The notes beneath the pieces are model-generated. The model saw only the letters and a program-made list of their open reading frames with translations. It did no database searches and was not told the DNA's origin. The position numbers were made by a program, and so were the translations under genes. Positions 1-64,000 of a stretch of 64,000 nucleotides of DNA are shown in pieces. Numbering within the stretch: position 1 is the first letter of the stretch; each line of letters starts with the position of its first letter. The stretch is from Burkholderia ubonensis subsp. mesacidophila (GTDB lineage: Bacteria; Pseudomonadota; Gammaproteobacteria; Burkholderiales; Burkholderiaceae), in assembly GCF_002097715.1 (NCBI RefSeq), contig NZ_CP020738.1, forward strand, positions 1,550,001-1,614,000, written 5' to 3'.

Positions 1-783
1 CGGCGGCAGCGACCCCTGCGTCTGCGCGAGCAGCGTGCGCTGCGCGTGCACGTCCGCGAGCGGCACGCCGCCAGCCGCATGGCGCGCTTCGACGATGCGC
101 AACTGGCGCGCCTGCGCGTCGACGAGCCGGCGGGTCAGCGCGATCTGCTGCGCGAGCGATGCGCGTCGGATCACCGTCGCGACGACGTTGCCCGCGAGCG
201 TCAGCCGCGCCGCATCGAGCTCGTAGGACTGGTAGTCGACCTGCGCGCGCAGCGCCTCGAGCGCACGCCGGTTGCCGCCGAACACGTCGAGCACGTACGA
301 CACGCTGACCGACGCGTTGTACAGCGTGAACGGCCCCGGCGGCGGCACGCTGCCTGGTAGCCCGAACGCCGCGATGTCGACTTGCTCGCGCGTGCCGGAC
401 AGCTTCGCGTCGACGCTCGGCAGCAGCGTCGCGCCGGCTTCGGCGACGTAGTTTCGGCGCGCCTCGTCGAGTCGCGCGCGTGCTTCGTCGAGCGTCGGGC
501 TGTGCCGCAGCGCGTCGTCGACGAGCCGGTTCAACGGTGCGGAGCCGAACTGCGTCCACCACTGCGGCGGCGCGTGCGCGGCCGTCGAGAAAGTTTGCGC
601 GTTACCCGCCGCGCCGCTTGCGGAAACCGTCGTCGCGGGTGCCTCGCCGCGCGTGTAGCGCTGTGTCGGCGGCGCGGCCGGCGGGCTGAAGTCAGGCCCG
701 ACTGCGCATCCGGCGATCAGCAAGACGGCGGCAGCGGCGACGCCGCATGCGGCAGGGCGGGCGCGGCGCGGGGCGGGCGGCAT
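1..783 (-). CDS. NodT-type outer-membrane efflux lipoprotein (partial, 3' end beyond left edge)
   Basis: Reading leftward from an ATG at 783 there is an open frame with no stop to base 1, so about 261 N-terminal residues are present. It begins with an Arg-rich n-region, a hydrophobic stretch and a lipobox (LIAGC) followed by AVGPDF, the typical start of NodT-family outer-membrane factors, so the protein should be lipidated and form the TolC-like exit duct. Shortly after come the PPQWW and TQFG motifs of the first helices. It starts 11 bp after the permease stop and is the last visible gene of the TetR-HlyD-ABC unit, which suggests it supplies the outer-membrane channel for that ABC exporter. 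The substrate is unknown. Confidence 0.88.
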   Translation of the reverse strand, partial: MPPAPRRARPAACGVAAAAVLLIAGCAVGPDFSPPAAPPTQRYTRGEAPATTVSASGAAGNAQTFSTAAHAPPQWWTQFGSAPLNRLVDDALRHSPTLDEARARLDEARRNYVAEAGATLLPSVDAKLSGTREQVDIAAFGLPGSVPPPGPFTLYNASVSVSYVLDVFGGNRRALEALRAQVDYQSYELDAARLTLAGNVVATVIRRASLAQQIALTRRLVDAQARQLRIVEARHAAGGVPLADVHAQRTLLAQTQGSLPP

Positions 784-793
784 CGTCGGGTCC

Positions 794-1948
794 CTAGTCG
801 AGCGTGCGCCGGTAGAAGCGCAGCGCGATGGCCATCACGACCACGGTGAACACGGCGACGGGCCACACCGACGGCCACAGGTCGGCCCAGCCGTTGCCCT
901 TGAGCAGGATGCCGCGCACGAGGCGGTTGAAATAGGTGAGCGGCAGCAGGTTGCCGATGAACTGCGCCCACTTCGGCATCCCGGCGAACGGGAACATGAA
1001 GCCGGACAGCAGGATGTTCGGCAGGAAGTAGAACACGGCAAGCTGCATCGACTGCAGCTGGTTCTGCGCGAGCGACGACAGCGTGATGCCGACGGTCAGG
1101 TTCGCGGCGATGAACAGCAGCGCGGACAGGTAGATCGCGAACACGCCGCCGACGAACGGCACGTCGAACACGAAGCGGGCGGCCGCGAGGATGATCGACA
1201 CCTGGATCAGCCCGATGAACACGTAGGGCACGATCTTGCCGGTCATCACCTCGAGCGGCAGCACGGGCGTCGCGAGCAGGTTCTCCATCGTGCCGCGCTC
1301 GCGCTCGCGCGTGATCGCGAGGCCGGTCATCATCACCATCGTCATCGTCAGGATCACGCCCATCAGGCCCGGCACGACGTTGTACTGCGTGATCCCTTCC
1401 GGGTTGTACAGGCGGTGCAGCACGACGTCGAACGCGGCCGGGCGGCCGTTCAGGCGCGTGAGCGGGCCGGTGAGGTCCTTGTCGGCGACCGGCTGCACGA
1501 GGCCCGGCAGCGCGCCGATCGCGGACGCGGTCGCGACCGGGTCGGTCGCGTCGGCTTCGACCAGCAGCGCGGGCCGCTCGCCGCGCAGCAGCCGCCGCGA
1601 GAAATCGGCCGGCACCGTCAGCACGAACTGCACGTCGCCGCGCGCGAGCGCATGCCGGCCGGCTGCTTCGTCGGGCAGCGTCTCGACGATGTCGAAGTAC
1701 GCGGAATTGCGCATCGCCGCGATGAAGCTGCGCGAGAACGGGCTCGCGTCGGCGACGATCACCGCGGTCGGCAGGTGCTTCGGGTCCGTGTTGATCGCGA
1801 AGCCGAACAGCGTGAGCTGGATGATCGGCACGCCGACGATCATCGCGAACGTCACGCGGTCGCGGCGCAGCTGCAGGAATTCCTTCAGCACGATGCTCCA
1901 CCAGCGCGCGATCGAGAACGACCAGCGAAACCGCGACGGTGTGCTCAT
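794..1948 (-). CDS. ABC-2 type exporter permease (YbhS/YbhR-like)
   Basis: A 384-residue integral membrane protein of the ABC-2 transporter family. It has a cytoplasmic N-terminus ending in KEFLQLRRDR, a first transmembrane segment near residues 35-55 (IVGVPIIQLTLFGFAIN), a large periplasmic loop of about 130 residues, and five clustered C-terminal transmembrane segments. The conserved RERERGTMENLLATP cytoplasmic segment is present. Its ATG overlaps the ATPase stop by 4 bp, implying translational coupling. E. coli ybhGFSR has two permease genes, whereas here only one is seen, so the transporter would be a homodimer or borrow a partner. Confidence 0.93.
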   Translation of the reverse strand: MSTPSRFRWSFSIARWWSIVLKEFLQLRRDRVTFAMIVGVPIIQLTLFGFAINTDPKHLPTAVIVADASPFSRSFIAAMRNSAYFDIVETLPDEAAGRHALARGDVQFVLTVPADFSRRLLRGERPALLVEADATDPVATASAIGALPGLVQPVADKDLTGPLTRLNGRPAAFDVVLHRLYNPEGITQYNVVPGLMGVILTMTMVMMTGLAITRERERGTMENLLATPVLPLEVMTGKIVPYVFIGLIQVSIILAAARFVFDVPFVGGVFAIYLSALLFIAANLTVGITLSSLAQNQLQSMQLAVFYFLPNILLSGFMFPFAGMPKWAQFIGNLLPLTYFNRLVRGILLKGNGWADLWPSVWPVAVFTVVVMAIALRFYRRTLD

Positions 1949-2892
1949 CGCGCGGCTCCGTCGGCGTGGTCGGGCGTGCGGCTCATCAGGTAGATGAACA
2001 CGTCCTCGAGGCCGGTGTCGATCGGCTGGACCTGCAGCGACGCGTCGGTCGCGACCTGCTCGACGGTCGCTTCGAGCGCGCGGCGGTCGCGGCCGCTCAC
2101 GTGCAGCGCGGCGCCGAACACGACCGTCTGGTCGACGCCCGGCATCGCGCGCAGCCGCGCGGACAGCTCCGTCAGGCGCTCGCCGCCGATCGCCCAGGTC
2201 GCGAGCCCCTGCGACGCGACGATCTCCGCCGACGTGCCTTGCGCGAGCAGCTCGCCGTACGCGATGTACGCGAGCTTGTGGCAGCGCTCGGCCTCATCCA
2301 TGTAGTGCGTGCTGACGAGCACCGAGATGCCCTGCGCGGCGAGCCGGTGCAGCTCCTCCCAGAAGTCGCGGCGCGCGGCTGGATCGACGCCGGCGGTCGG
2401 CTCGTCGAGCAGCAGCAGCTCGGGGCCGTGCAGCATGCACGCGGCGAGCGCGAGCCGCTGCTTCCAGCCGCCGGACAGCGCGCCGGTCAGCTGGTTCGCG
2501 CGGCTCGCGAGGCCGAGCGTGTCGAGCGCGCGTTCGACGGCCGCCTTGCGGTCCGGCATCCGGTACACGCGCGCGACGAAGTCGAGGTTCTCGCGGATCG
2601 ACAGGTCTTCCCAATACGAAAATCGCTGCGTCATGTAGCCGACGCTGCGCTTGATCTGCGCGCTCTCGCGCACGATGTCGTAGCCGAGGCAGGTGCCGCT
2701 GCCCGAGTCGGGCGTGAGCAGGCCGCACATCATCCGGATCGACGTCGTCTTGCCGCTGCCGTTCGGGCCGAGGAAGCCGAAGATCTCGCCGCGCGCGACG
2801 CGCAGCGACACGTCCTTCACGACGTGCTTGTCGCCGAAATGCTTGTTCAGCCGGTCGACGTCGATCGCGTACGGGACGCTCGGCGCGCTCAT
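1945..2892 (-). CDS. ABC exporter ATP-binding protein
   Basis: A 315-residue single nucleotide-binding domain. Walker A (GPNGSGKTT) is at about residues 42-50, the ABC signature (LSGGW) at 139-143, and Walker B (LLLLDEPTAGVD) near 159-170, followed by the switch histidine in STHYMDEAE. The C-terminal ~80 residues form the extra domain typical of drug/YbhF-type exporters. The start chosen is the ATG at 2892, which overlaps the end of the adaptor gene by 4 bp; a longer in-frame opening upstream is read antisense through the adaptor gene. Together with the adjacent permease, HlyD adaptor and NodT channel it energises a tripartite efflux system. Confidence 0.94.
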   Translation of the reverse strand: MSAPSVPYAIDVDRLNKHFGDKHVVKDVSLRVARGEIFGFLGPNGSGKTTSIRMMCGLLTPDSGSGTCLGYDIVRESAQIKRSVGYMTQRFSYWEDLSIRENLDFVARVYRMPDRKAAVERALDTLGLASRANQLTGALSGGWKQRLALAACMLHGPELLLLDEPTAGVDPAARRDFWEELHRLAAQGISVLVSTHYMDEAERCHKLAYIAYGELLAQGTSAEIVASQGLATWAIGGERLTELSARLRAMPGVDQTVVFGAALHVSGRDRRALEATVEQVATDASLQVQPIDTGLEDVFIYLMSRTPDHADGAAR

Positions 2893-3854
2893 GGAATCCT
2901 CACGGCGACCGGCTGGCCCGGGTGCAGCTTCGGCGCATCGGCGACGGCCGGCCGGGCTTCGATCATGAACACGAGCTTCGTGCGGCTTTCGTTGCTGTAG
3001 ATGACGGGCGGCGTGTACTCGGCCTGGCTCGACACGTAGGTGATGCGCGCGGGCACGTCGGCCGCGCAGCCGTCGCAGTGGATCGCGACCGCGCGGCCGG
3101 GCGCGAGCGACGCGACGACGCTCTCGGGCACGAAGAAGCGCACCTTGACGTTCTGCGGCGGCAGCATCTGCACGACCGGACTGCCGGCCTGCACCCATTC
3201 GCCGAGCCGGTACAGCGTGTCGTAGATGCGCCCGGCCGCCGGCGCGGCAACGCGCTTCTGGTCGAGCTTCCATTGCGCAACGGCTACGGCCGCTTGCGCC
3301 GCGTCGACCTGCGCGGCCTGCGCGGCGATCTGCTGCGAACGGCCGGGCAGGCGCGCGACGTCGACCTGGCTCTGCAACTCGCGCACCTGGGCGGCGCTCG
3401 TGCGCGCCGCCGTGCGCGAGTCGTCGAGCTGCTGCGCCGAAATGCCGCCGGCCCGGTATTGCCGTTCGTCGCGCGCGAGCTGGTCGGCGGCCTTGCCTGC
3501 CTGCGCGACGGCCTGCGCCAGCTGCGCTTTCGTGACGTTCACTTCCGGCGGGCGCTTGCCGGTCCGCAGGTCGGCCAGCTGCGCCTGCGCGGCTGACAGC
3601 TGGTGCTGCGCCTGCTGCAGCGTCGCCGTTTCGTTGACCGCTTCGAGCGCGAACGCGGGCGCGTTCGCGGCGACGCTCTGGCCGCGCTGCACGGCCAGTT
3701 GTGTCAGCGTGCCCGATTGCGACGACGACAGATAGACGAATTCGCCTTCGACGTAGCCCTGGTAAGTCGCGCGCACGTCGGCGCGCTGCCCGCAGCCGGC
3801 GGCCAGCGCGACGCCGGCGGCCAGTACGAGCGACGTGGCGCGCAGCGCGTTCAC
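2889..3854 (-). CDS. HlyD-family periplasmic adaptor lipoprotein of the ABC exporter
   Basis: A 321-residue membrane-fusion protein. The start is taken as GTG at 3854 because it overlaps the TetR stop in a GTGA arrangement and gives a good lipoprotein signal (lipobox LAAGC near residues 17-21). After a first beta/lipoyl half (GTLTQLAVQRGQSV) comes a long alpha-helical hairpin rich in Gln/Ala/Asp (about residues 70-180), then the second lipoyl half (VAAPAAGRIYDTLYRLGEWV) and a beta-barrel. This is the architecture of YbhG/HlyD adaptors, which bridge an inner-membrane ABC transporter and the outer-membrane factor. It is translationally coupled on both sides. Confidence 0.92.
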   Translation of the reverse strand: MNALRATSLVLAAGVALAAGCGQRADVRATYQGYVEGEFVYLSSSQSGTLTQLAVQRGQSVAANAPAFALEAVNETATLQQAQHQLSAAQAQLADLRTGKRPPEVNVTKAQLAQAVAQAGKAADQLARDERQYRAGGISAQQLDDSRTAARTSAAQVRELQSQVDVARLPGRSQQIAAQAAQVDAAQAAVAVAQWKLDQKRVAAPAAGRIYDTLYRLGEWVQAGSPVVQMLPPQNVKVRFFVPESVVASLAPGRAVAIHCDGCAADVPARITYVSSQAEYTPPVIYSNESRTKLVFMIEARPAVADAPKLHPGQPVAVRIP

Positions 3855-4525
3855 GATCGGCTCCCGGAGCCGGTCGGCGGCTGCATGCCGAACCCGAGCA
3901 GCGCGCCGACGTGCCGCTGCAGCACGCCGCGATCGATCGGCGGCAGCCCGCGCGCGCTTTGCCACAGCTTCGCGGTCGCGAGCGGCAGCATCACGAGCGC
4001 GATGATCGACTGGAACAGGAGCGCGGGTTCGAGCGCGGGGTTCACGACGCCAGTCTGCTGCGCGCGCCGGATGCGTTCGGCGAAGCGGCCGATGTGTTCG
4101 AGCGGGATGCGCTTGACCATCCGCTCGCGCAACTGGCCGCCTTCGTTGACGATCTCGCGCAGCCACAGCGACGGCAGCCACGGCATCCGCGCGGTGACGT
4201 CGAAGAAGCGGTCGACGAGCTCCGCGACGAGCGCGAATGGATCGCTTTCGACCTGCGGCTCGGTCGGCCGCCAGACGAACGCGATGACCTGCGCGAGGCG
4301 CTCCTCGACGATCGCGTCGAGCAGCTGCTCGCGGTTCGTGAAGTAGTAGTGGACCATCGCCGACGTGACGCCGGCGGCCGCCGCGATCTGCGCGACCGTC
4401 GTCGCCGCGATGCCACGCTCGGCGAACAGGCTCGTCGCGACGTCGAGCATGTGGTTGCGCAGGTCGAAGTCGTCCACCGACGGGCGGCGCCCGCGCGGCT
4501 TGGCGGCAGCGGATTTCGGGTTCAT
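3851..4525 (-). CDS. TetR/AcrR-family regulator of the ABC efflux operon (CecR-like)
   Basis: A 224-residue regulator. The N-terminal helix-turn-helix is typical of TetR proteins: a basic leader (KPRGRRP), then LFAERGIAATTVAQIA, AAAGVTSAMVHYYFTNREQLL (about residues 25-65). The C-terminal ligand domain resembles CecR/YbiH. The ATG at 4525 is preferred to a start 12 codons upstream because the extra residues fall in the AT-rich putative operator. It is the first gene of the unit TetR-HlyD-ATPase-permease-NodT, the same order as E. coli cecR-ybhGFSR, so it probably represses its own operon and responds to an effluxed compound. Confidence 0.92.
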   Translation of the reverse strand: MNPKSAAAKPRGRRPSVDDFDLRNHMLDVATSLFAERGIAATTVAQIAAAAGVTSAMVHYYFTNREQLLDAIVEERLAQVIAFVWRPTEPQVESDPFALVAELVDRFFDVTARMPWLPSLWLREIVNEGGQLRERMVKRIPLEHIGRFAERIRRAQQTGVVNPALEPALLFQSIIALVMLPLATAKLWQSARGLPPIDRGVLQRHVGALLGFGMQPPTGSGSRS

Positions 4526-4535
4526 GCAGACGACG

Positions 4536-4562
4536 CTAATTGACGGGTTAGTTAATTTCAAG
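4536..4562 (-). promoter_or_regulatory. Candidate promoter/operator of the TetR-efflux operon
   Basis: Just upstream of the TetR start is an AT-rich block in otherwise very GC-rich DNA. On the minus strand it reads TTAACTAACCCGTCAATTAG, an imperfect dyad of the kind bound by TetR-family repressors. The position fits autoregulation, but symmetry is weak and there is no comparative evidence in the window. Confidence 0.3.
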
Positions 4563-4709
4563 GAAGGGTTTTCGACGAAGTTGACGGTCGTCAGGCGGAG
4601 CGTGAGGCGGGGCGCGGGTGTGCGGGGTGGGGGCGGGACGGCGCGGCGGAGGGCGGCGTGGTTATGAAGGGAGCGGCTACAGAAACGTGGCGGTTCCGGT
4701 TCCGGCGGG

Positions 4710-4985
4710 TCAGCGACATCCGTTGACGATCCAGTCGCTGAACGTCATTGGCGCGGCTCCGTGCAGCACGGGCTGCGACGGCATGGCGTCGATCGACTGT
4801 CTGCCGAACCGCCAGCTGGCGCTTCCACTCAGATGCAGAAGCAGATAGGAGTAGTCCAGCCCATCGGCGCGGATTTTTTGCGCGGTGCGGGGCATGCCGT
4901 GGGTGACGATGCGGCCGGGATTCTGCAAGCACGCAGTCCGATCGTGAACTGCCCCAGGCGGGTCGCTTCGAAGCGGCAGTAGAAC
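4710..4985 (-). pseudogene. AraC-family regulator remnant (N-terminal sensor part only)
   Basis: Two reading frames on the minus strand together encode pieces of an AraC-type ligand-binding domain. The first, from about 4985, reads YCRFEATRLGQFTIGLRA; the second, in another frame below about 4930, continues NPGRIVTHGM, GLDYSYLLLHLSGSASWRFG and PSQPVLHGAAPM before a stop at 4710. Together they match the order of the AraC-binding-like domain, with a frameshift near 4930. No AraC helix-turn-helix follows. I conclude it is a degraded fragment. The recognition rests on remembered family patterns. Confidence 0.5.
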
Positions 4986-5405
4986 GGTATCGACGACCGC
5001 GATCGTGTGCAGTATTCACGATTGGCATCTTGTCTAAAACCACGTCGAACCTATCCCAATAAAGTCACGCCCTGTTTCGAATTGACATTCTGAAGACATT
5101 ATGAAAATGTTAATTCGGGAGTGTTTTTTTAATATATTCCTTGGCTTGATCGGGGGAAATCGAGACTTCGCTCATCGATTTGATCATCTCTGACAATGCG
5201 CAGTACCTCGCGTCTGCTACGATCGCGTCACGGATAGAGGGGATCAATTGCACGCGGTACGTCTGAAGCGTGCAACCGCGACGTGCATGAGCAAAAATAT
5301 CGTCATCCTAATTCTCATCGCGGTCTAGATTAACGGCGTCCGACCGAGCGGACGTTGAATTCAATTGAAATCTGAAGCAGAGGCGCGACCCGCGTCGGAT
5401 GAATA
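4986..5405. other. Gap upstream of cdiA: AT-rich leader region
   Basis: Apart from the possible small minus-strand frame at 5110-5253 I see no gene here. The stretch around 5070-5150 is clearly AT-rich and contains a TTGACA at 5082-5087, but no convincing -10 element at the right spacing. It presumably carries the promoter and leader of the large exoprotein gene at 5406. Confidence 0.5.
5110..5253 (-). CDS. Possible 47-residue small protein or gene remnant, unknown function
   Basis: A GTG-initiated frame of 48 codons on the minus strand, in the gap upstream of the large cdiA gene. The peptide is amphipathic and ends SISPDQAKEYIKKTLPN. Residue composition looks protein-like (balanced charges, no low-complexity runs). 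The same frame is open 17 codons further upstream to a TAG but without an ATG, so this may be the 3' end of a lost gene. No ribosome-binding site is evident. Codon use is more AT-rich than in neighbouring genes, consistent with acquired DNA. No function can be assigned. Confidence 0.3.
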   Translation of the reverse strand: MQLIPSIRDAIVADARYCALSEMIKSMSEVSISPDQAKEYIKKTLPN

Positions 5406-8400
5406 ATGAACAAGAATCGCTATCGGGTGGTTTTCAATCGCGCGCGTGGCGCGATGATTGTCATTCAGGAAAACAGTAATACTGCGCGTGCGGCCGGAAT
5501 TGCGCGGGGATCGCATGCGTCGCTCGGATCGACAGGATTTCGTGTCGTGTGGCAGCCCATCGCGATGGCCGCTGCATTGCTGTTCGGCGCGCCGCTGCTG
5601 AGTATCGCGCAAATCGTGCCGACGCCGGGCACGAATACGCACCTCATCCAGACGCAAAATGGGCTGCCGCAGGTGAATATCGCTGCGCCTTCGGGGGCTG
5701 GCGTGTCCGTGAATACGTACAACCAGTTCGACGTCCAGAAAAACGGCGCGATTCTGAACAACTCGCCCACGATCGTTCAAACGCAGCAAGCGGGCTACAT
5801 CAACGGCAACCCGAACTTTGGTCCGGGCCAGTCTGCGCGAATCATCGTCAACCAGGTCAACAGCGCGAACCCGTCTCAATTGCGAGGGTATGTCGAGGTC
5901 GCGGGTAGCCGCGCGGAAGTCGTCCTGGCGAATCCGTCCGGCATCGTCGTCGATGGCGGGGGATTCATCAATACAAGCCGCGCCACGTTGACGACGGGCC
6001 AACCGTACTATGGCGCCGATGGGTCGCTCGGAGGGTTCAACGTAACCCGCGGCCTGATTTCCGTGCAAGGGGCGGGCCTCAATGCTGCGAATGTCGATCA
6101 GGTCGACCTGATTTCCCGTGCGGTGCAGGCGAACGCGGCAATATATGCGAAAAACCTGAACGTCGTCGCGGGGGCGAATCAGGTCAATCACGACACGCTG
6201 GCCGCGACGCCGATCGCCGGCGAGGGTGCGGCACCTGCGATTGCGATCGACGTGGCGCAATTGGGCGGTATGTACGCGAATCGCGTCTTTCTCGTAAGCA
6301 ACGAGTTTGGTGTTGGGGTTGCGAACGCAGGAACAATCGCCGCCCAGGCAGGCGATCTGACGCTGCAATCGAATGGCCAACTCGTACTCACGGGCAAGAC
6401 GACGGCGAGCGGTAATTTCACCGCAACCGCGAACAGTATTCAAAATTCCGGCACGACGTATGCACAACAGAACGTCAATGTATCGACGGGCGGCGCGTTG
6501 TCGAACAGTGGCACGCTTGCGGCGCAGCAAAATACAACGATCAACGCGGGCAGTATCAATTCGACGGGAACGCTCAGCGCAGGCGTCAATAACGACGGTT
6601 CTGTCGGAAAGGGCGGCGACCTGAATTTGTCGAGCACGGGCCAGCTGACGGCGACCGGTCGGAACGTCGCAGGCGGTAACGCGTCGATTTCTGGTGGCGC
6701 TGTCAATCTTTCCGGCAGTCAAACGGCTGCGAACGGCAATCTCTCGCTGAAGGCGAATGCGGGCGACCTGAACCTTTCCAATGCGACGACGAGCGCAGAG
6801 GGTGCGATCAATGCCAATGCGGCGGGTGCGTTGATCAATGATCACGGAAGCCTGTCAAGCGGCAGTCATGCAACGCTCGCTGCGGGCAGCATTTCGAACC
6901 AAGGCGGCAAGGTATCGACGCAAGGTCCGCTGACTGTGCAGTCGTCCGGCCAATTCGCCAATCAGGGCGGTACGCTTGTATCGGAAAGTTCGATGCAGGT
7001 GCACGGCGGCGCGCTCGCGAATAACCGAGGGACGATACAAAGCGCAGCCGGAATGATTATTTCCGGAACGTCGTTGGACAATTCGGCGGGGCGAGTCACG
7101 TCATTGAACAGCGACGGCCTGTCGATCACAACGACCGGGCAACTGATCAACGCGAGCGGTACGACCTCAACCGGTGCGCAAGGCGGTGTGATCGGCAGTA
7201 ACGGTGGCGTCAATGTACAAGGCGGCACCATCGTCAATCAAGGCGTAATCACGGCCAATACGGGCCTGCACGTGATCGGACAATCCGTTGACAACTCGGG
7301 CGGCTCGCTGAAGGCAGCACAGTCCGTGACAGTCGATGCGGGCGCGCGTTTGTCGAACGCGAACGGTACGATCGTTGGTCAGTCGGCGACCGTGAACGGC
7401 ACCACGATCGACAACAGCGGCGGCACGGTACAGGCGACGCAGGTTGCGTTGAATGGTACCGATCTTGTCAATCACAGCGGCGTTATTACGCAGACCGGAA
7501 CCGGTCCGATCGCGGTTAATGTCTCCGGTACGCTCGATAATTCGCAAGGCGGCACGCTGCAGACCAACAGCACGGACTTGACGCTCGCATCGGCTACGTT
7601 GCTGAACGACGGCGGCACGATCACACATGGCGGATCAGGCACGCTGATGGTGAAGCCGGGCAACGGCACAGGTGCTTTCAGCAATGTCGGTGGCTCCGTA
7701 GTTACCAATGGGCAGGCCGCGATTCAGGCGGGTTCATGGAACAACGCGCAAGGGACTTTCGCGGCGCGTCACGGCATTGTCGCGAACATCGCGGGCAATC
7801 TGGCGAACTCGCAAGGCTTGATTCGCTCGCAAGCGGGTATGTCGTTGACGAGCGGCGGCACGCTGGACAACCAGAACGGGAAAATTGCAGCGGGCACCGA
7901 TGCTCGTCCGGATACGAGCACGCTGAGTGTACAAGCAGCAACGATTCAGAATTCGGGCGGGCTGATTGCGGATTTGGGTACCGGCGCGACATCGGTACAA
8001 GGCGGTAGTCAACTGCTCAACAGCGCAGGCACGATCACTGGTAACGGTGACGTGACCGCGCAGGCTTCTTCGATCGCCAATACGAACGGCGCGCAACTGA
8101 GCGGCGCGAACGTTCAGGTGCGTAGCGACACGCTCGACAATAGCGGCGGCAAAATCGGTAACGTTGCCGATGGTAATGTCGATATCGGGACGACCGGCGC
8201 GATTACGAACACGAACGGGAAAATCGGTGCGACGCGCGATCTGACGGTATCGGCTAACACGCTGCTTGGTGGCGGCACGTACAGTGCGGCCCATGATGCG
8301 TCGTTGAATTTGCAGGGCGATTTCGCTAGCACGGCGGCCTATCAGTTCAGCGCCGGTCATGATCTTGCCTTCACGTTGCCCGGTACGTTTGCCAACAGCT

Positions 8401-11400
8401 CGGGCCTGCAATCGGTCAACAACCTGTCGATCAACGCAGGCGACATCGTGAACAGCGGCGCAATCGCGGCCGGGAATCTGCTGAAAACGCATTCGAATAC
8501 GCTCACTAATACCGGCGTGATGGTCGGTGGCAGTGCTTCGCTCGTTGCCGACAGCACGCTGTCGAACCTCGGTCCGACTGCGCTGATTGGCGCATCGGAT
8601 AGCAACGGCACGCTCGAACTGCTATCACGGGATATCGAAAACCGGGACGATACGACTGCGACGGACGCGATGGCGCAGACGGCGATTTACGGCTTGGGCA
8701 AGGTCGTGCTGGCGGGTGGCAAGGATGCGAACGGGAATTACACGAAGGCAGCACTGATCCGTAACCAGTCGGCGTTGATCCAGTCCGGCGGCGACATGGA
8801 ATTGCATTCGGATCAGGTGACGAACACGCGTCGCGTGATGACGACGACCGGCTATACCAACAATGTCGATCCGGCGTGGTTGCAGCAGCTTGGCATCAGC
8901 ATGTCCGGTTGCGTGGCCTATTTCATGGACGCATGTAACGGCGCATATCAGGTTCCGGGGATTGATCTTGCAAAGGCTGATCCTTCTGTTATCGAACAAT
9001 TGAAGAAACAGATCGGCGGCGTCTTTATTGATCCGCCCCATGAAGGCCAATGGAATAGCAGCTATCAACGCACGACCTATACAGGTGTCGCGACTGCAAA
9101 TACTGTAAAAGACATCAGTCCTGCTGGCCAAATTGTTTCGGGCGGTAAACTCGGAGCATCGTCGGTTGGCACGCTTCAAAACTATTGGAGCAATATTGCC
9201 GCTGTAAATGGCATTGAAATGCCTGCAAATTACGATGCGGACGGCTGGAAAGCATCGGGACAGCAAGCACCAAGTCTGACAGTCACTTATTCTGGGAATT
9301 ATCACTACAACAACTACGACAACAGTGAACACGACTGGACATATTCATTCTGCGATAAAGGATGTAATGGTCCGGCCGATGTGAAGGAATTCAAGATTCC
9401 CGATTATCAATCGACGCTTGTCACGAATGGCACGTTGTCAGGTACAGGTGTGAGCATCAACAACACGGCAGGCAACGCGTCGATTCCGTCGCTTGGATTG
9501 GTGGCTGGTCAGTCGTTGCCCGTTAATTCCGGCGCGGTGCACGGCACCACGCCGACGATGGTCAATCCGGTGATTGCGAGTGCGACTGCGCTCAACGTCC
9601 TGAATAATCTCACCATTCCGCAAGGCGGGTTGTTCAAGCCGATCACTTCACCGAATGCACCGTACATCATCGAGACGAATCCGGCGTTCACGAATCAAAA
9701 GAATTTCATTTCGAGCGATTATTTCTTCCAGCAGATCGGCGTTGACCTGACGCACATTCCGAAGCGGCTCGGCGACGGCTTTTACGAGCAGCAGTTGGTA
9801 CGCAACGAAATTACGTCGTTGACGGGCAAGGCCGTGTTGGGACCGTACACGGATACGCAGTCGATGTACGAATCGCTGATGGCGGCCGGTGCATCGCTGT
9901 CGAAATCGCTAAACCTTCCGCTTGGCATGAGCCTGTCGCCTGAACAGGTTTCGCAACTGACGAGCAACGTGATCTTGATGGAGACGCGCGTCGTTGACGG
10001 GCAGTCGGTCTTGGTGCCGGTCGTCTATCTGGCAAAAGCCAGTCAGGAAAACTGGAATGGTCCGCTGATCGCCGCGAATGACATTGACCTGAAGAACGCA
10101 CAAACGTTCACGAACAGCGGCACGATGAAGGCGGCGAATACGCTGTCGGTGGACGGCAAGCAGATCGACAACGCATTCGGCGCGCTGCAAAGCGGCGGCT
10201 TGATGAAGCTGACGACGACGGGCGACGTCGATCTGACATCCGCGAACGTGAAGGCCGGTAGCTTGCAGCTGGACGCGGGGAAAGACCTGATTCTCGATAC
10301 CGCAACGAAAACCGTCAAGCAAGTCAACGACACGGGCGCAACGCGCATCACGACGATGCTCGGGCCGCAGGCGAAAATCGATGTCGCAGGCAATGCGGCG
10401 ATCGTGACTGGAGGGAATTTCCAGCAAAACGCGGGAGACCTGAACGTCGGCGGCAATTTGGGGATGCAGGTCGGGGGCAACTGGGATCTCGGTGCGCAGC
10501 AGACTGGCGAGCACAAGGTCGTGCATCGCGCAAATGGTGTGTCGGACGTGGACGTCAATCAGACGATCGGCAGTTCGGTGAAGGTCGGCGGCGTGTCTCA
10601 AATCGGCGTCGGCGGCGACCTGACGGCGAAGGGCGCGCAGATCGATCTTGGTCAGGGTGGCACGGTGGCCGTGAAGGGCGATGTGTCGCTTGGTACAGCG
10701 AGCGCAACGTCCACCATCAACAGCAATAGTTCTAGCAGCAGTCGTGGCCGCAGTTCGGCTGCAACCCTGCATGCCGTGAATGAACGTGTGACCGGCACGA
10801 CGTTGAAAGGCGGCGACACGGTAAATATCGTGTCGGGCAAAGACATTACGCTTTCCGGCAGCACGATCAGTCTCGACAAGGGCAACGCGAATCTGCTTGC
10901 AGCAGGTGACGTGAACGTCGGTGCGGCGACGGAAACGCACGATTACAGTTCGCGCGAAACGCATAGCCGTAGCGGCGTGTTGAGCGGAACGAAGATCGCA
11001 AGTGGGATCGACCAGGCTACGACGATCAGCAGCGGCAGTACGATCTCGGCCGATGGTGTAAATATCGTCAGCGGGAAAGACATCAACGTCACGGGCAGCA
11101 CAATCGTCGGTACCAACGACGTTGCGCTGAATGCGGCGCACGATGTGAATATCACGACTTCGCAGGATAGCGTTCAATCGTCCACTTACTACGACAAGAA
11201 AGAAACTGGTTTGCTGTCGAATGGCGGGCTGTCGGTGTCGGTCGGCTCGCGCTCGATGTCGGACAAACAGCAATCGGCCAGCGTAACGAACAACGGTAGC
11301 GCAGTCGGTTCGCTCAACGGCAACGTGTCGATCAGCGCGGGTAATGACGTGCACGCGACCGGTAGCCTTCTGCATGCGGCTAACGATCTCAATGTTGCGG

Positions 11401-13937
11401 GCAAGTCCGTTACGATTGATTCGGCTTACGACACGACGAGTCAAGCCGAGCAGCAGCAATACCGTCAGGCGGGCTTGACCGTCGGAATTACCAATCCGGT
11501 TGTGGCCGCCGTCCAGACCGGTCAACAGATGGCGAACGCGGCACAGCACGCGAAAGGTGATCCGCGTCTGCTGGCTTTGGCCGCTGCGACGACCGGGCTT
11601 GCGGCAAAGAACGCTTACGATGCTGTGGGCGGCGATCCGGTCAAGGCTGCAACGAGCGTCGGCATCAGTATTTCGTTGGGCGCAAGCAAGAGTGACAACC
11701 AATCGCAAGCGCAGGCCAGAACGGCAGTCGGCAGTACGCTTTCTGCGGGGAGAAACGTAACGATCGCGGCATCGGGGGCAGGTGCGAATAGCAATATCAA
11801 CATAATTGGCAGCACGGTTTCGGCTGGAAGCAATACATTGCTGGCGGCTGATGGCGACGTGAATCTGCAAGCGGCGCAAAACACCAGCAGTCAGCATTCG
11901 ACCAATAGCGGGTCCAGCGCGTCGGTCGGCGTTGCATTTACCGTGGGTTCGCAAAATGGCTTTTCGATCAATGCAGGCGTAGCAGGCAATCGCGGACATG
12001 CCGACGGTGATTCGACCACGTGGACGAACACGCACGTAACGGCGGGCGATACGCTGACAATTCAATCGGGCGGCGACACGAACCTCAAAGGTGCGGTTGT
12101 GTCTGGTCAGCAGGTCGTGGCCGATGTCGGCGGTAACCTGAATGTCGAGAGCCTGCAGAACACCGACCATTACGATTCGAAGCAGCAGAGCGCGGGCGTT
12201 TCGGTGAGCGCCTGTGTGCCGCCGATCTGCTACGGAGGTTCGTCAAGCGTTTCGGCGAATTTCAGCCAGCAGAAGATGAATAGCGATTACGCGGCGGTCG
12301 GCGAACAATCCGGTATCAAGGCAGGCGACGGTGGTTTTCAGGTCAACGTAAAGGGCAACACGGACCTGAAGGGCGGCGTGATCGCGAGCAGCGACAAAGC
12401 TGTACAGGACGGCGTGAACAGCCTGACGACCGCGACGCTCACGCATAGCGATATCGAAAATCGTGCATCGTACGACGCGTCGTCGGTCGGAATTTCGGGT
12501 GGTTACGGTGGCGATATTGGCAAGAATCAGAAAGGCACGGCAGACAACGTCAATCCGGTGCAAGGCACGACGTTGCCGAAGGGTGATGGCGGATTCTCGG
12601 TCGCGCCGCCTGTAGCGCTGAGCGCATCCGGTGACGCGAATTCGACAACGCGAAGCGGTATCAGCGGTGGCGCGATCACGATTACCGATGGCACGAAGCA
12701 GCAACAGTTGACCGGCCAAACAGCAGCCGAAGTAGTCGCGGATATCAATCGTGATACGTCGAACACGGGCGGCGCACTTGTACCGATCTTCGACAAGGAC
12801 AAGATTCAAGCCGGGTTCGACATTACGAGTCAGTTCATTAATCAGGCGGGAACGTTCGTGGCAAATCGCGCTGCGGAAGCCGATGCAGCGAAGGCAGCCG
12901 CGAACAACCCGAATCTAACGCCAGAGCAAAGGGCGGCGGCTCAGCAGCGCGCCGATGAACTGAACGCTAATTGGGGGCCGGGCGGCACGTATCGTCAGGT
13001 GCTGACGGCCTTGTCGGTGGCTGCGGGCGGTAATGTAACGGGGGGCATGGGCCAACTCGCGCAGAATGCGACGGTGGCCTATCTGCAAGAACTCGGCGCA
13101 AACCAGGTGAAGCAGATCGCCGACAACCTCGGCAGCGAGGAAGCGCGTGCTGCGCTTCACGCGATTGTGGGGTGTGCGGGCGCGGCGGCCAGTAGCCAGA
13201 GCTGTGGTGCCGGTGCGATGGGGGCGGCGAGCAGTTCGGTGCTCGGGAGTTTGCTTGCGCCGTCAGCAAATCTGTCGGCATCAGAGCGGGAAGCGCGCGA
13301 CAATCTGGTGACGAGTTTGGTGGCGGGCATAGCGGCGGTATCGGGGCAGGATGTTGCAACGGCGACGGGTGCTGGCAAGATTGAGGTGGAGAACAATCAG
13401 GTCGCACCGATGGCTCCGGTTCCCGGTTGGCTCGCTGGATTCAAGCTACCGGGATACAAGGGCGAGACGGCAGCCAAGGGCGATGGTGTGATCGCTGATC
13501 CGGCGACCGAGTTGGATCCGAGTGCGAAAGCGGGGCCGCTTATTGCGCCGAATCCGGGACCAAAGGTGATTGAGGCGTTGATAACGGCGGCCGTGCCGCA
13601 GTGGATTAAAAATTTACTGAGCGGCGGGATTACGGCTGACGGGAGGCCAGTAATCGACACAAAAATTGCTGATCAACTCGGGGAACGAGGGTGGACTGAA
13701 AGCGATATTCAGGCTGCGATCAAGAATGGTGCAACAGGAACTAGTGTGGACAAGCGGTCGGCGACGAAATCACCAGACGGCGTCGCAAGAAATGATCCTG
13801 CGACGGTGTATGGAACACCCAATGGCTATGTTGTTGTGAATGACAGAACTGGCGAGGTAGTTCAAGTAAGCAACAAGAGGGATCCCGGCTGGATCGCTGA
13901 TGGAAGAATTAGTTGGAAGGACGCAAAGGGGAGGTGA
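5406..13937 (+). CDS. cdiA: CdiA/FhaB-type two-partner-secretion exoprotein with colicin E5-like tRNase C-terminus
   Basis: A 2843-residue TpsA protein. The N-terminus MNKNRYRVVFNRARG is the extended signal peptide region of very large autotransported/TPS proteins. The TPS secretion domain follows (roughly residues 75-320; motifs SGAGVSVNTYNQFDV, NNSPTIVQTQ, NPSGIVVDGGGF). A long run of beta-helical hemagglutinin repeats (N-S-G-G-T rich) occupies about 320-2450. The pre-toxin region ends in a VENN motif at 2661-2664. Residues ~2751-2843 are a nuclease domain closely resembling the colicin E5 cytotoxic domain (motifs ERGWTESDI, NGATGTS, RNDPATVYG, VVVNDRTGEV, RDPGW). Colicin E5 cleaves queuosine-containing tRNAs (Tyr, His, Asn, Asp) in the anticodon, so this protein is predicted to deliver a tRNase on cell contact. 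An immunity gene starts 2 bp after the stop. The E. coli-type VENN delimiter is used rather than the Burkholderia (Q/E)LYN. Confidence 0.95.
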   Translation: MNKNRYRVVFNRARGAMIVIQENSNTARAAGIARGSHASLGSTGFRVVWQPIAMAAALLFGAPLLSIAQIVPTPGTNTHLIQTQNGLPQVNIAAPSGAGVSVNTYNQFDVQKNGAILNNSPTIVQTQQAGYINGNPNFGPGQSARIIVNQVNSANPSQLRGYVEVAGSRAEVVLANPSGIVVDGGGFINTSRATLTTGQPYYGADGSLGGFNVTRGLISVQGAGLNAANVDQVDLISRAVQANAAIYAKNLNVVAGANQVNHDTLAATPIAGEGAAPAIAIDVAQLGGMYANRVFLVSNEFGVGVANAGTIAAQAGDLTLQSNGQLVLTGKTTASGNFTATANSIQNSGTTYAQQNVNVSTGGALSNSGTLAAQQNTTINAGSINSTGTLSAGVNNDGSVGKGGDLNLSSTGQLTATGRNVAGGNASISGGAVNLSGSQTAANGNLSLKANAGDLNLSNATTSAEGAINANAAGALINDHGSLSSGSHATLAAGSISNQGGKVSTQGPLTVQSSGQFANQGGTLVSESSMQVHGGALANNRGTIQSAAGMIISGTSLDNSAGRVTSLNSDGLSITTTGQLINASGTTSTGAQGGVIGSNGGVNVQGGTIVNQGVITANTGLHVIGQSVDNSGGSLKAAQSVTVDAGARLSNANGTIVGQSATVNGTTIDNSGGTVQATQVALNGTDLVNHSGVITQTGTGPIAVNVSGTLDNSQGGTLQTNSTDLTLASATLLNDGGTITHGGSGTLMVKPGNGTGAFSNVGGSVVTNGQAAIQAGSWNNAQGTFAARHGIVANIAGNLANSQGLIRSQAGMSLTSGGTLDNQNGKIAAGTDARPDTSTLSVQAATIQNSGGLIADLGTGATSVQGGSQLLNSAGTITGNGDVTAQASSIANTNGAQLSGANVQVRSDTLDNSGGKIGNVADGNVDIGTTGAITNTNGKIGATRDLTVSANTLLGGGTYSAAHDASLNLQGDFASTAAYQFSAGHDLAFTLPGTFANSSGLQSVNNLSINAGDIVNSGAIAAGNLLKTHSNTLTNTGVMVGGSASLVADSTLSNLGPTALIGASDSNGTLELLSRDIENRDDTTATDAMAQTAIYGLGKVVLAGGKDANGNYTKAALIRNQSALIQSGGDMELHSDQVTNTRRVMTTTGYTNNVDPAWLQQLGISMSGCVAYFMDACNGAYQVPGIDLAKADPSVIEQLKKQIGGVFIDPPHEGQWNSSYQRTTYTGVATANTVKDISPAGQIVSGGKLGASSVGTLQNYWSNIAAVNGIEMPANYDADGWKASGQQAPSLTVTYSGNYHYNNYDNSEHDWTYSFCDKGCNGPADVKEFKIPDYQSTLVTNGTLSGTGVSINNTAGNASIPSLGLVAGQSLPVNSGAVHGTTPTMVNPVIASATALNVLNNLTIPQGGLFKPITSPNAPYIIETNPAFTNQKNFISSDYFFQQIGVDLTHIPKRLGDGFYEQQLVRNEITSLTGKAVLGPYTDTQSMYESLMAAGASLSKSLNLPLGMSLSPEQVSQLTSNVILMETRVVDGQSVLVPVVYLAKASQENWNGPLIAANDIDLKNAQTFTNSGTMKAANTLSVDGKQIDNAFGALQSGGLMKLTTTGDVDLTSANVKAGSLQLDAGKDLILDTATKTVKQVNDTGATRITTMLGPQAKIDVAGNAAIVTGGNFQQNAGDLNVGGNLGMQVGGNWDLGAQQTGEHKVVHRANGVSDVDVNQTIGSSVKVGGVSQIGVGGDLTAKGAQIDLGQGGTVAVKGDVSLGTASATSTINSNSSSSSRGRSSAATLHAVNERVTGTTLKGGDTVNIVSGKDITLSGSTISLDKGNANLLAAGDVNVGAATETHDYSSRETHSRSGVLSGTKIASGIDQATTISSGSTISADGVNIVSGKDINVTGSTIVGTNDVALNAAHDVNITTSQDSVQSSTYYDKKETGLLSNGGLSVSVGSRSMSDKQQSASVTNNGSAVGSLNGNVSISAGNDVHATGSLLHAANDLNVAGKSVTIDSAYDTTSQAEQQQYRQAGLTVGITNPVVAAVQTGQQMANAAQHAKGDPRLLALAAATTGLAAKNAYDAVGGDPVKAATSVGISISLGASKSDNQSQAQARTAVGSTLSAGRNVTIAASGAGANSNINIIGSTVSAGSNTLLAADGDVNLQAAQNTSSQHSTNSGSSASVGVAFTVGSQNGFSINAGVAGNRGHADGDSTTWTNTHVTAGDTLTIQSGGDTNLKGAVVSGQQVVADVGGNLNVESLQNTDHYDSKQQSAGVSVSACVPPICYGGSSSVSANFSQQKMNSDYAAVGEQSGIKAGDGGFQVNVKGNTDLKGGVIASSDKAVQDGVNSLTTATLTHSDIENRASYDASSVGISGGYGGDIGKNQKGTADNVNPVQGTTLPKGDGGFSVAPPVALSASGDANSTTRSGISGGAITITDGTKQQQLTGQTAAEVVADINRDTSNTGGALVPIFDKDKIQAGFDITSQFINQAGTFVANRAAEADAAKAAANNPNLTPEQRAAAQQRADELNANWGPGGTYRQVLTALSVAAGGNVTGGMGQLAQNATVAYLQELGANQVKQIADNLGSEEARAALHAIVGCAGAAASSQSCGAGAMGAASSSVLGSLLAPSANLSASEREARDNLVTSLVAGIAAVSGQDVATATGAGKIEVENNQVAPMAPVPGWLAGFKLPGYKGETAAKGDGVIADPATELDPSAKAGPLIAPNPGPKVIEALITAAVPQWIKNLLSGGITADGRPVIDTKIADQLGERGWTESDIQAAIKNGATGTSVDKRSATKSPDGVARNDPATVYGTPNGYVVVNDRTGEVVQVSNKRDPGWIADGRISWKDAKGR
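13141..13521 (+). repeat. Pre-toxin repeat, copy 1 (inside cdiA)
   Basis: This 381-bp segment, which encodes the region just before and including the VENN motif of CdiA, is repeated almost base-for-base at 14370-14750 (constant offset 1229, only scattered substitutions). Sequence similarity stops abruptly after the GATCCGA at the right end, exactly where the variable toxin region begins. It is therefore a ready-made homology block for exchanging CdiA C-terminal toxin modules. Confidence 0.9.
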
Positions 13938-13938
13938 A

Positions 13939-14286
13939 ATGAGTGACGCGAATGAACGTATTGACCCTTGGAAGTGCTATGCAGATGCAGAGGATTTTTT
14001 TTCCCTTCGCGGCAGCATCGTCATGAAACTCACTACAGAGGCGGCGATTGGTGTTTGCGAACGGGCTGCGGAGAGAGGGCTACTCATTTCTCGTGTTGAA
14101 GGAGGAATATGGCGTCACCCAGGGTTCGAAGCACGTGTTGATTGCATATGGGATGGCGCAGAACCACCGCTAGACACGACGACTGCAAACGAAAACAACA
14201 TGGCTGCAATTGAGTTCATTCGGTCAGAATTGCCTGTGCACGACACCTTCATTATCACCTCGTTGCCAATAACTGGAAGAAGTTGA
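13939..14286 (+). CDS. cdiI: ImmE5-like immunity protein for the CdiA E5-type tRNase
   Basis: A 115-residue protein with its ATG one base after the cdiA TGA; a strong ribosome site (GGGGAGG) overlaps the end of cdiA. From the internal Met at residue 29 it reads MKLTTEAAIGVCERAAERG, then GGIWRHPGF, NENNMAAIE and TFIITS, matching in order the colicin E5 immunity protein, an anticodon-mimicking inhibitor that occupies the tRNase active site. The first ~28 residues are an extension not in ImmE5; an alternative start at 14023 would give a protein of the family's usual length (~87 residues). Genetic linkage to the E5-type toxin strongly supports the assignment. Confidence 0.88.
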   Translation: MSDANERIDPWKCYADAEDFFSLRGSIVMKLTTEAAIGVCERAAERGLLISRVEGGIWRHPGFEARVDCIWDGAEPPLDTTTANENNMAAIEFIRSELPVHDTFIITSLPITGRS

Positions 14287-14368
14287 CTGAAAGTACCGAC
14301 TTGATTGTGCAGCGTGGACAGACGTGCGGCGATTTATAGTCAGTGCGAAGTCGATCGACCGGTATTAA

Positions 14369-15229
14369 GAAGCGCGTGCTGCGCTTCACGCGATTGTGGG
14401 GTGTGCGGGCGCGACGGCCAGTAGCCAGAGCTGTGGTGCCGGTGCGATGGGGGCTGCTAGCAGTTCGGTGCTCGGGAGTCTGCTTGCTCCATCAGCAAAT
14501 CTGTCGGCATCAGAGCGCGAAGCGCGCGACAATCTGGTGACGAGTTTGGTGGCGGGCATAGCGGCGGTATCGGGGCAGGATGTTGCAACGGCGACGGGTG
14601 CTGGCAGGATTGAGGTGGAGAACAATCAGGTCGCACCGATGGCTCCGGTTCCCGGTTGGCTCGCGGGATTCAAGCTACCGGGATATAAGGGCGAGACGGC
14701 CAGCAAGGACAATGGCGTGATCGCTGATCCGGCGACGGAACTTGATCCGACGATCAAGGTAGGCATGCCGGGGTCGGAGCTTGCTGGATCGAACGTGATT
14801 GACCGGATATTTGATGCGCCTACCGTGGACGTGGTTAAGGGGCTGGTTGAATATCTCATTAATTCGATCGGCGGAAAAAACTCCAGTGTTCCACCGTCAA
14901 TCAAGGGAAGCGATGGAAATCTGCCGGCTGGTATTGGGGGAGTGGGCACACCAATTCCGATGCCACCAAGCAGTAACCCGAACGAGACTGCAGAGCAATT
15001 TGCAAAAGATGCATTCAATGGCCAGACACCCGTGAAAGTGGTCAACAACGTTACCGGGGAAGGAAGTTGGGTAGCAATTTTGCCAGATGGAACTGCGGTC
15101 ACATATCGTCCCGCTGGGCAGGCGTCATCCAAGACCGCTGGCGACACAGCGACCGTGGAGGTCAATAACTCGGCAGTTAAAGCAATCAATAGAGGCGAGA
15201 TTGCGAAATTTAAATTCCCTGGAAAATGA
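14369..15229 (+). pseudogene. Orphan CdiA C-terminal module (displaced cdiA-CT with a different, unrecognised toxin)
   Basis: An open frame of 286 sense codons that opens in the middle of the CdiA pre-toxin region (EARAALHAIVGCAGATASSQ) and contains VENN and the PVPGWLAGFKLPGYKGE block. After about residue 128 it diverges into a new C-terminus: a Pro/Ser/Gly linker, then NETAEQFAKDAFNGQTPVK, VTGEGSWVAILPDGTAVTY and a C-terminal KFKFPGK. No signal sequence or start codon is available except an internal ATG at 14396, so it cannot be exported alone and is best read as a stored toxin cassette. The PDGTAVTYRP-type C-terminus recalls tails of other hemagglutinin/Rhs proteins, but I cannot name its activity. 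An AT-rich gene, its presumed immunity gene, follows 7 bp downstream. Confidence 0.85.
14370..14750 (+). repeat. Pre-toxin repeat, copy 2 (start of orphan CdiA-CT)
   Basis: Near-identical copy of 13141-13521. It begins without a start codon directly after the first immunity gene region and is followed by a different toxin sequence, which marks it as a displaced cdiA 3' fragment. Confidence 0.9.
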
Positions 15230-15236
15230 GGTAGCT

Positions 15237-15659
15237 ATGAATGCGTTCCCGGAAATTGATTACCAAAAGCAACTTATCGTATCTGGACTCGACGATTTCT
15301 CTCCTAATGCAGCGCTATCGCAAGTTCTTGGCGGTCAATTTGGATCAAATTCAGAATTATGGCGACAGGCCGTTATAGAATTCCTTTGTATTAATGTTCG
15401 GGCAAATCTGCTGGAATGCACGAATCGAAAGGAGATATCCGGCGATGCTGGGGCAATTTTGTTAAGGGAGTTGTTGAATTTTGGGGATAAAAAAAATAAC
15501 ATTGATTCTGAAATAATATGGAATGTTTTGTATTTTAGTGCAACCCAAAATTTGGAGTGCATGTTAAATAAGTTTCAACTGAATAGCTGGGATTCGTTGA
15601 ATCAAGGGGTTAATTTTAATTTCATAAAAGCTCTCCGGGAAATATATTGTGAAGTTTAG
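15237..15659 (+). CDS. Putative immunity protein for the orphan CdiA-CT module
   Basis: A 140-residue acidic, cytoplasmic-looking protein starting MNAFPEIDYQKQLIVSG, with its ATG 7 bp after the orphan toxin stop and a GAGGTAGCT sequence just upstream. It is strikingly AT-rich (ATT, AAT, TTA and AAA codons are common) compared with the rest of the window, as is usual for recently acquired immunity genes. I do not recognise a family. The function is inferred only from position: small gene immediately downstream of a CdiA-CT cassette. Confidence 0.65.
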   Translation: MNAFPEIDYQKQLIVSGLDDFSPNAALSQVLGGQFGSNSELWRQAVIEFLCINVRANLLECTNRKEISGDAGAILLRELLNFGDKKNNIDSEIIWNVLYFSATQNLECMLNKFQLNSWDSLNQGVNFNFIKALREIYCEV

Positions 15660-15969
15660 ATCTTTGATAAAGAGAAGATTGAGGCGGTGTTTGAGATTGT
15701 TGGTCAGTTCGTGAATCAGATGGGGACGCTTGTCGCGAATCGCGCTGCAGAAGCGGATGCGGCGAAGAAGGCGGCGAATGACCCGAGTCTGAGCCCGGAG
15801 CAGCGGGCGCAGGCGCAAGCGAAGGCGGATGATCTAGCGAAATTGGGTGCTGGGGCAGTTATCGTCAGGCGCTGACGGTTGCCGCCGAGGGGAACGTGAC
15901 GGGAGGTGCGGGCCAGTTTGTGCAGGCGGCGACGGTGGCGTATGTGCAGGAATTCGGTGCGTATAAGGG
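15660..15969 (+). pseudogene. Third CdiA fragment (pre-toxin region, frameshifted)
   Basis: Directly after the second immunity stop the DNA again resembles cdiA, this time the region at about 12787-13115. It encodes IFDKEKIEAVFEIVGQF, VANRAAEADAAKKAAND and SPEQRAQAQAKAD, the counterparts of IFDKDKIQAGFDITSQF and following in CdiA. A short deletion near 15855 shifts the frame; after it, RQALTVAAEGNVTGGAG and QAATVAYVQEFGA follow in another frame. The fragment ends at a junction with a TpsB fragment. It is a dead cassette remnant. Confidence 0.85.
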
Positions 15970-16326
15970 CTGTACTACATCGATGATATGACCATCGGAA
16001 GTCACTACACGGTGCGCGGATTCGACGGCGAAGCGATGCTGGCGGCGGCACGCGGCTTCTACTGGCGCAACGAATTGCAGATGCCGATCGGACAGACTGG
16101 ACAGGCGATTTATGCAGGACTGGATTACGGCCGCGTATGGGGCCCACAGCCGGTCGCGTTGGTCGGCACCCAACTGGCCGGTGCAGTAATCGGCGTCAAG
16201 GGCAGCGTCGCGACGCGTTTCGGTGGGTACGGCTACGACCTGTTTGCTGGTACGCCGGTCTACAAGCCATCTGGATTTCCGACCGCGCGTGTGACGGTCG
16301 GATTTCAGGTTACGGCGCAGTTTTGA
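15970..16326 (+). pseudogene. Truncated TpsB/CdiB (ShlB/FhaC-type) outer-membrane transporter, C-terminal part only
   Basis: From a junction at about 15970 an open frame of 118 sense codons encodes LYYIDDMTIGSHYTVRGFDG, then GFYWRNELQMP, YAGLDYGRVWGP and a final strand ending VTVGFQVTAQF. This is the C-terminal beta-barrel half of a two-partner-secretion transporter, including the VRGF motif of FhaC-type proteins. The N-terminal POTRA domains and first barrel strands are missing, with cdiA-derived sequence fused in their place, so it cannot function. The order cdiA-cdiI-cdiB is the Burkholderia/bcpAIB arrangement. Confidence 0.85.
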
Positions 16327-16338
16327 GGAAATTCGAGG

Positions 16339-16740
16339 ATGCAGAGTTGGGCGCGTGCACGGACCAACGATGCGATGTCATCGATCAGCAGGGAGGTCGA
16401 AGAGAAGGCGCTGCTTCATAGCCGCCGTGCAATTGAGCGAGCGCTGCGTGAACATGTGCATGCGCTGCTGTCGCCTGAGGCAGACCCTGTTCCGTCGTGT
16501 CCGCGCTGCAAAGGGACCGTGATCGACAAAAAGGGATGTACGCACCGAAGCACTGGATGGTTGCCGACGTATCTTTATGCAGGTTGCGGCCAGTATTTCA
16601 ATCGCCCCGGTTTCATGCCGCTTGCTCATCGAGCGGTTGACCAATTCGATTTCAACGGGCAAGACGAGCGCGGACGACTGGTATGCGCCGGTTGCCGATC
16701 AAGCCGCCGGCGCCCGGCACGCCGAGCCCGGCGCGAGCGC
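16339..16740 (+). pseudogene. DUF746-type zinc-ribbon protein, truncated
   Basis: An ATG at 16339 opens a frame encoding RAIERALREHVHALLSPEAD, then CPRC and a second zinc-ribbon half (YAGCGQYFNR), as in the DUF746 proteins common in Burkholderia and often near mobile DNA. The second metal pair is altered (AGC instead of a CxxC), and after about residue 115 the frame simply runs on antisense through the convergent cupin gene. I therefore regard it as a truncated copy; the endpoint given is only where the cupin gene begins. Confidence 0.5.
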
Positions 16741-17166
16741 CTACTGACCCATCGCCGACTTGAGCGGCGCGTTCTCCCCCGTCAGCCCGAACACGACGAG
16801 CTGCGCCGGCTCGGTATCGCTCCCGTTGCGCGACACGAGATGCCGCGAGCCGGGCGGTTCATACCAGCCTTCGCCCGCGCGGTAGCGGCGCAGCGGCCCG
16901 TCGTTGACCTGCGACAGCACCTCACCCTTCGACACGACCGCGAACACCGAGCCGAGATGCCGATGCGGCTCGGACGCTTGGCCGGGCGCGTAGTCGACGG
17001 TGGCGACCACGGCCAGCTTGCCGGGCGCTTCGGGCACGGCCTGCTTCATGACGGGGCGGACGTTGTCCCCACTGCCGCCGCCGTCGTGCGCATGCGCGGC
17101 CGGCATCGTCGCGCCCAGCAAGAGCGCGGCGCACGCGGCGGCGCGCGCGAAAACGCTGCGAGTCAT
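16741..17166 (-). CDS. Exported cupin-domain protein
   Basis: A 141-residue protein with a Sec signal peptide (about residues 1-25, ending PAAHAHD) and a single cupin barrel containing the metal-ligand pattern EPHRHLGSVFAVVSKGEV and a second motif around YEPPGSRHLVSRN. The start at 17166 follows a good ribosome site (GGAG). It lies 10 bp downstream of the AhpD-like gene on the same strand, so the two are probably cotranscribed under the MocR regulator. The role is unknown; periplasmic cupins of this size bind a metal and may handle small organic substrates. Confidence 0.88.
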   Translation of the reverse strand: MTRSVFARAAACAALLLGATMPAAHAHDGGGSGDNVRPVMKQAVPEAPGKLAVVATVDYAPGQASEPHRHLGSVFAVVSKGEVLSQVNDGPLRRYRAGEGWYEPPGSRHLVSRNGSDTEPAQLVVFGLTGENAPLKSAMGQ

Positions 17167-17176
17167 GGCCGTCTCC

Positions 17177-17614
17177 TTACTCGGGCATCTTGCGGAACGC
17201 GATCGCGAAGCGATTCCACGCATTGATCGTCGTCACCAGCAGCGACAGGTCGAACAGCTCCTCGTCGCTGAAATGCGGCTGCACGGCTTCCCAGACGGCG
17301 TCCGGCACGTGGTTGTCCGCGACCAGCGTCAATGCCTCGGTCCATTCCAGCGCCGCGCGCTCCCGGTCGGTGAAGAACGGCGTCTCGCGCCACGCGACGA
17401 CGGTCGCGAGGCGGCGGTCGGTTTCGCCGCCCTTGCGCGCGTCGGTGGTGTGCATGTCCACGCAGAACGCGCAGCCGTTGATCTGCGACGCGCGCAGCCG
17501 CACGAGCTCGGCGAGCGGCTTCTCGATCGAGCTTTTGGCGAGGAATTCCTCGGCGTTGCGCATCACCTTGATGGCGTTCGGGCTGGCGGTGTAGAAGTTC
17601 AGGCGGGGTTGCAT
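17177..17614 (-). CDS. AhpD-like carboxymuconolactone decarboxylase family protein
   Basis: A 145-residue all-helical protein with the redox motif NGCAFCVDMH (Cys48, Cys51, His55) of AhpD-like alkylhydroperoxidases and the conserved helical pattern around LVRLRASQ. Such proteins reduce peroxides or act in a peroxidase-linked disulfide relay. The ATG at 17614 gives the family's usual length. It is in a same-strand group with the MocR regulator upstream and the exported cupin downstream. Confidence 0.92.
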   Translation of the reverse strand: MQPRLNFYTASPNAIKVMRNAEEFLAKSSIEKPLAELVRLRASQINGCAFCVDMHTTDARKGGETDRRLATVVAWRETPFFTDRERAALEWTEALTLVADNHVPDAVWEAVQPHFSDEELFDLSLLVTTINAWNRFAIAFRKMPE

Positions 17615-17730
17615 AACAGGTCCTCGTTCGGTTGATGCGCATGGCGGCGCGACAGGACCCAGATTAACGAGCGGGCTGGCCTGCTGGAATGACCAATTTT
17701 TAGTAAATCGAGGTAGCCAGTGCATCGCGA

Positions 17731-19191
17731 TCAGACGCCCGCCCGCAGCAGCGCGGCGAGCTGCGCGAGCGCCGTATCGATGCGCGTCGCGTCGATCCCG
17801 CCGTAACCGAACAGCAGGCCGGCCTGGCGCGGCGCGTCGGCGTGGAAGGCTGTGATGCCGTACAGCCCGATGTCGTGCGCGCGCGCCGCGGCGATCAGCG
17901 CGGCCTCGTCGACGCCGGCCCTGAGGCGCGCGGCGAGGTGGATGCCCGCAGCCGGCACGATCGCGTCGAGCCACGGCGCGAGGTCGCTGCGCAGGTGCGC
18001 GAGCAGCACCTTGCGCCGCGCGTCGTAGTGCTTCTGCACGCGGCGCAGGTGGCGCGCGAAATCGCCGTCGAGCATGAAGCGGGCGAGCGCGGTCTGGGTC
18101 AGCGTGCAGGTATGCCAGTCGACGATCTGCTTCGCCTTGCACAGCGCAGGGTGCAGCGCGGCCGGCGGAATCGCGTAGCCGATCCGCAGCTCGGGAAAGA
18201 TCGTCTTCGAGAACGTGCCGACGTAGGCGACGAGGCCCGCGCGGTCGAGGTTCTTCAGCGATTCCATCGGACGTCCCTCGAAGCGGAACTCGCCGTCGTA
18301 GTCGTCCTCGATGATGACGGCCCGCCGCCGCTGCGCCCATTCGAGCAGCGCGACGCGCCGCTCCAGGCTCATCGGCATGCCGAGCGGGAACTGGTGCGAC
18401 GGCGTCACGTAGACGAGGCGCGCGTCGTCGGGCAGCCGGTCGGCGACGAGCCCGTGCGCGTCGACCGGCACGCCGACCACCGTTGCGCCGAGCGACGCGA
18501 ACGCGGCGCGCGCCGGCGGGTAGCCGGGGTCCTCGACCGCAACGACGTCGCCGGGCCGCACGACGACGCGCGCGAGCACGTCGAGCGCCTGCTGCGCGCC
18601 TTGCGTGACGATCACGTCCTGCCAGTTGCAGGCGACCGCGCGGCTGAACGCGACGTAGCGCGCGATCGCGAGCCGCAGCTGCTGGTCGCCGGCCGGGTCG
18701 TGATACTGGCCCGGGCCGCGCGCCTGCAGGCGCAGCGCGTGGTGCAGGCAGCGCCGCCACGCGTCGAACGGGAACAGCGTCTTGTCGGTCACGCCGCCGC
18801 GGAAATCGAAGCCGAGCGCGGGCAGCGGCTCGGGCATCGCCAGCGCGTCGGGCACGTCGTCCCATACCGCGCGCGCGGTCGGCGCGTCGGCCGGGCGGCG
18901 GTCCGCGGCGATCGCCGGCACGGCCGCGGCCGGCCCGTGCGGCACGCGCGCGAGGCCGTCGGCGACGAACGTGCCGTCGCCGCGCCGCGTGTGCAGGTAG
19001 CCTTCGGCGACGAGCTGCTCGAACGCGTCGAGCGTCGTCTTGCGCGACACGCCGAGCTGCACGGCGAGATCGCGGGTGGACGGCAGCCTCGCGCCGCCCG
19101 CGAGACGCCCGTCGACGATCGCGGCGCGCAGTTGCCGGAAGATCTGGCCGGTCAGGTCGTGACGGCCGTCGATTCGGATCGCGATGTCCAT
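17731..19191 (-). CDS. MocR/PdxR-type GntR-aminotransferase transcriptional regulator
   Basis: A 486-residue regulator. Residues ~11-78 are a GntR winged helix (LPSTRDLAVQLGVSRKTTLD), and ~115-480 an aminotransferase fold type I domain with the PLP lysine in GTFSKTIFPELRIGY (Lys329) and the conserved EDDYDGEFR segment. Such proteins bind PLP-linked amino compounds and switch nearby genes. The ATG at 19191 was chosen; upstream in-frame codons lie in the intergenic DNA. It precedes the AhpD-like and cupin genes on the same strand, which are its probable targets. Confidence 0.93.
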   Translation of the reverse strand: MDIAIRIDGRHDLTGQIFRQLRAAIVDGRLAGGARLPSTRDLAVQLGVSRKTTLDAFEQLVAEGYLHTRRGDGTFVADGLARVPHGPAAAVPAIAADRRPADAPTARAVWDDVPDALAMPEPLPALGFDFRGGVTDKTLFPFDAWRRCLHHALRLQARGPGQYHDPAGDQQLRLAIARYVAFSRAVACNWQDVIVTQGAQQALDVLARVVVRPGDVVAVEDPGYPPARAAFASLGATVVGVPVDAHGLVADRLPDDARLVYVTPSHQFPLGMPMSLERRVALLEWAQRRRAVIIEDDYDGEFRFEGRPMESLKNLDRAGLVAYVGTFSKTIFPELRIGYAIPPAALHPALCKAKQIVDWHTCTLTQTALARFMLDGDFARHLRRVQKHYDARRKVLLAHLRSDLAPWLDAIVPAAGIHLAARLRAGVDEAALIAAARAHDIGLYGITAFHADAPRQAGLLFGYGGIDATRIDTALAQLAALLRAGV

Positions 19192-19409
19192 CGCAGTGGC
19201 TACCTCATGTTCGAAGATTTCGCCGAAATCGGCATACCGCGAGTATGCCGCCGGACAGGCCATGCGTCGCGATTCGCCACCGAATGGACAGTCGACCGGC
19301 TGACGCGTGTGCGTCGGCCGCCGCCAGCGGTGCGCACGGCCGTTTCAGGGTTGGACCGCCGCGCGAGGCTGCCTTACGATGCACGGCGTCCCCAGACCGG
19401 AGTGTCGTC

Positions 19410-20327
19410 ATGTTGTCGGAAGAAGAACTTGCATTGCTCGACGCGATCCGCGCGACCGGCAGCCTGTCGCGCGCGGCGGCGCGCCTCGGCAAGGCGCCGT
19501 CGACGGTGTCGCATGCGGCGCGGCAACTCGAGTCGCGCTTCGACGCGCTGTTGTTCGACCGGCGCCGCTACCGGTTGCAGCTCACGCCTGCCGGCCAGTT
19601 GCTCGCCGACGAGGCGTCGCGCCTGATGCTGGATGTCGCGCGGCTTGCGCAGCGGGTGCGGCAGGTCGCAAGCGGCTGGGAGGACCGGCTGTGGATCGCC
19701 AGCGACGAGCTGATCGAGTTCGAGTCGATCGTGCCGGTGATCCGCGCGTTCGATGCGCTCGGTTCGGGCGTGTCGCTGCGCTTCACGCACGAGGTGCTGG
19801 GCGGCACGTGGGAAGCGCTGCGCGACGGCCGCGCCGACCTGATCGTCGGTGCGACCAACGAACCGCCGGCGATCCCGGGGCTCAAGTGGTTCGAACTCGG
19901 CGCGCTCGACTGGGTGTTCGCGGTGGCGCCGCGCCATCCGCTCGCGGCGGCGCCCGGCCCCCTGACGCGCGACATGATCGGCGCACATCGCGCGGTCGTG
20001 GTCGCGGATTCGTCGCGGCTTGGCGCGGGCCGCGCGTACGGCGTGCTTGGCGGGCAGGCGGTGCTGGCCGTGCCGTCGATGCGGGCGAAGATCCTTGCGC
20101 AACGCGACGGGCTCGGCATCGGCTGGGTGCCGCGACATCGCGCGGGTACGCTGCTCGCGCGCGGCGAGCTGGTCGAGAAACCGACCGCCGATCCGCGCGA
20201 ACCGAACGTGATGTATGTCGCGTGGCGTAGCGACCGGGAAGGGCGGGCGCTGCAATGGTGGGTCGACGAGCTGCGCGAAGCGCATCTGGCGCGGCGGCTG
20301 CTCGACGGGATCGACGTCTTGCCATAG
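19410..20327 (+). CDS. LysR-family transcriptional regulator
   Basis: A 305-residue protein with an N-terminal winged helix (ALLDAIRATGSLSRAAARLG, STVSHAARQLE; residues ~5-60) and a periplasmic-binding-protein-like co-inducer domain (DRLWIASDE, GRADLIVGAT). Unlike many LysR genes it is not divergent from but directly upstream of, and codirectional with, an SDR gene starting 149 bp later, which it may control through the dyads between them. The start at 19410 gives the standard LysR N-terminus; longer frames upstream are spurious. Confidence 0.93.
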   Translation: MLSEEELALLDAIRATGSLSRAAARLGKAPSTVSHAARQLESRFDALLFDRRRYRLQLTPAGQLLADEASRLMLDVARLAQRVRQVASGWEDRLWIASDELIEFESIVPVIRAFDALGSGVSLRFTHEVLGGTWEALRDGRADLIVGATNEPPAIPGLKWFELGALDWVFAVAPRHPLAAAPGPLTRDMIGAHRAVVVADSSRLGAGRAYGVLGGQAVLAVPSMRAKILAQRDGLGIGWVPRHRAGTLLARGELVEKPTADPREPNVMYVAWRSDREGRALQWWVDELREAHLARRLLDGIDVLP

Positions 20328-20365
20328 TCGGGCGCCGGGAGGCCGGTACGCTGCCGGGCGCACGA

Positions 20366-20395
20366 TCGAACGTTCGAAGTTTTCGAACATGTTCG
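20366..20395. promoter_or_regulatory. Clustered palindromes upstream of the SDR gene (candidate operator)
   Basis: Two perfect palindromes, CGAACGTTCG (20367-20376) and CGAACATGTTCG (20384-20395), sit 7 bp apart, and their inner arms form a third dyad TTCGAA-gtt-TTCGAA. They lie between the LysR gene and the SDR gene. Such symmetric density is unlikely by chance and suggests a regulator-binding site controlling the SDR. Confidence 0.45.
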
Positions 20396-20475
20396 CCGCG
20401 CACGCGGCACGGCAACGCGCGGCTTCACGCGCATCATGCGTTCACGGTCATTCAACCGGTTCACTGGAGAACAAC

Positions 20476-21225
20476 ATGGAACGCTTTATCGGCAAAACGG
20501 TGCTCGTCACGGGCGGTAGCAGCGGGATTGGCCTCGCGGCCGCACAGGCTTACGCGGCGGAAGGCGCGCGCGTGATCATCACGGGGCGCGATCCGCAGAC
20601 GCTCGACACCGCGCGGCGCACGCTCGGCGGCGATGCGCTCGCGATCCGCAACGACGCGAGCAGCGTCGCGGCGGCCCGCGAACTGGCGGACGCGATCGCC
20701 GCGGCGGGCGCACGGCTCGATGCGGTATTCATCAACGCGGGGATCGCGAAACTCGTGCCGTTCCAGGAGTCCGACGAAGCGTTCTGGGATCGCGTGTTCG
20801 ACACCAACGTGAAGGGCGCGTACTTCCAGATCCAGGCGCTCGTTCCGTTGCTGAACCGGGGGGCGTCGATCGTCCTCAACGGCTCGATCAACGCGCATGC
20901 CGGCATGCCGGGCACATCGGTCTACGCGGCGAGCAAGGCGGCGCTCGCGTCGCTCGCGAAGACGCTGTCGACGGAACTGCTGCCGAACGGCGTGCGCGTG
21001 AATGTCGTCAGCCCGGGGCCGGTCGAGACGCCGCTATACGACAAGCTCGGGTTCGACGCCGCGACGCTCGAGGCGACCGCCGGGAAAATCCGGGCGCTCG
21101 TGCCGATCGGCCGGTTCGGCACGCCGGCGGAGATCGCATCGACCGTGCTGCACCTGAGCGCGGCGGAATCGGCGTTCATCGTCGGCGCGGACATCATCGC
21201 ATCGGGCGGGATGGGCGTGCTTTGA
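20476..21225 (+). CDS. Classical short-chain dehydrogenase/reductase
   Basis: A 249-residue SDR with the cofactor motif TGGSSGIG (residues 12-19), NAG at about 88-90, catalytic Ser137, Tyr150 and Lys154 (YAASK) and the PGPVETP segment after strand 6. ITGRD after strand 2 suggests NADP(H) preference because an Arg follows the glycine. The substrate cannot be read from the sequence. It follows the LysR gene on the same strand. Confidence 0.93.
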   Translation: MERFIGKTVLVTGGSSGIGLAAAQAYAAEGARVIITGRDPQTLDTARRTLGGDALAIRNDASSVAAARELADAIAAAGARLDAVFINAGIAKLVPFQESDEAFWDRVFDTNVKGAYFQIQALVPLLNRGASIVLNGSINAHAGMPGTSVYAASKAALASLAKTLSTELLPNGVRVNVVSPGPVETPLYDKLGFDAATLEATAGKIRALVPIGRFGTPAEIASTVLHLSAAESAFIVGADIIASGGMGVL

Positions 21226-21291
21226 CGGAGCGGGCCGGCCGGCGCTGGCCGGCTCGCGTACCCGCCGCGGCGCGATTGCCGGCCGGGATGC

Positions 21292-22953
21292 TCACTGCGC
21301 GCAGCACGCCCGATCTGCCCGGCATGTGCGATCGGCATCGTCCTGCCGAGCGAGATTCGTCACCGTCAGCCCGCCGAACGTCGCGCCGCCATGCTCCGCG
21401 AACACGGCGACGCGGTCGGCGTCGCCGGGCGGGAAGATCAGGTCGGTGATCGCGGTGCGGCCGTGGCCGGCGAACACTTCGACCGAGCCGCGATCGACGA
21501 CGATCTCGAGCGTCAGGCGGCCATGATCGAGCGGCAGGTTCACGATGTGCTGGCGGCTGAACGCGTTGGAAAAATTCGCCTCGCCCGATTGCGACCGGTC
21601 GAGCGTCAATGTCTGCTTCGCCGTGTCGTAGACGATCCGCGTGCCGATCGCGCCATCCGCCGAGCGCCGCACGACGAGCCCTGCGCGGGCGGCCGACTGC
21701 GTCGTGAGCGTCAGCGTGATCCGTTGCACCGTGCCGCGCGTCGCGGCCGGCAGTTCGCGCGTCGCCGACGCGACGCTCACATCGCCGAGATGCGTCGAGG
21801 GCCGGTCGTCCGCCCACGCATCGAATGCGGGAGCCGGCGTGACGACGAGCCGCGGCTCGCCGTCGATCGTCTTCAGCGCGAACGCGCGCGGCAGCGTCAT
21901 CGCGCCGCGCCACGGCGTGGTCGGCGCCTTGGCCGCATAGTCCCAGTTGCTCATCCACGCGATCCCGACCGGTTGCGCGCCCGGCGCGCCGGAGAACGTG
22001 CCGGCCGCGTAGAAGTCCGCGCCGTGATCGACCCAGCGGAATTGCACGGGATCGGCGCCGGCGGGCGCGACGCGCTCGGGCGTGAAGGTGCGGCCGTCGA
22101 AGTCGCCGACGAAATACATCGCCCCCGAGCCGCCCGCGATCGACCACGGATTGACATTGACGATCATCACCCACCTGATTCGCGCCGGATCGCCGTCGAG
22201 CGGCAATGGAATCAGGTCGGGCATTTCCCACAGCGCGCCGTCGTGCGGCACGCCGGGGAGCGTGAAGTCGCTCAGGAACGCCCAGTGGATCAGGTCGTCG
22301 GAGCGGTACAGCTTCACGACCTGCGCATCGGCGACGACCGTCGTCATCAGCCAGTACCCGCCCGGCGCGTACCACGACACCTTCGGGTCGCGGAACTGCT
22401 TCGATTCCGGATCGAGCGTGAGCACCGGGTTGTGCGCGTACGGCAGCCAGGTCGCGCCGTGATCGACGCTGTACGCGAGCGACTGCGCCTGGGTGCCGGG
22501 CGCGTGGCCGGAACCTGCCTTGTAGACGCTCGTATACAACGCGACGAGCGGCGCCTGCCCCGGCGCGCCGAGGCCGGACGTGTTGCGGGTATCGGCGACG
22601 ATCGAGCCGGAGAAGAATTCCTCGGTCGCGTTCGCGTGCATCGCGACCGGCTGCTCGCGCCAGTGGACGAGGTCGGTGCTGATGGCGTGGCCCCAGGACA
22701 TGTTGCCCCAGTCGTTGCCGGCCGGATTGAACTGATAGAACAGGTGATAGCGGCCGTTCTCGTAGACGAGGCCGTTGGGATCGTTCATCCAGTTGCGCCG
22801 CGGCGTGTAGTGGATCGCGGGCCGCCATTGCGGCGTGCCGTCGGCGGCGGGCGCGGCGCAGGGGGCGATGTATGGCGCGGCGGCGTGCGCGCCGGCCGTG
22901 CACGCGAGCAGCAGCGCCGTGCGAAAGGGAAAGCGGGGTAGCGTGAATCTCAT
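21292..22953 (-). CDS. Exported glycoside hydrolase family 32 levanase/exo-inulinase-type fructan hydrolase
   Basis: A 553-residue secreted enzyme. A Sec signal peptide ends near residue 24 (AGAHA). The GH32 nucleophile motif WMNDPNG is at about 55-61 (Asp58), the transition-state stabiliser in FRDPK, and the acid/base in the WEMPDL segment. A C-terminal beta-sandwich (~380-553) completes the GH32 layout. GH32 enzymes hydrolyse beta-fructosides (sucrose, levan, inulin). It follows the levansucrase gene at 139 bp on the same strand, so the pair can make and then degrade levan. The start chosen gives the signal peptide; an in-frame Met further upstream adds only Arg-rich residues. Confidence 0.93.
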   Translation of the reverse strand: MRFTLPRFPFRTALLLACTAGAHAAAPYIAPCAAPAADGTPQWRPAIHYTPRRNWMNDPNGLVYENGRYHLFYQFNPAGNDWGNMSWGHAISTDLVHWREQPVAMHANATEEFFSGSIVADTRNTSGLGAPGQAPLVALYTSVYKAGSGHAPGTQAQSLAYSVDHGATWLPYAHNPVLTLDPESKQFRDPKVSWYAPGGYWLMTTVVADAQVVKLYRSDDLIHWAFLSDFTLPGVPHDGALWEMPDLIPLPLDGDPARIRWVMIVNVNPWSIAGGSGAMYFVGDFDGRTFTPERVAPAGADPVQFRWVDHGADFYAAGTFSGAPGAQPVGIAWMSNWDYAAKAPTTPWRGAMTLPRAFALKTIDGEPRLVVTPAPAFDAWADDRPSTHLGDVSVASATRELPAATRGTVQRITLTLTTQSAARAGLVVRRSADGAIGTRIVYDTAKQTLTLDRSQSGEANFSNAFSRQHIVNLPLDHGRLTLEIVVDRGSVEVFAGHGRTAITDLIFPPGDADRVAVFAEHGGATFGGLTVTNLARQDDADRTCRADRACCAQ

Positions 22954-23092
22954 GCGTGGTTCCAGGCTGCGTTCGGCAAAGCGGACCGCCGCGCGCTGCG
23001 CGCCGGATGCGGATTGGCGGCGCCGCGCGCGGCAGGCAGAGGGTGACGGCGGGACGCGCGCACGGGACACGCCCGATGCGCGCGCCTGCGCA

Positions 23093-24670
23093 TTACTGCG
23101 CGTTGCCGTCGTTGTGGCCGGGACCTTGCGCGGGCAGGTTCGCCGGGATGTCGCCGTAGCCGCCGAGACCGCCGCGGCCGTACTTGCGGTCGACCGCCGT
23201 CGACGTGCCGTTGATGTTGACCTTCACCGTGGGCGCGAGCGTGCCGCCGCGGCGCGGGCCGATCGCGTCGATGAACGACTCGACGCGCCCGCCCGGCATC
23301 ACGTAGTGCGAATACGACTGGAATTCGCGCGGGTTCTGGTTCGGGTCCTGATAGTACGGCTGGCCGGCCGGCGCCGAGAAGTCGGTCGGGTTGCCGAGCA
23401 CGAGGCCGCTGCCGCCGTTCAGCGGCAGGAAGTCGCTGCGGATGCCGTTGCCGACGAAGCCGTACACGCCGTCCGGGCCGTCGACGCCCGCCGCCATCGT
23501 GTTGCGGTGGCTGATCGTGAACAGGTAGTACTTGCCGTCCTTCAGGTAGATCTGCGGACGCTCGGTCTGGTCGTCCACGCAGTTCGCCGACAGGATCGGC
23601 GGCAGGAACTTCCATTCGGTCAGCTGCGGGTTCGTCGCGACCGCGAGGCCGACGTTGGCCTTTTGATACACTGCGCCCGAATTCATCACCGCGTTGAGGT
23701 CTTCCCTGTACGGATCGTTGGGCGCGTAGCCGAGGTCGGCTTCGGTGCAGGTGCGCGCGCCGCGCGGGCCGCCCGTGTTGCCCTCGAACACCATGTAGGT
23801 CTTGCCCGGGTGCGCGGGGTCGGTGAACACGAACGGGTCGCGGAACGAGAAGTAGGTGTTCTGCTGGCCCGTCTGGTAGTAGTTGCCGTCCGGCTGCAGC
23901 AACGCCTTGTGATCGTCGAAGCCGCTGAACCACACGTGCTTGTCGTCGGCGTGGATGTGGCCGTCGGCGCGCGTGATGATCGCCTGCGGCGGCGTGATGT
24001 CGGCGCCGCCCGGCGCCGAGCGGTTGAACGACGTCGCGGTGTAGTACAGGCTGACGTTGTCGCCGTGCGTGAGGCGCGCGGAGCCCGACCATTCGGCGTT
24101 GTTGGTCATCGGCGCGGTGCCGAACACCTTGGCGCTCGCGCCGTCCGGGAACAGGTGGCCGCCCCAGGTCCAGCCGCCGTTCGCCGGCCGCTGCGACGCG
24201 GGAATGCCCGCGCGGCGGTAGAAGAAGCCGATCCGCGCGTGCACGTGGCGGTCGTCGAACGTGTAGCCGGCATGCGGGTCGGCGGTGAGCGAGAAGATCA
24301 CCTCCCAGCCCTTGTAGCTGAGCTGGTTCGCGCGCAGGTCGGCGAGGGGCCACGTGTCCCAGACCCAGACGTTCGAGTTGATCAGCGGGAAATCCTGCGG
24401 GATGTCCGGCATCGTCAGCGCTTGCGGCAGCGAATTCCGGTCGGCGCCGGCGGTGTGCGACTGCGCGACGATCTGGCGGATGTCGGCGCGGGTCCAGCGC
24501 ATCGTGAAGCTGCTGTCGGGATCGTAGGCCTGCTGCGAGTGGGGCGTGGGCATGGGCGCGCGCGTGCCGCCGGACTGCGCGTGCGCGACGGCCGCGAAGG
24601 CGGCGAGTGCGCCGCCAGCGAGCAGCAAACGTTTGCCCGAGAGCGAGCGGAAAAGGGGAAAGTAAGTCAT
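23093..24670 (-). CDS. sacB: Secreted levansucrase, glycoside hydrolase family 68
   Basis: A 525-residue secreted fructosyltransferase. The signal peptide ends near residue 31 (AAVAHAQ). GH68 catalytic residues are visible: nucleophile Asp105 in VWVWDTWP, stabiliser Asp278 in FRDPF, and acid/base Glu370 in QTERPQIY. The length and the inserted loops resemble Gram-negative levansucrases. The enzyme cleaves sucrose and polymerises fructose into levan outside the cell. It is the first gene of a probable operon with the GH32 levanase and is divergent from a LacI-type repressor. Confidence 0.95.
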   Translation of the reverse strand: MTYFPLFRSLSGKRLLLAGGALAAFAAVAHAQSGGTRAPMPTPHSQQAYDPDSSFTMRWTRADIRQIVAQSHTAGADRNSLPQALTMPDIPQDFPLINSNVWVWDTWPLADLRANQLSYKGWEVIFSLTADPHAGYTFDDRHVHARIGFFYRRAGIPASQRPANGGWTWGGHLFPDGASAKVFGTAPMTNNAEWSGSARLTHGDNVSLYYTATSFNRSAPGGADITPPQAIITRADGHIHADDKHVWFSGFDDHKALLQPDGNYYQTGQQNTYFSFRDPFVFTDPAHPGKTYMVFEGNTGGPRGARTCTEADLGYAPNDPYREDLNAVMNSGAVYQKANVGLAVATNPQLTEWKFLPPILSANCVDDQTERPQIYLKDGKYYLFTISHRNTMAAGVDGPDGVYGFVGNGIRSDFLPLNGGSGLVLGNPTDFSAPAGQPYYQDPNQNPREFQSYSHYVMPGGRVESFIDAIGPRRGGTLAPTVKVNINGTSTAVDRKYGRGGLGGYGDIPANLPAQGPGHNDGNAQ

Positions 24671-24724
24671 CTCGGCGTTGTTTCGATTGACGGTGAAAGG
24701 GAACAGCTGAGGGTGGCATCGATG

Positions 24725-24764
24725 TCCAAACCGGTTCGGATGCTATTTCAAACCGGTTTGGAAA
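24725..24764. promoter_or_regulatory. Paired LacI-type operators between sacB and its repressor
   Basis: Two near-perfect palindromes, TCCAAACCGGTTCGGA (24725-24740) and TTTCAAACCGGTTTGGAA (24746-24763), share the core CAAACCGGTTtG. Their centres are 22 bp apart, about two helical turns, so two repressor dimers would sit on the same DNA face. The central CG step and the flanking AAACC/GGTTT arms are typical of LacI-family operators. They lie in the 174-bp divergent gap. Confidence 0.75.
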
Positions 24765-24844
24765 TCAAAAGATATTTATTTGACGGTAATGCTTACCAGG
24801 CGGAAATAATTGCCCGGAACGGAGTCGGCCGGGTGCAACGTGAA

Positions 24845-25873
24845 ATGCGAGGAACGACGGTGAAGGTGAATCTGAAGGCGCTCTCGGATGCGCTCGGGCT
24901 GTCGCGCACGACGGTCAGCCGGGCGCTGAACGGCTATGACGACGTGAGCGAGGCGACCCGCGAACGGGTGATGAAGGCCGCGCGCGACATGGGCTATGTG
25001 GCGGACCCGACCGCGCGCCGCCTCGCGACCGGGCGGGCGGACGCGATCGGGATCGTCTATCCGTTCGGCGCGGGCGATCTCGGCGATCCGCGTTTCGGCG
25101 AGGTCGTCGCGGGGATCACCGAGCGGCTCGCCGAGCGCAACCTGGATTTCTTCATCGTGTCCGCGCGCCCGAATGCGGAACTGGACACCTACCGGCGGCT
25201 CGTCGACGGCAAGCTCGTCGACGGGCTGATCGTCGCGCGCACGCTCGTCGACGATCCGCGCCTCGCGTTCCTCGAGTCGCGCAGCTTTCCGTATGTCGCG
25301 TATGGCCGCACCGATCGCGTGGAGCCGTACGCGTGGTTCGATTTCGACAACGCGGCCGGCGCGAAGGCGGCCGTCGAGCGGCTGATCGGGTTCGGGCACC
25401 GGCGCATCGCGATGATCGGCGCGCCGCTGACGCTGAATTTCGCGGCGCAGCGGCGCGCGGGCTTCGACGCCGCGCTGCGCGAGGCCGGCATCGAGGCGGA
25501 TCCGGCGCTGCGGGTCGAGTGCCCGTTCTCGCGCGACGGCGGCCTGCAGGCGGCGCGCGCGCTGCTCGCGCTCGCCGAGCCGCCGACCGCGGTGTTCGTC
25601 GACAACAACATCGCGGGCGGCGGCGCGTTTCGCGCGATCGTCGACAGCGGACGGCGGCTGGGCGAAGACCTGTCGCTGATCGTCTACGACGGGGTGCCCG
25701 ACGACGTCGCGCATCCGCACCGCGTGACCGCGATCGTACAGCCTACCGGGCACGCGACCGGACGGTCGCTCGCGGAACTGATGCTCGGGATGATCGACGG
25801 CGGCGGGCGCGGGCAACGGCTCGAAAGGCCGGTCATCGAACCAGGGGACACGGACGGGCCGCCGCGCGGGTAG
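24845..25873 (+). CDS. LacI-family repressor, probable regulator of levan/sucrose genes
   Basis: A 342-residue regulator (337 if the GTG at 24860, which has a better-placed GAGGA, is the start). The N-terminal LacI helix-turn-helix reads VNLKALSDALGLSRTTVSRA, followed by the hinge helix region (ATRERVMKAARDMGY, then ARRLATG) and a sugar-binding-protein-like effector domain. It is divergent from sacB with two operator palindromes in the shared promoter, so it most likely represses the levansucrase/levanase operon and itself, with a sugar as inducer. Sucrose or fructose is a guess from context. Confidence 0.92.
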   Translation: MRGTTVKVNLKALSDALGLSRTTVSRALNGYDDVSEATRERVMKAARDMGYVADPTARRLATGRADAIGIVYPFGAGDLGDPRFGEVVAGITERLAERNLDFFIVSARPNAELDTYRRLVDGKLVDGLIVARTLVDDPRLAFLESRSFPYVAYGRTDRVEPYAWFDFDNAAGAKAAVERLIGFGHRRIAMIGAPLTLNFAAQRRAGFDAALREAGIEADPALRVECPFSRDGGLQAARALLALAEPPTAVFVDNNIAGGGAFRAIVDSGRRLGEDLSLIVYDGVPDDVAHPHRVTAIVQPTGHATGRSLAELMLGMIDGGGRGQRLERPVIEPGDTDGPPRG

Positions 25874-25948
25874 CGCTCGGTGCGCGGCCGGCCTCGCACC
25901 GGCCCGCGATGAAATCCATGACGACCATAAGGTCGAATCCTCATTTTC

Positions 25949-25963
25949 TAGACGACTGGTCTA
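25949..25963. promoter_or_regulatory. NemR-like operator, copy 1
   Basis: The 15-bp palindrome TAGACgactgGTCTA lies in the gap between the LacI gene and the DJ-1-type gene. The arms TAGAC/GTCTA match the style of the E. coli NemR box, and the same core recurs at 26087-26099. Confidence 0.55.
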
Positions 25964-26086
25964 ATTGGCGGCTATCATCCAGCCTGACGAATGCAGCGGC
26001 GCCTGACCGGCGCGGCTGCCGGGTTGGCGCGATGGGCCACTCGCGAGTTTGAGCGATGTCATCGGGCTTCATTGAGGATGTTGCCG

Positions 26087-26099
26087 AGACGACTGGTCT
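26087..26099. promoter_or_regulatory. NemR-like operator, copy 2
   Basis: AGACGACTGGTCT repeats the core of the site at 25949-25963, in the same orientation 137 bp further on and about 145 bp before the DJ-1-type gene. Two identical sites make chance unlikely. No TetR-family gene is adjacent, so the regulator must be encoded elsewhere. Confidence 0.55.
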
Positions 26100-26242
26100 A
26101 ATAGAAAGTTGATATGCCGCATCTCGATCACGCGCACCGCGCATCGACGTGCCATATTGGATTAACCGGCAGGCGCGCCGCCGGCACGCCGCCGCGCGCG
26201 ATGCGCGGCTCTGTTTCACCCCTTTCGAAGGAGTGCCCGATC

Positions 26243-26929
26243 ATGAAGATTCTGGTTGTCCTGACGTCGCACGACACCCTGGGCGATACCGGGAAGAAGA
26301 CCGGCTTCTGGCTCGAGGAGCTGGCGGCGCCGTACTACGCGTTCAAGGACGCGGGCGCGCAACTGACGCTGGTGTCGCCGCTGGGCGGACAGCCGCCGCT
26401 CGATCCGAAGAGCAGCGATCCGGCCGCGCAGACCGACGCGACCCGCCGCTTCGAAGCCGACGCGGCCGCGAAGGCCGAGCTGGCCGCCACGCGCAAGCTG
26501 GCCGACGTATCGCCCGACGACTACGACGCGGTGTTCTATCCGGGCGGCCACGGCCCCCTGTGGGATCTCGCCGAGGACCTGCATTCGGTGTCGCTGATCG
26601 AGCGCACGCTCGGCGCGGGCAAGCCGGTCGCGCTCGTGTGCCACGCGCCGGGCGTGCTGCGCCACGTGAAGGACCCGAAGACGGCCGAATCGGTGGTGCG
26701 CGGCAAGCGCGTGACCGGCTTCACGAACAGCGAGGAAGCCGCCGTCGAGCTGACCGAGGTCGTGCCGTTCCTCGTGCAGGACATGCTCGAGACCAACGGC
26801 GCGCGCTACGAGCGCGGCCCCGACTGGGTGCCGCACGTCGTGGTCGACGGGCTGCTGATCACCGGCCAGAACCCGGCGTCGTCGGCGCCGGCGGCCGACG
26901 CGCTGCTCGCGCAGCTCAGGCGGGCGTAG
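26243..26929 (+). CDS. DJ-1/PfpI superfamily protein (type 1 glutamine amidotransferase-like)
   Basis: A 228-residue DJ-1/PfpI-fold protein with the nucleophile elbow LVCHAPG (Cys133, His134) and the conserved FYPGGHGPLWD motif. The family includes glyoxalase III/Hsp31-type enzymes that detoxify methylglyoxal and related electrophiles. A strong AAGGAG ribosome site lies 9 bp before the ATG. It follows two NemR-like operators and precedes a xenobiotic reductase gene, a combination seen in electrophile-stress regulons. It ends before a clear terminator, so xenA may have its own promoter. Confidence 0.92.
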   Translation: MKILVVLTSHDTLGDTGKKTGFWLEELAAPYYAFKDAGAQLTLVSPLGGQPPLDPKSSDPAAQTDATRRFEADAAAKAELAATRKLADVSPDDYDAVFYPGGHGPLWDLAEDLHSVSLIERTLGAGKPVALVCHAPGVLRHVKDPKTAESVVRGKRVTGFTNSEEAAVELTEVVPFLVQDMLETNGARYERGPDWVPHVVVDGLLITGQNPASSAPAADALLAQLRRA

Positions 26930-26973
26930 CCCGCGCGCGGCGCCGAACGTTGCGGCGCCGCCCGTTTCCGTCG

Positions 26974-26999
26974 CCCGCCGGCCCGTGCCGGCGGGTTTC
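26974..26999 (+). terminator. Rho-independent terminator after the DJ-1-type gene
   Basis: A perfect 8-bp stem (CCCGCCGG / CCGGCGGG) with loop CCCGTG is followed by TTTCTC, 44 bp after the stop codon. Confidence 0.6.
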
Positions 27000-27076
27000 T
27001 CCGATCGTTCCGCCGCGCGGCGCGCGGCGGGCGTACCCGTGCTGTAGTTTTGCAGAACCAATCAAAGGAGTCGTGG

Positions 27077-28186
27077 ATGTCTGCCCTGTTCGAACCGTTC
27101 AAACTCAAGGATGTCACGCTGCGCAACCGGATCGCGGTACCGCCGATGTGCCAGTACGTCGCCGAAGACGGCGTCGTCAACGACTGGCATCACGTGCACC
27201 TCGCCGGCATCGCGCGCGGCGGCGCGGGCCTCGTGATCGCCGAGGCGACCGCGGTGTCGCCGGAAGGCCGCATCACGCCGGGCTGCACGGGGCTGTGGAA
27301 CGACGCGCAGGCGGCAGCGTTCGCGCCGTCGGTCGCGGCGATCAAGGCGGCCGGCGCGGTACCGGGCATCCAGCTCGCGCACGCGGGCCGCAAGGCGAGT
27401 GCGAACCGTCCGTGGGAAGGCGACGATCACATCGCCGACGGCGATCCGCACGGCTGGCCGACCATCGCGCCGTCGGCGGTGCCGTTCGGCGCGCACCTGC
27501 CGAAGGTGCCGCGCGAGATGACCCACGACGACATCGCGCGCGTGCAGGCGGATTTCGTCGCGGCGGCCAAGCGCGCGCGCGACATCGGCTTCGAATGGCT
27601 CGAGCTGCATTTCGCGCACGGCTATCTGGGCCAGAGCTTCTTCTCGGTGCATTCGAACCAGCGCGACGACGCGTACGGCGGCTCGGCCGACAATCGCGGC
27701 CGCTTCCTCGTCGAGACGCTCGCGGCCGTCCGCAAGGTTTGGCCGGAGCACCTGCCGCTGACCGCGCGGTTCGGCGTGATCGAATACGACGGCCGCGATG
27801 AAGAGACACTCGCCGAATCGATCGCGCTCACGCGGCGCCTGAAGGCGGAAGGGCTCGACCTGCTGAGCGTGTCGGTCGGCTTCTCGACGCCCGACGCACA
27901 GATTCCGTGGGGCCCGGCGTTCCTCGCGCCGATCGCCGAGCGGGTGCGCCGCGAGGCCGGGCTGCCGGTCGCGTCCGCGTGGGGGATCGACACGCCGCAG
28001 CTCGCCGAACGCGTGGTCGCGGACCAGCAGCTCGATCTCGTGATGGTCGGCCGCGCGCACATGGCCGATCCGCACTGGCCGTACTACGCGGCGAAGCAGC
28101 TCGGCGTCGAGCGGGCGTCGTGGACGCTGCCCACGCCGTACGCGCACTGGCTCGAGCGCTACAAGATCGCGGCCAAGGCGGCCTGA
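27077..28186 (+). CDS. xenA: Xenobiotic reductase A, old yellow enzyme family (YqjM-like class)
   Basis: A 369-residue FMN-dependent ene-reductase. The N-terminus MSALFEPFKLKDVTLRNRIA and the active-site Cys25 in PPMCQY are hallmarks of XenA/YqjM-type old yellow enzymes; HAGRKAS, the catalytic pair in ELHFAHGYL, and the FMN phosphate loop (VMVGRAHMADP) are also present. The enzyme reduces activated C=C bonds of enones and nitro compounds using NAD(P)H. Start: ATG at 27077 with AAAGGAG 6 bp upstream. It sits behind the DJ-1-type gene and the two NemR-like sites, and is followed by a strong terminator. Confidence 0.95.
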   Translation: MSALFEPFKLKDVTLRNRIAVPPMCQYVAEDGVVNDWHHVHLAGIARGGAGLVIAEATAVSPEGRITPGCTGLWNDAQAAAFAPSVAAIKAAGAVPGIQLAHAGRKASANRPWEGDDHIADGDPHGWPTIAPSAVPFGAHLPKVPREMTHDDIARVQADFVAAAKRARDIGFEWLELHFAHGYLGQSFFSVHSNQRDDAYGGSADNRGRFLVETLAAVRKVWPEHLPLTARFGVIEYDGRDEETLAESIALTRRLKAEGLDLLSVSVGFSTPDAQIPWGPAFLAPIAERVRREAGLPVASAWGIDTPQLAERVVADQQLDLVMVGRAHMADPHWPYYAAKQLGVERASWTLPTPYAHWLERYKIAAKAA

Positions 28187-28261
28187 CCCCGGGTGCACCA
28201 TCGCGCGCGGGCAGGGACGCACCGCGCGCGATGGCTGATCCGGCACCGACGCCGATAGAAT

Positions 28262-28310
28262 GGCGGTTCGCGCGACGCATGTCGCCTCGCGCGAACCGCC
28301 GTTTTTCTTT
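28262..28310 (+). terminator. Strong rho-independent terminator after xenA
   Basis: A perfect 14-bp stem (GGCGGTTCGCGCGA / TCGCGCGAACCGCC) with an 11-base loop is followed by GTTTTTCTTT. It ends only about 14 bp before the next start codon (28324), so the following gene's transcript must begin within or just past it, or it depends on readthrough. Confidence 0.8.
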
Positions 28311-28323
28311 CGACAGAGGGTTC

Positions 28324-29394
28324 ATGGGCGCAAACGTACCGCCGTCTTCCGACTCCGCCGCGCGTCCGGGCGCGCAACAGATCGCGCGGGTGATCCTGTA
28401 CGCGGGGCTGCTGGCGCTCGCGCTGTGGGTGATCCGCGCGTTCATCCCGGCGATCGCGTGGGCGTGCGTGATCGCGATCGCGTTGTGGCCGCTGCTCAAG
28501 CGCTTCGAGACGCATCGGCTGTTCCGCGAGCGGCCGACCGTCGTCGCAACCGTCATCACGGCCGCGGTGTCGCTGCTCGTCGTGCTGCCGGTGGCGATCG
28601 CGCTGATCCAGGCGATCGGGCAGGCGCACGATCTGCGCGAGTGGCTGCGCACGGTCCAGGACAACGGCATTCCGGTGCCGGACGTGGTCGCCCGGCTGCC
28701 GTTCGGCGCGCCGCAGGTTGCCGCGTGGTGGCAGGCCCATCTCGGGCATCCGCTGCATGCGGAGGCCGCGATGAAGGGCGTCAACAGCGAGACGTTCATC
28801 GCGTTCGGCCGGCACTTCGGCTCGAAGCTCGCGCACGCGGTGCTCGAATTCGGCTTCATGCTGGTCACGCTGTTCGTGATCCTGCGCGCGGGCCACAAGC
28901 TGTCGGGCGCGCTGCTGCAGGGCGTGCAGCGCGCGTTCGGCGGCAACGGCGCGCAGCTGATCGAGCGGATGGCGGCCGCTGTGCACGGCACGGTGACGGG
29001 CCTCGTCGTGGTCGGGCTCGGCGAAGGCGCGCTGCTCGGCGTCGCCTACGTGCTCGCGGGCGTGCCGCACGCGGCGCTGCTCGGGCTCGTCACGGCGATC
29101 GCCGCGATGCTGCCGTTCTGCGCGCCGATCGTGTTCTGCGGCGCGGCGCTGTGGCTGTTCGTGCAGGGCGCGACCGCGTGGGCGGTGGCGGTCGCCGCGA
29201 TCGGCTTCGTCGTCGTGTTCGTCGCCGAGCACTTCGTGCGGCCGGTGCTGATCGGCAGCTCCGCACGGCTGCCGTTCCTGCTCGTGCTGTTCGGCATTCT
29301 CGGCGGCGCCGAGACGTTCGGCCTGCTCGGCCTGTTCATCGGCCCCGCGCTGATGACCGTGCTCACGATGCTGTGGGCCGAGTGGGTCGCCTGA
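28324..29394 (+). CDS. AI-2E family transporter (PerM/YdiK-type permease)
   Basis: A 356-residue inner-membrane protein with about eight hydrophobic segments: two near residues 20-55, one near 75-100, then a soluble stretch (~100-165), and five closely packed C-terminal ones. The family signature region (GEGALLGVAYVLAGVPHAAL and PALMTVLTMLW) is present. Family members include TqsA (AI-2 export) and sodium/proton antiporters, so the substrate is open. The ATG at 28324 follows an AGAGGG ribosome site. It stands alone between a terminator and a lipoprotein gene. Confidence 0.88.
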   Translation: MGANVPPSSDSAARPGAQQIARVILYAGLLALALWVIRAFIPAIAWACVIAIALWPLLKRFETHRLFRERPTVVATVITAAVSLLVVLPVAIALIQAIGQAHDLREWLRTVQDNGIPVPDVVARLPFGAPQVAAWWQAHLGHPLHAEAAMKGVNSETFIAFGRHFGSKLAHAVLEFGFMLVTLFVILRAGHKLSGALLQGVQRAFGGNGAQLIERMAAAVHGTVTGLVVVGLGEGALLGVAYVLAGVPHAALLGLVTAIAAMLPFCAPIVFCGAALWLFVQGATAWAVAVAAIGFVVVFVAEHFVRPVLIGSSARLPFLLVLFGILGGAETFGLLGLFIGPALMTVLTMLWAEWVA

Positions 29395-29584
29395 CGAACG
29401 GCGTGCCGCGTCGGGCGGCGTCGGCAATGGCGTCGCAACATTGCTTCACGATTTGCGTGCGCGCCGAGCCGCGCCGTAGCAGGCTCGCACACGCATCTTC
29501 ACAAAACTTTTTCGATCCGGCCCCGAAGGTCGAGTAGCATGGGGCTTTCGACCGCGCCGGCGAGGCGCAACAGATTTTCCCAGC

Positions 29585-29959
29585 ATGCGATCGATCCCGA
29601 TGTCCCGGCCCGCAGCGACGCTCTCCCTGGCGGCCGGCTGCCTGATGATCAGCGGCTGCGCGTGGTTTGAGGCGCTGCTGCCGTTTTCGTATTCGCGCCT
29701 GCCGGTGCCGCGGGCCGCGTCCGCGCGCGGCGCGACGCGCGCCGACGTCATTCGCGCGGGCGGCAACCCGCGCAGCGTGTGGATGGTCCGCAACGGCAGC
29801 GGCGTCTGCTACAACTACCGGCTCGACCACGGCGACCAGTATCGGCCGTATTTCGTCGTGTTCGACGAGGCGGGCGTCGTCACGCGCCATGGCTTCGAGA
29901 CCTGCATGGACGCCGATCGCAAGGGGCTGCTGCAGACGAAGAAGGTCAGCGCGCGGTAG
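29585..29959 (+). CDS. Small outer-membrane lipoprotein (OsmE/SmpA-like)
   Basis: A 124-residue protein with a lipoprotein signal (lipobox ISGC at about 22-25, CAW mature start). The mature part contains GATRADVIRAGGNPRSVW, the helix-then-strand pattern of BamE/OsmE-type small lipoproteins, followed by a beta region with YNYRLDHG and two Cys. The function is unknown; such proteins stabilise the envelope. It converges with the SDR gene downstream, with only 15 bp between stops. Confidence 0.82.
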   Translation: MRSIPMSRPAATLSLAAGCLMISGCAWFEALLPFSYSRLPVPRAASARGATRADVIRAGGNPRSVWMVRNGSGVCYNYRLDHGDQYRPYFVVFDEAGVVTRHGFETCMDADRKGLLQTKKVSAR

Positions 29960-29974
29960 CGCGCCCGGCGGCCG

Positions 29975-30769
29975 TCACGCGATCGTATCGACCACGCCCC
30001 CATCGACCCGCAGCGCGGCGCCCGTCGTCGCCGACGACTGCGGCGAGCACACGTACACCACCAGGTTCGCGACTTCCTCCGGCGTCGCCGGCCGCTGGAT
30101 GATCGAGCTCGAGCGATGCGTGCGCACGAATTCGATCGCGACTTCGTCGACGCTGCGGCCGGTCTCGTCGGCGGTTTCCTTCAGCAGCGTGCGCACGCCT
30201 TCCGACAGCGTCGGCCCCGGCAGCACCGAGTTGACGGTGACCCGGCTGCCGGCCGCGAGCTTCGCGAGCCCGCGCGCGATCGACAGCTGCGCGGTCTTGG
30301 TGAAGCCGTAGTGGATCATGTCGACCGGAATGTTCAGCCCCGATTCCGACGAGATGAACACGACCCGCCCCCAGTCGCGTTCGAGCATTCCCTTCATGTA
30401 GTGGCGCGCGAGCCGCACGCCGGACATCACATTCATCTGGAAGTAATGCGACCACTCGGCGTCGTCGATGTCGAAGAACGGCTTCAGGCCGTAGACGCCC
30501 GCATTGTTGACGAGGATGTCGGCCTGCGGCGCGGCGCGCGTTACGCGTGCGGCGCCGTCCGCGTCGGACAGGTCGGCGGCGACGCCTTCGACGGTCGCAC
30601 CCGGTGCGGCGCCGCGCAGGTGTGCGAGCGCGGACTGCACCGACGTTTCGCTGCGTCCGTTGACGACGAGGCGTGCGCCGGCGCGCGCGAGCCCTTCGGC
30701 GATCGCCAGCCCGATGCCGGCGGTGGAAGCGGTGACGACCGCGGTCTTGCCACTCAGATCGATGTGCAT
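29975..30769 (-). CDS. Classical short-chain dehydrogenase/reductase
   Basis: A 264-residue SDR with TASTAGIG (residues 13-20), NNAG near 88-91, a Ser141-Tyr154-Lys158 catalytic set (SESGLN, HYGFTK) and the PGPTLSEG segment after strand 6. NGRS after strand 2 suggests NADP(H). The segment around 190-215 (lid region) is longer than usual, as in 3-oxoacyl-ACP reductase-like SDRs of unknown substrate. It is a stand-alone gene; a MITE-like element lies 88 bp upstream of its start. Confidence 0.92.
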   Translation of the reverse strand: MHIDLSGKTAVVTASTAGIGLAIAEGLARAGARLVVNGRSETSVQSALAHLRGAAPGATVEGVAADLSDADGAARVTRAAPQADILVNNAGVYGLKPFFDIDDAEWSHYFQMNVMSGVRLARHYMKGMLERDWGRVVFISSESGLNIPVDMIHYGFTKTAQLSIARGLAKLAAGSRVTVNSVLPGPTLSEGVRTLLKETADETGRSVDEVAIEFVRTHRSSSIIQRPATPEEVANLVVYVCSPQSSATTGAALRVDGGVVDTIA

Positions 30770-30857
30770 ACGTGTGAAGTGCGATGGGTGGACGAAAGCC
30801 GCCGGGCCTGCCGCGGCGGCCGGAATTCCAAGCTTAGGCGAAACCGCGCGATTCGCT

Positions 30858-31138
30858 AGGGTCTGTTCACGCTAATAACGGGCTTGTGCTGGCCGTCAGA
30901 AGGGCCGAGCGCAAGGAATGCGACGCAGCGAATACCGGGCGTATTCGCAAGTAGCATGACGCGGCGATCGGCCCTTCTGGCGGCCAGTCCCAAGAGAGAT
31001 TTTTTTAGTTACGAGAACGTGCGTTGCCGGCCGTATTGCGGCGTCGCGCGTCGCGTGTTTGGCTCGGCCAAGCGGCGCTCCTTGCACTCCGACCGGCAAC
31101 GCACGTTCGCAAGCCCGTTATTAGCGTGAACAGACCCT
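30858..31138. mobile_element. MITE-like element, 281 bp, perfect 29-bp terminal inverted repeats
   Basis: The left end (30858-30886, starting AGGGTCTGTTCACG) and the right end (31110-31138, ending CGTGAACAGACCCT) are exact reverse complements over 29 bp. Inside are further nested inverted repeats: GGCCGTCAGAAGGGCCG (30891) with its near complement at about 30974; a hairpin GCGAATAC-cgggc-GTATTCGC near 30935; and AACGTGCGTTGCCGG (about 31017) with CCGGCAACGCACGTT (about 31093). No coding frame of any length fits. No target-site duplication is evident. The structure indicates a non-autonomous transposable element mobilised by an unknown transposase. Confidence 0.85.
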
Positions 31139-31209
31139 GGACGCGATTGCCTCGCGCGGGACGGTCCTGTACCGTATGCGTTCGCTGTCCGATCCGGGAG
31201 CTTGTCCGC

Positions 31210-32070
31210 GTGAGCCGTTCCGTCAAACCCGCCGTGCCGTCGCCGTTCTGGCGCGACGCCGCGCTGCCGTTCATCGAGGCGCGCACCGTCGACGACGGGC
31301 GCACGATCTGCTACGCGAAGCACACGCACGACACGTTCTCGCTCGGCGCGGTGGTCGGCGGCACGAGCACCTACGTGAACGGCGCGACGAAGGAGCGCAT
31401 CGGGTCCGGCGCGCTCGTGATCATCGATCCCGAACAGGTGCATGCGTGCAATCCGTACGGGCGCGACGCGTGGGCCTACCGGATGGTGTACGTCGACGTG
31501 CCGTGGCTCGCACGGCTGCAGCATGCGCTCGGCCGCGATCCGAACACGGATTTTCACGGGTTTTCGCAGACGTCGAGCGTGCGGCGCGACCTGTTCGCGC
31601 AGTTCGGCCGCTTCTACCGGACGCTCGTCGCGCCCGGCATCGAGCCGCTCGGCAAGGAAAGCGCTGCCGTCGAGTTCTTCACGCAACTGCACGACGCGCT
31701 GGATCCGGCCGCGCCGCGCGCACAGAGCGCGGCCGACAATGCGAAGCTCGCGCGCGCCGCCGACTACATCGCCGCGCATTGCCGCGACGCGGTGACGCTC
31801 GATGCGATCTGCGCGGCGGCCGAGCTGTCGCCGTCGTACCTGATCCGCGCGTTCAACGCGCGCTACGGGATGACGCCGCACGCGTTCCTGATCGACCGCC
31901 GCGTACAGTACGGCCGCGCGGAGCTGCGCCGCGGCCGGCCGATCGCGGACGTCGCGCTCGACGCGGGGTTCGCCGACCAGGCGCATTTCCAGCGCGCGTT
32001 TCGGCGCATCGCGGCGGCGACGCCGGGGCAGTATCGCGGCGCGGCCGGCGTTTCGCGAATCGCTCGCTAG
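31210..32070 (+). CDS. AraC-family transcriptional regulator with cupin-type sensor
   Basis: A 286-residue regulator: an N-terminal AraC cupin domain (CYAKHTHDTFSLGAVVGG, then EQVHACNPYG) and a C-terminal double helix-turn-helix (DAICAAAELSPSYLIRAFNA; IADVALDAGFADQAHFQRAF). The start is taken as GTG 31210, with GGGAG about 9 bp upstream; the longer in-frame opening runs back into the MITE-like element. It overlaps by 4 bp the convergent LysE-type exporter gene, a pairing common for AraC regulators controlling amino-acid exporters. Confidence 0.9.
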   Translation: MSRSVKPAVPSPFWRDAALPFIEARTVDDGRTICYAKHTHDTFSLGAVVGGTSTYVNGATKERIGSGALVIIDPEQVHACNPYGRDAWAYRMVYVDVPWLARLQHALGRDPNTDFHGFSQTSSVRRDLFAQFGRFYRTLVAPGIEPLGKESAAVEFFTQLHDALDPAAPRAQSAADNAKLARAADYIAAHCRDAVTLDAICAAAELSPSYLIRAFNARYGMTPHAFLIDRRVQYGRAELRRGRPIADVALDAGFADQAHFQRAFRRIAAATPGQYRGAAGVSRIAR

Positions 32071-32654
32071 ACGTCGAGCAGATAAAGCGCGCTGCCCGCG
32101 AGCAGCAGCGCCATCAGCCGGTTGAACACGCGCATGCTGCGCGCATTCGCGAGCCGGTGCCGCAGCGACGCCCCCGCATACGACCAGCACGCGATCGACG
32201 CGAAACAGATCACCAGATACAGCGCGGCGAACTGCCCGATCAGCACGCGGTCGCCGTCGGCCGCGTACGCGCCCATCGCGGCGACGCACGCGAGCCATGC
32301 CTTCGGATTCAGCCATTGCATCGCCGCGCCCGCGGCCGCGGACGGGCCGGCGACCTGCGCGTCAGTCGACAGCCGGCCGTCGTCGAGCGCGAGGCGCAGC
32401 GCCATGTACAGCAGGAACGCGATGCCGGACCATTGCGTCGCGGTCGTCAGCACCGGCCAGCGCAGGAGCGCCGCGTGCAGGCCGAGGCCGATCAGCAGGA
32501 ACAGCGCGACGAAGCCGAGCGTCGCGCCCGCCGCGTAGCGCAGGCTCGCGCCGAGGCCGTAACGCGCGCCGGAACTCAGCGCGACGATGTTGACGGGACC
32601 GGGGGTGATCGACGACGCGAGCGCGAACGCCGCCATTGAAACCAGAATGCTCAT
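32067..32654 (-). CDS. LysE/RhtB-family amino-acid exporter
   Basis: A 195-residue membrane protein with the LysE-family N-terminal motif SSITPGPVN (about residues 14-22), NPKAW in the middle (residue ~115) and roughly six transmembrane segments. These proteins export amino acids or analogues. It is convergent with, and overlaps by 4 bp, the AraC-type gene, which may regulate it. Confidence 0.92.
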   Translation of the reverse strand: MSILVSMAAFALASSITPGPVNIVALSSGARYGLGASLRYAAGATLGFVALFLLIGLGLHAALLRWPVLTTATQWSGIAFLLYMALRLALDDGRLSTDAQVAGPSAAAGAAMQWLNPKAWLACVAAMGAYAADGDRVLIGQFAALYLVICFASIACWSYAGASLRHRLANARSMRVFNRLMALLLAGSALYLLDV

Positions 32655-32761
32655 CCAATGCCTCCATACGAATTGAACGTCGTATGGAGGCTAAGGGAGC
32701 AGGGCGGGCCGGTATTGAAGAAAACTGCCCTCGGCAGGCGGCGCGAATTTCCGAACGGACG

Positions 32762-34213
32762 TCAGTGCAGCGCGCGCGGCGCGTGCGCCGTTGCGGGTAC
32801 GCCGGTCGCGCGGGCCGGTTCCGCTTCGGGCGGTTCGTCGGCCGCGCACGGCGGCGCCGCGACCGAAAATCCGAACGTATTGATGCCGCCGGCGCAGGCG
32901 ACGAACACGCTGCCGCCGTGCATCTCCGCGACCGCCTTGACGATCGACAGCCCGAGCCCGTGGTTTTCCTTGCTGTTCGCGCGCGCCTCCTCGAGCCGGT
33001 AGAAACGCTCGAACATGTGCGCGCGCTGGCCGACGTCGATCGGCTCGCCGGGGTTCGCGACCGACACCTCGACGACCGCGTCGCGCTGCGAGATCGTCAC
33101 GCGCAGCATCGCGCCCGGCGTCGAATGCTGGATCGCGTTGATCAGCAGGTTCGTCATCGCGCGGCGGAACAGCGACGGATCGACGCTCGCGCGCGCGTCG
33201 CCGTGCAGCTCGGCGCGCAGTTGCGCCTCGTCGAGCGGGATCTCGAGGAAATCGAGCATGCGCCGCACTTCGTCGGCGAGCGACACGTCCTTCAGGTCGG
33301 TCGCGCGTTCGCCGCGATCGCTGCGCGACAGGAACAGCATGTCGTTGACGATCACCCGCAGCCGCTCGAATTCCTCGAGGTTCGACTGCAGGGTCTGGCG
33401 CATCCGGTCGACCGAGCGGTCGCGGCTCGTCAGCGCGACCTGGGTCTGGCCGATGAGGATGCTGACCGGCGTGCGCAGTTCGTGCGCGACGTCCGCGTTG
33501 AACGCCTCGAGCCGCTCGTACGCCTGCTGGATGCGTTCGAGCGCGCCGTTGAACGACGCGGCGAGGTCGCGCAGCTCGGCGGGCAGCGCGTCGGTCTGCA
33601 GCCGCTGGTGCCGGTTCGCGGAGCCGATGGCCGCCGCTTCCTGCGACATGCGCTCGAGCGGCGCGAGCCCGAAGCGCGCGACCGTGCGGCCCAGCAGCAG
33701 CGTGACGCCGGTCGCGAATGCGATCAGCGCGGCCAGCGTCCAGCCGTAGCGGCGCAGCATCCGCTGCGTGCGCTCGCACGACGTCGCGACGATCAGCGTC
33801 AGGTCGGGGCGCTCGCCGCTGCCGGCCACCGTGACCGTCTTCGTCATCACGTCGTAGCTGCTGTCGTTGAGCCGGTAGCGCTGGAACGCGCCGAATGGCG
33901 CGCCGTGCGGCGTGCCGTCCACCGCGCGCCCGAACCGGAACGCCGGATTCGGGCCGTCGACCCGGTAGTGCGTCGAACCGTCCGGCGGCTCGAGATCGGC
34001 GAGCTTCTCCTGCGTGACGTGCCATCGTGCCGGCGTGGTCGCGTGCGACACGATCATCTCGACCACCTTGGTGCGCGTGTCGAGCGTCGCGCGCAGCTCG
34101 GCGAACAGCTGCCGCTCCATCATCACGAACAGGCCGCACCCGACCAGCGTGAACACGACGAACGACACGATGCCGAACATCGCGGACAGGCGCAGCGCGA
34201 TCGAGCGTTTCAT
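32762..34213 (-). CDS. Sensor histidine kinase of the RND operon (heavy-metal sensor type)
   Basis: A 483-residue membrane kinase: TM1 at ~8-32, a periplasmic sensor of ~125 residues, TM2 at ~157-176, HAMP, the H-box DVAHELRTP with His244, N box (NLLINAIQHS), F box (FERFYR) and a G box (HGLGLSIVKA). The layout is that of CusS/IrlS heavy-metal kinases. The ~25 C-terminal residues after the kinase are Ala/Pro rich and unrelated to the family. Its ATG overlaps the response-regulator stop by 4 bp, and both follow the pump genes, so it most likely controls this pump. Confidence 0.94.
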   Translation of the reverse strand: MKRSIALRLSAMFGIVSFVVFTLVGCGLFVMMERQLFAELRATLDTRTKVVEMIVSHATTPARWHVTQEKLADLEPPDGSTHYRVDGPNPAFRFGRAVDGTPHGAPFGAFQRYRLNDSSYDVMTKTVTVAGSGERPDLTLIVATSCERTQRMLRRYGWTLAALIAFATGVTLLLGRTVARFGLAPLERMSQEAAAIGSANRHQRLQTDALPAELRDLAASFNGALERIQQAYERLEAFNADVAHELRTPVSILIGQTQVALTSRDRSVDRMRQTLQSNLEEFERLRVIVNDMLFLSRSDRGERATDLKDVSLADEVRRMLDFLEIPLDEAQLRAELHGDARASVDPSLFRRAMTNLLINAIQHSTPGAMLRVTISQRDAVVEVSVANPGEPIDVGQRAHMFERFYRLEEARANSKENHGLGLSIVKAVAEMHGGSVFVACAGGINTFGFSVAAPPCAADEPPEAEPARATGVPATAHAPRALH

Positions 34214-34914
34214 GCGTGCCTCTCTGCGTCGCCGTCCTCGCGCGCCTCGCGTTCCTCGAGTACGTAGCCCATCCCGCGGATCGTGTGCAGCAGCTTGTCG
34301 GCGAACGGGCCGTCGAGCTTCGCGCGCAGGCGCTTGATCGCGGTCTCGACGACGTTCGCGTTGCTGTCGAAATTCACGTCCCACACGAGCTCGGCGATCG
34401 TCGTCTTCGACAGCACCTCGCCGCTGCGGCGCGCGAGCACGCCGAGCAGCTGGAACTCCTGCGCGGTCAGGTCGAGGCGGGTGCCGTCGCGCGTCGCGCG
34501 GCGGCCGATCAGGTCGACCCGCAGGTCGCCGATCGAGATCAGCGTCGATTCCTGCACGCGCGCGCGGCGCGTGAGCGCACGCAGCCGCTCGATCAGCTCG
34601 AGGAACGAGAACGGCTTGGTCAGGTAGTCGTCGGCGCCGCCGCGCAGGCCGCGCACGCGGTCGTCGACGCGGTCGCGCGCGGTCAGCATGATCACCGGCG
34701 TCTGCTTCTGCGCGCGCAGCGCGCGCAACACGCCGAAGCCGTCGAGCTTCGGCAGCATCACGTCGAGCACCACCACGTCGTAGTCGAATTCGACGGCTTT
34801 CCAGGCGCCGTCCTCGCCGTCGAGCGCGGTGTCGACGACCCAGCCTTCCTCGGCGAGCCCGCTTTTCAGGTATTCGACCACCTTCGGTTCGTCTTCGACG
34901 ATCAGGACTTTCAT
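34210..34914 (-). CDS. OmpR-family response regulator of the RND operon
   Basis: A 234-residue regulator with a receiver domain (acidic EDE at 7-9, phospho-acceptor Asp51 in LDVMLPKLDGFG, MLTARD, conserved Lys in LTKPFSF) and a C-terminal winged helix (TAQEFQLLGVLARRSGEVLS). It is of the CusR/IrlR/CopR heavy-metal subfamily. It lies 19 bp after the outer-membrane factor gene and overlaps the kinase gene by 4 bp, so pump and regulators appear cotranscribed. Confidence 0.95.
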   Translation of the reverse strand: MKVLIVEDEPKVVEYLKSGLAEEGWVVDTALDGEDGAWKAVEFDYDVVVLDVMLPKLDGFGVLRALRAQKQTPVIMLTARDRVDDRVRGLRGGADDYLTKPFSFLELIERLRALTRRARVQESTLISIGDLRVDLIGRRATRDGTRLDLTAQEFQLLGVLARRSGEVLSKTTIAELVWDVNFDSNANVVETAIKRLRAKLDGPFADKLLHTIRGMGYVLEEREAREDGDAERHA

Positions 34915-34933
34915 GTCGGTGTCCGTTGTCTGG

Positions 34934-36400
34934 TTAGTGGGCGTCCGCGACCGCGGACGGCGCGCCGCCGTCCCAGCCGCCGCCGAGCGCCTTCGCGAGG
35001 AACACGACGAGCGCCGCGCGCTGGCCCTGGATCTGCGCCGCCTGCCGTTCGCTCGTCAGCAGTTGCTGCTCGGCGGTCAGCACGTCGATGAACGGCGTCA
35101 GGCCGCCCGCATAGCGGTCCTGCGCGAGCGACACGAGCTTGCGCGCGTCGCCGACGGCCGCGGCGGCCTGCCGCGCCGCCTCGTCGAGCACCGACAGGCC
35201 GGTGACCGCATTTTGCACCTCCTGGAACGCGGTCAGCACGGTCTGCCGGTAATTCGCCTGCGCGGCGACGTAGCCGGCCTGCGCGAAATCGACGCCGGCC
35301 TTCAGCCGGCCGCCCTCGAACAGCGGCTGGCTCAGCGACGCGCCGACCGACCACAGCAGCGCCGGCACCGTGAACAGCCCGGAGAAGCGCGTCGCATCCC
35401 AGCCGATGCCGGGCGACAGCGTGATGCGCGGGAAGTACGCGGCGCGCGCGACGCCGATCTGCGCGTTCGCCGAGGCCATCGCGCGCTCGGCCGACGCGAC
35501 GTCGGGGCGGCGCTGCAGCAGGTCGCTCGGCACGCCGGTCGGCAGCGCGGGCGCGTTGATCGGCACGACGCGCGGCGGCAGCGAGAACGCCGGCGCGGGC
35601 GTGCCGACCAGCGTCGCGATCGCGGTCTCGACCTGCGCGCGCTGCTGGATCAGCAACTGCGCCTGCGTGCGGGTCGCGTCGAGCTGCGCACGCTGCTGCA
35701 GCAGGTCGAGGCCCGACACCGCGCCGAGGTCGTGACGCGCGGACACGTAGTCGAGCGCCTTCTGCTGCAGGTCGACCGAACGCTTGACGACGTCGATCTC
35801 CGTGTCGAGCTCGCGCAGCGCGAAATAGCTCGACGCGAGATCGGCGGTCAGCACGAGGCGCGCGTTCGCGAAATCGTCGCGCGCCGCAGCGGTGCTCGCC
35901 TGCGCCGATTCGACGCTGCGCCGCACGCGGCCGAACAGGTCGAGCTCGTAGCTGACGCTCGCGCCGACTTGGATCTCGTTCTGCACGGTCGACACGCTTT
36001 TGGTCGCGTAGTTGGTTTGCGGCCGGTCCGAGGAAATCCTGAAGCGCTGGCCGCTCGCGTTCAGGTTCACGGCCGGATACTGCGCGGACGCGACCGACGC
36101 GAGCGTCGCCTTCGCCTGGTCGTAGCGCGCGGCGACGACCTTCAGGCTCTGGTTGTTGCGCAGCGCGTCGGCTTCGAGCGCGTCGAGCTGCGGATCGCCG
36201 AACGCGGTCCACCACGCCGGCGCGAGCGGCGCATGCGCGGGCGCGGCCGGATGCCAGTAAGCGTCGGCCGGGTCGAGCCGCCACGCGGCGGGCGTGTCGA
36301 CGTCGGGGCGCCGGTAGTCGGGGCCGACCGTGCAGCCGGCGAGGGCGGCGAGCGCGACGGCGACGGCGGCCGGCCGCAGCGCGAGGCGGGCGCGCGTCAC
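34934..36400 (-). CDS. NodT-family outer-membrane efflux lipoprotein of the RND pump
   Basis: A 488-residue TolC-like outer-membrane factor with a lipobox (LAGC at about 19-22, followed by TVGPDYRRP), two outer-membrane factor repeats each with the long alpha-hairpin and beta strands, and the conserved SYELDLFGRVRR motif. The 4-bp overlap with the adaptor gene indicates translational coupling. It forms the exit duct of the RND tripartite pump. Confidence 0.95.
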   Translation of the reverse strand: MTRARLALRPAAVAVALAALAGCTVGPDYRRPDVDTPAAWRLDPADAYWHPAAPAHAPLAPAWWTAFGDPQLDALEADALRNNQSLKVVAARYDQAKATLASVASAQYPAVNLNASGQRFRISSDRPQTNYATKSVSTVQNEIQVGASVSYELDLFGRVRRSVESAQASTAAARDDFANARLVLTADLASSYFALRELDTEIDVVKRSVDLQQKALDYVSARHDLGAVSGLDLLQQRAQLDATRTQAQLLIQQRAQVETAIATLVGTPAPAFSLPPRVVPINAPALPTGVPSDLLQRRPDVASAERAMASANAQIGVARAAYFPRITLSPGIGWDATRFSGLFTVPALLWSVGASLSQPLFEGGRLKAGVDFAQAGYVAAQANYRQTVLTAFQEVQNAVTGLSVLDEAARQAAAAVGDARKLVSLAQDRYAGGLTPFIDVLTAEQQLLTSERQAAQIQGQRAALVVFLAKALGGGWDGGAPSAVADAH

Positions 36401-37629
36401 GCCTTCGCTCCCGCCGCGGCGCCGGACGCGGGCTTCGGCGCCGGCTTCACGACGACGACCTGATCGCCGTTCGCGAGCGAATCGCTCGGGTTCACGACGA
36501 GGCGATCGTCGGGCGTCACGCCGCCGTCGATCTCGAGCGTCTGGCCGATCGTGCGCACGACGGTCACCGGCTTCAGCCGGATCTGCCCGTGCGCGTCGAC
36601 GCTCGCGACCGTCGGGCCTTCCGCGCGGAACAGCAGCGTGTTGGCCGGCACCGACAGGCGGCCGACCGGCGTGGTCGGCAGCGTCGCCTGCACGTAGGCG
36701 CCGGGCAGCAGCCGTCCGTCCGGGTTCGGCAACGTGATCTCGATCTGCAGCGAACGCGTGGCGACGTCGATCGCCTCCGACGTGCGCGTGATCGTGCCGT
36801 CGAAGGTCTGGCCCGGCAGCTCGGCCTGCGCGACCGTCACGCGCTGGCCGGTCTTCACCTGCTGCGCGTACGCCTGCGGCACCTGCACGTACAGGCGCAG
36901 CCGATCGGCCTGCACGACGGTGAACAGCGACCGGCCCGCGTTGCCCGAGCTGACGAGGTCGCCGACGTCGACGTTGCGCTGCGTGACGATGCCGTCGATC
37001 GGCGCGACGATGCGCTGGAAGCCCTTCAGCTCGGTGAGGCGGCGGACATTCGCGTCGGCCGCGGCGAGGTTCGCGGCGCCCTGGTTGTACGCGCCCTGGC
37101 GGTCGTCGAGCTCCTGCTGCGAAACCGCGTCGCGCTGGCGCAACTGCTGCGCGCGCTCGAACGACGTCTTCGCGAGCGCGAGCGCGGCCTGCGCCTGCTG
37201 GCGCTGCGCGCTCGCCTGCGCGAGCTCCTGGTTCAGCTCCGGCGTGTCGAGCTCGGCGAGCAGCTGCCCCTGCTTCACGTGCGCGCCGATGTCGGCCTGC
37301 CAGCGCAGCACGTAGCCGTTCGCGCGTGCGAAGATCGGCGCCTCGACGAAGCCGCGCAGCGTGCCGGGCAGCGTCAGCCGGCCGCCCGACGCGGCGTCGA
37401 CGGGATGCACGACGCTCACGTACTGGCGCGCGTTCTGCACGGTCAGCGCATCGAGCCGGTTGCGGTTCACGACGTTGGTGACGATCGTGCGCGCCGCGCC
37501 TGCCGCCAGCAGCACGCCGACCACGATCAGCACGATTCGCGCACGGCGCCGGACGCCCGCCCGCGCGGGCAGGTCGAGCCCGTGTTCGTCCACCTGGATG
37601 CCGACGGAGCTGTGATGTTTCTCTTCCAT
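36397..37629 (-). CDS. RND efflux periplasmic adaptor (membrane-fusion protein)
   Basis: A 410-residue adaptor with an N-terminal membrane anchor (~28-50, ARIVLIVVGVLLAAGAA), split lipoyl domain (FARANGYVLRWQADIGAHVK and IVAPIDGIVTQRNVDVGDLV), a coiled-coil hairpin between them (~115-185), a beta-barrel and a membrane-proximal domain. It ends in an Ala/Lys-rich tail. ATG at 37629. It lies between the RND pump gene (37-bp gap) and the NodT gene (4-bp overlap). Confidence 0.94.
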   Translation of the reverse strand: MEEKHHSSVGIQVDEHGLDLPARAGVRRRARIVLIVVGVLLAAGAARTIVTNVVNRNRLDALTVQNARQYVSVVHPVDAASGGRLTLPGTLRGFVEAPIFARANGYVLRWQADIGAHVKQGQLLAELDTPELNQELAQASAQRQQAQAALALAKTSFERAQQLRQRDAVSQQELDDRQGAYNQGAANLAAADANVRRLTELKGFQRIVAPIDGIVTQRNVDVGDLVSSGNAGRSLFTVVQADRLRLYVQVPQAYAQQVKTGQRVTVAQAELPGQTFDGTITRTSEAIDVATRSLQIEITLPNPDGRLLPGAYVQATLPTTPVGRLSVPANTLLFRAEGPTVASVDAHGQIRLKPVTVVRTIGQTLEIDGGVTPDDRLVVNPSDSLANGDQVVVVKPAPKPASGAAAGAKA

Positions 37630-37666
37630 GAATTCAACCGGTCTATATGCGAAGCGGGAACAGAAC

Positions 37667-40600
37667 CTAGCGCGCGCGCCGCCGCGCGAGCCGCGCATGC
37701 ACGCCGGCGAACACGAGCGGGACGAACAGCAGCGTCGAGACGGTCGCGAACAGCAGCCCGCCGATCACCGCGCGGCCGAGCGGCGCGTTCTGCTCGGCGC
37801 CTTCGCCGAGGCCGAGCGCCATCGGCACCATGCCGATGATCATCGCGAGCGCGGTCATCAGCACCGGGCGGATGCGGGTTGCGCCGGCCTCGAGCGCGGC
37901 AGTGAGCGGCGGCGCGCCGGCCGCGAGGCGCTGGCGCGCGAACGACACGACGAGAATGCTGTTCGCGGTCGCCACGCCCACCGTCATCACCGCGCCTGTC
38001 AGCGCGGGCACGCTCAGGTGCGTGCTGGTGATGAACAGCATCCACGCGATGCCGGCGAGCGCGGCGGGCATCGCGCTGATGATGATCAGCGGGTCGAGCC
38101 ACGACTGGAAATTCACGACGATCAGCAGGTAGACGAGCACGATCGCCATCGCGACGCCGGCGCCGAGGCCGAGATACGACGTGCGCATCGTCTCGATCTG
38201 GCCGCGCATCGTCAGCGCGGTGCCGCGCGGCAGCGTCGCGCGCGCGTCCGACACGAGGCGGTCGATCTCGTTCGCGACCGAGCCGAGGTCGCGGCCCTCG
38301 ACGCTCACGTATAGGTCGATCGCCGGGCGGATGTTGAAGTGCGTGATCACGGCCGGCTCGCTCGCGGTGCGCACCTGCACGAGGTTGCCGAGCAGCTGCA
38401 GCGGCTCGCCGGTGCGTCCGGCCGACACGGGCGTGCCGAGCAGGTCGCCGACCGAGCCGATGTCGTATTGCGGGGTCTGAATCGCGAGCGGGTACTGCAC
38501 GCCGGTCTTCGGGTTGACCCAGAACGACGGCGTCGTCTGCGCGCTGCCCGACAGCGAGATCAGCATGTTCTGCGCGACGTTCTGCGCGGAGAGGTTGAGC
38601 TGCTGCATGCGCGTACGGTCCATGTCGGCTACCAGGGTCGGCTGGTCGTTGCGCTGCAGCACGTGCGCGTCGACCGCGCCGGGGATTTGCCTGACTTTTT
38701 TCATCAGGCGGCTCGCGATTGCCATGTTACTCGCGAGGTCGTTGCCGAGCACCTGCACGTCGATCGCCGCCGGCTGACCGAAGTTGAGGATCTGCGTGAT
38801 GATGTCCGACGGCTGGAAGAAGAACTCGGCGCCCGGGAAGCGTTCGGGCAGCCGCGCGCGCAGCGTCTCGACGTAATGCTGAGTCGGCGCGTGGCCGGGC
38901 TTCAGCGCGATCAGGATCTCGCCGTCGAGCGAGCCGATCGTGCCCGCGTTGCTGTACGACAGGTTGATGCCGCTGATCGGCTGCCCGAGGTTGTCGACGA
39001 TCGCGCCGAGCTCGTCCGGCGGCACGATCTCGCGCACCACGCGTTCGACCTCGTCCGCGAGGCGCGCGGTCTCCTCGATCCGGTAGCCGGTCGGCGCGCG
39101 CATGTGCAGCCGGATGTTGCCGGAATCGGCGTTCGGGAAGAAGTCGCGGCCGAGCGCGAACACGAGCCCCGTCGACAGCATGCAGAAGCCGAGGAAGCAC
39201 ATCGCGTAGAAGCGGCGGCGCACGAGCAGCAGGCTGAGCAGCACGATGTACGACGCGCGCAGCCGCTCGAACGCGTGATTGAAGCGGTGATGGATGCGCG
39301 CGAAGCGCGACGTCGAATGATCGGGCCCGACGCTCGCCTGCTGCGGGCGGAACAGCAGCATCGCCATCGTCGGCACGAGCGTGCGCGACAGCACGTACGA
39401 TGCGAGCATCGCGAACACCACGGCCTCGGCGAGCGGCACGAACAGGTAGCGCGCGACGCCCGTCAGGAAGAACATCGGCACGAACACGATGCAGATGCAC
39501 AGCGTCGACACGAACGCCGGCACCGCGATCTCGCCCGCGCCTTCGAGAATCGCGTCGTGCAGGCCGGTGCTGAACGACGACCCCCACGCTCCCTTCGGTC
39601 GCTGCCCCCCGAGGGGGGCGCTCGGCACGCTTGGGGCGACCCGGCGCATGCCGAGATGCAGGTGGCGCTCGATGTTCTCGATCGTCACGGTCGCGTCGTC
39701 CACCAGGATGCCGACCGCGAGCGCGAGCCCGCCGAGCGTCATGATGTTGATGGTCTCGCCGAGCGCCGACAGCGCGATCAGCGATGTGAAGATCGACAGC
39801 GGGATCGAGATCGCGATGATCAGCGTGCTGCGCCAGTTGCCGAGGAACAGCAGGATCATCATCGCGGTCAGCACGGCGGCGATCAGCGCCTCGTGGATCA
39901 CGCCCTGCACGGCGGCGTTGACGAACACCGACTGGTCGAACAGCGGCGTGATCGTGAGGCCCTCGGGCAGCGTCGGCTCGACCTTCGGCAGCAGCGCCTT
40001 CAGGTCCGACACGACCTTCAGCGTCGATGCGTCGCCGCTCTTGAGGATCGACACCAGCACGCCGCGCTGGCCGTTCTGGCGCACGACGTTGGTCTGCGGC
40101 GAGAAGCCGTCGCGCACGGCCGCGACCTCGCCGAGATAGGTGGTCGCGCCGTTCACCGTCTGCAGCGGGATGTGGCTGATGTCGGCGATCGTGTCGGCCG
40201 ACGCGTTGGTGTCGATCCGGTACTCGGTCTGGCCCATCTTCGCGGTGCCGGTCGGCAGCACGAGGTTCTGCGCGTTGACCGCGTTGACGACGTCGGCGGG
40301 CGTGAGGCCCTTCGACATCAGCGCCTTCGAATCGATGTCGACCGCGACGACGCGCGTGCGGCCGCCGTACGGGAACGGCACCTGCGCGCCGGGGATCGTG
40401 ATCAGCTGCGGGCGCAGGAAGTTCAGCGCGATGTCGGCGAGCGACTGCTCGCTCAGCGTCTTGCTCGACAGCCCGAGCTGGATCACCGGGATGCTCGACG
40501 CGGAATAGGTGATCACGAGCGGCGGCGTCGCGCCCTGCGGCATCTGCCGGACGATCGCCTGCGCGGACGACACCGTCTGCGCGATCGCGGTCTGCACGTT

Positions 40601-40900
40601 CGCGCCCGGCTGCAGGAACACCTTGACGACGGCCGTGCCGGGCAGCGTCGTCGATTCGACGTGCTGGATGTTGTTGACGGTCGTCGTCAGCACCCGCTCA
40701 TGCACCGCGGTGATGCGGTTCGTCATCTCCTTCGCCGACAGCCCGTTGTAATTCCAGATCACGCTGATGACCGGGATGTCGATCGACGGCAGCACGTCGA
40801 CGGGGGTGCGCATCAGCGCGAGCGGGGTGGCCAGCACGATCATGATGGCCATCACGATGAACGTGTACGGGCGCCTGAGCGCGAGGTTGACGATCCACAT
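37667..40900 (-). CDS. HAE1/AcrB-type RND efflux transporter with an in-frame repeat insertion
   Basis: A 1077-residue inner-membrane proton-driven pump. Two halves each carry six transmembrane helices and a porter loop; TM4 has the proton-relay pattern GILVDDATVTIENIERH. The N-terminus MWIVNLALRRPYTF and motifs such as DVLPSIDIP fit the HAE1 drug/organic solvent group rather than metal pumps, despite the metal-type two-component genes downstream. Codons at 39563-39646 add 28 residues (RRVAPSVPSAPLGG...) between HLHLGM and LHDAILEGAGEIAVPA, where relatives have none to two; that DNA is a palindromic repeat. The frame is kept, so the protein may still work. Pump, adaptor, channel, regulator and kinase form one operon. 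Confidence 0.94.
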   Translation of the reverse strand: MWIVNLALRRPYTFIVMAIMIVLATPLALMRTPVDVLPSIDIPVISVIWNYNGLSAKEMTNRITAVHERVLTTTVNNIQHVESTTLPGTAVVKVFLQPGANVQTAIAQTVSSAQAIVRQMPQGATPPLVITYSASSIPVIQLGLSSKTLSEQSLADIALNFLRPQLITIPGAQVPFPYGGRTRVVAVDIDSKALMSKGLTPADVVNAVNAQNLVLPTGTAKMGQTEYRIDTNASADTIADISHIPLQTVNGATTYLGEVAAVRDGFSPQTNVVRQNGQRGVLVSILKSGDASTLKVVSDLKALLPKVEPTLPEGLTITPLFDQSVFVNAAVQGVIHEALIAAVLTAMMILLFLGNWRSTLIIAISIPLSIFTSLIALSALGETINIMTLGGLALAVGILVDDATVTIENIERHLHLGMRRVAPSVPSAPLGGQRPKGAWGSSFSTGLHDAILEGAGEIAVPAFVSTLCICIVFVPMFFLTGVARYLFVPLAEAVVFAMLASYVLSRTLVPTMAMLLFRPQQASVGPDHSTSRFARIHHRFNHAFERLRASYIVLLSLLLVRRRFYAMCFLGFCMLSTGLVFALGRDFFPNADSGNIRLHMRAPTGYRIEETARLADEVERVVREIVPPDELGAIVDNLGQPISGINLSYSNAGTIGSLDGEILIALKPGHAPTQHYVETLRARLPERFPGAEFFFQPSDIITQILNFGQPAAIDVQVLGNDLASNMAIASRLMKKVRQIPGAVDAHVLQRNDQPTLVADMDRTRMQQLNLSAQNVAQNMLISLSGSAQTTPSFWVNPKTGVQYPLAIQTPQYDIGSVGDLLGTPVSAGRTGEPLQLLGNLVQVRTASEPAVITHFNIRPAIDLYVSVEGRDLGSVANEIDRLVSDARATLPRGTALTMRGQIETMRTSYLGLGAGVAMAIVLVYLLIVVNFQSWLDPLIIISAMPAALAGIAWMLFITSTHLSVPALTGAVMTVGVATANSILVVSFARQRLAAGAPPLTAALEAGATRIRPVLMTALAMIIGMVPMALGLGEGAEQNAPLGRAVIGGLLFATVSTLLFVPLVFAGVHARLARRRAR
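39563..39646. repeat. Palindromic REP-like repeat inserted in frame in the RND pump gene
   Basis: 84 bp (28 codons) with core CCCCCACGCTCCC...GCCCCCCGAGGGGGGC...CACGCTTGGGG. The centre GCCCCCCGAGGGGGGC is a 16-bp near-perfect palindrome. Similar C-rich/G-rich intergenic repeats are common in Burkholderia and relatives. It interrupts the conserved cytoplasmic segment after TM4 of the pump. Confidence 0.7.
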
Positions 40901-41068
40901 GGAGGCAGCGGGGCAGGCGGCGGTCGGGCGTTGATGAAGGGCACACGAATGATAGGCGGGCGCCCGGCACGGGTCACTGACGCGAAACTGGCGGGATTGT
41001 CAGGTTGGCCTGCCCGCGCGTCGCGCCGGATTCGTCAGACGTGAATCGTGCGGGCGCCGCCGCGTGCT

Positions 41069-41815
41069 TCAGATCTGCTCCATCCCGACCCGCGCGAGCG
41101 CCGCCAGGTCGACGACCTCGATCTGGTTGTACGCGAGCCGCAGCACGCCGCGCTTCTCGAGCTGCTGCAGCGCCTGGTTGATCCGCTGCCGCGACACGCC
41201 GACCAGCATCCCCAGTTCCTCCTGCGAAATCGCCAGCGCCGGCCCGGTATCCGGGTACAGGTCCGGGTTGAACAGTTGCGCGAGCGCCTGCGCGACGCGC
41301 GCGTCGACGTCGAGCAGCCGGCTGTTCTGGATCGACGCGATGAACTCGCCCATCCGGTTGTTCAGCTGGTGGATCACGAAGCGCGTGAACGGCAGGCTGC
41401 TGTCGAGCAGCGCGTGGAACGTGTCGGCCGGCACGAACAGCACGGTCGAGCGCTGGATCGCGACGACCTCGTACTTGCGCGGCTCGCGCTTGATCACGCT
41501 GCCTTCGCCGAACCAGCCGCCCGACGGCACGCCGGAAAACGTGCAGCCGCGCCCCGACGCGTTGAAGATCGCGAGCTTTAGCAGCCCGCGGTGCACGCCG
41601 ATCCAGTATTCGGACGGCGCGAGCCGCTGCGCGATCACGTCGCCGGCTTCGCGGCATTCGACGCGCGACTGCGCGAGCACGAGCGCCTGGTGTTCGGGCG
41701 CGAGCGCGCGGAACCATGCGCACTGGCCGAACAGCGCGGACGCGGACCGCGGGCCGGGTTCGGGCGGCGCGTCCGGCGCGGGCGCGTCGAGGGGGGCGAG
41801 AACGTCGTCGTGCAT
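41069..41815 (-). CDS. Crp/Fnr-family transcriptional regulator
   Basis: A 248-residue regulator: a cyclic-nucleotide-binding-type beta barrel (~30-150, with FSGVPSGGWFGEGSVI in place of the phosphate-binding cassette), a dimerisation helix (NNRMGEFIASI), and a winged helix whose recognition helix lies in ISQEELGMLVGVSRQRINQAL. There are no N-terminal Fnr cysteines, so it is not an oxygen sensor of the Fnr type; the barrel lacks the RxS cAMP contacts. It lies upstream of the RND gene by 168 bp on the same strand and is divergent from the acyl-CoA synthetase gene; which it controls is not clear. Confidence 0.9.
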   Translation of the reverse strand: MHDDVLAPLDAPAPDAPPEPGPRSASALFGQCAWFRALAPEHQALVLAQSRVECREAGDVIAQRLAPSEYWIGVHRGLLKLAIFNASGRGCTFSGVPSGGWFGEGSVIKREPRKYEVVAIQRSTVLFVPADTFHALLDSSLPFTRFVIHQLNNRMGEFIASIQNSRLLDVDARVAQALAQLFNPDLYPDTGPALAISQEELGMLVGVSRQRINQALQQLEKRGVLRLAYNQIEVVDLAALARVGMEQI

Positions 41816-41979
41816 GGCTGCGGGTTTGCGAGGATAGGGATAACGCGCGGGGCGCGCGGGGCGCTCTGTCGTTTCGATGACAGACGTTCCACAATATCGC
41901 CCGTTAGGCTATCCCGGATTGAACCACATCAAAACGATTCGAGGCGCCCGCGCCTCGGCTCGACAAAGGAGACAGGACC

Positions 41980-43635
41980 ATGACGCAGATGTTCGAAGCC
42001 GGCCTCGAGCGCCGCGACGCCAACTACGCGCCGCTCACGCCGATCGATTTCCTCGTGCGCTCGGCCGAGGTGTACGGCGACCGCCTCGCGATCGTGCACG
42101 GCGACGTGCGGCGCACCTGGGGCGAAACCCATGCGCGCGCGAAGCAGCTCGCGAGCGCGCTCGCGCAGGCCGGCGTCGGCCGCGGCGAGACCGTCGCGGC
42201 GCTGCTGCCGAACATCCCTGCGATGGTCGAGGCGCACTTCGGCGTGCCGATGGCGGGCGCCGTGCTGAACACGATCAACACGCGGCTCGACATCCCGTCG
42301 GTGCTGTTCATGCTGCGCCACGGCGAAGCGAAGGTGCTGATCGTCGATACCGAGTACGCGGACCTCGCGCACCGCGCGGCGCTGGAAATCCCGGGGTTGA
42401 AGATCGTCAGCGTCGCCGACGCGATGCCGGCGGACCCCGCGCGCTTCGCCGGCGCGACCGACTACGAGGCGTTCGTCGCCGGCGGCGACGCCGACTTTGC
42501 ATGGACGCCGCCCGCCGACGAGTGGGACGCGATCGCGCTGAACTACACGTCCGGCACGACCGGCGACCCGAAGGGCGTCGTCTACCACCATCGCGGCGCG
42601 TACCTGGCGGCGCTCAGCAACATCCTCGAATGGGACATGCCGAAGCACGCGGTCTACCTGTGGACGCTGCCGCTGTTCCACTGCAACGGATGGTGCTTCC
42701 CGTGGGCGGTCGCGGCGCGCGCGGGCGTGAACGTGTGCCTGCGCAAGTTCGACGCGAAGACCGTGTTCGACCTGATCCGCCGGGAACGCGTGACGCACTA
42801 CAGCGGCGCGCCGATCGTGCAGAGCGCGATCGCGAACGCGCCGGCCGAATGGCGCGAAGGGATCGACCACACCGTGCACGCGATGGTCGCGGGCGCGGCG
42901 CCGGCGCCGTCCGTGATCGCGAAGATGAAGGAGATCGGCTTCGACCTGCTGCACGTGTACGGGCTGACCGAGGTCTACGGCCCGGCGACCGTGTGCGCGA
43001 AGCAGTCGCACTGGAGCGAACTGCCCGACGACGAGTGCGCGCGGCTCAATGCGCGGCAGGGCGTGCGCTACCACCTGGAGGCGGGCGCGACGGTGCTCGA
43101 TCCGGACACGATGGCGCCGGTGCCGGCCGACGGCGAGACGCTCGGCGAGATCATGTTCCGCGGCAACATCTGCATGAAGGGCTACCTGAAGAACCCGCAC
43201 GCGACGGACGAGGCGTTCCACGGCGGCTGGTTCCATACCGGCGATCTCGCGGTGCTGTCGCCGGACGGCTACATCCGCATCAAGGACCGGAAGAAGGACA
43301 TCATCATCTCGGGCGGCGAGAACATCTCGAGCATCGAGGTCGAGGACGCGCTGTACCGGCATCCGGCGGTCGCGGTCGCGGCGGTGGTCGCGATGCCCGA
43401 CCCGAAGTGGGGCGAGGTGCCGTGCGCGTTCGTCGAGCTGCGCGAAGGGATGAGCGCGACCGAGGAGGAGATCGTCGCGCATTGCCGGCAGTTGCTCGCG
43501 GGCTTCAAGGTGCCGAAGGCCGTGCGTTTCGGCGAGCTGCCGAAGACGTCGACCGGCAAGATCCAGAAGTTCCAGCTGCGCACCGCGGTCGGCTCGGACA
43601 AGGCGATCGACCTGGCGGGAGGCGGGAAGAAGTAA
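41980..43635 (+). CDS. Acyl-CoA synthetase (AMP-forming, AlkK/DmdB-like)
   Basis: A 551-residue adenylate-forming enzyme with the P-loop-like motif YTSGTTGDPKGVVYHHRG (about residues 188-205), the A5 region HVYGLTEVYGP, hinge motif HTGDLAVLSPDGYIRIKDR and the C-terminal catalytic lysine in TSTGKIQKFQLR. It activates a carboxylic acid (probably medium or long chain) to its CoA thioester for beta-oxidation. The ATG at 41980 follows AAAGGAG. The gene is divergent from the Crp/Fnr regulator and stands alone. Confidence 0.93.
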   Translation: MTQMFEAGLERRDANYAPLTPIDFLVRSAEVYGDRLAIVHGDVRRTWGETHARAKQLASALAQAGVGRGETVAALLPNIPAMVEAHFGVPMAGAVLNTINTRLDIPSVLFMLRHGEAKVLIVDTEYADLAHRAALEIPGLKIVSVADAMPADPARFAGATDYEAFVAGGDADFAWTPPADEWDAIALNYTSGTTGDPKGVVYHHRGAYLAALSNILEWDMPKHAVYLWTLPLFHCNGWCFPWAVAARAGVNVCLRKFDAKTVFDLIRRERVTHYSGAPIVQSAIANAPAEWREGIDHTVHAMVAGAAPAPSVIAKMKEIGFDLLHVYGLTEVYGPATVCAKQSHWSELPDDECARLNARQGVRYHLEAGATVLDPDTMAPVPADGETLGEIMFRGNICMKGYLKNPHATDEAFHGGWFHTGDLAVLSPDGYIRIKDRKKDIIISGGENISSIEVEDALYRHPAVAVAAVVAMPDPKWGEVPCAFVELREGMSATEEEIVAHCRQLLAGFKVPKAVRFGELPKTSTGKIQKFQLRTAVGSDKAIDLAGGGKK

Positions 43636-43654
43636 GCGGCGGCGCGCGTGGCCG

Positions 43655-44086
43655 TCAATGCGGCACGAGCCACGCGATCGCCAGATAGCGGCCGACCTTC
43701 GCGAGCGTGACGATCGCGAGGAAGCGCGGCAGCGGCTCGCGCAGCACGCCGGCGATCACGGTCAGCGGGTCGCCGATCACGGGAGCCCAGCTCAGCAGCA
43801 GCGACCAGTGGCCCCAGCGCGCGTACCAGCCTTCGGCCCGCGCGAGCGCCGCCGGCTTCACCGGGAACCAGCGCCGGTCGCGCAAGCGCTCGATCCCGCG
43901 GCCGAGCGCCCAGTTGATCGTCGAGCCGGCGACGTTGCCGACGCTCGCGACGAGCACCAGCGCCCAGGCCGGCTCGCGGCCGGCGAGCAGCAGGCCGGCG
44001 AGCACGGCTTCGGACTGGAGCGGGAACAGGGTCGCGGCGACCAGCGATACGGCGAACAGGCCGCCGTAGGTGAGGAATTCGGACAT
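43655..44086 (-). CDS. YqaA/DedA-type small membrane protein
   Basis: A 143-residue membrane protein of the SNARE-associated/VTT (DedA-like) superfamily, YqaA subgroup. Four to five hydrophobic segments are visible, with the re-entrant-type motifs FPLQSEAVLAGLLLAG and SVGNVAGSTINWALGRG typical of the group. Members act in envelope lipid homeostasis (undecaprenyl-phosphate or phospholipid flipping in DedA relatives). It converges with the acyl-CoA synthetase gene, 19 bp apart. Confidence 0.88.
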   Translation of the reverse strand: MSEFLTYGGLFAVSLVAATLFPLQSEAVLAGLLLAGREPAWALVLVASVGNVAGSTINWALGRGIERLRDRRWFPVKPAALARAEGWYARWGHWSLLLSWAPVIGDPLTVIAGVLREPLPRFLAIVTLAKVGRYLAIAWLVPH

Positions 44087-44126
44087 CGCGCGATTGTACC
44101 GGCCGCGCGAGCGCGGCTCGCGTGCG

Positions 44127-46106
44127 TTATTCGGCGTGGTCGAGCTTGAACACGCTGACCGCTTCCGACAGTTCCGCGGCCTGGTCGCGCAGCGCCACGG
44201 CCGCACGCTCGGCCTGCGCGATCAGCGTCGCGTTCTGCTGGGTCGCCTCGCCGATCTGCGTGACGGCGAGGTTCACCTGCTCGATGCCGGCCGACTGCTC
44301 GCGCGACGCCGAGCTGATCTCGGCGATGATGGTGCGCACCTGGTCGACCCGCGCGACGATGTCGCGCATCGTGCCGTGCGCGGCTTCGGCGATCCGGTAG
44401 CCTTGCTCGACGGTCGCGGCCGATTCGGCGCTCAGCGCCTCGATTTCCTTGACCGCCGCCGCGCTGCGCTGCGCGAGCGCGCGCACTTCGGACGCGACCA
44501 CCGCGAAGCCCTTGCCGTGCTCGCCCGCGCGCGCCGCCTCGACGGCCGCGTTCAGCGCGAGGATGTTGGTCTGGAACGCGATGCCCTCGATCACGCCGGT
44601 GATCTCCGCGATCCGGCGCGTCGCGCGCTCGATCTCGCCCATCGTCGCGACCACGCGCTGCACGGCGTCGCCGCCGCCCGTCGCCGCGTCGGACGCGCCC
44701 GCGACCAGCGTGTTCGCCTGCGCCGCATGCTCGGCGTTCTGCTGCACGGCGGCCGTGATTTCCTCCATGCTCGCCGCCGTCTGCTCGACGCTGCTCGCCT
44801 GCGTCGCGATGCGGGCGGCGATGTCGCCGCTGCCGGCCGCGATGTCGACGGTGCCGCGCGCCATGTCGGCGGAGCCGCGGCGCACCTGCGCGACGATGCG
44901 CGCGAGCCCGTCGCCGATGCCGTCGACCGCCTGCACGAGGCGGCCGATCTCGTCCGCGCCGCGCGGCGCGGCGCCGTCGTCGCGGATGCGCACGCTCAGG
45001 TCGCCCGCGGCGAAGCGTTCCGACGCGCGCGCGGCCGCTTCGAGCGGCCGGCTCACGACGCGCCGGACCACGACGACGAACATCGCCGCGAACGCGAGCA
45101 CGAGCGCCGCGGCGATCAGCATGAAGCGGTTGCGGGTCGCCCGCATGTCGGCGAGCAGTTCGTCGTCGATCGCGACGCCGCCGACCAGCCACTGCCATTG
45201 CGGAATCGTCGAGAACGACGCGAATTTCGCGGACGGGCCGCGGTCCTGCGCGGCCGGATCGGTCGACGTGTACGCGAGCTGGCCGCGGCCGGCCGCGAGC
45301 ATCTGCGCGTAGGGCGCGGCGTCGTCGCCGGCCGGTTTGCCGGCCGCGTCGGGGTGGACGACGAAGGTGCCGCGCGACGGGCCGGCCGACGCGTCGATCA
45401 CGAAGTAATAGCCGTGTTCGCCGATCTTCAGCTCGCGAATGCCGGCTTCGACGAGGCGGATTTCGTCCGCGACGTCGAGACCGACGAACAGCGCGCCGAT
45501 CACGCGTCCGCCGGCGTCGACGACCGGCTTGTACTCGGTGATGAACGGCTTGCCGAACAGCTTCGCGAGCCCGGTGTAGCTGCGTCCCGCGACGAGCGGC
45601 GCGTAGGCGGGGCTGTTGCGGTCGAGGCGCGTGCCGACCGCGCGGGTGCCGTCCTGCTTCTTCAGCGACGTGGTGATGCGCACGAAGTCGTCGCCGTCGC
45701 GCGCGAAGATCGTCGCGATCGCGCCGCTCTTCTGCAGGAACTGGTCGGGAATCGTGTAGTCGAGATCGAGCGGCCTGCCGCCCGCGGACAGCGTCGGCGC
45801 CATCGCGCCGCCGCCGAGGTCATTCGTGCGCGCCGGGTCCAGCGCGAAATCGGCCGGCATGAAGCTCGCGAACAGCGTCATCGAGCGATGCGCTTCTTCC
45901 GACAGCGCCTTGTCGAACAGGTCGATCATCGCGGCGATCGAGCGTTCCTTCTCGGCGATGCGCGCGTGCGCCTGGTCGGCGATCTGTTCGCCGGCCAGGT
46001 GCGCGAGGGTCCAGGCGAAGGCGGCAAACAGCAGTGCGACGGTTGCGCACGACAAAGCGGCCAGACGAGCGCCAACGCTCACCCGGCCCAGGAGGGTAAA
46101 TCTCAT
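44127..46106 (-). CDS. Methyl-accepting chemotaxis protein with double Cache sensor
   Basis: A 659-residue chemoreceptor: TM1 at ~14-37, a large periplasmic Cache-type sensor (~40-330; the segment [13 protein letters not shown] is characteristic of the Cache3-Cache2 fusion), TM2 at ~335-355, HAMP, and a long cytoplasmic coiled coil with the conserved hairpin tip ([20 protein letters not shown] and [16 protein letters not shown]). It ends FKLDHAE with no CheR-binding pentapeptide, so adaptation would rely on other receptors. The ligand is unknown. Monocistronic by its spacing. Confidence 0.94.
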
Positions 46107-46260
46107 AGAACTTCCTGCGTGGGGACGGAGAGGAGGCGGAACGCACGCGTCACCGCAATTTCGTCACAGGAATTACGGCAGCGCGCGCGGATTCTTTAGC
46201 GCGGGGCTTGGGCGAATCGAGAGAAAGGGAATTCGCGGGGAAGGTTGCGTGCGCAGCCGC

Positions 46261-46899
46261 TCAGTTCCAGCCGACCATGATCGCGCCCATCCCGACGAGC
46301 AGGCTGCCCGTCACGCGGTTCATCACGCGCATCCGCGCCGGCCGCTGCAACGCGCTGCTGAGCCGGTGCGAGAACAGCGCCATCGACGCGACGCCGCCCG
46401 CGAACAGCAGCGCGAACGTCGCCGCGAGCAGCAGGAACTGAAGGTTCAGGCTCCATTCGGCGTTCGCGCTGATGAATTGCGGAAAGAACGACGGAAAGAA
46501 CAGCAGCGTCTTCGGATTCAGGCCCGATGTCGCGACGCCGCGCCAGAACAGCTCACGTCCGGTGTCGGAAACCGGCTGGGCGACCTCGGCCGATGCGGCG
46601 CTCGCCGTGGCCGGCGCGCGGCTGATCCATTGCTTGCACCCGAGCCAGACCAGGTAAGCCGCGCCCGCCCAGCGCAGCGCGGTCAGCGCGCGCTCGTCGA
46701 TATGCACCAGCGAATTCAGGCAGAGCGCGGTCAGCGCGAGCTGCAGCAGCACGGCGAGCGTGCCGCCCCACACGCACGGCAGCGCGCGCCGCCAGCCGGC
46801 GCGCAGCGCCTGGTTCATCGTGAGCAGGTTGACGGGGCCGGGGGCGTAGATGAGAACGAAGGAAGCGGCAAGGAACGAGAGGTAAAGCCGGAACGACAT
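46261..46899 (-). CDS. LysE/RhtB-family exporter
   Basis: A 212-residue six-helix exporter with the family N-terminal motif IYAPGPVNLLTMNQALRAG (~17-35) and NPKTLLFFPSFFPQF in the middle. The ATG at 46899 is used; an upstream Met adds only a short Pro/Ala-rich leader. It is divergent from an Lrp/AsnC regulator 286 bp away, the classic arrangement for amino-acid exporters induced by their substrate. Confidence 0.93.
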   Translation of the reverse strand: MSFRLYLSFLAASFVLIYAPGPVNLLTMNQALRAGWRRALPCVWGGTLAVLLQLALTALCLNSLVHIDERALTALRWAGAAYLVWLGCKQWISRAPATASAASAEVAQPVSDTGRELFWRGVATSGLNPKTLLFFPSFFPQFISANAEWSLNLQFLLLAATFALLFAGGVASMALFSHRLSSALQRPARMRVMNRVTGSLLVGMGAIMVGWN

Positions 46900-47128
46900 G
46901 ACGGGAAGTGCAGGAACAGGGAGGCGGGCCCCCGCGCCGCGCACGGTCGGTTAGGGTGCGCGGGCGGCGGTTTCGAATGCCTGGGTGCCCGGCTCCGCAA
47001 CTCGTGATTGCGGTGGTGCGTCCCGATGCGAAGGGGTTGTCGCGGGGAGCGTGCCGGGCAGCAGGCATAGGGAAAATGTATCAGGGGGCCAGGTTAAAAG
47101 GCTTCCTGTTTTCCAGCCAATCGGGTCG

Positions 47129-47163
47129 AAATCCGGAATTCTGTTCAGCTAGAATGCGGATTT
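47129..47163. promoter_or_regulatory. Candidate Lrp operator and promoter in the lysE-lrp divergent gap
   Basis: AAATCCGGAATTC (47129-47141) and GAATGCGGATTT (47152-47163) form an inverted repeat with one base missing from the second arm, about 10 bp apart. TAGAAT at 47150-47155, near the lrp start at 47186, could be a -10 element. The AT-rich dyad in the gap fits an autoregulated Lrp-family site. Confidence 0.4.
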
Positions 47164-47185
47164 TAAGTAGAAGATTCTTCCTGTC

Positions 47186-47668
47186 ATGGCTACCCGCGAA
47201 CGCACACCCAAAACGCTCGACAATCAGGACCGCAAGATCCTCGGCGCACTGCAGAAGAATGCGCGCCTGTCGAATGCCGAACTGGCCGAACAGATCGGGA
47301 TGTCGACGACCGCGTGCTGGAACCGCACGCGGCAACTCGAAATCGACGGCTACATCGATGGCTATGTCGCGCTCGTCAATCAGCGCAAGCTCGGCTACGC
47401 GGACATCGTGATCCTCGAAGTGACGCTCGATCGCCACGAGGACGACGCGCTGGCCCGCTTCGGCGCGGAACTCGCGGCGCTGCCCGAGGTGCTCGAGGCC
47501 TATCTCGTGTCGGGTGATTACGATTACTGGATCAAGGTCGCCGTGGACGGCACGGCCGGATACGAGCGTTTTTTGCGCGAGAAGCTGTACAAGATCTCGA
47601 GCATTCGTCACAGCCGGTCGATGTTCGCGCTGCGCTGCATGAAGGACGTGCCGTCGATACAGGTGTGA
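47186..47668 (+). CDS. Lrp/AsnC-family transcriptional regulator
   Basis: A 160-residue regulator with an N-terminal helix-turn-helix (LDNQDRKILGALQKNARLSN, AEQIGMSTTACWNRTRQLE) and a C-terminal RAM ligand/oligomerisation domain (EVLEAYLVSGDYDYWIKVAV, then SSIRHSRSMFALR). It probably senses an amino acid and activates the divergent LysE-type exporter. Confidence 0.94.
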   Translation: MATRERTPKTLDNQDRKILGALQKNARLSNAELAEQIGMSTTACWNRTRQLEIDGYIDGYVALVNQRKLGYADIVILEVTLDRHEDDALARFGAELAALPEVLEAYLVSGDYDYWIKVAVDGTAGYERFLREKLYKISSIRHSRSMFALRCMKDVPSIQV

Positions 47669-47732
47669 GTGCGCGGGGAGATGGGCAGCCGCGCGATTGC
47701 GCAGCGAAGGCGGGCGAGTGGAAAAGGAACAA

Positions 47733-47755
47733 GGCCGGCGATCGGGCCGCCGGCC
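47733..47755 (-). terminator. Probable terminator of the small minus-strand gene
   Basis: An 8-bp stem (GGCCGGCG / CGCCGGCC, 7-base loop) is followed on the minus strand by a pyrimidine tract TTGTTCCTTTTCC. It lies 18 bp past the stop of the 47-residue frame at 47774-47917, supporting that frame as a real transcription unit. Confidence 0.45.
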
Positions 47756-47773
47756 AGCGTCTGTTCGTTCCGT

Positions 47774-47917
47774 TCAGCGCGGCAGTCGCGCGTGGGCTTC
47801 AGCGATGACTTCGCAGGTCTCGAGGTGCAGTGCCCATGCTTCTGCAAGCAGCGAGCCAACACGCGAGAGCCAGCCAGCGGATTGGTTGGAACGGTCGGAG
47901 ACGTTAGACGTTTGCAT
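47774..47917 (-). CDS. Small hypothetical protein, 47 residues
   Basis: An ATG-started frame of 48 codons encoding a Trp/Leu/Ala/Glu-rich helix (SAGWLSRVGSLLAEAWALHL, then ETCEVIAEAHARLPR) after a polar N-terminus. The sequence is amphipathic and well-behaved, and a terminator-like hairpin follows on the same strand. A longer in-frame opening upstream has an unlikely composition. No function is recognised and homologues cannot be checked here. Confidence 0.45.
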   Translation of the reverse strand: MQTSNVSDRSNQSAGWLSRVGSLLAEAWALHLETCEVIAEAHARLPR

Positions 47918-48211
47918 GACGATGCCCCATGTAGGTGGCGAGTTAGGGATAACCCTAATGATAGATGAGGCCCACCGTCTTGTGAAATGCGATTTTGTAA
48001 TATGGTAATTCTTTGGGGATTCTGTTGCCGCGGCGCAACATGATCCCGTGTCGAGTCGGGCGCGAGCGAACCGGCCAGCGCTGTGGCCGGCGCGCATTTC
48101 GACGGCAGTTTGACGTGCGGACGCGACGAGACCGTGACGAAGCACGATCTCGAACCAGAAAAAAACCGAAGGGGATTGGGCGGCGGCGAGAGAAGGACGT
48201 TCCGGCGGCGG

Positions 48212-49876
48212 TCACTGCCCGCCGATCCACCCGAACCGCCACGACAGCCGCCGTGTCGCGGCGAGCAGCGCCTGCGCGAGGTCGCTGCCGGGCCCGCGCG
48301 GGAAGCCGCGCGATGCGCCGATGATCGCGATCACGAGCCGGATGGCGCCGGTGTGATCGAACACGGGCGCGGCGACCGTCGCGATGCCGGGCACCGGCGC
48401 ATCGAACGCGAAGTCGACGCCTTCCGCGCGGATCCGCGCGAGATGCGCGCGGAACGCCTCGTCGGCCTGCGCCGCGCGCCCCGCGAGGCGCACGGGTTCG
48501 CCGGCGAGCAGGCCGGCCAGCACGTCGTCGGTCATACCGGCCGCGAAGCTGCGGCCGATCGCCGTATTGACGAGCGACATCACGGTGCCGACCTGCAGGC
48601 TCACGTGCTGCGGCCGCGCCGATTCCTCGAAGCGGATCACGGTCGGCCCGAGCGGCCCGAGCGTCGCGGCCGCGACGCTCATGTCGGTCGCTTCGGCGAG
48701 CGCGACGATCTCGGCTTCCGCGTCGCGCGCCGGCGACACGCGCTGCATCGCGATCAGGCCGAGCGCCTGGCTGAGCGGCCCGGCGTCGAAACAGCCGGCC
48801 GCGTCACGGCTCAGCAGGCCGATCTTCAGCAGGCTCACCAGATGCGGAAACGCCTTCGCGGCCGGCATGTCCGCCGCCGCCGCGAGGTCGCGCAGCGGCA
48901 GCGCGCGGCCCGCCGACACGAGCGCGAGCAGCAGGTTGCCGGTGCTGTCGAGCGCGTTGATGCCGCGTTGCGCCTTCGCGTCGTCGGCGAGTGCGGGCGG
49001 CACGCGTGGCGCGGCCGCGGGCGGCGGCGGCGCGTCCTCCGCGCCGAGCGACGTGGTCGCCTGCCGCGCCGCATCGCGCAGCGCCGTCGCGATCGGGCCG
49101 TCCCACGCGACGTCGATCGATCCCGTCGAACCGATCACCGTCAGCGCGAGCTGCAGGCGGCCCTCCGCGTCGAGCACGGGCACGCACATCCCGCTGACGC
49201 CGGGGCTCGGCAGGTCGACGCTGCGCTCGATGCCGCGCTGGCGGATGGCGTCGATCCGGGCCCGCCGCGCGTCGGCGTCCGGCGCCGGCTGCGCGCTGTC
49301 GGCGCCCGCGAGCGTGTTGCCCGCGCCGGCCTGGCTGGCCGCCATCGCGTCGAGCTGCGCGGGGTCGCCGAACGCGCGGAACACGCGGCCGGTCGCCGTC
49401 GTGTCGAGCGACATCACCGAACCGACGTGCAGGTTCACGTGCAGCGGATAGCCGCCGTGCTCGATGCGCACGATCGTCGGCCCGAGCGCGCCCGGCACCG
49501 ACAGCGCGACGCTGAGCCCGACGCCTTCCGCGAGCCGCGCCGCGTGCGGCAAGGCCGCGCGATAGGCCGGCTGCCGCTCGATCGACATCAGGCCGAGCCG
49601 CAGCGACAGCGGCCCCGGCTCGTAATTGCCGGTGATCGCGTCGCGCTTCACGAGCGCGAGGCGCGTCAGGCTCACCAGATAAGTATGCGCCTGCGCGGTC
49701 GACAGCGCGGCGGCCGCCGCCAGCTCGGACAGCCCGAGCGGCTTGCGCCGCCGCGCGAGCGCGTCGAGCAGCCGGCCGCCCACCTCGACGCTCTGGATGC
49801 CGCGCTGCGCCTTCTGCGGCGCATCGTCCGCGCGATCTTCGTCGTTCTGCACTGCATTCACCTCAAATCGAAACAT
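48212..49876 (-). CDS. Tandem (duplicated) IclR-family transcriptional regulator
   Basis: A 554-residue protein made of two IclR units in one chain. The first has a winged helix (QSVEVGGRLLDALARRRKPL, LSTAQAHTYLVSL; about residues 22-90) and an effector domain (~95-275). An Ala/Pro linker (about 280-300) precedes the second unit with its own winged helix (NALDSTGNLLLALVSAGRAL, MPAAKAFPHLVSL) and effector domain ending near 550. Single-unit IclR proteins are about 250-280 residues, so this is a head-to-tail fusion. It is divergent from the MBL-fold gene. The start at 49876 was chosen; upstream codons are in the promoter region. Confidence 0.9.
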   Translation of the reverse strand: MFRFEVNAVQNDEDRADDAPQKAQRGIQSVEVGGRLLDALARRRKPLGLSELAAAAALSTAQAHTYLVSLTRLALVKRDAITGNYEPGPLSLRLGLMSIERQPAYRAALPHAARLAEGVGLSVALSVPGALGPTIVRIEHGGYPLHVNLHVGSVMSLDTTATGRVFRAFGDPAQLDAMAASQAGAGNTLAGADSAQPAPDADARRARIDAIRQRGIERSVDLPSPGVSGMCVPVLDAEGRLQLALTVIGSTGSIDVAWDGPIATALRDAARQATTSLGAEDAPPPPAAAPRVPPALADDAKAQRGINALDSTGNLLLALVSAGRALPLRDLAAAADMPAAKAFPHLVSLLKIGLLSRDAAGCFDAGPLSQALGLIAMQRVSPARDAEAEIVALAEATDMSVAAATLGPLGPTVIRFEESARPQHVSLQVGTVMSLVNTAIGRSFAAGMTDDVLAGLLAGEPVRLAGRAAQADEAFRAHLARIRAEGVDFAFDAPVPGIATVAAPVFDHTGAIRLVIAIIGASRGFPRGPGSDLAQALLAATRRLSWRFGWIGGQ

Positions 49877-49946
49877 TCCGCATGGTATCCGACGCCATTT
49901 ATCGCGCCCGCCCACACGTTTACCCGTATTAAACAATAGCAAGCAG

Positions 49947-49983
49947 ATTTGCCATTGACAAATATTTGGCGCGGGACGATGAT
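49947..49983 (+). promoter_or_regulatory. Candidate promoter and operator of the MBL-fold gene
   Basis: TTGACA (49955-49960) and GATGAT (49978-49983), spaced 17 bp, form a plausible sigma70 promoter 45 bp before the start at 50028. The -35 box overlaps a dyad, ATTTG (49947-49951)...CAAAT (49959-49963), and the palindrome CAAATATTTG (49959-49968), suitable for repression by the divergent IclR protein. Confidence 0.45.
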
Positions 49984-50027
49984 CCGCTCAACCCCTCAAC
50001 ACATGGCTCGCAGCCACGGAACCCCAC

Positions 50028-50987
50028 ATGGCCAAAGCATTCGCCTCTCAAGCCGACCTGGAAGAGAAGAAGATCACCTGGACCCGGCTCTCCGAAAACG
50101 CGTACGCGTACACCGCCGAAGGCGACCCGAACTCGGGCGTGATCATCGGCGACGACAGCGTGCTGATCGTCGACACGACCGCGACGCCCGCGATGGCGCA
50201 GGACCTGATCGCGAAGATCCGCAGCGTCACCGACAAGCCGATCAAGCACGTCGTGCTGTCGCACTACCACGCGGTGCGCGTGCTCGGCGCGTCGGCGTAT
50301 TTCGCCGAAGGCGCGCAGCACGTGATCGCGAGCCGCGGCACCTACGAGATGATCGTCGAGCGTGGCGAGGCCGACATGAAGTCGGAGATCGAGCGCTTTC
50401 CGCGCCTGTTCGCGGGCGTCGAGACGGTGCCGGGCCTGACCTGGCCGACGCTCGTGTTCGAACGCGAGATCACGCTGTTCCTCGGCAAGCTCGAAGTGAA
50501 GATCATGCATGTCGGCTCGGGCCACACGAAGGGCGACACGATCGTGTGGCTGCCGTCGCAGAAGGTGCTGTTCTCGGGCGACCTCGTCGAGTACGACGCC
50601 GCGTGCTACTGCGGCGACGCGCAGCTCGAACAGTGGCCGGCGACGCTCGAGGCGCTGCGCGCGCTCGGCGCCGAGAAGCTCGTGCCCGGCCGCGGCCCGG
50701 CGCTGCTGAACCCGGCCGAAGTGAACCAGGGCCTCGACTACACGAAGGACTTCGTGTCGACGCTGCTTGCGCAAGGCCGCAAGGCCGTCGAGCGCAAGCT
50801 CGATCTCAAGGCCGCGATGGCGCTCACGCGCGAAGCGATGGATCCGAAGTTCGGCCAGGTGTTCATCTACGAGCACTGTTTGCCGTTCGACGTGTCGCGC
50901 GCGTTCGACGAGGCGAGCGGCATCACGCATCCGCGCATCTGGACCGCCGAGCGCGACAAGGAAATGTGGGCCGCGCTGCAGGACTGA
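50028..50987 (+). CDS. MBL-fold (metallo-beta-lactamase superfamily) hydrolase with altered metal motif
   Basis: A 319-residue MBL-fold protein. The N-terminal half has the fold's IVDTTATP strand-turn and the first metal motif, which here reads SHYHAVRVLGAS (His79, His81) in place of HxHxDH: the Asp and second-site His are Val83 and Arg84. Later motifs GSGHTKGDTIVWL and FSGDLVEYDA are present. It therefore may bind one metal or none in the second site. A ~80-residue C-terminal helical part follows. It is divergent from the tandem IclR regulator and followed by an MFS carrier gene, which suggests a catabolic role such as ester or lactone hydrolysis; the substrate is unknown. Confidence 0.9.
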   Translation: MAKAFASQADLEEKKITWTRLSENAYAYTAEGDPNSGVIIGDDSVLIVDTTATPAMAQDLIAKIRSVTDKPIKHVVLSHYHAVRVLGASAYFAEGAQHVIASRGTYEMIVERGEADMKSEIERFPRLFAGVETVPGLTWPTLVFEREITLFLGKLEVKIMHVGSGHTKGDTIVWLPSQKVLFSGDLVEYDAACYCGDAQLEQWPATLEALRALGAEKLVPGRGPALLNPAEVNQGLDYTKDFVSTLLAQGRKAVERKLDLKAAMALTREAMDPKFGQVFIYEHCLPFDVSRAFDEASGITHPRIWTAERDKEMWAALQD

Positions 50988-51145
50988 GCGGCCCATGACG
51001 GCGGGGCGTCCGGGCGGACGTCCCGCCTTGCGCGGCAGCCGCAGCGGTTCCGCCGCGTTTCTTCGATCTCACAAGAAAGCAGGGCGCATGCACGCCCTCG
51101 GAGACTGTTGCGCGCCCGATTCGCGCAGCGCGTTTGGAGAGAGAC

Positions 51146-52492
51146 ATGCCCCAATCCCTTCCCGCGGAAGCGGCGGTTGCGTCCGCGTCGGCTTCCGATG
51201 ACCAACTGCTGTTCCGCAAGATCGCGTGGCGGATCATCCCGTTCCTGTTCCTCTGCTACGTCGTGTCGTTCCTCGACCGCATCAACATCGGCTTCGCGCA
51301 GTTGCAGATGAAGCACGACCTTGGTTTCAGCGATGCGATGTACGGCCTCGGCGCGGCCGTGTTCTACGTCGGCTACGTATTCTGCGAGGTGCCGAGCAAC
51401 CTGCTGCTCGCGCGCTTCGGCGCGCGCCGCACGTTCACGCGGATCATGCTGCTGTGGGGCATCGCGTCGGTGGGGATGATGTTCGTGTCGAAGCCGTCGC
51501 ACTTCTACGTGCTGCGCTTCCTGCTCGGCGTGTTCGAGGCCGGCTTCTTTCCCGGCATCGTGCTGTACCTGACCTGGTGGTTCCCGGCGAACCGGCGCGC
51601 GGCGGCGATCTCGGTGTTCTTCGCCGGCGTCGCGGTCGCGGGCGTGCTCGGCGGGCTGATGTCGGGCTGGATCATGCGCGACATGGCCGGCGTGCTCGGC
51701 CTCTACGGCTGGCAATGGATGTTCGCGATCGAGGGCGCACCCGCGGTCGTGCTCGCGTTCGTCGCGCTCACGTATCTCGTCGACCGGCCGCAGGACGCGG
51801 CGTGGCTCACGCCGGACGAGAAGGCGCGTGTCGCGGCGCTGTGCGCGCACGGGCAGGGCCGCGAAGGTGCACACGCGGCACACGGCGCGCACGATTCGCG
51901 CAGCTTCGCCGCCGCGCTGCTGAACCCGCGCGTCTACCTGTTCGCGTTCATCTATTTCTCGCTGACCTGCGCGTCGCTGACGCTCAACTTCTGGATGCCG
52001 CTGATGATCCGCGACTTCGGCGTGACCGACGTGGTGGCCGTGAGCCTCTACACGGTCGTGCCGAACGCGATCGGCGCGATCGGCCTGATCCTGATCGCGC
52101 GCCGCTCGGATCGCATCGGCGAGCGCCGCGGGCATTTTGCGTGCTGCACGATCGGCGGCGGGGTCGCGCTCGCCGCGCTGACGCTGCATCTGCACAGTTT
52201 CGCGGCGATGCTCGCGTGCCTGTCGATCGCCGCGACGCTGATCTTCGCCGCGCTGCCGATCTTCTGGGCGGTGCCGACCGGCTACCTGTCCGGCAAGGCC
52301 GCGGCGGGCGGGATCGCGCTGATCAGCAGCATCGGCATCACCAGCGGCATCGTCAGCCCGTGGGTGATCGGCCTGATCCGCACGCGCACCGGCAGCATGG
52401 ATCTCGCCGTGTATCTGCTGGCCGCGCTGCTGGTTGCGAGCGGGGTGGCGCTGTTGGTCGGCGTGAAGGGCGAGCCGGGACGGAGCCTGTGA
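51146..52492 (+). CDS. MFS transporter, anion:cation symporter family
   Basis: A 448-residue 12-helix carrier of the ACS (phthalate/tartrate/galactonate) family: SFLDRINIGFAQLQMKHDLG after TM1, GYVFCEVPSNLLLARFGAR between TM2 and TM3, and GVFEAGFFPGIVLYLTWWFP at TM4-5 are the signatures. The ATG at 51146 has GGAGA 6 bp upstream. It follows the MBL-fold gene by 158 bp and probably imports an organic anion metabolised with that enzyme under IclR control (inference). Confidence 0.92.
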   Translation: MPQSLPAEAAVASASASDDQLLFRKIAWRIIPFLFLCYVVSFLDRINIGFAQLQMKHDLGFSDAMYGLGAAVFYVGYVFCEVPSNLLLARFGARRTFTRIMLLWGIASVGMMFVSKPSHFYVLRFLLGVFEAGFFPGIVLYLTWWFPANRRAAAISVFFAGVAVAGVLGGLMSGWIMRDMAGVLGLYGWQWMFAIEGAPAVVLAFVALTYLVDRPQDAAWLTPDEKARVAALCAHGQGREGAHAAHGAHDSRSFAAALLNPRVYLFAFIYFSLTCASLTLNFWMPLMIRDFGVTDVVAVSLYTVVPNAIGAIGLILIARRSDRIGERRGHFACCTIGGGVALAALTLHLHSFAAMLACLSIAATLIFAALPIFWAVPTGYLSGKAAAGGIALISSIGITSGIVSPWVIGLIRTRTGSMDLAVYLLAALLVASGVALLVGVKGEPGRSL

Positions 52493-52577
52493 GCGACGGC
52501 CGGCCACAGGCGTATCGAAGGATGGCGGACCGGGATCAGGATGATCCCGCCGACCGGCCCGCCGGACGAGACGACAT

Positions 52578-53765
52578 TCAGAAGGAGTGGCGCAATCCCA
52601 CCATGCCGACGAACTGCGAAGGTCCGGACGATGGCGTCGTATTCTGCGAGTCGCCGACGACCGCCACCGCGTCGGCAATGCTCGTACCCGTGCTGCCCGA
52701 CGCGATGAGCGACTTGCCGCGCGCGTGTTGATAGGCTTCGAGCGCGTAGAACGTCGTGCGCTTCGACAGGCTGTAGGTTTGCTCGAGCGAAATCTGGTGA
52801 TAGCGCGCCGGATCGCTGATCCCGTTCGACTTGCTCGCCATCGTGTAGCTGTATCCCGCGCCGACGATGATGGCAGGGGTGAAGCGGTACGTCGCGATCA
52901 CGCCATACGTATTGAATACGGCCTCGTCCGTGAACAGCGAGCGCGAGCCGGGCGCGTACTGCGCGTTCGAGTAGTTCACGCCGACCATCAGGTTGTTCAT
53001 CTCATAGCGGGCCGCGGCGGCGATTAGCTGTACGCCGCGCGCCGTCGCATAGCCGTTGTTGACGGGCGAATTGGCCGCGAAGCTGCCGAGCGCCTGGCTC
53101 GTCGCGATGTCTTTCAGCTTCACGTATCCGGCTGCCACCGAAAAGGGCCGGTAGTCGTAGCGGAGCGCCGCGCTGAAGTTGCTGCCGCTTGCCACGCTGC
53201 CCGGCACGCCGCCGAGCGCGTACTGGCCGCTGAACGCGAAGCCGCCGAACGTCGGCGATACATAGGTAATCGAATTATTGAATCGAAGCGTCGTATCGAG
53301 CGCGTCGACATCGCCCGGATGCGCGCCCGTCGCGCCGGTCAGCACGCCGGTCGGGCCGAGCGCGCCCACCATCTGGAAGTACGGCGTGTACTGGCGCCCG
53401 AGCGTCACCGTGCCGTACCTGTCGTCGCTCAGGCCGACATAGGCCTGCCGGTTGAACATGACGCCGGCGCTGCTTTGCGCGCCGGTCAGCGAATTGAAGC
53501 CGCTTTCAAGGCGGAAAATGACCTTCGTGCCGCCGCCGAGATCTTCCGCGCCGAGCAGGCCGAACTTGCTCGCCAGCAGGTTGCCCTGACTCATGTAGAA
53601 GTTCGAATGGCCGCGCTGGTTGCTCGAATAAGCGAAGGCATTGTCGACGACGCCGTAAAGCGTCACGCTGCTTTGCGCGAAGGCGCCCGTCGACAGGAGC
53701 GCGCCGGCCAGCGGCAGGCACGAGAGGACAACGGCACGCGCACGCGTGCGTCCGGTTTGCGTCAT
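52578..53765 (-). CDS. General porin, Burkholderia OmpC-type
   Basis: A 395-residue outer-membrane porin: Sec signal ending ALLSTGAFAQ (residues 1-30), mature start SSVTLYGVVDNAFAYSSN, then 16-strand beta-barrel pattern with GGGTKVIFRLESGFNS, MFNRQAYVGLSDDRYGTVTLGRQ and the terminal strand ending VGLRHSF with the C-terminal Phe. Trimeric anion-selective porins of this family dominate Burkholderia outer membranes. Its position in front of glycosidase and carrier genes suggests a role in sugar uptake. Confidence 0.95.
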   Translation of the reverse strand: MTQTGRTRARAVVLSCLPLAGALLSTGAFAQSSVTLYGVVDNAFAYSSNQRGHSNFYMSQGNLLASKFGLLGAEDLGGGTKVIFRLESGFNSLTGAQSSAGVMFNRQAYVGLSDDRYGTVTLGRQYTPYFQMVGALGPTGVLTGATGAHPGDVDALDTTLRFNNSITYVSPTFGGFAFSGQYALGGVPGSVASGSNFSAALRYDYRPFSVAAGYVKLKDIATSQALGSFAANSPVNNGYATARGVQLIAAAARYEMNNLMVGVNYSNAQYAPGSRSLFTDEAVFNTYGVIATYRFTPAIIVGAGYSYTMASKSNGISDPARYHQISLEQTYSLSKRTTFYALEAYQHARGKSLIASGSTGTSIADAVAVVGDSQNTTPSSGPSQFVGMVGLRHSF

Positions 53766-53825
53766 GGCTGGAAAGTCTCCAAAGTGTCATGCAGCCGGCC
53801 GGGGCGGCCGGTCGATGTTTTGTCG

Positions 53826-56240
53826 TCAAAGTGGAATGCGAAGGGTCAGGTGGCGCCAGCCGCCGGCCACGCGCTCGTCGACGATGTCGCCGTGTGCGCT
53901 CACGACATCGCGACGGTCGGCCGCCGGCAGACTCACCTGCACGTGCGTCTGATTCCTGCGCATCGGGCCCGCGCGTTCGACCGAGATGCGCAACGCGGCC
54001 GCATCGCTCGCCACGGCCACGTTCCATCGCCCTTGCTCGCCGCCGGGCGAGGCTTCCGCTTCGCCGTCGTCGTCGATGCAGCGGCCTGTTGCGACGCCGT
54101 TTCCCGCATGCGGCACGATGATGAACGCACGTTCGTCGGCGGGGCGGCCGAAATGCTGCTCCGCGACGTTCAGCGGCAGCACCGCACCTTCGCGCAGCAG
54201 CATCACGGGCTGCCCGAACGGCGCCGGAAACGTGACCGTCTGCCCGCCGTCGAACGTTTCGCCGCTCCAGTAGGACACCCAGCGCGTGGCCGCCGGCAGA
54301 TAGACCTCGCGCGCGTGCCGCCCCTTCTCGACCACGGGTGCGACGAGCAGCGACGCGCCGAGCATCATGTCGTCGCCGTCGGCGAGGCAGCGCGGATCAT
54401 GCGGAAACTCGGCGAACATCGGGCGCAATACGGGCTCATACGCGCTGTGCGATTGCCACAGCAGTTCATACAGGTAGGGAATCAGGCGATAGCGCAGCTT
54501 GATCAGCCCGGCGATCTCGCCCGTCACGTCCGGATACATCCACGGTTCGTTGACGGTGCCGTCGTCGTTCCACGAATGGATGCTGAAGCGCGGCAGGAAG
54601 ATGCCGAATTCCACCCAGCGCACCAGCAGTTCCGGTTCGGGCGCCGGGCCGGCAAAGCCGCCGATGTCGTGGCCGCTGTTCGACACGCCCGACATCGCGA
54701 GGCCGAGGCCCATCTTCAGGTTGTAGCGCAGCGTTTCCCACGACGTGGTGTTGTCGCCGGACCACGTCTGCACGTAGCGGTGCATGCCGACGCCGCCCGA
54801 GCGCGACACGAGGAACGGACGCCGGCCCGGCGCATGTTCGCGCTGCGCGTCGCGCGACGCGCGCATCATCAGCAAGGTCTGCAGCACCTTCGCCTCGCGC
54901 GCCGGGAACGGCTGCCCGAAGCCGTGCGCGATCGCATCGGGCGACCAGATCTCGAACTCGTTGTTGTCGTTCCATGTCGCGGCGATGCCGTGACGCAGCA
55001 GGCTGTCCTTCACGCGCGACTTCCACCAGTCGATCGTCGCCGGATTCGTGAAGTCGAGATAGGCGCCCACTTCGTCCCAGAACTGCACCCATGCCGGATC
55101 GCCGTTGCGCGCTTCGATCAGCAGGCCCGCTTCGGCGGCCTCGTCGAATGCCGGATGGTCCTGCAGCAGGCACGGCTTGATGTTCGGGCACAGACGCACG
55201 CCGTGATCGAGGTAGCGCTTCACGAAGCCATCGACGTCCGGGAACTTGTCGCGGTTCCAGTTGAACACGTAGCGCTTGGGGCCGATCGACGTGTAGCCGG
55301 ACGACAGGTGAAACGAGTCGCACAGGATGTCGTGCTCGCCGCAGCGCGCGAGGAATTCGTCCATCCGCTCCTGCGCGTCGGGCGCATCGGTGTAGCTCAT
55401 CGTCGAGCCGGAATAGCCGAGTCCCCATTTCGGCATCAGCGCGGGCCGCCCCGTCAGCCATGTGAAACGCCGCACCGCGTGCAGCGGCGTGGCGGGCGAC
55501 GCGATGAAGTAATAGTCGAGATCGCCGTGCTCGGCGACGAAGTGGCGATATTGCCCGTGATAGTTGTCGAGCTCGCGCCCCATGTCGAAGCGGCAGTCGG
55601 CGAGCGTGTCGTAGAACAGGCCGAACCCCGTCAGCGTCCGCGGCTGCCACGTGACGTAGAACGGGATGTGCTTGTAGAGCGGATCGCTCGTGCGCGCGCT
55701 GTAGCCCATCGCGTCGATGTTGCGCATCTCGAAGCTCTGGTTCGTGCGATCCAGCGCACCCGCGCGCTCGCCGAGGCCGACGACCAGTTCGTCCGGCCCG
55801 CGCTCGACGTAGTGATACACGCGCGCGTCCCACCAGCCGAAGTTGTACGCCTGCGTCTTGCGATCGTTCATCACGCGCTGCCATGCGCCGTCGTGCAGGA
55901 TGTCCCACGCGCAGAAGCCGCCGTCGAGCGCGACCGTGAGCCGCACGCACGTGGTTTCGATCGTCACGTGCTCGCGATCGGCAATCGTCGTATACGGCAC
56001 CGGGTCGAAACCGCTCATGTCGTGGCGGTCGCGGCCTTCGAGCGGCACATCGTCCATTCCGGGCGCGATCGCCCACGTGCGCGGCCCGCGCAACGCACCG
56101 TCAGGCAGCACGAGCACGCGGATGATGTCGTCGGCGAGGACGAACAGCTCGATCCGGCAGCCGTCCACGGCGGTCAGAACGAGGTGATGGCCCTGCTGGG
56201 CGGACAACGCGAAGCGCGGTGGATTCTTCAAGGTGGCCAT
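53826..56240 (-). CDS. Glycoside hydrolase family 31 alpha-glycosidase
   Basis: An 804-residue cytoplasmic GH31 enzyme (no signal peptide): N-terminal galactose-mutarotase-like domain, (beta/alpha)8 barrel with the nucleophile region TWNDNNEFEIW (Asp425), a second catalytic region NSGHDIGGF, then two beta-sandwich domains. GH31 members hydrolyse alpha-glucosides or alpha-xylosides. The nucleophile motif is WNDNNE rather than the usual WNDMNE, so specificity may differ. The stop of the MFS gene lies 19 bp upstream on the same strand, and the porin gene follows downstream by 60 bp: a three-gene uptake-and-hydrolysis unit is plausible. Confidence 0.93.
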   Translation of the reverse strand: MATLKNPPRFALSAQQGHHLVLTAVDGCRIELFVLADDIIRVLVLPDGALRGPRTWAIAPGMDDVPLEGRDRHDMSGFDPVPYTTIADREHVTIETTCVRLTVALDGGFCAWDILHDGAWQRVMNDRKTQAYNFGWWDARVYHYVERGPDELVVGLGERAGALDRTNQSFEMRNIDAMGYSARTSDPLYKHIPFYVTWQPRTLTGFGLFYDTLADCRFDMGRELDNYHGQYRHFVAEHGDLDYYFIASPATPLHAVRRFTWLTGRPALMPKWGLGYSGSTMSYTDAPDAQERMDEFLARCGEHDILCDSFHLSSGYTSIGPKRYVFNWNRDKFPDVDGFVKRYLDHGVRLCPNIKPCLLQDHPAFDEAAEAGLLIEARNGDPAWVQFWDEVGAYLDFTNPATIDWWKSRVKDSLLRHGIAATWNDNNEFEIWSPDAIAHGFGQPFPAREAKVLQTLLMMRASRDAQREHAPGRRPFLVSRSGGVGMHRYVQTWSGDNTTSWETLRYNLKMGLGLAMSGVSNSGHDIGGFAGPAPEPELLVRWVEFGIFLPRFSIHSWNDDGTVNEPWMYPDVTGEIAGLIKLRYRLIPYLYELLWQSHSAYEPVLRPMFAEFPHDPRCLADGDDMMLGASLLVAPVVEKGRHAREVYLPAATRWVSYWSGETFDGGQTVTFPAPFGQPVMLLREGAVLPLNVAEQHFGRPADERAFIIVPHAGNGVATGRCIDDDGEAEASPGGEQGRWNVAVASDAAALRISVERAGPMRRNQTHVQVSLPAADRRDVVSAHGDIVDERVAGGWRHLTLRIPL

Positions 56241-56259
56241 GATGAATGTCGAGGTCAGG

Positions 56260-57567
56260 TCAGGCGGCGGAATGCGCGCCGTGGTCGATTTTTTGCGGCG
56301 TGGCGTCGCGCGTCACGCCGCGCATCAGGATGACGAGCAGCGTCGCGCCGATCAGGTCGAACGCGCCGAGCGCGCCGAACAGCGGCCCGTAGCCGAGCTT
56401 GTCGGCCAGCGCGCCGACCAGCAGCGAGAAACCCAGCCCGCCGATCCACGCCGCCATCCCAGCGAAGCCCGCGGCGGTGCCGACTTCGCCGGGCTCGAAG
56501 ACGTCGGCCGCCAGCGTATTCACGAGCGCCGAAATCATCTGGTGCGCGAAGCCGCCGACGCAGAAGAGGGCGATCGCCTGGTACGGCGACGCGACGAGCC
56601 CGATACAGGCCGGGCCGATCATCATGAACGCGCCGAGCACGACGCCCGCGACGCGCGACCAGATCAGCGGCATGCGAAACCGCTTCATCAGGAACGGCGA
56701 CAGATAGCCGCCGAACAACCCGCCAAGGTCGGCCGCGAGGAACGGCAGCCACGCGAACATCGCGATCTGCTTCAGGTCCATGTGCCGCTCGGTGGCGAGA
56801 TACAGCGGAATCCAGAAACTGAACGTCTGCCACGCCGGCTCCGCGAAGAAGCGCGCCTGCGCGATCGCCCAGAAACGGCGTGTGCCCAGCACTTCGCGCA
56901 CGCGGCGCTTGTCCTGCGAGCCGGACGCCACCGGCGTCTGGCCGCCGATGATCGCGTCGCGTTCGTTCGTGCTGATGCGCGCATGATCGGCCGGCGAGCG
57001 ATAGAACACGTACCAGATCGCGGCCCAGACGAAACCGAGCGCGCCCGTGACCGCAAATGCGCTTTGCCAGCCGTAGCGCAGCGACAGGAACACGACGAGC
57101 GGCGGCGCGAGCAGGGAGCCGAGCGAGGTGCCGGCGTTGAAGTAGCCGACCGCCACCGACTTCTCACGGTTCGGAAACCACTCGGCCACGACCTTCATGC
57201 CGGCAGGAATCGCGACGGCCTCCGTCAGCCCCATCAGGCCGCGCAGCGCCGCGAGCGACAGCCAGCCGCCCGCGAAGCCGTGCAGCACGCCCGTCAGCGA
57301 CCACAGGCAAGCGAACACCGCGAAACCGATGCGTAGGCCGATCAGGTCGATGATCAGCCCGCACACCGGCTGCATGATCGTGTATCCGACCTGGAATGCT
57401 CCGACGACATACGAGTATTGCTGCGTATTCATGTGCAGCAGGGTCTTCAATTCGGGCGCCATCACGCCGAGCGCGTTGCGCGACAGGTAATTGACGATCG
57501 TCCCGAGGCACACGAGCGCAATGATCCACCAGCGCAAGCCTATGATTTTCCGCAAGATTGTCTCCAT
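56260..57567 (-). CDS. MFS transporter, hexuronate (ExuT)-like
   Basis: A 435-residue 12-helix MFS carrier. The TM1 region (CLGTIVNYLSRNALGVMAPE) and GLTEAVAIPAGMKVVAEWFP match the hexuronate/galactonate ACS subfamily. The ATG at 57567 gives METILRKIIGLRWW; a longer in-frame opening upstream is intergenic. It is 19 bp upstream of the GH31 gene, so it likely imports the glycoside or sugar acid that enzyme handles. Confidence 0.92.
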   Translation of the reverse strand: METILRKIIGLRWWIIALVCLGTIVNYLSRNALGVMAPELKTLLHMNTQQYSYVVGAFQVGYTIMQPVCGLIIDLIGLRIGFAVFACLWSLTGVLHGFAGGWLSLAALRGLMGLTEAVAIPAGMKVVAEWFPNREKSVAVGYFNAGTSLGSLLAPPLVVFLSLRYGWQSAFAVTGALGFVWAAIWYVFYRSPADHARISTNERDAIIGGQTPVASGSQDKRRVREVLGTRRFWAIAQARFFAEPAWQTFSFWIPLYLATERHMDLKQIAMFAWLPFLAADLGGLFGGYLSPFLMKRFRMPLIWSRVAGVVLGAFMMIGPACIGLVASPYQAIALFCVGGFAHQMISALVNTLAADVFEPGEVGTAAGFAGMAAWIGGLGFSLLVGALADKLGYGPLFGALGAFDLIGATLLVILMRGVTRDATPQKIDHGAHSAA

Positions 57568-58053
57568 CCATGTTCGGGACTGCTGCCGGTCCCGCTCGGC
57601 GGCGTGGCGATTCGTCGATGCGCGAATTCGAACATTTCGTCGATATTCCACGTCGGTCATCGTACCACTAGGGGCCTGCCCAGATATTGGGGAAAACCAT
57701 GCTGATGCGGCGGGATCGTCCGACGCGCCTTGTCGCGTCAGCCGTTTCGGGTGTTTCGAATGGTGAGCCGAGACGACAGCGATCGAACTTTTACTGTTCG
57801 CCGGATGTTCATTTGAATGTTCGAACGGACATTGATGCGCGATCCCGAAATTGTGCGGGTCCGACCACATGACGTCTCGGTGCGTCAGGGTGTGGGCGGC
57901 TCGAGACCAAAAGTGCAGGGCGGAGTCGCCATTGACGATCGACGCGGCCGACGCTCGGCGGGCGATCGCATTTGGCCCGACCCTCCAGGTTGCGTTTGCA
58001 ACGAGTTCTTCCGTCGCCACGCTCGATCACGTGGCATTAAACCTCGACCGACT
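57568..58053. other. Gap upstream of the MFS-GH31 unit, no gene recognised
   Basis: It must contain the leftward promoter of the MFS-GH31 unit. ATGTTC occurs as a direct repeat 12 bp apart near 57804-57822, next to a TGTTCGAACGGACA dyad, a possible binding site. Several frames are open on both strands, but none has a convincing start, composition or family pattern. Confidence 0.5.
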
Positions 58054-58255
58054 TCAGCGATTGCAAGTGATGTGATCGCGAAGCAAGGTGCGATCAACGT
58101 GCTCGCGGGTCTGGAAACGAGCAAGCGCCATCAGGAATCGAGCAGTCGCGGGATCGGCAGCAACGGCGCGGCGAGGGGCTTCAGCGTCGGGGTGGCGAGC
58201 AGCCACGGCGTGCACGATACGGCGAGCCAGACGCAGTGCATTCGACCGCGCGATG
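58054..58255 (+). pseudogene. Possible FHA/CdiA repeat-region remnant
   Basis: A plus-strand frame encodes SAIASDVIAKQGAINVLAGL, ETSKRHQESSSRGIG and GFSVGVASSHGVHDTASQ. This is the rhythm of CdiA/FHA beta-helix repeats: compare in the intact cdiA at 5406 the segment with VNLQAAQNTSSQHS and FSINAGVAGNRGHADG. No start codon or flanking repeats remain. If correct, an older TpsA gene was lost here. The assignment rests on pattern only. Confidence 0.35.
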
Positions 58256-58449
58256 CCGGAGTCATCGGCCACTCGAGCGAGGTTTTGGCGCAGGGGATTA
58301 CGCCGCGAATCAGCAAATTCCGATATGCGTCTGATGCATTGGAATTACGCCTCTATATTGACTTGCGACGTCAATTTTCGGAATAAATAGATTTAAAACA
58401 GACTTCGAGCATGCTACCATCCCGGGCTTCTGTCGGGGCCGGATGTTCG

Positions 58450-59664
58450 ATGTTCAGCTACATCATTACTCTAATAATCGTTACCGTTTTCTTCTCGTCG
58501 AATATCTGGCGTTTTATCGATGAGCCGGCGTCGGCCGGCAAGCATCGCGTTACCGCCATCGACGGGATGCGCGGTTACCTCGCATTGAGCGTCATGCTCC
58601 ATCACGCCGTCATTGCGCGGACATGGCTGTCGACAGGGCGCTGGAGCCTGCCTGAAGACTGGTTGTTCTCGCAGCTCGGGAGCGTGGCGGTCGCGCTGTT
58701 CTTCATGATCACCGGGTATCTTTTTTGGGGAAAACTGCTCGCCCGCGATGGGCGAGTCGACTGGCTTCGCCTCTACATCGGGCGGTTCTTCCGGATCGCG
58801 CCGATATACTGGATTGCCATTACCGGTCTCGTCATCGTCGTCTTCGCACGTAGCGGCTTCCAGTTGCAGGACTCGCCCACGGACGTGGCGAAAGCTCTGG
58901 CGCAGTGGTATGCGCTCGGCTTCCTGGTGCAGCATGACTTCAATGGCTATGAAAACGTCTGGATCATTGTCGCCGGCGTTGTCTGGACATTGAAATATGA
59001 GTGGCGCTTCTACATCGCATTGTTGCCGGCGTCGCTTTTCGCAAGACCGCGGCTGCACTTGATTGCCGCATTCGCATTTCTGTTGCTGTCGATCGCGGGG
59101 GCGCAATTGTCCCATGCGGAAAGCTGGAAATACCTGACGATGTTCGCCATCGGCATGTTGACGGCATCGCTTGCAAAGGCCGAGATCCGTATTCCGTTGG
59201 CGCGTAACTTGTCTTCCGCAATCGCGCTGATTGCGTTGGGCGCAGCCTGTTGGGTGCATCCGGAGCCGTTCAGTACGCTGCAGGCATTGCTGCTGGGAAT
59301 CATGTTTTTTCAGGTCGCCAACGGTGCGGACATTTTCGGCCTGCTCTCGAGTCGCGCAGCCGTCCGGCTTGGCCATATCAGTTACGGTATCTATCTGCTT
59401 CACGGCTTCGTCTTTTCAATCGGCTTCGACAATGCCGCCATCCGACCGATCGTCATGCGAGGATCGATTGAATTCTGGATCGTGACGATTGTCGGCGCGC
59501 TGGTGTTGTCAGCGATCGCCGCGCTGCTCCATGCGTCAGTGGAGCGGCCGTTCATCGATCTTGGACACCGGGTCGGTAAGCGAGCGAGCGCTGGCGTTGG
59601 CCGTTGGATGGCGGCGAAAGGCAATGCCGGGAACGAACGGTTGGGGGACGGCACGACAGGCTAA
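58450..59664 (+). CDS. OafA/AcyltransferaseThree-type membrane acyltransferase
   Basis: A 404-residue multi-pass protein with about ten hydrophobic segments. It carries the family signature IDGMRGYLALSVMLHHA (His is catalytic) near residues 37-54, YIGRFFRIAPIYW near 110-122, and LGHISYGIYLLHG near the C-terminus. Such enzymes O-acetylate surface polysaccharides, LPS O-antigen or other exported molecules. The ATG at 58450 starts at the first transmembrane helix. It lies between the broken CdiA-type remnants and the second large TpsA gene; modification of a cell-surface glycan is likely. Codon use is less GC-rich than most neighbours. Confidence 0.9.
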   Translation: MFSYIITLIIVTVFFSSNIWRFIDEPASAGKHRVTAIDGMRGYLALSVMLHHAVIARTWLSTGRWSLPEDWLFSQLGSVAVALFFMITGYLFWGKLLARDGRVDWLRLYIGRFFRIAPIYWIAITGLVIVVFARSGFQLQDSPTDVAKALAQWYALGFLVQHDFNGYENVWIIVAGVVWTLKYEWRFYIALLPASLFARPRLHLIAAFAFLLLSIAGAQLSHAESWKYLTMFAIGMLTASLAKAEIRIPLARNLSSAIALIALGAACWVHPEPFSTLQALLLGIMFFQVANGADIFGLLSSRAAVRLGHISYGIYLLHGFVFSIGFDNAAIRPIVMRGSIEFWIVTIVGALVLSAIAALLHASVERPFIDLGHRVGKRASAGVGRWMAAKGNAGNERLGDGTTG

Positions 59665-59771
59665 GGGCGTGGTGTCGTGCCTGTCTCGTTTCGTTGCCGG
59701 CGATGCCGCAGGATCGGCATCAGCATTCACGAGTGTCGTCATACCCTACTTGCTTTCGGGAGGGCGGACCG

Positions 59772-60047
59772 CGATGCAACGTCCGGCCCAGCTTCATCGA
59801 GCACTGGACCGCGCTTGAGGGGCCGGACAACGAACACTAACCGGGGGACTCCGTCGGATTTCCCGCAGGCGCCGGTATTTGCCGCAGTTTTCTCAACAAC
59901 ACCCGTCAGGAAGTGCGACTGACCGTGATCGGCGAGACGCCGAAACCCGAGAATCGCATTCGCTATCCGCTGAACGACACGTACCGATGGGCGGATTGGC
60001 CGGTGCGGCCGATCGGGCCGCATGATGGCAAGGCTCGTGGCGAATGA
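59772..60047 (+). pseudogene. Cupin-domain protein, internally deleted pseudogene
   Basis: One plus-strand frame encodes RPSFIEHWTALEGPDNEH, then a TAA stop, and in the same frame continues PGDSVGFPAGAGICRSFLNN, RQEVRLTVIGETPKPENR and RWADWPVRPIGPHDGK before a TGA. These are the N- and C-terminal ends of a familiar ~160-residue cupin protein; the middle (first barrel half) has been deleted and the junction carries a stop. The family recognition is from memory of such sequences. Confidence 0.6.
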
Positions 60048-60418
60048 TGGGTTCGTCCCGGGCCGGTTCGTTCGTCGATGGCGGCACGGCGCGTGCCCTT
60101 GCCACTGCCTTCGCGGATCGGCGCCAGCCGCTGAAACGCCATCACAACGGTGAAGCCATCAAGCCGCACGTCGCAGGAACGGTCGCCGCCGGTCGAAGGG
60201 ATCGCTCCCATCGCTTCGTAAAAGCCGTTGTTCCGCCGAGCCTGCGGTATCGGCCATTTCAGTTCATCCGTTCGGCGCCTTGATTTCGCGCGGAATCGCG
60301 GCCGTTCTCCTTGTATGCCGCCGCTCGAAGTTGAACGAGTAGCTGCGTCGGAGGTGTGGGGTCAAGCGAACCGGCGGCCAGGATATTGCAAATCGCTCGC
60401 TACGCGGCTCGGCGCGAT

Positions 60419-60577
60419 ATGAGCGATCAAGATGGCCGCATGGTAATCGACACAGTGCGGCAACTGGGCGAGCAATATGAGCGTGATGCTCATTGGCATT
60501 TAAACGCGATGCGCGCGGCACGATGCCTTGCATCGCGCGACGGCGATGGCCATTGTCCGCTTTTTCAAGGCGTGTGA
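60419..60577 (+). CDS. Possible 52-residue small protein, unknown
   Basis: An ATG-started frame encoding MSDQDGRMVIDTVRQLGEQY and then ERDAHWHLNAMRAARC. The first two-thirds look like a soluble helical protein; the end is less convincing. No ribosome site is obvious and the frame is open upstream to about 60356. It could be a remnant. Confidence 0.25.
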   Translation: MSDQDGRMVIDTVRQLGEQYERDAHWHLNAMRAARCLASRDGDGHCPLFQGV

Positions 60578-60612
60578 TACCATTACGAAAAATTACAAGA
60601 AGTATCACGATT

Positions 60613-60642
60613 TTGCGTCAAACGCAATTTCGATCATATAAA
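60613..60642 (+). promoter_or_regulatory. Candidate promoter of the second TpsA gene, with an operator-like dyad
   Basis: TTGCGT (60613-60618) and TATAAA (60637-60642) are spaced 18 bp in AT-rich DNA about 100 bp before the start at 60741. The -35 box forms one arm of the perfect dyad TTGCGT-CAA-ACGCAA (60613-60627), so binding there would block the promoter. Confidence 0.45.
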
Positions 60643-60740
60643 AAAATTCGGCCAGGGATTTTCGAATCGATGGGTTTGATCGTGGGGTTGGTCGTTACCC
60701 CCATTTGATTCGCATTCCAAGTTTAAAACTCGTTGCACTC

Positions 60741-63700
60741 ATGAATAAAAATCAATATCGCCTCGTGTTCAGTCGCGTGCGCGGCATGTTAATCGCAGTC
60801 GAAGAGACTGTCAGCTCGTCGGGGAAAGCGGGCAGGGGCGAAGCCGTGCGCAAGGTGGCGGGTGCCTTGCAAAGCGTGATGCCGCGGGTGGCGCTGCGTC
60901 GCGTGGCGTTTGCCGCGCTGGCGACGGCAGGCGTAGTGCCGATGTGGGCCGGCGCGCAGGTGGTGGGCGCGGGTCCGCATGCGCCGGCTGTCGTTCAGAC
61001 GCAGAGTGGCTTGCCGCAAGTGAACATCAACAAACCCAGCGGGGCTGGTGTTTCGTTGAATACGTATTCCCAGTTCGACGTGCAGAAACCTGGCGTGATC
61101 TTGAACAACTCGCCAGTTATCACGAACACGCAGCAAGCGGGCTATATCAACGGCAATCCGAATTTTGGCCCGAATGATGCGGCACGCATCATTGTCAACC
61201 AGGTCAACAGCAACAACCCGACGCAACTGAGAGGCTACGTCGAGGTGGCGGGCCAACGCGCCGAGGTGATCATTTCGAATCCGTCCGGATTGGTCGTTGA
61301 TGGCGGCGGGTTTATTAATACCTCGCGCGCAATCCTGACGACCGGTACGCCGACCTTGAATGCGGACGGGGCGCTGGCGGGATTCAATACGACACGTGGC
61401 CTCATTACGGTACAAGGCGCGGGCCTGAATGCAACGAATGTCGACCAGGTCGACCTCATTGCCAGAGCCGTACAAACAAATGCCGCGATTTACGCAAACA
61501 ACCTTAACGTGGTCGCGGGGGCGAACCAGGTCAATCACGACACGCTCCAGACAACGCGAATTCAGGGCGAAGGTGCGGCGCCCGCCGTCGCGATCGACGT
61601 GAGCCAGCTCGGCGGGATGTACGCAAATCGCATCTTCCTGGTCGGGACAGAGGGCGGTGTCGGTGTACGGAACGCCGGCACGATCGCGGCGGATGCGATG
61701 GGCATGACGCTGACGACTGGCGGGCGGCTGGTGCAGTCGGGCAAGATCAGCTCGCTTGGCAACGTCGCGGTATCCGCGGCGGGTGGTGTCGAGAGCAGCG
61801 GCACGACCTACGGTCAGCAGTCGGTATCGGTGAGCACGGGCGCCGACGTGGTGAATACCGGGACACTCGCGGCACAGCATGACGTGGGCGTAACGGCGGG
61901 TTCGCTGAACTCGACGGGCACGCTCGGCGCAGGCGTGAACAGCGACGGTATCGTCACGCAAGTTGGCGACCTGCAAGTCACGACGACGGGCACGTTGAGC
62001 GCGACCGGCAAGAACGTTGCAGGCGGCAACGTCACGGCGAAGGGCCACGGCGTGAACCTTGCCGGCGGCACGACGGCAGCGAACGGCAACCTGTCGCTGA
62101 CTGCCACGACCGGTGACGTGAACCTTGCGAATGCGACGACCAGCACTCAAGGTGCATTCACGGCGAATGCGGCGGGCGCGGTCGTCAACGACCATGGCGA
62201 ACTGTCGAGCCAGGGCAGCACCACGGTAACGGCCGGCAGCGTATCGAACCAGGGCGGCAAGGTGTCGTCGCAGGGGCCGCTGTCGGTGACGGCCACCTCC
62301 GGGCAACTCGCCAACCAGTCCGGCTCATTTGTATCGAAAAGCACGCTGGCGCTGCGCGGCGGCGCCATCGCGAACAATCAAGGCACGATCCAGAGCGCCG
62401 GGCGAGCAACAGTCGACGGGGTCACGATCGACAACACGGCGGGCCGCATTACGTCGCTCAATACCGATGGGCTGGCGCTGACGGCGACCGGCCAGCTCAC
62501 GAATGCAGCCGGTACGGCAGCGGACGGCGCGCAAGGCGGCGTGATCGGCGGCAATGGCGATGTGACCGTGCAAGGCGGGAATATAGCCAACCACGCGACG
62601 ATCAAGTCCAACACGAATCTTCATGTTTCCGGTCAGTCGGTCGACAACAGCGGCGGCACGCTGAAGGGCGTCCAGGGCGTGACGGTCGATGCGGGTGCGC
62701 ACCTGACCAACCGTGGCGGCACGATCATCGGCCATACGGCCAAGGTCGACGGCACGACGCTGGACAACAGTGCCGGCACCGTGCAGGCCGATCAGGTCTC
62801 GTTGGGCGCAACCGATGTGGTGAACCACGGCGGCACGATCACGCAAACCGGGGCCGGCGCGATGACGGTCAACGTCTCGGGCACGCTCGACAATTCGAGC
62901 GGCGGCACGCTGCAATCCGACAGCACCGACCTCATGCTCGCCCCGACCACGCTCAAGAACGACGGCGGCACGATTACGCATGCGGGTACTGGCACGCTGA
63001 CGCTTGGCAATGGCGCCGGCTCGGTTTCGAACGTCGGCGGCACGATCGCAGGTAACGGGCGGGTCGTTGCGCAAACCGGTGCGTTGAACAACACATCGGG
63101 TTCGATCAACGGTCAAACCGGCTTGTCGGCCACGGTCGGCGGCGCGCTGAACAACAAGAACGGCAAGCTGTCTTCCGATACGGATCTCGGCTTGACCAGC
63201 GGCACGCTGACGAACGACGGCGGCCGGATCGGCGCGATCACGAATGCGACGATTCACACGGGCTCGATGACGAACCAGAGCGGTTCGATCGTTGCGCCGA
63301 ACCTGTCAGTTACCGCCGATTCGACGCTGGATAACAGCGGGGGCAAGCTCGAAACCAATCAGCTCGTGCTGACCACGCCGAACCTGATGAACCATGGCGG
63401 CACGATCACGCAATATGGATCGTCGGCAATGAGCGTCAATGTCAGCGGCACGCTGGACAACTCTGCGGGCGGTACGATCCAGACGAACAGCCGGGATCTC
63501 ACCCTCGCCCCGGCCCAGTTGAACAATGCCGGCGGGACGATTACGCATGCCGGGACGGGTACGCTGAAGATCGCACCGGCCAATGGCGCGAGCGCGCTGA
63601 ACAACGCATCGGGCACCATCGTCACCAAGGGGCAAGCGGTTGTCGACGCGAGCAGTTGGGACAACTCGAGCGGTATTCTCTCGGCACAGGGCGGGACGAC

Positions 63701-64000
63701 CGGAACGATCGCGGGCGACGTCAACAACACACGGGGGCTGGTGCGTTCGGATGCGTTCCTGTCGCTCACCAGCGGCGGCTCGCTGGCGAACCAAAGCGGT
63801 CACATCCAGGCCGGCCAGTCGACGGTGGGCGATACCAGCACGCTTGCCGTTCAATCCGCGTCGATCAACAACGCTGACGGGGCGATTACGAACCTCGGCA
63901 GGGGCGCGATGACCGTGCAAGGCGGTAGCCAGATCGTCAACAGCCATGCCGGCGATGTGTTCGGCATGGGCGCGATCACCGGTAACGGCGACGTGACGGT
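60741..64000 (+). CDS. Second TpsA (CdiA/FhaB-type) exoprotein, N-terminal 1086 residues (runs off right edge)
   Basis: An open frame from ATG 60741 to the window end. It starts with the extended signal region MNKNQYRLVFSRVRGMLIAV, a hydrophobic core and TPS domain (SGAGVSLNTYSQFDVQKP, NNSPVITNTQQAGYINGNP, NPSGLVVDGGGFINTSRAIL) very similar to that of the cdiA at 5406, then beta-helical hemagglutinin repeats rich in Asn-Ser/Gly-Gly. The signal region differs more from the first copy than the TPS domain does. The toxin end lies outside the window, so its class is unknown. Its promoter candidate is at 60613-60642. Confidence 0.93.
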   Translation, partial: MNKNQYRLVFSRVRGMLIAVEETVSSSGKAGRGEAVRKVAGALQSVMPRVALRRVAFAALATAGVVPMWAGAQVVGAGPHAPAVVQTQSGLPQVNINKPSGAGVSLNTYSQFDVQKPGVILNNSPVITNTQQAGYINGNPNFGPNDAARIIVNQVNSNNPTQLRGYVEVAGQRAEVIISNPSGLVVDGGGFINTSRAILTTGTPTLNADGALAGFNTTRGLITVQGAGLNATNVDQVDLIARAVQTNAAIYANNLNVVAGANQVNHDTLQTTRIQGEGAAPAVAIDVSQLGGMYANRIFLVGTEGGVGVRNAGTIAADAMGMTLTTGGRLVQSGKISSLGNVAVSAAGGVESSGTTYGQQSVSVSTGADVVNTGTLAAQHDVGVTAGSLNSTGTLGAGVNSDGIVTQVGDLQVTTTGTLSATGKNVAGGNVTAKGHGVNLAGGTTAANGNLSLTATTGDVNLANATTSTQGAFTANAAGAVVNDHGELSSQGSTTVTAGSVSNQGGKVSSQGPLSVTATSGQLANQSGSFVSKSTLALRGGAIANNQGTIQSAGRATVDGVTIDNTAGRITSLNTDGLALTATGQLTNAAGTAADGAQGGVIGGNGDVTVQGGNIANHATIKSNTNLHVSGQSVDNSGGTLKGVQGVTVDAGAHLTNRGGTIIGHTAKVDGTTLDNSAGTVQADQVSLGATDVVNHGGTITQTGAGAMTVNVSGTLDNSSGGTLQSDSTDLMLAPTTLKNDGGTITHAGTGTLTLGNGAGSVSNVGGTIAGNGRVVAQTGALNNTSGSINGQTGLSATVGGALNNKNGKLSSDTDLGLTSGTLTNDGGRIGAITNATIHTGSMTNQSGSIVAPNLSVTADSTLDNSGGKLETNQLVLTTPNLMNHGGTITQYGSSAMSVNVSGTLDNSAGGTIQTNSRDLTLAPAQLNNAGGTITHAGTGTLKIAPANGASALNNASGTIVTKGQAVVDASSWDNSSGILSAQGGTTGTIAGDVNNTRGLVRSDAFLSLTSGGSLANQSGHIQAGQSTVGDTSTLAVQSASINNADGAITNLGRGAMTVQGGSQIVNSHAGDVFGMGAITGNGDVT

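What the first reader, a model, noticed from the sequence alone, without database searches (positions are those of the whole stretch)
13141..14750. 381-bp near-identical repeat brackets the toxin/immunity pair: a recombination switch for CdiA-CT
The pre-toxin block 13141-13521 recurs at 14370-14750 with constant offset 1229 and few mismatches, and identity ends sharply where the toxin starts. Recombination between the copies would delete the E5 toxin and its immunity gene and place the orphan toxin in frame at the end of the same CdiA. The frames agree (both read EARAALHAIVGCAG), so the product would be a complete exoprotein with a new warhead and its immunity gene directly behind.
Basis: partly seen in the sequence, partly recalled or inferred. 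Interest (0 to 1): 0.75.

Follow-up and report, generated by a model that had tools for sequence, protein, structure and literature searches.

The report
Spare toxin tail behind a CdiA
A Burkholderia gene for a contact-killing protein is followed by a spare, silent toxin-and-immunity tail that carries a 95% identical copy of the joining region; it looks like a former warhead pushed aside by a newer one, and could in principle be put back by recombination.

Summary
Window 13140-13521 recurs at 14369-14750 (362 of 382 bases identical, offset 1229, same reading frame). The first copy is the pre-toxin end of a 2843-aa CdiA carrying a colicin-E5-type RNase, with ImmE5 behind it. The second starts right after a stop codon and opens an orphan tail: pre-toxin, unrelated toxin, immunity gene.

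Best reading: displacement. The orphan's pre-toxin is local (96% to the resident copy), while its toxin also ends full-length CdiAs elsewhere (77-92% identical, on pre-toxins only 69-76% alike). The resident CdiA probably once carried it.

The proposed deletion is mechanically possible; a Salmonella rhs orphan with 522 bp of 95% identity recombines this way (PMC3967940). But no switched strain was seen, the event removes ImmE5, a related B. ubonensis orphan keeps only part of the repeat, and this locus's cdiB is truncated, so export needs a CdiB from elsewhere.

Orphan modules and this model are in print. Less expected is the host: two papers report no orphan modules with the Burkholderia gene order (PMC3415462, PMC4364669).

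The parts
5406..13937 (+). cdiA (bcpA-like), 2843 aa: ESPR, TPS domain, haemagglutinin repeats, VENN pre-toxin, colicin-E5-type C-terminal domain
   Evidence: one open frame; Pfam ESPR, TPS, Fil_haemagg, Colicin_E5; VENN at residue 2661
13140..13521 (+). repeat copy 1: pre-toxin region with VENN, inside cdiA
   Evidence: 362 of 382 bases identical to copy 2
13650..13904 (+). colicin E5 ribonuclease domain of the resident toxin
   Evidence: PF12106 E 2.7e-30, only match in the genome; phmmer to solved colicin E5, E 1.5e-34
13939..14286 (+). cdiI of the resident toxin (ImmE5 family)
   Evidence: PF11480 E 5.6e-12
14366..14368 (+). TAA stop in the frame of the orphan, directly before repeat copy 2
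   Evidence: read from the sequence
14369..14750 (+). repeat copy 2: 5' part of the orphan cdiA-CT
14369..15229 (+). orphan cdiA-CT, 286 codons open from the TAA; first possible start GTG 14396; no signal or TPS part
   Evidence: PT-VENN only weak, 18.3 bits, below the 20.3 cut-off
14750..15229 (+). orphan toxin part (TOX2); no convincing match in Pfam, NCBIfam, PADLOC or PDB
   Evidence: 79% identical to the end of a full-length CdiA in Paraburkholderia sp. SG-MS1
15237..15659 (+). orphan immunity gene (IMM2), 140 aa
   Evidence: follows TOX2 in 7 of 10 related loci (aligned); no Pfam match
15675..15961 (+). decayed piece of a third pre-toxin (frame broken)
   Evidence: two tblastn pieces, about 67% to residues 1-100 of the 113-residue segment before the repeat
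15970..16326 (+). 3' remnant of cdiB (last ~118 of about 587 residues)
   Evidence: ShlB profile 233-311 only; 89% to the intact CdiB at C2:1623012

Best explanation
[quoted passage not shown] This CdiA once ended in TOX2 followed by IMM2. A newer module, an E5-type RNase plus ImmE5 with its own copy of the pre-toxin, came in by recombination in the pre-toxin and pushed the old tail downstream, leaving it without start, signal or transporter-binding part. The 382-bp repeat is the footprint of that event. It also makes the reverse possible: RecA-type recombination between the copies would delete 1229 bp and reload TOX2, at the price of ImmE5. SHOWN: repeat, frames, intact orphan and immunity frames, mosaic make-up, truncated cdiB. 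INFERRED: order of events, expression of IMM2, any switching, export by a CdiB from another locus.
For: Mosaic: the orphan's pre-toxin is 96% identical to the resident one and 92-94% to B. ubonensis E5 proteins P0002 and P0123, but 69-76% to five TOX2-ending CdiAs (three named Burkholderia, two unnamed), whose toxin part is 77-92% identical. TOX2 ends full-length CdiAs in 5 of 120 listed proteins (7 more share only its first 50-85 residues) and in L021 and L023, with IMM2 and a cdiB behind (L023's cdiB lies in two frames). E5/ImmE5 likewise ends CdiAs in L092 and L028. At DNA level copies 1 and 2 (94.8%) are closer to each other than to any of 15 other pre-toxins compared (best 83.5%). Counted base by base, 7 differences are nonsynonymous and 13 synonymous (dN 0.025, dS 0.144); duplication followed by neglect of one copy, modelled with a constraint of 0.18 on the other, predicts about 12 nonsynonymous (P about 0.02), so it looks as if two working alleles met. 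A B. ubonensis orphan (P0122) carries TOX2 at 91% and keeps a piece of pre-toxin from further upstream.
Against: Gene conversion between the copies could also make them alike, and the silent-change bias rests on 20 differences and an assumed constraint. The order of arrival (E5 second) is inferred from position. No ancestral strain with TOX2 on this CdiA backbone was seen. The junction before copy 2 is unexplained. P0122 and this orphan differ at the 3' end of the repeat. P0123, a B. ubonensis E5 piece in a 315-aa frame, may be an orphan the other way round, or a broken main gene; its context could not be read.
Confidence: 0.65

Rival explanations
1. A working switch: the repeat is kept so that a minority of cells delete 1229 bp (or do so after duplicating the locus) and deploy TOX2.
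For: Frames are intact; 88, 57, 45 and 40-base perfect runs suit RecA-type recombination. Salmonella rhs does this with 522 bp of 95% identity (PMC3967940); Y. pestis Microtus shows a 3557-bp deletion that loaded a CDI orphan (PMC3150448). The genome keeps a second ImmE5-family gene (60% identical over 106 residues) with no second E5, which might soften loss of the first.
Against: No switched allele seen; simple deletion leaves cells open to E5 siblings (argued in PMC4927057); in the B. ubonensis orphan P0122 only 61 of the 127 repeat residues align; of 16 loci surveyed (this one included) 12 have no downstream repeat and only 2 a near-identical one.
Confidence: 0.17
2. A plain relic: the orphan toxin is dead weight in a decaying locus and only IMM2 is kept, as protection against neighbours armed with TOX2.
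For: cdiB is reduced to its last part and a third pre-toxin is broken; IMM2 is an intact frame with an ATG at 15237; TOX2 ends full-length CdiAs of other Burkholderia such as P0080 and P0113.
Against: The orphan toxin frame is intact over 286 codons and its toxin part aligns end to end with the loaded forms.
Confidence: 0.15
3. An assembly error that doubled the pre-toxin.
For: Repeats can be mis-assembled.
Against: The copies differ at 20 of 382 sites and are followed by different toxins with their own immunity genes; the genome is in 4 contigs; a B. ubonensis protein shows a 91% identical orphan toxin as a separate short frame (P0122).
Confidence: 0.02

Closest known systems
Orphan cdiA-CT/cdiI modules (Poole et al. 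2011, PMC3150448; Ruhe et al. 2016, PMC4927057)
   Same: Toxin tail without start or export part, pre-toxin homologous to the upstream cdiA, own immunity gene; both the displacement and the reserve model are in print
   Different: Those were described downstream of cdiBAI loci; here the order is cdiA-cdiI-orphan-(cdiB remnant), the Burkholderia order
Salmonella rhs main/orphan pair (Koskiniemi et al. 2014, PMC3967940)
   Same: Near-identical repeat (522 bp, 95% there; 382 bp, 94.8% here) in main and orphan genes before their toxins; recombination was shown there
   Different: Rhs rather than CDI; no recombination shown here
Burkholderia-type bcpAIOB CDI systems (Anderson et al. 2012, PMC3415462)
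   Same: Gene order A, I, then B; a CdiB of the family common in the genus
   Different: VENN instead of Nx(E/Q)LYN; orphan module present although that paper searched and found none; cdiB truncated
B. dolosa bcp-4 locus (Elery et al. 2023, PMC10449530)
   Same: Truncated bcpA and bcpB pieces and an extra immunity-family ORF behind bcpAI
   Different: An intact bcpB-4 lies about 8 kb further on there; here only the remnant follows, and the next intact CdiB gene known belongs to another CDI locus

Membership tests
Orphan cdiA-CT/cdiI module | 3' cdiA fragment lacking start, signal and TPS parts, downstream of a full cdiA | tested here: met
Orphan cdiA-CT/cdiI module | homology to the upstream cdiA in the VENN pre-toxin region | tested here: met
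   94.8% over 382 bp including VENN
Orphan cdiA-CT/cdiI module | own immunity gene behind it | tested here: met
   by position and linkage only: IMM2 follows TOX2 in 7 of 10 related loci; the 3 without it have TOX2 at 56% identity or less
Orphan cdiA-CT/cdiI module | toxin inhibits growth, immunity protein blocks it | not testable with these tools
   no experiment possible
Recombination switch (rhs type) | in-frame near-identical repeats before main and orphan toxins | tested here: met
Recombination switch (rhs type) | recombinant junction found in a population or sister strain | tested here: inconclusive
   none among 120 listed CdiAs of 471 hits; one genome per species and 90% clustering limit this
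Burkholderia-type CDI locus | gene order cdiA, cdiI, (O), cdiB | tested here: met
   cdiB remnant lies downstream; intact cdiB downstream in relatives such as L021 and L058
Burkholderia-type CDI locus | Nx(E/Q)LYN motif before the toxin | tested here: not met
   VENN at residue 2661, no (E/Q)LYN; a VENN-type BcpA is described as atypical in PMC9291907
Burkholderia-type CDI locus | functional cdiB in the locus | tested here: not met
   only ShlB profile positions 233-311 remain
Colicin E5 RNase (resident toxin) | E5 ribonuclease domain with ImmE5 gene adjacent | tested here: met
   PF12106 and PF11480 above cut-off; match to solved colicin E5; activity not tested

The most novel reading that the evidence does not exclude
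VENN-class Burkholderia CDI loci carry reloadable orphan tails and change toxins by displacement and recall through the pre-toxin repeat, contrary to the published view that Burkholderia-type systems lack orphan modules; here the locus also lives off transporters of other CDI loci, and a spare ImmE5 elsewhere in the genome (C2:810689) cushions loss of immunity when the tail is swapped.
Probability: 0.2. Interest if true: 0.65.

Novelty: new member of a known kind. Interest (0 to 1): 0.42.

Why it matters
Anderson et al. (PMC3415462, Discussion) searched for orphan modules in Burkholderia-type loci, found none and concluded that diversity there must arise differently; PMC4364669 says that the cdiAIB order goes with a lack of orphans (passages read). 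Both typify such loci by (E/Q)LYN, so this VENN-class locus may lie outside what they searched; it is still a clean orphan in the Burkholderia gene order. Short pre-toxin frames on contigs over 20 kb (39 of 43, this locus included) suggest it is not alone. The repeat makes the question testable by sequencing: one PCR or long-read survey would show whether tails are swapped.

Tried and rejected

Considered and set aside: a site-specific recombination site. The left edge of the second copy differs between genomes (in G002 a 153-bp copy at 97.4% starts 38 bp further upstream; P0122 keeps other pieces). Recombinase genes were not searched for. TOX2 is not a common toxin in the species set: 2 of 65 genus genomes, this one and a 29% match; 11 of 398 in the family, those two included.

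Corrected on the way: some query pieces were translated one base out of frame: TOX1 (all three), TOX2, the CdiA middle and the segment 12403-12800. One search repeats all pieces with checked frames; values for these pieces come alone. In one search the CdiB frame picked for L042 was on the wrong strand, so its missing match there means nothing (one search shows 95% between that CdiB and the one at C2:1623012).
Full report
WHAT IS THERE. Window 5406-13937 is one open frame of 2843 residues with an ESPR signal region, TPS domain, haemagglutinin repeats and a colicin E5 ribonuclease domain at its end: a CdiA. An ImmE5-family gene follows at 13939. The end of this CdiA before the toxin, 13140-13521, is repeated at 14369-14750: 362 of 382 bases, offset 1229, no gaps, same frame. 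The first 332 bases carry 10 mismatches and the last 50 carry 10, so the left edge is sharp and the right edge fades; a crossover near the right end, with the toxin bringing its own last stretch, would explain that (inference). VENN (residue 2661) lies inside. Copy 2 follows a TAA (14366-14368) and opens 286 codons: pre-toxin plus a different toxin part, TOX2. IMM2 starts after a gap of 7 bases. Then come a broken piece of a third pre-toxin (15675-15961) and only the last ~118 residues of a CdiB.

CHANCE. In 5406-16500 the only offset with exact matches of 24 bases or more is 1229; the longest exact run is 88 bases, against at most 16 in 50 Markov shuffles.

TOXINS. The resident toxin matches solved colicin E5 (E 1.5e-34). 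TOX2 and IMM2 match no family searched and no solved fold convincingly. They travel together: IMM2 follows TOX2 in 7 of 10 other loci with the TOX2 domain; the 3 without it have TOX2 at 56% identity or less.

WHERE ELSE. TOX2 is rare by species: 2 of 65 genomes of the genus, this one and a 29% match; 11 of 398 of the family, those two included. In the protein collection it ends full-length CdiAs in 5 of 120 listed proteins (P0080, P0098, P0106, P0110, P0113; best local identity 84-92%); 7 further ones share only its first 50-85 residues at 38-52%. In named genomes it ends CdiAs of Paraburkholderia sp. SG-MS1 (L021, 79%) and Burkholderia sp. Ac-20365 (L023, 67%), with IMM2 and a cdiB behind; L023's cdiB is split over two frames. 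So each toxin is a main warhead somewhere.

ANCESTRY. Over the orphan's columns its pre-toxin is 96% identical to the resident copy and 92-94% to P0002 and P0123 of B. ubonensis, but 69-76% to the five TOX2-ending CdiAs (76-77% to L021 and L023); its toxin is 77-92% identical to those of the five. The orphan is thus a mosaic: local pre-toxin, widely found toxin. At DNA level the two copies are closer to each other (94.8%) than to any of 15 other pre-toxins compared (best 83.5%). Counted base by base, 13 differences are silent and 7 not; duplication followed by neglect of one copy, with an assumed constraint of 0.18 on the other, predicts about 12 not silent (P about 0.02). This fits two working alleles brought together, though gene conversion is not excluded. 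A B. ubonensis short protein, P0122 (4 members, 3 contigs), carries TOX2 at 91%, a pre-toxin piece from further upstream, and 61 of the 127 repeat residues. The simplest account is that TOX2 was once this CdiA's tail and was pushed down by E5.

WOULD A CROSSOVER WORK? The frames and the 88-base perfect run say it could happen. PMC3967940 (abstract and passages read) gives evidence of it for rhs with 522 bp of 95% identity; PMC3150448 (passages and section 7 read) reports a natural 3557-bp CDI deletion in Y. pestis Microtus and puts forward the model; PMC4927057 (passages read) sets displacement and reserve models side by side and notes that the deletion removes the old immunity gene; PMC6336857 (passages read) describes displaced tails in Acinetobacter; PMC7662968 (passages read) reviews orphans as replaceable tips. 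Here the deletion removes ImmE5. The genome has one other ImmE5-family gene, at C2:810689, 60% identical over 106 residues, and no second E5; whether it protects is unknown. No CdiA of this backbone ending in TOX2 is among the 120 listed, but the collection is clustered at 90% identity and the genome set has one genome per species. In 16 loci compared, 4 (this one included) have a downstream pre-toxin repeat within the flank held (3.9-11.5 kb) and 2 a near-identical one: this, and G002 with 153 bp at 97.4%.

EXPORT. The genome has 8 matches to the CdiB family, 7 elsewhere in frames of 578-660 residues and 1 the remnant here. The remnant is 89% identical to CdiBs at C3:557920 and C2:1623012, and the TPS domains of three other CdiAs compared are 64-71% identical to this one. 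PMC10449530 (abstract and passages read) shows that BcpB proteins of B. dolosa, and similarly B. multivorans, secrete non-cognate BcpAs, so export from elsewhere is plausible, not shown.

NOVELTY. Orphan modules, displacement and reloading are in print. For Burkholderia-type loci print says the opposite: PMC3415462 searched for such modules and found no evidence (passages read); PMC4364669 says the cdiAIB order goes with a lack of orphans (passages read). Both typify these loci by (E/Q)LYN, so a VENN-class locus may have lain outside that search. PMC9291907 calls VENN in a BcpA atypical (passages read). PMC10449530 mentions truncated bcp genes behind bcpAI-4 of B. dolosa (passages read). I saw no report of an orphan toxin-immunity pair in a Burkholderia CDI locus in the lists, going by titles and the starts of abstracts; these lists were capped (15 of 1,003 papers, 12 of 19, 10 of 11), and most subscription journals are not held. 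Of 108 short relatives listed, 43 lie on contigs over 20 kb (counted by me, this locus included) and 39 of these match 80 or more residues of the pre-toxin; some may be broken main genes rather than orphans. The host is a Burkholderia: G030, listed as same genus, has a contig of the same length (123310) as L026, B. singularis. The closest named CdiA is from B. ubonensis (P0002; 92-95% along the segments before the pre-toxin); the species was not settled.

VERDICT. Real, well preserved, and best read as a displaced former warhead that could be recalled. A known kind of element in a kind of locus where it was reported missing.

Noticed in passing
window 60705-64000 and beyond (C2:1610705 on): A second CDI locus begins in the window: a 3585-aa CdiA frame with an intact CdiB at C2:1623012, about 47 kb from the first; its CdiB is 89% identical to the remnant at 15970.
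   Followed up: partly
G000:C2:810689-810925 (L109): An ImmE5-family gene, 60% identical to the one at 13939, with no E5 toxin in the genome but the one in the window; the next large frame looks like argininosuccinate synthase (by recall from its sequence, no search).
   Followed up: partly
L058 (G002), 11560-13131 on the reversed stretch: A short near-identical repeat (153 bp, 97.4%) of the same pre-toxin behind another toxin and a small ORF in the immunity position; the frame after it was not identified.
   Followed up: partly
window 15237-15659: IMM2 is 37.6% GC between flanks of about 70% GC, a sign of foreign origin.
   Followed up: no
L093 (G087), 5369-6259 on the reversed stretch: A decayed CDI locus in which a cdiB piece runs directly into a pre-toxin piece, the reverse order of the pre-toxin/cdiB relic joint at 15961-15970 here.
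   Followed up: no
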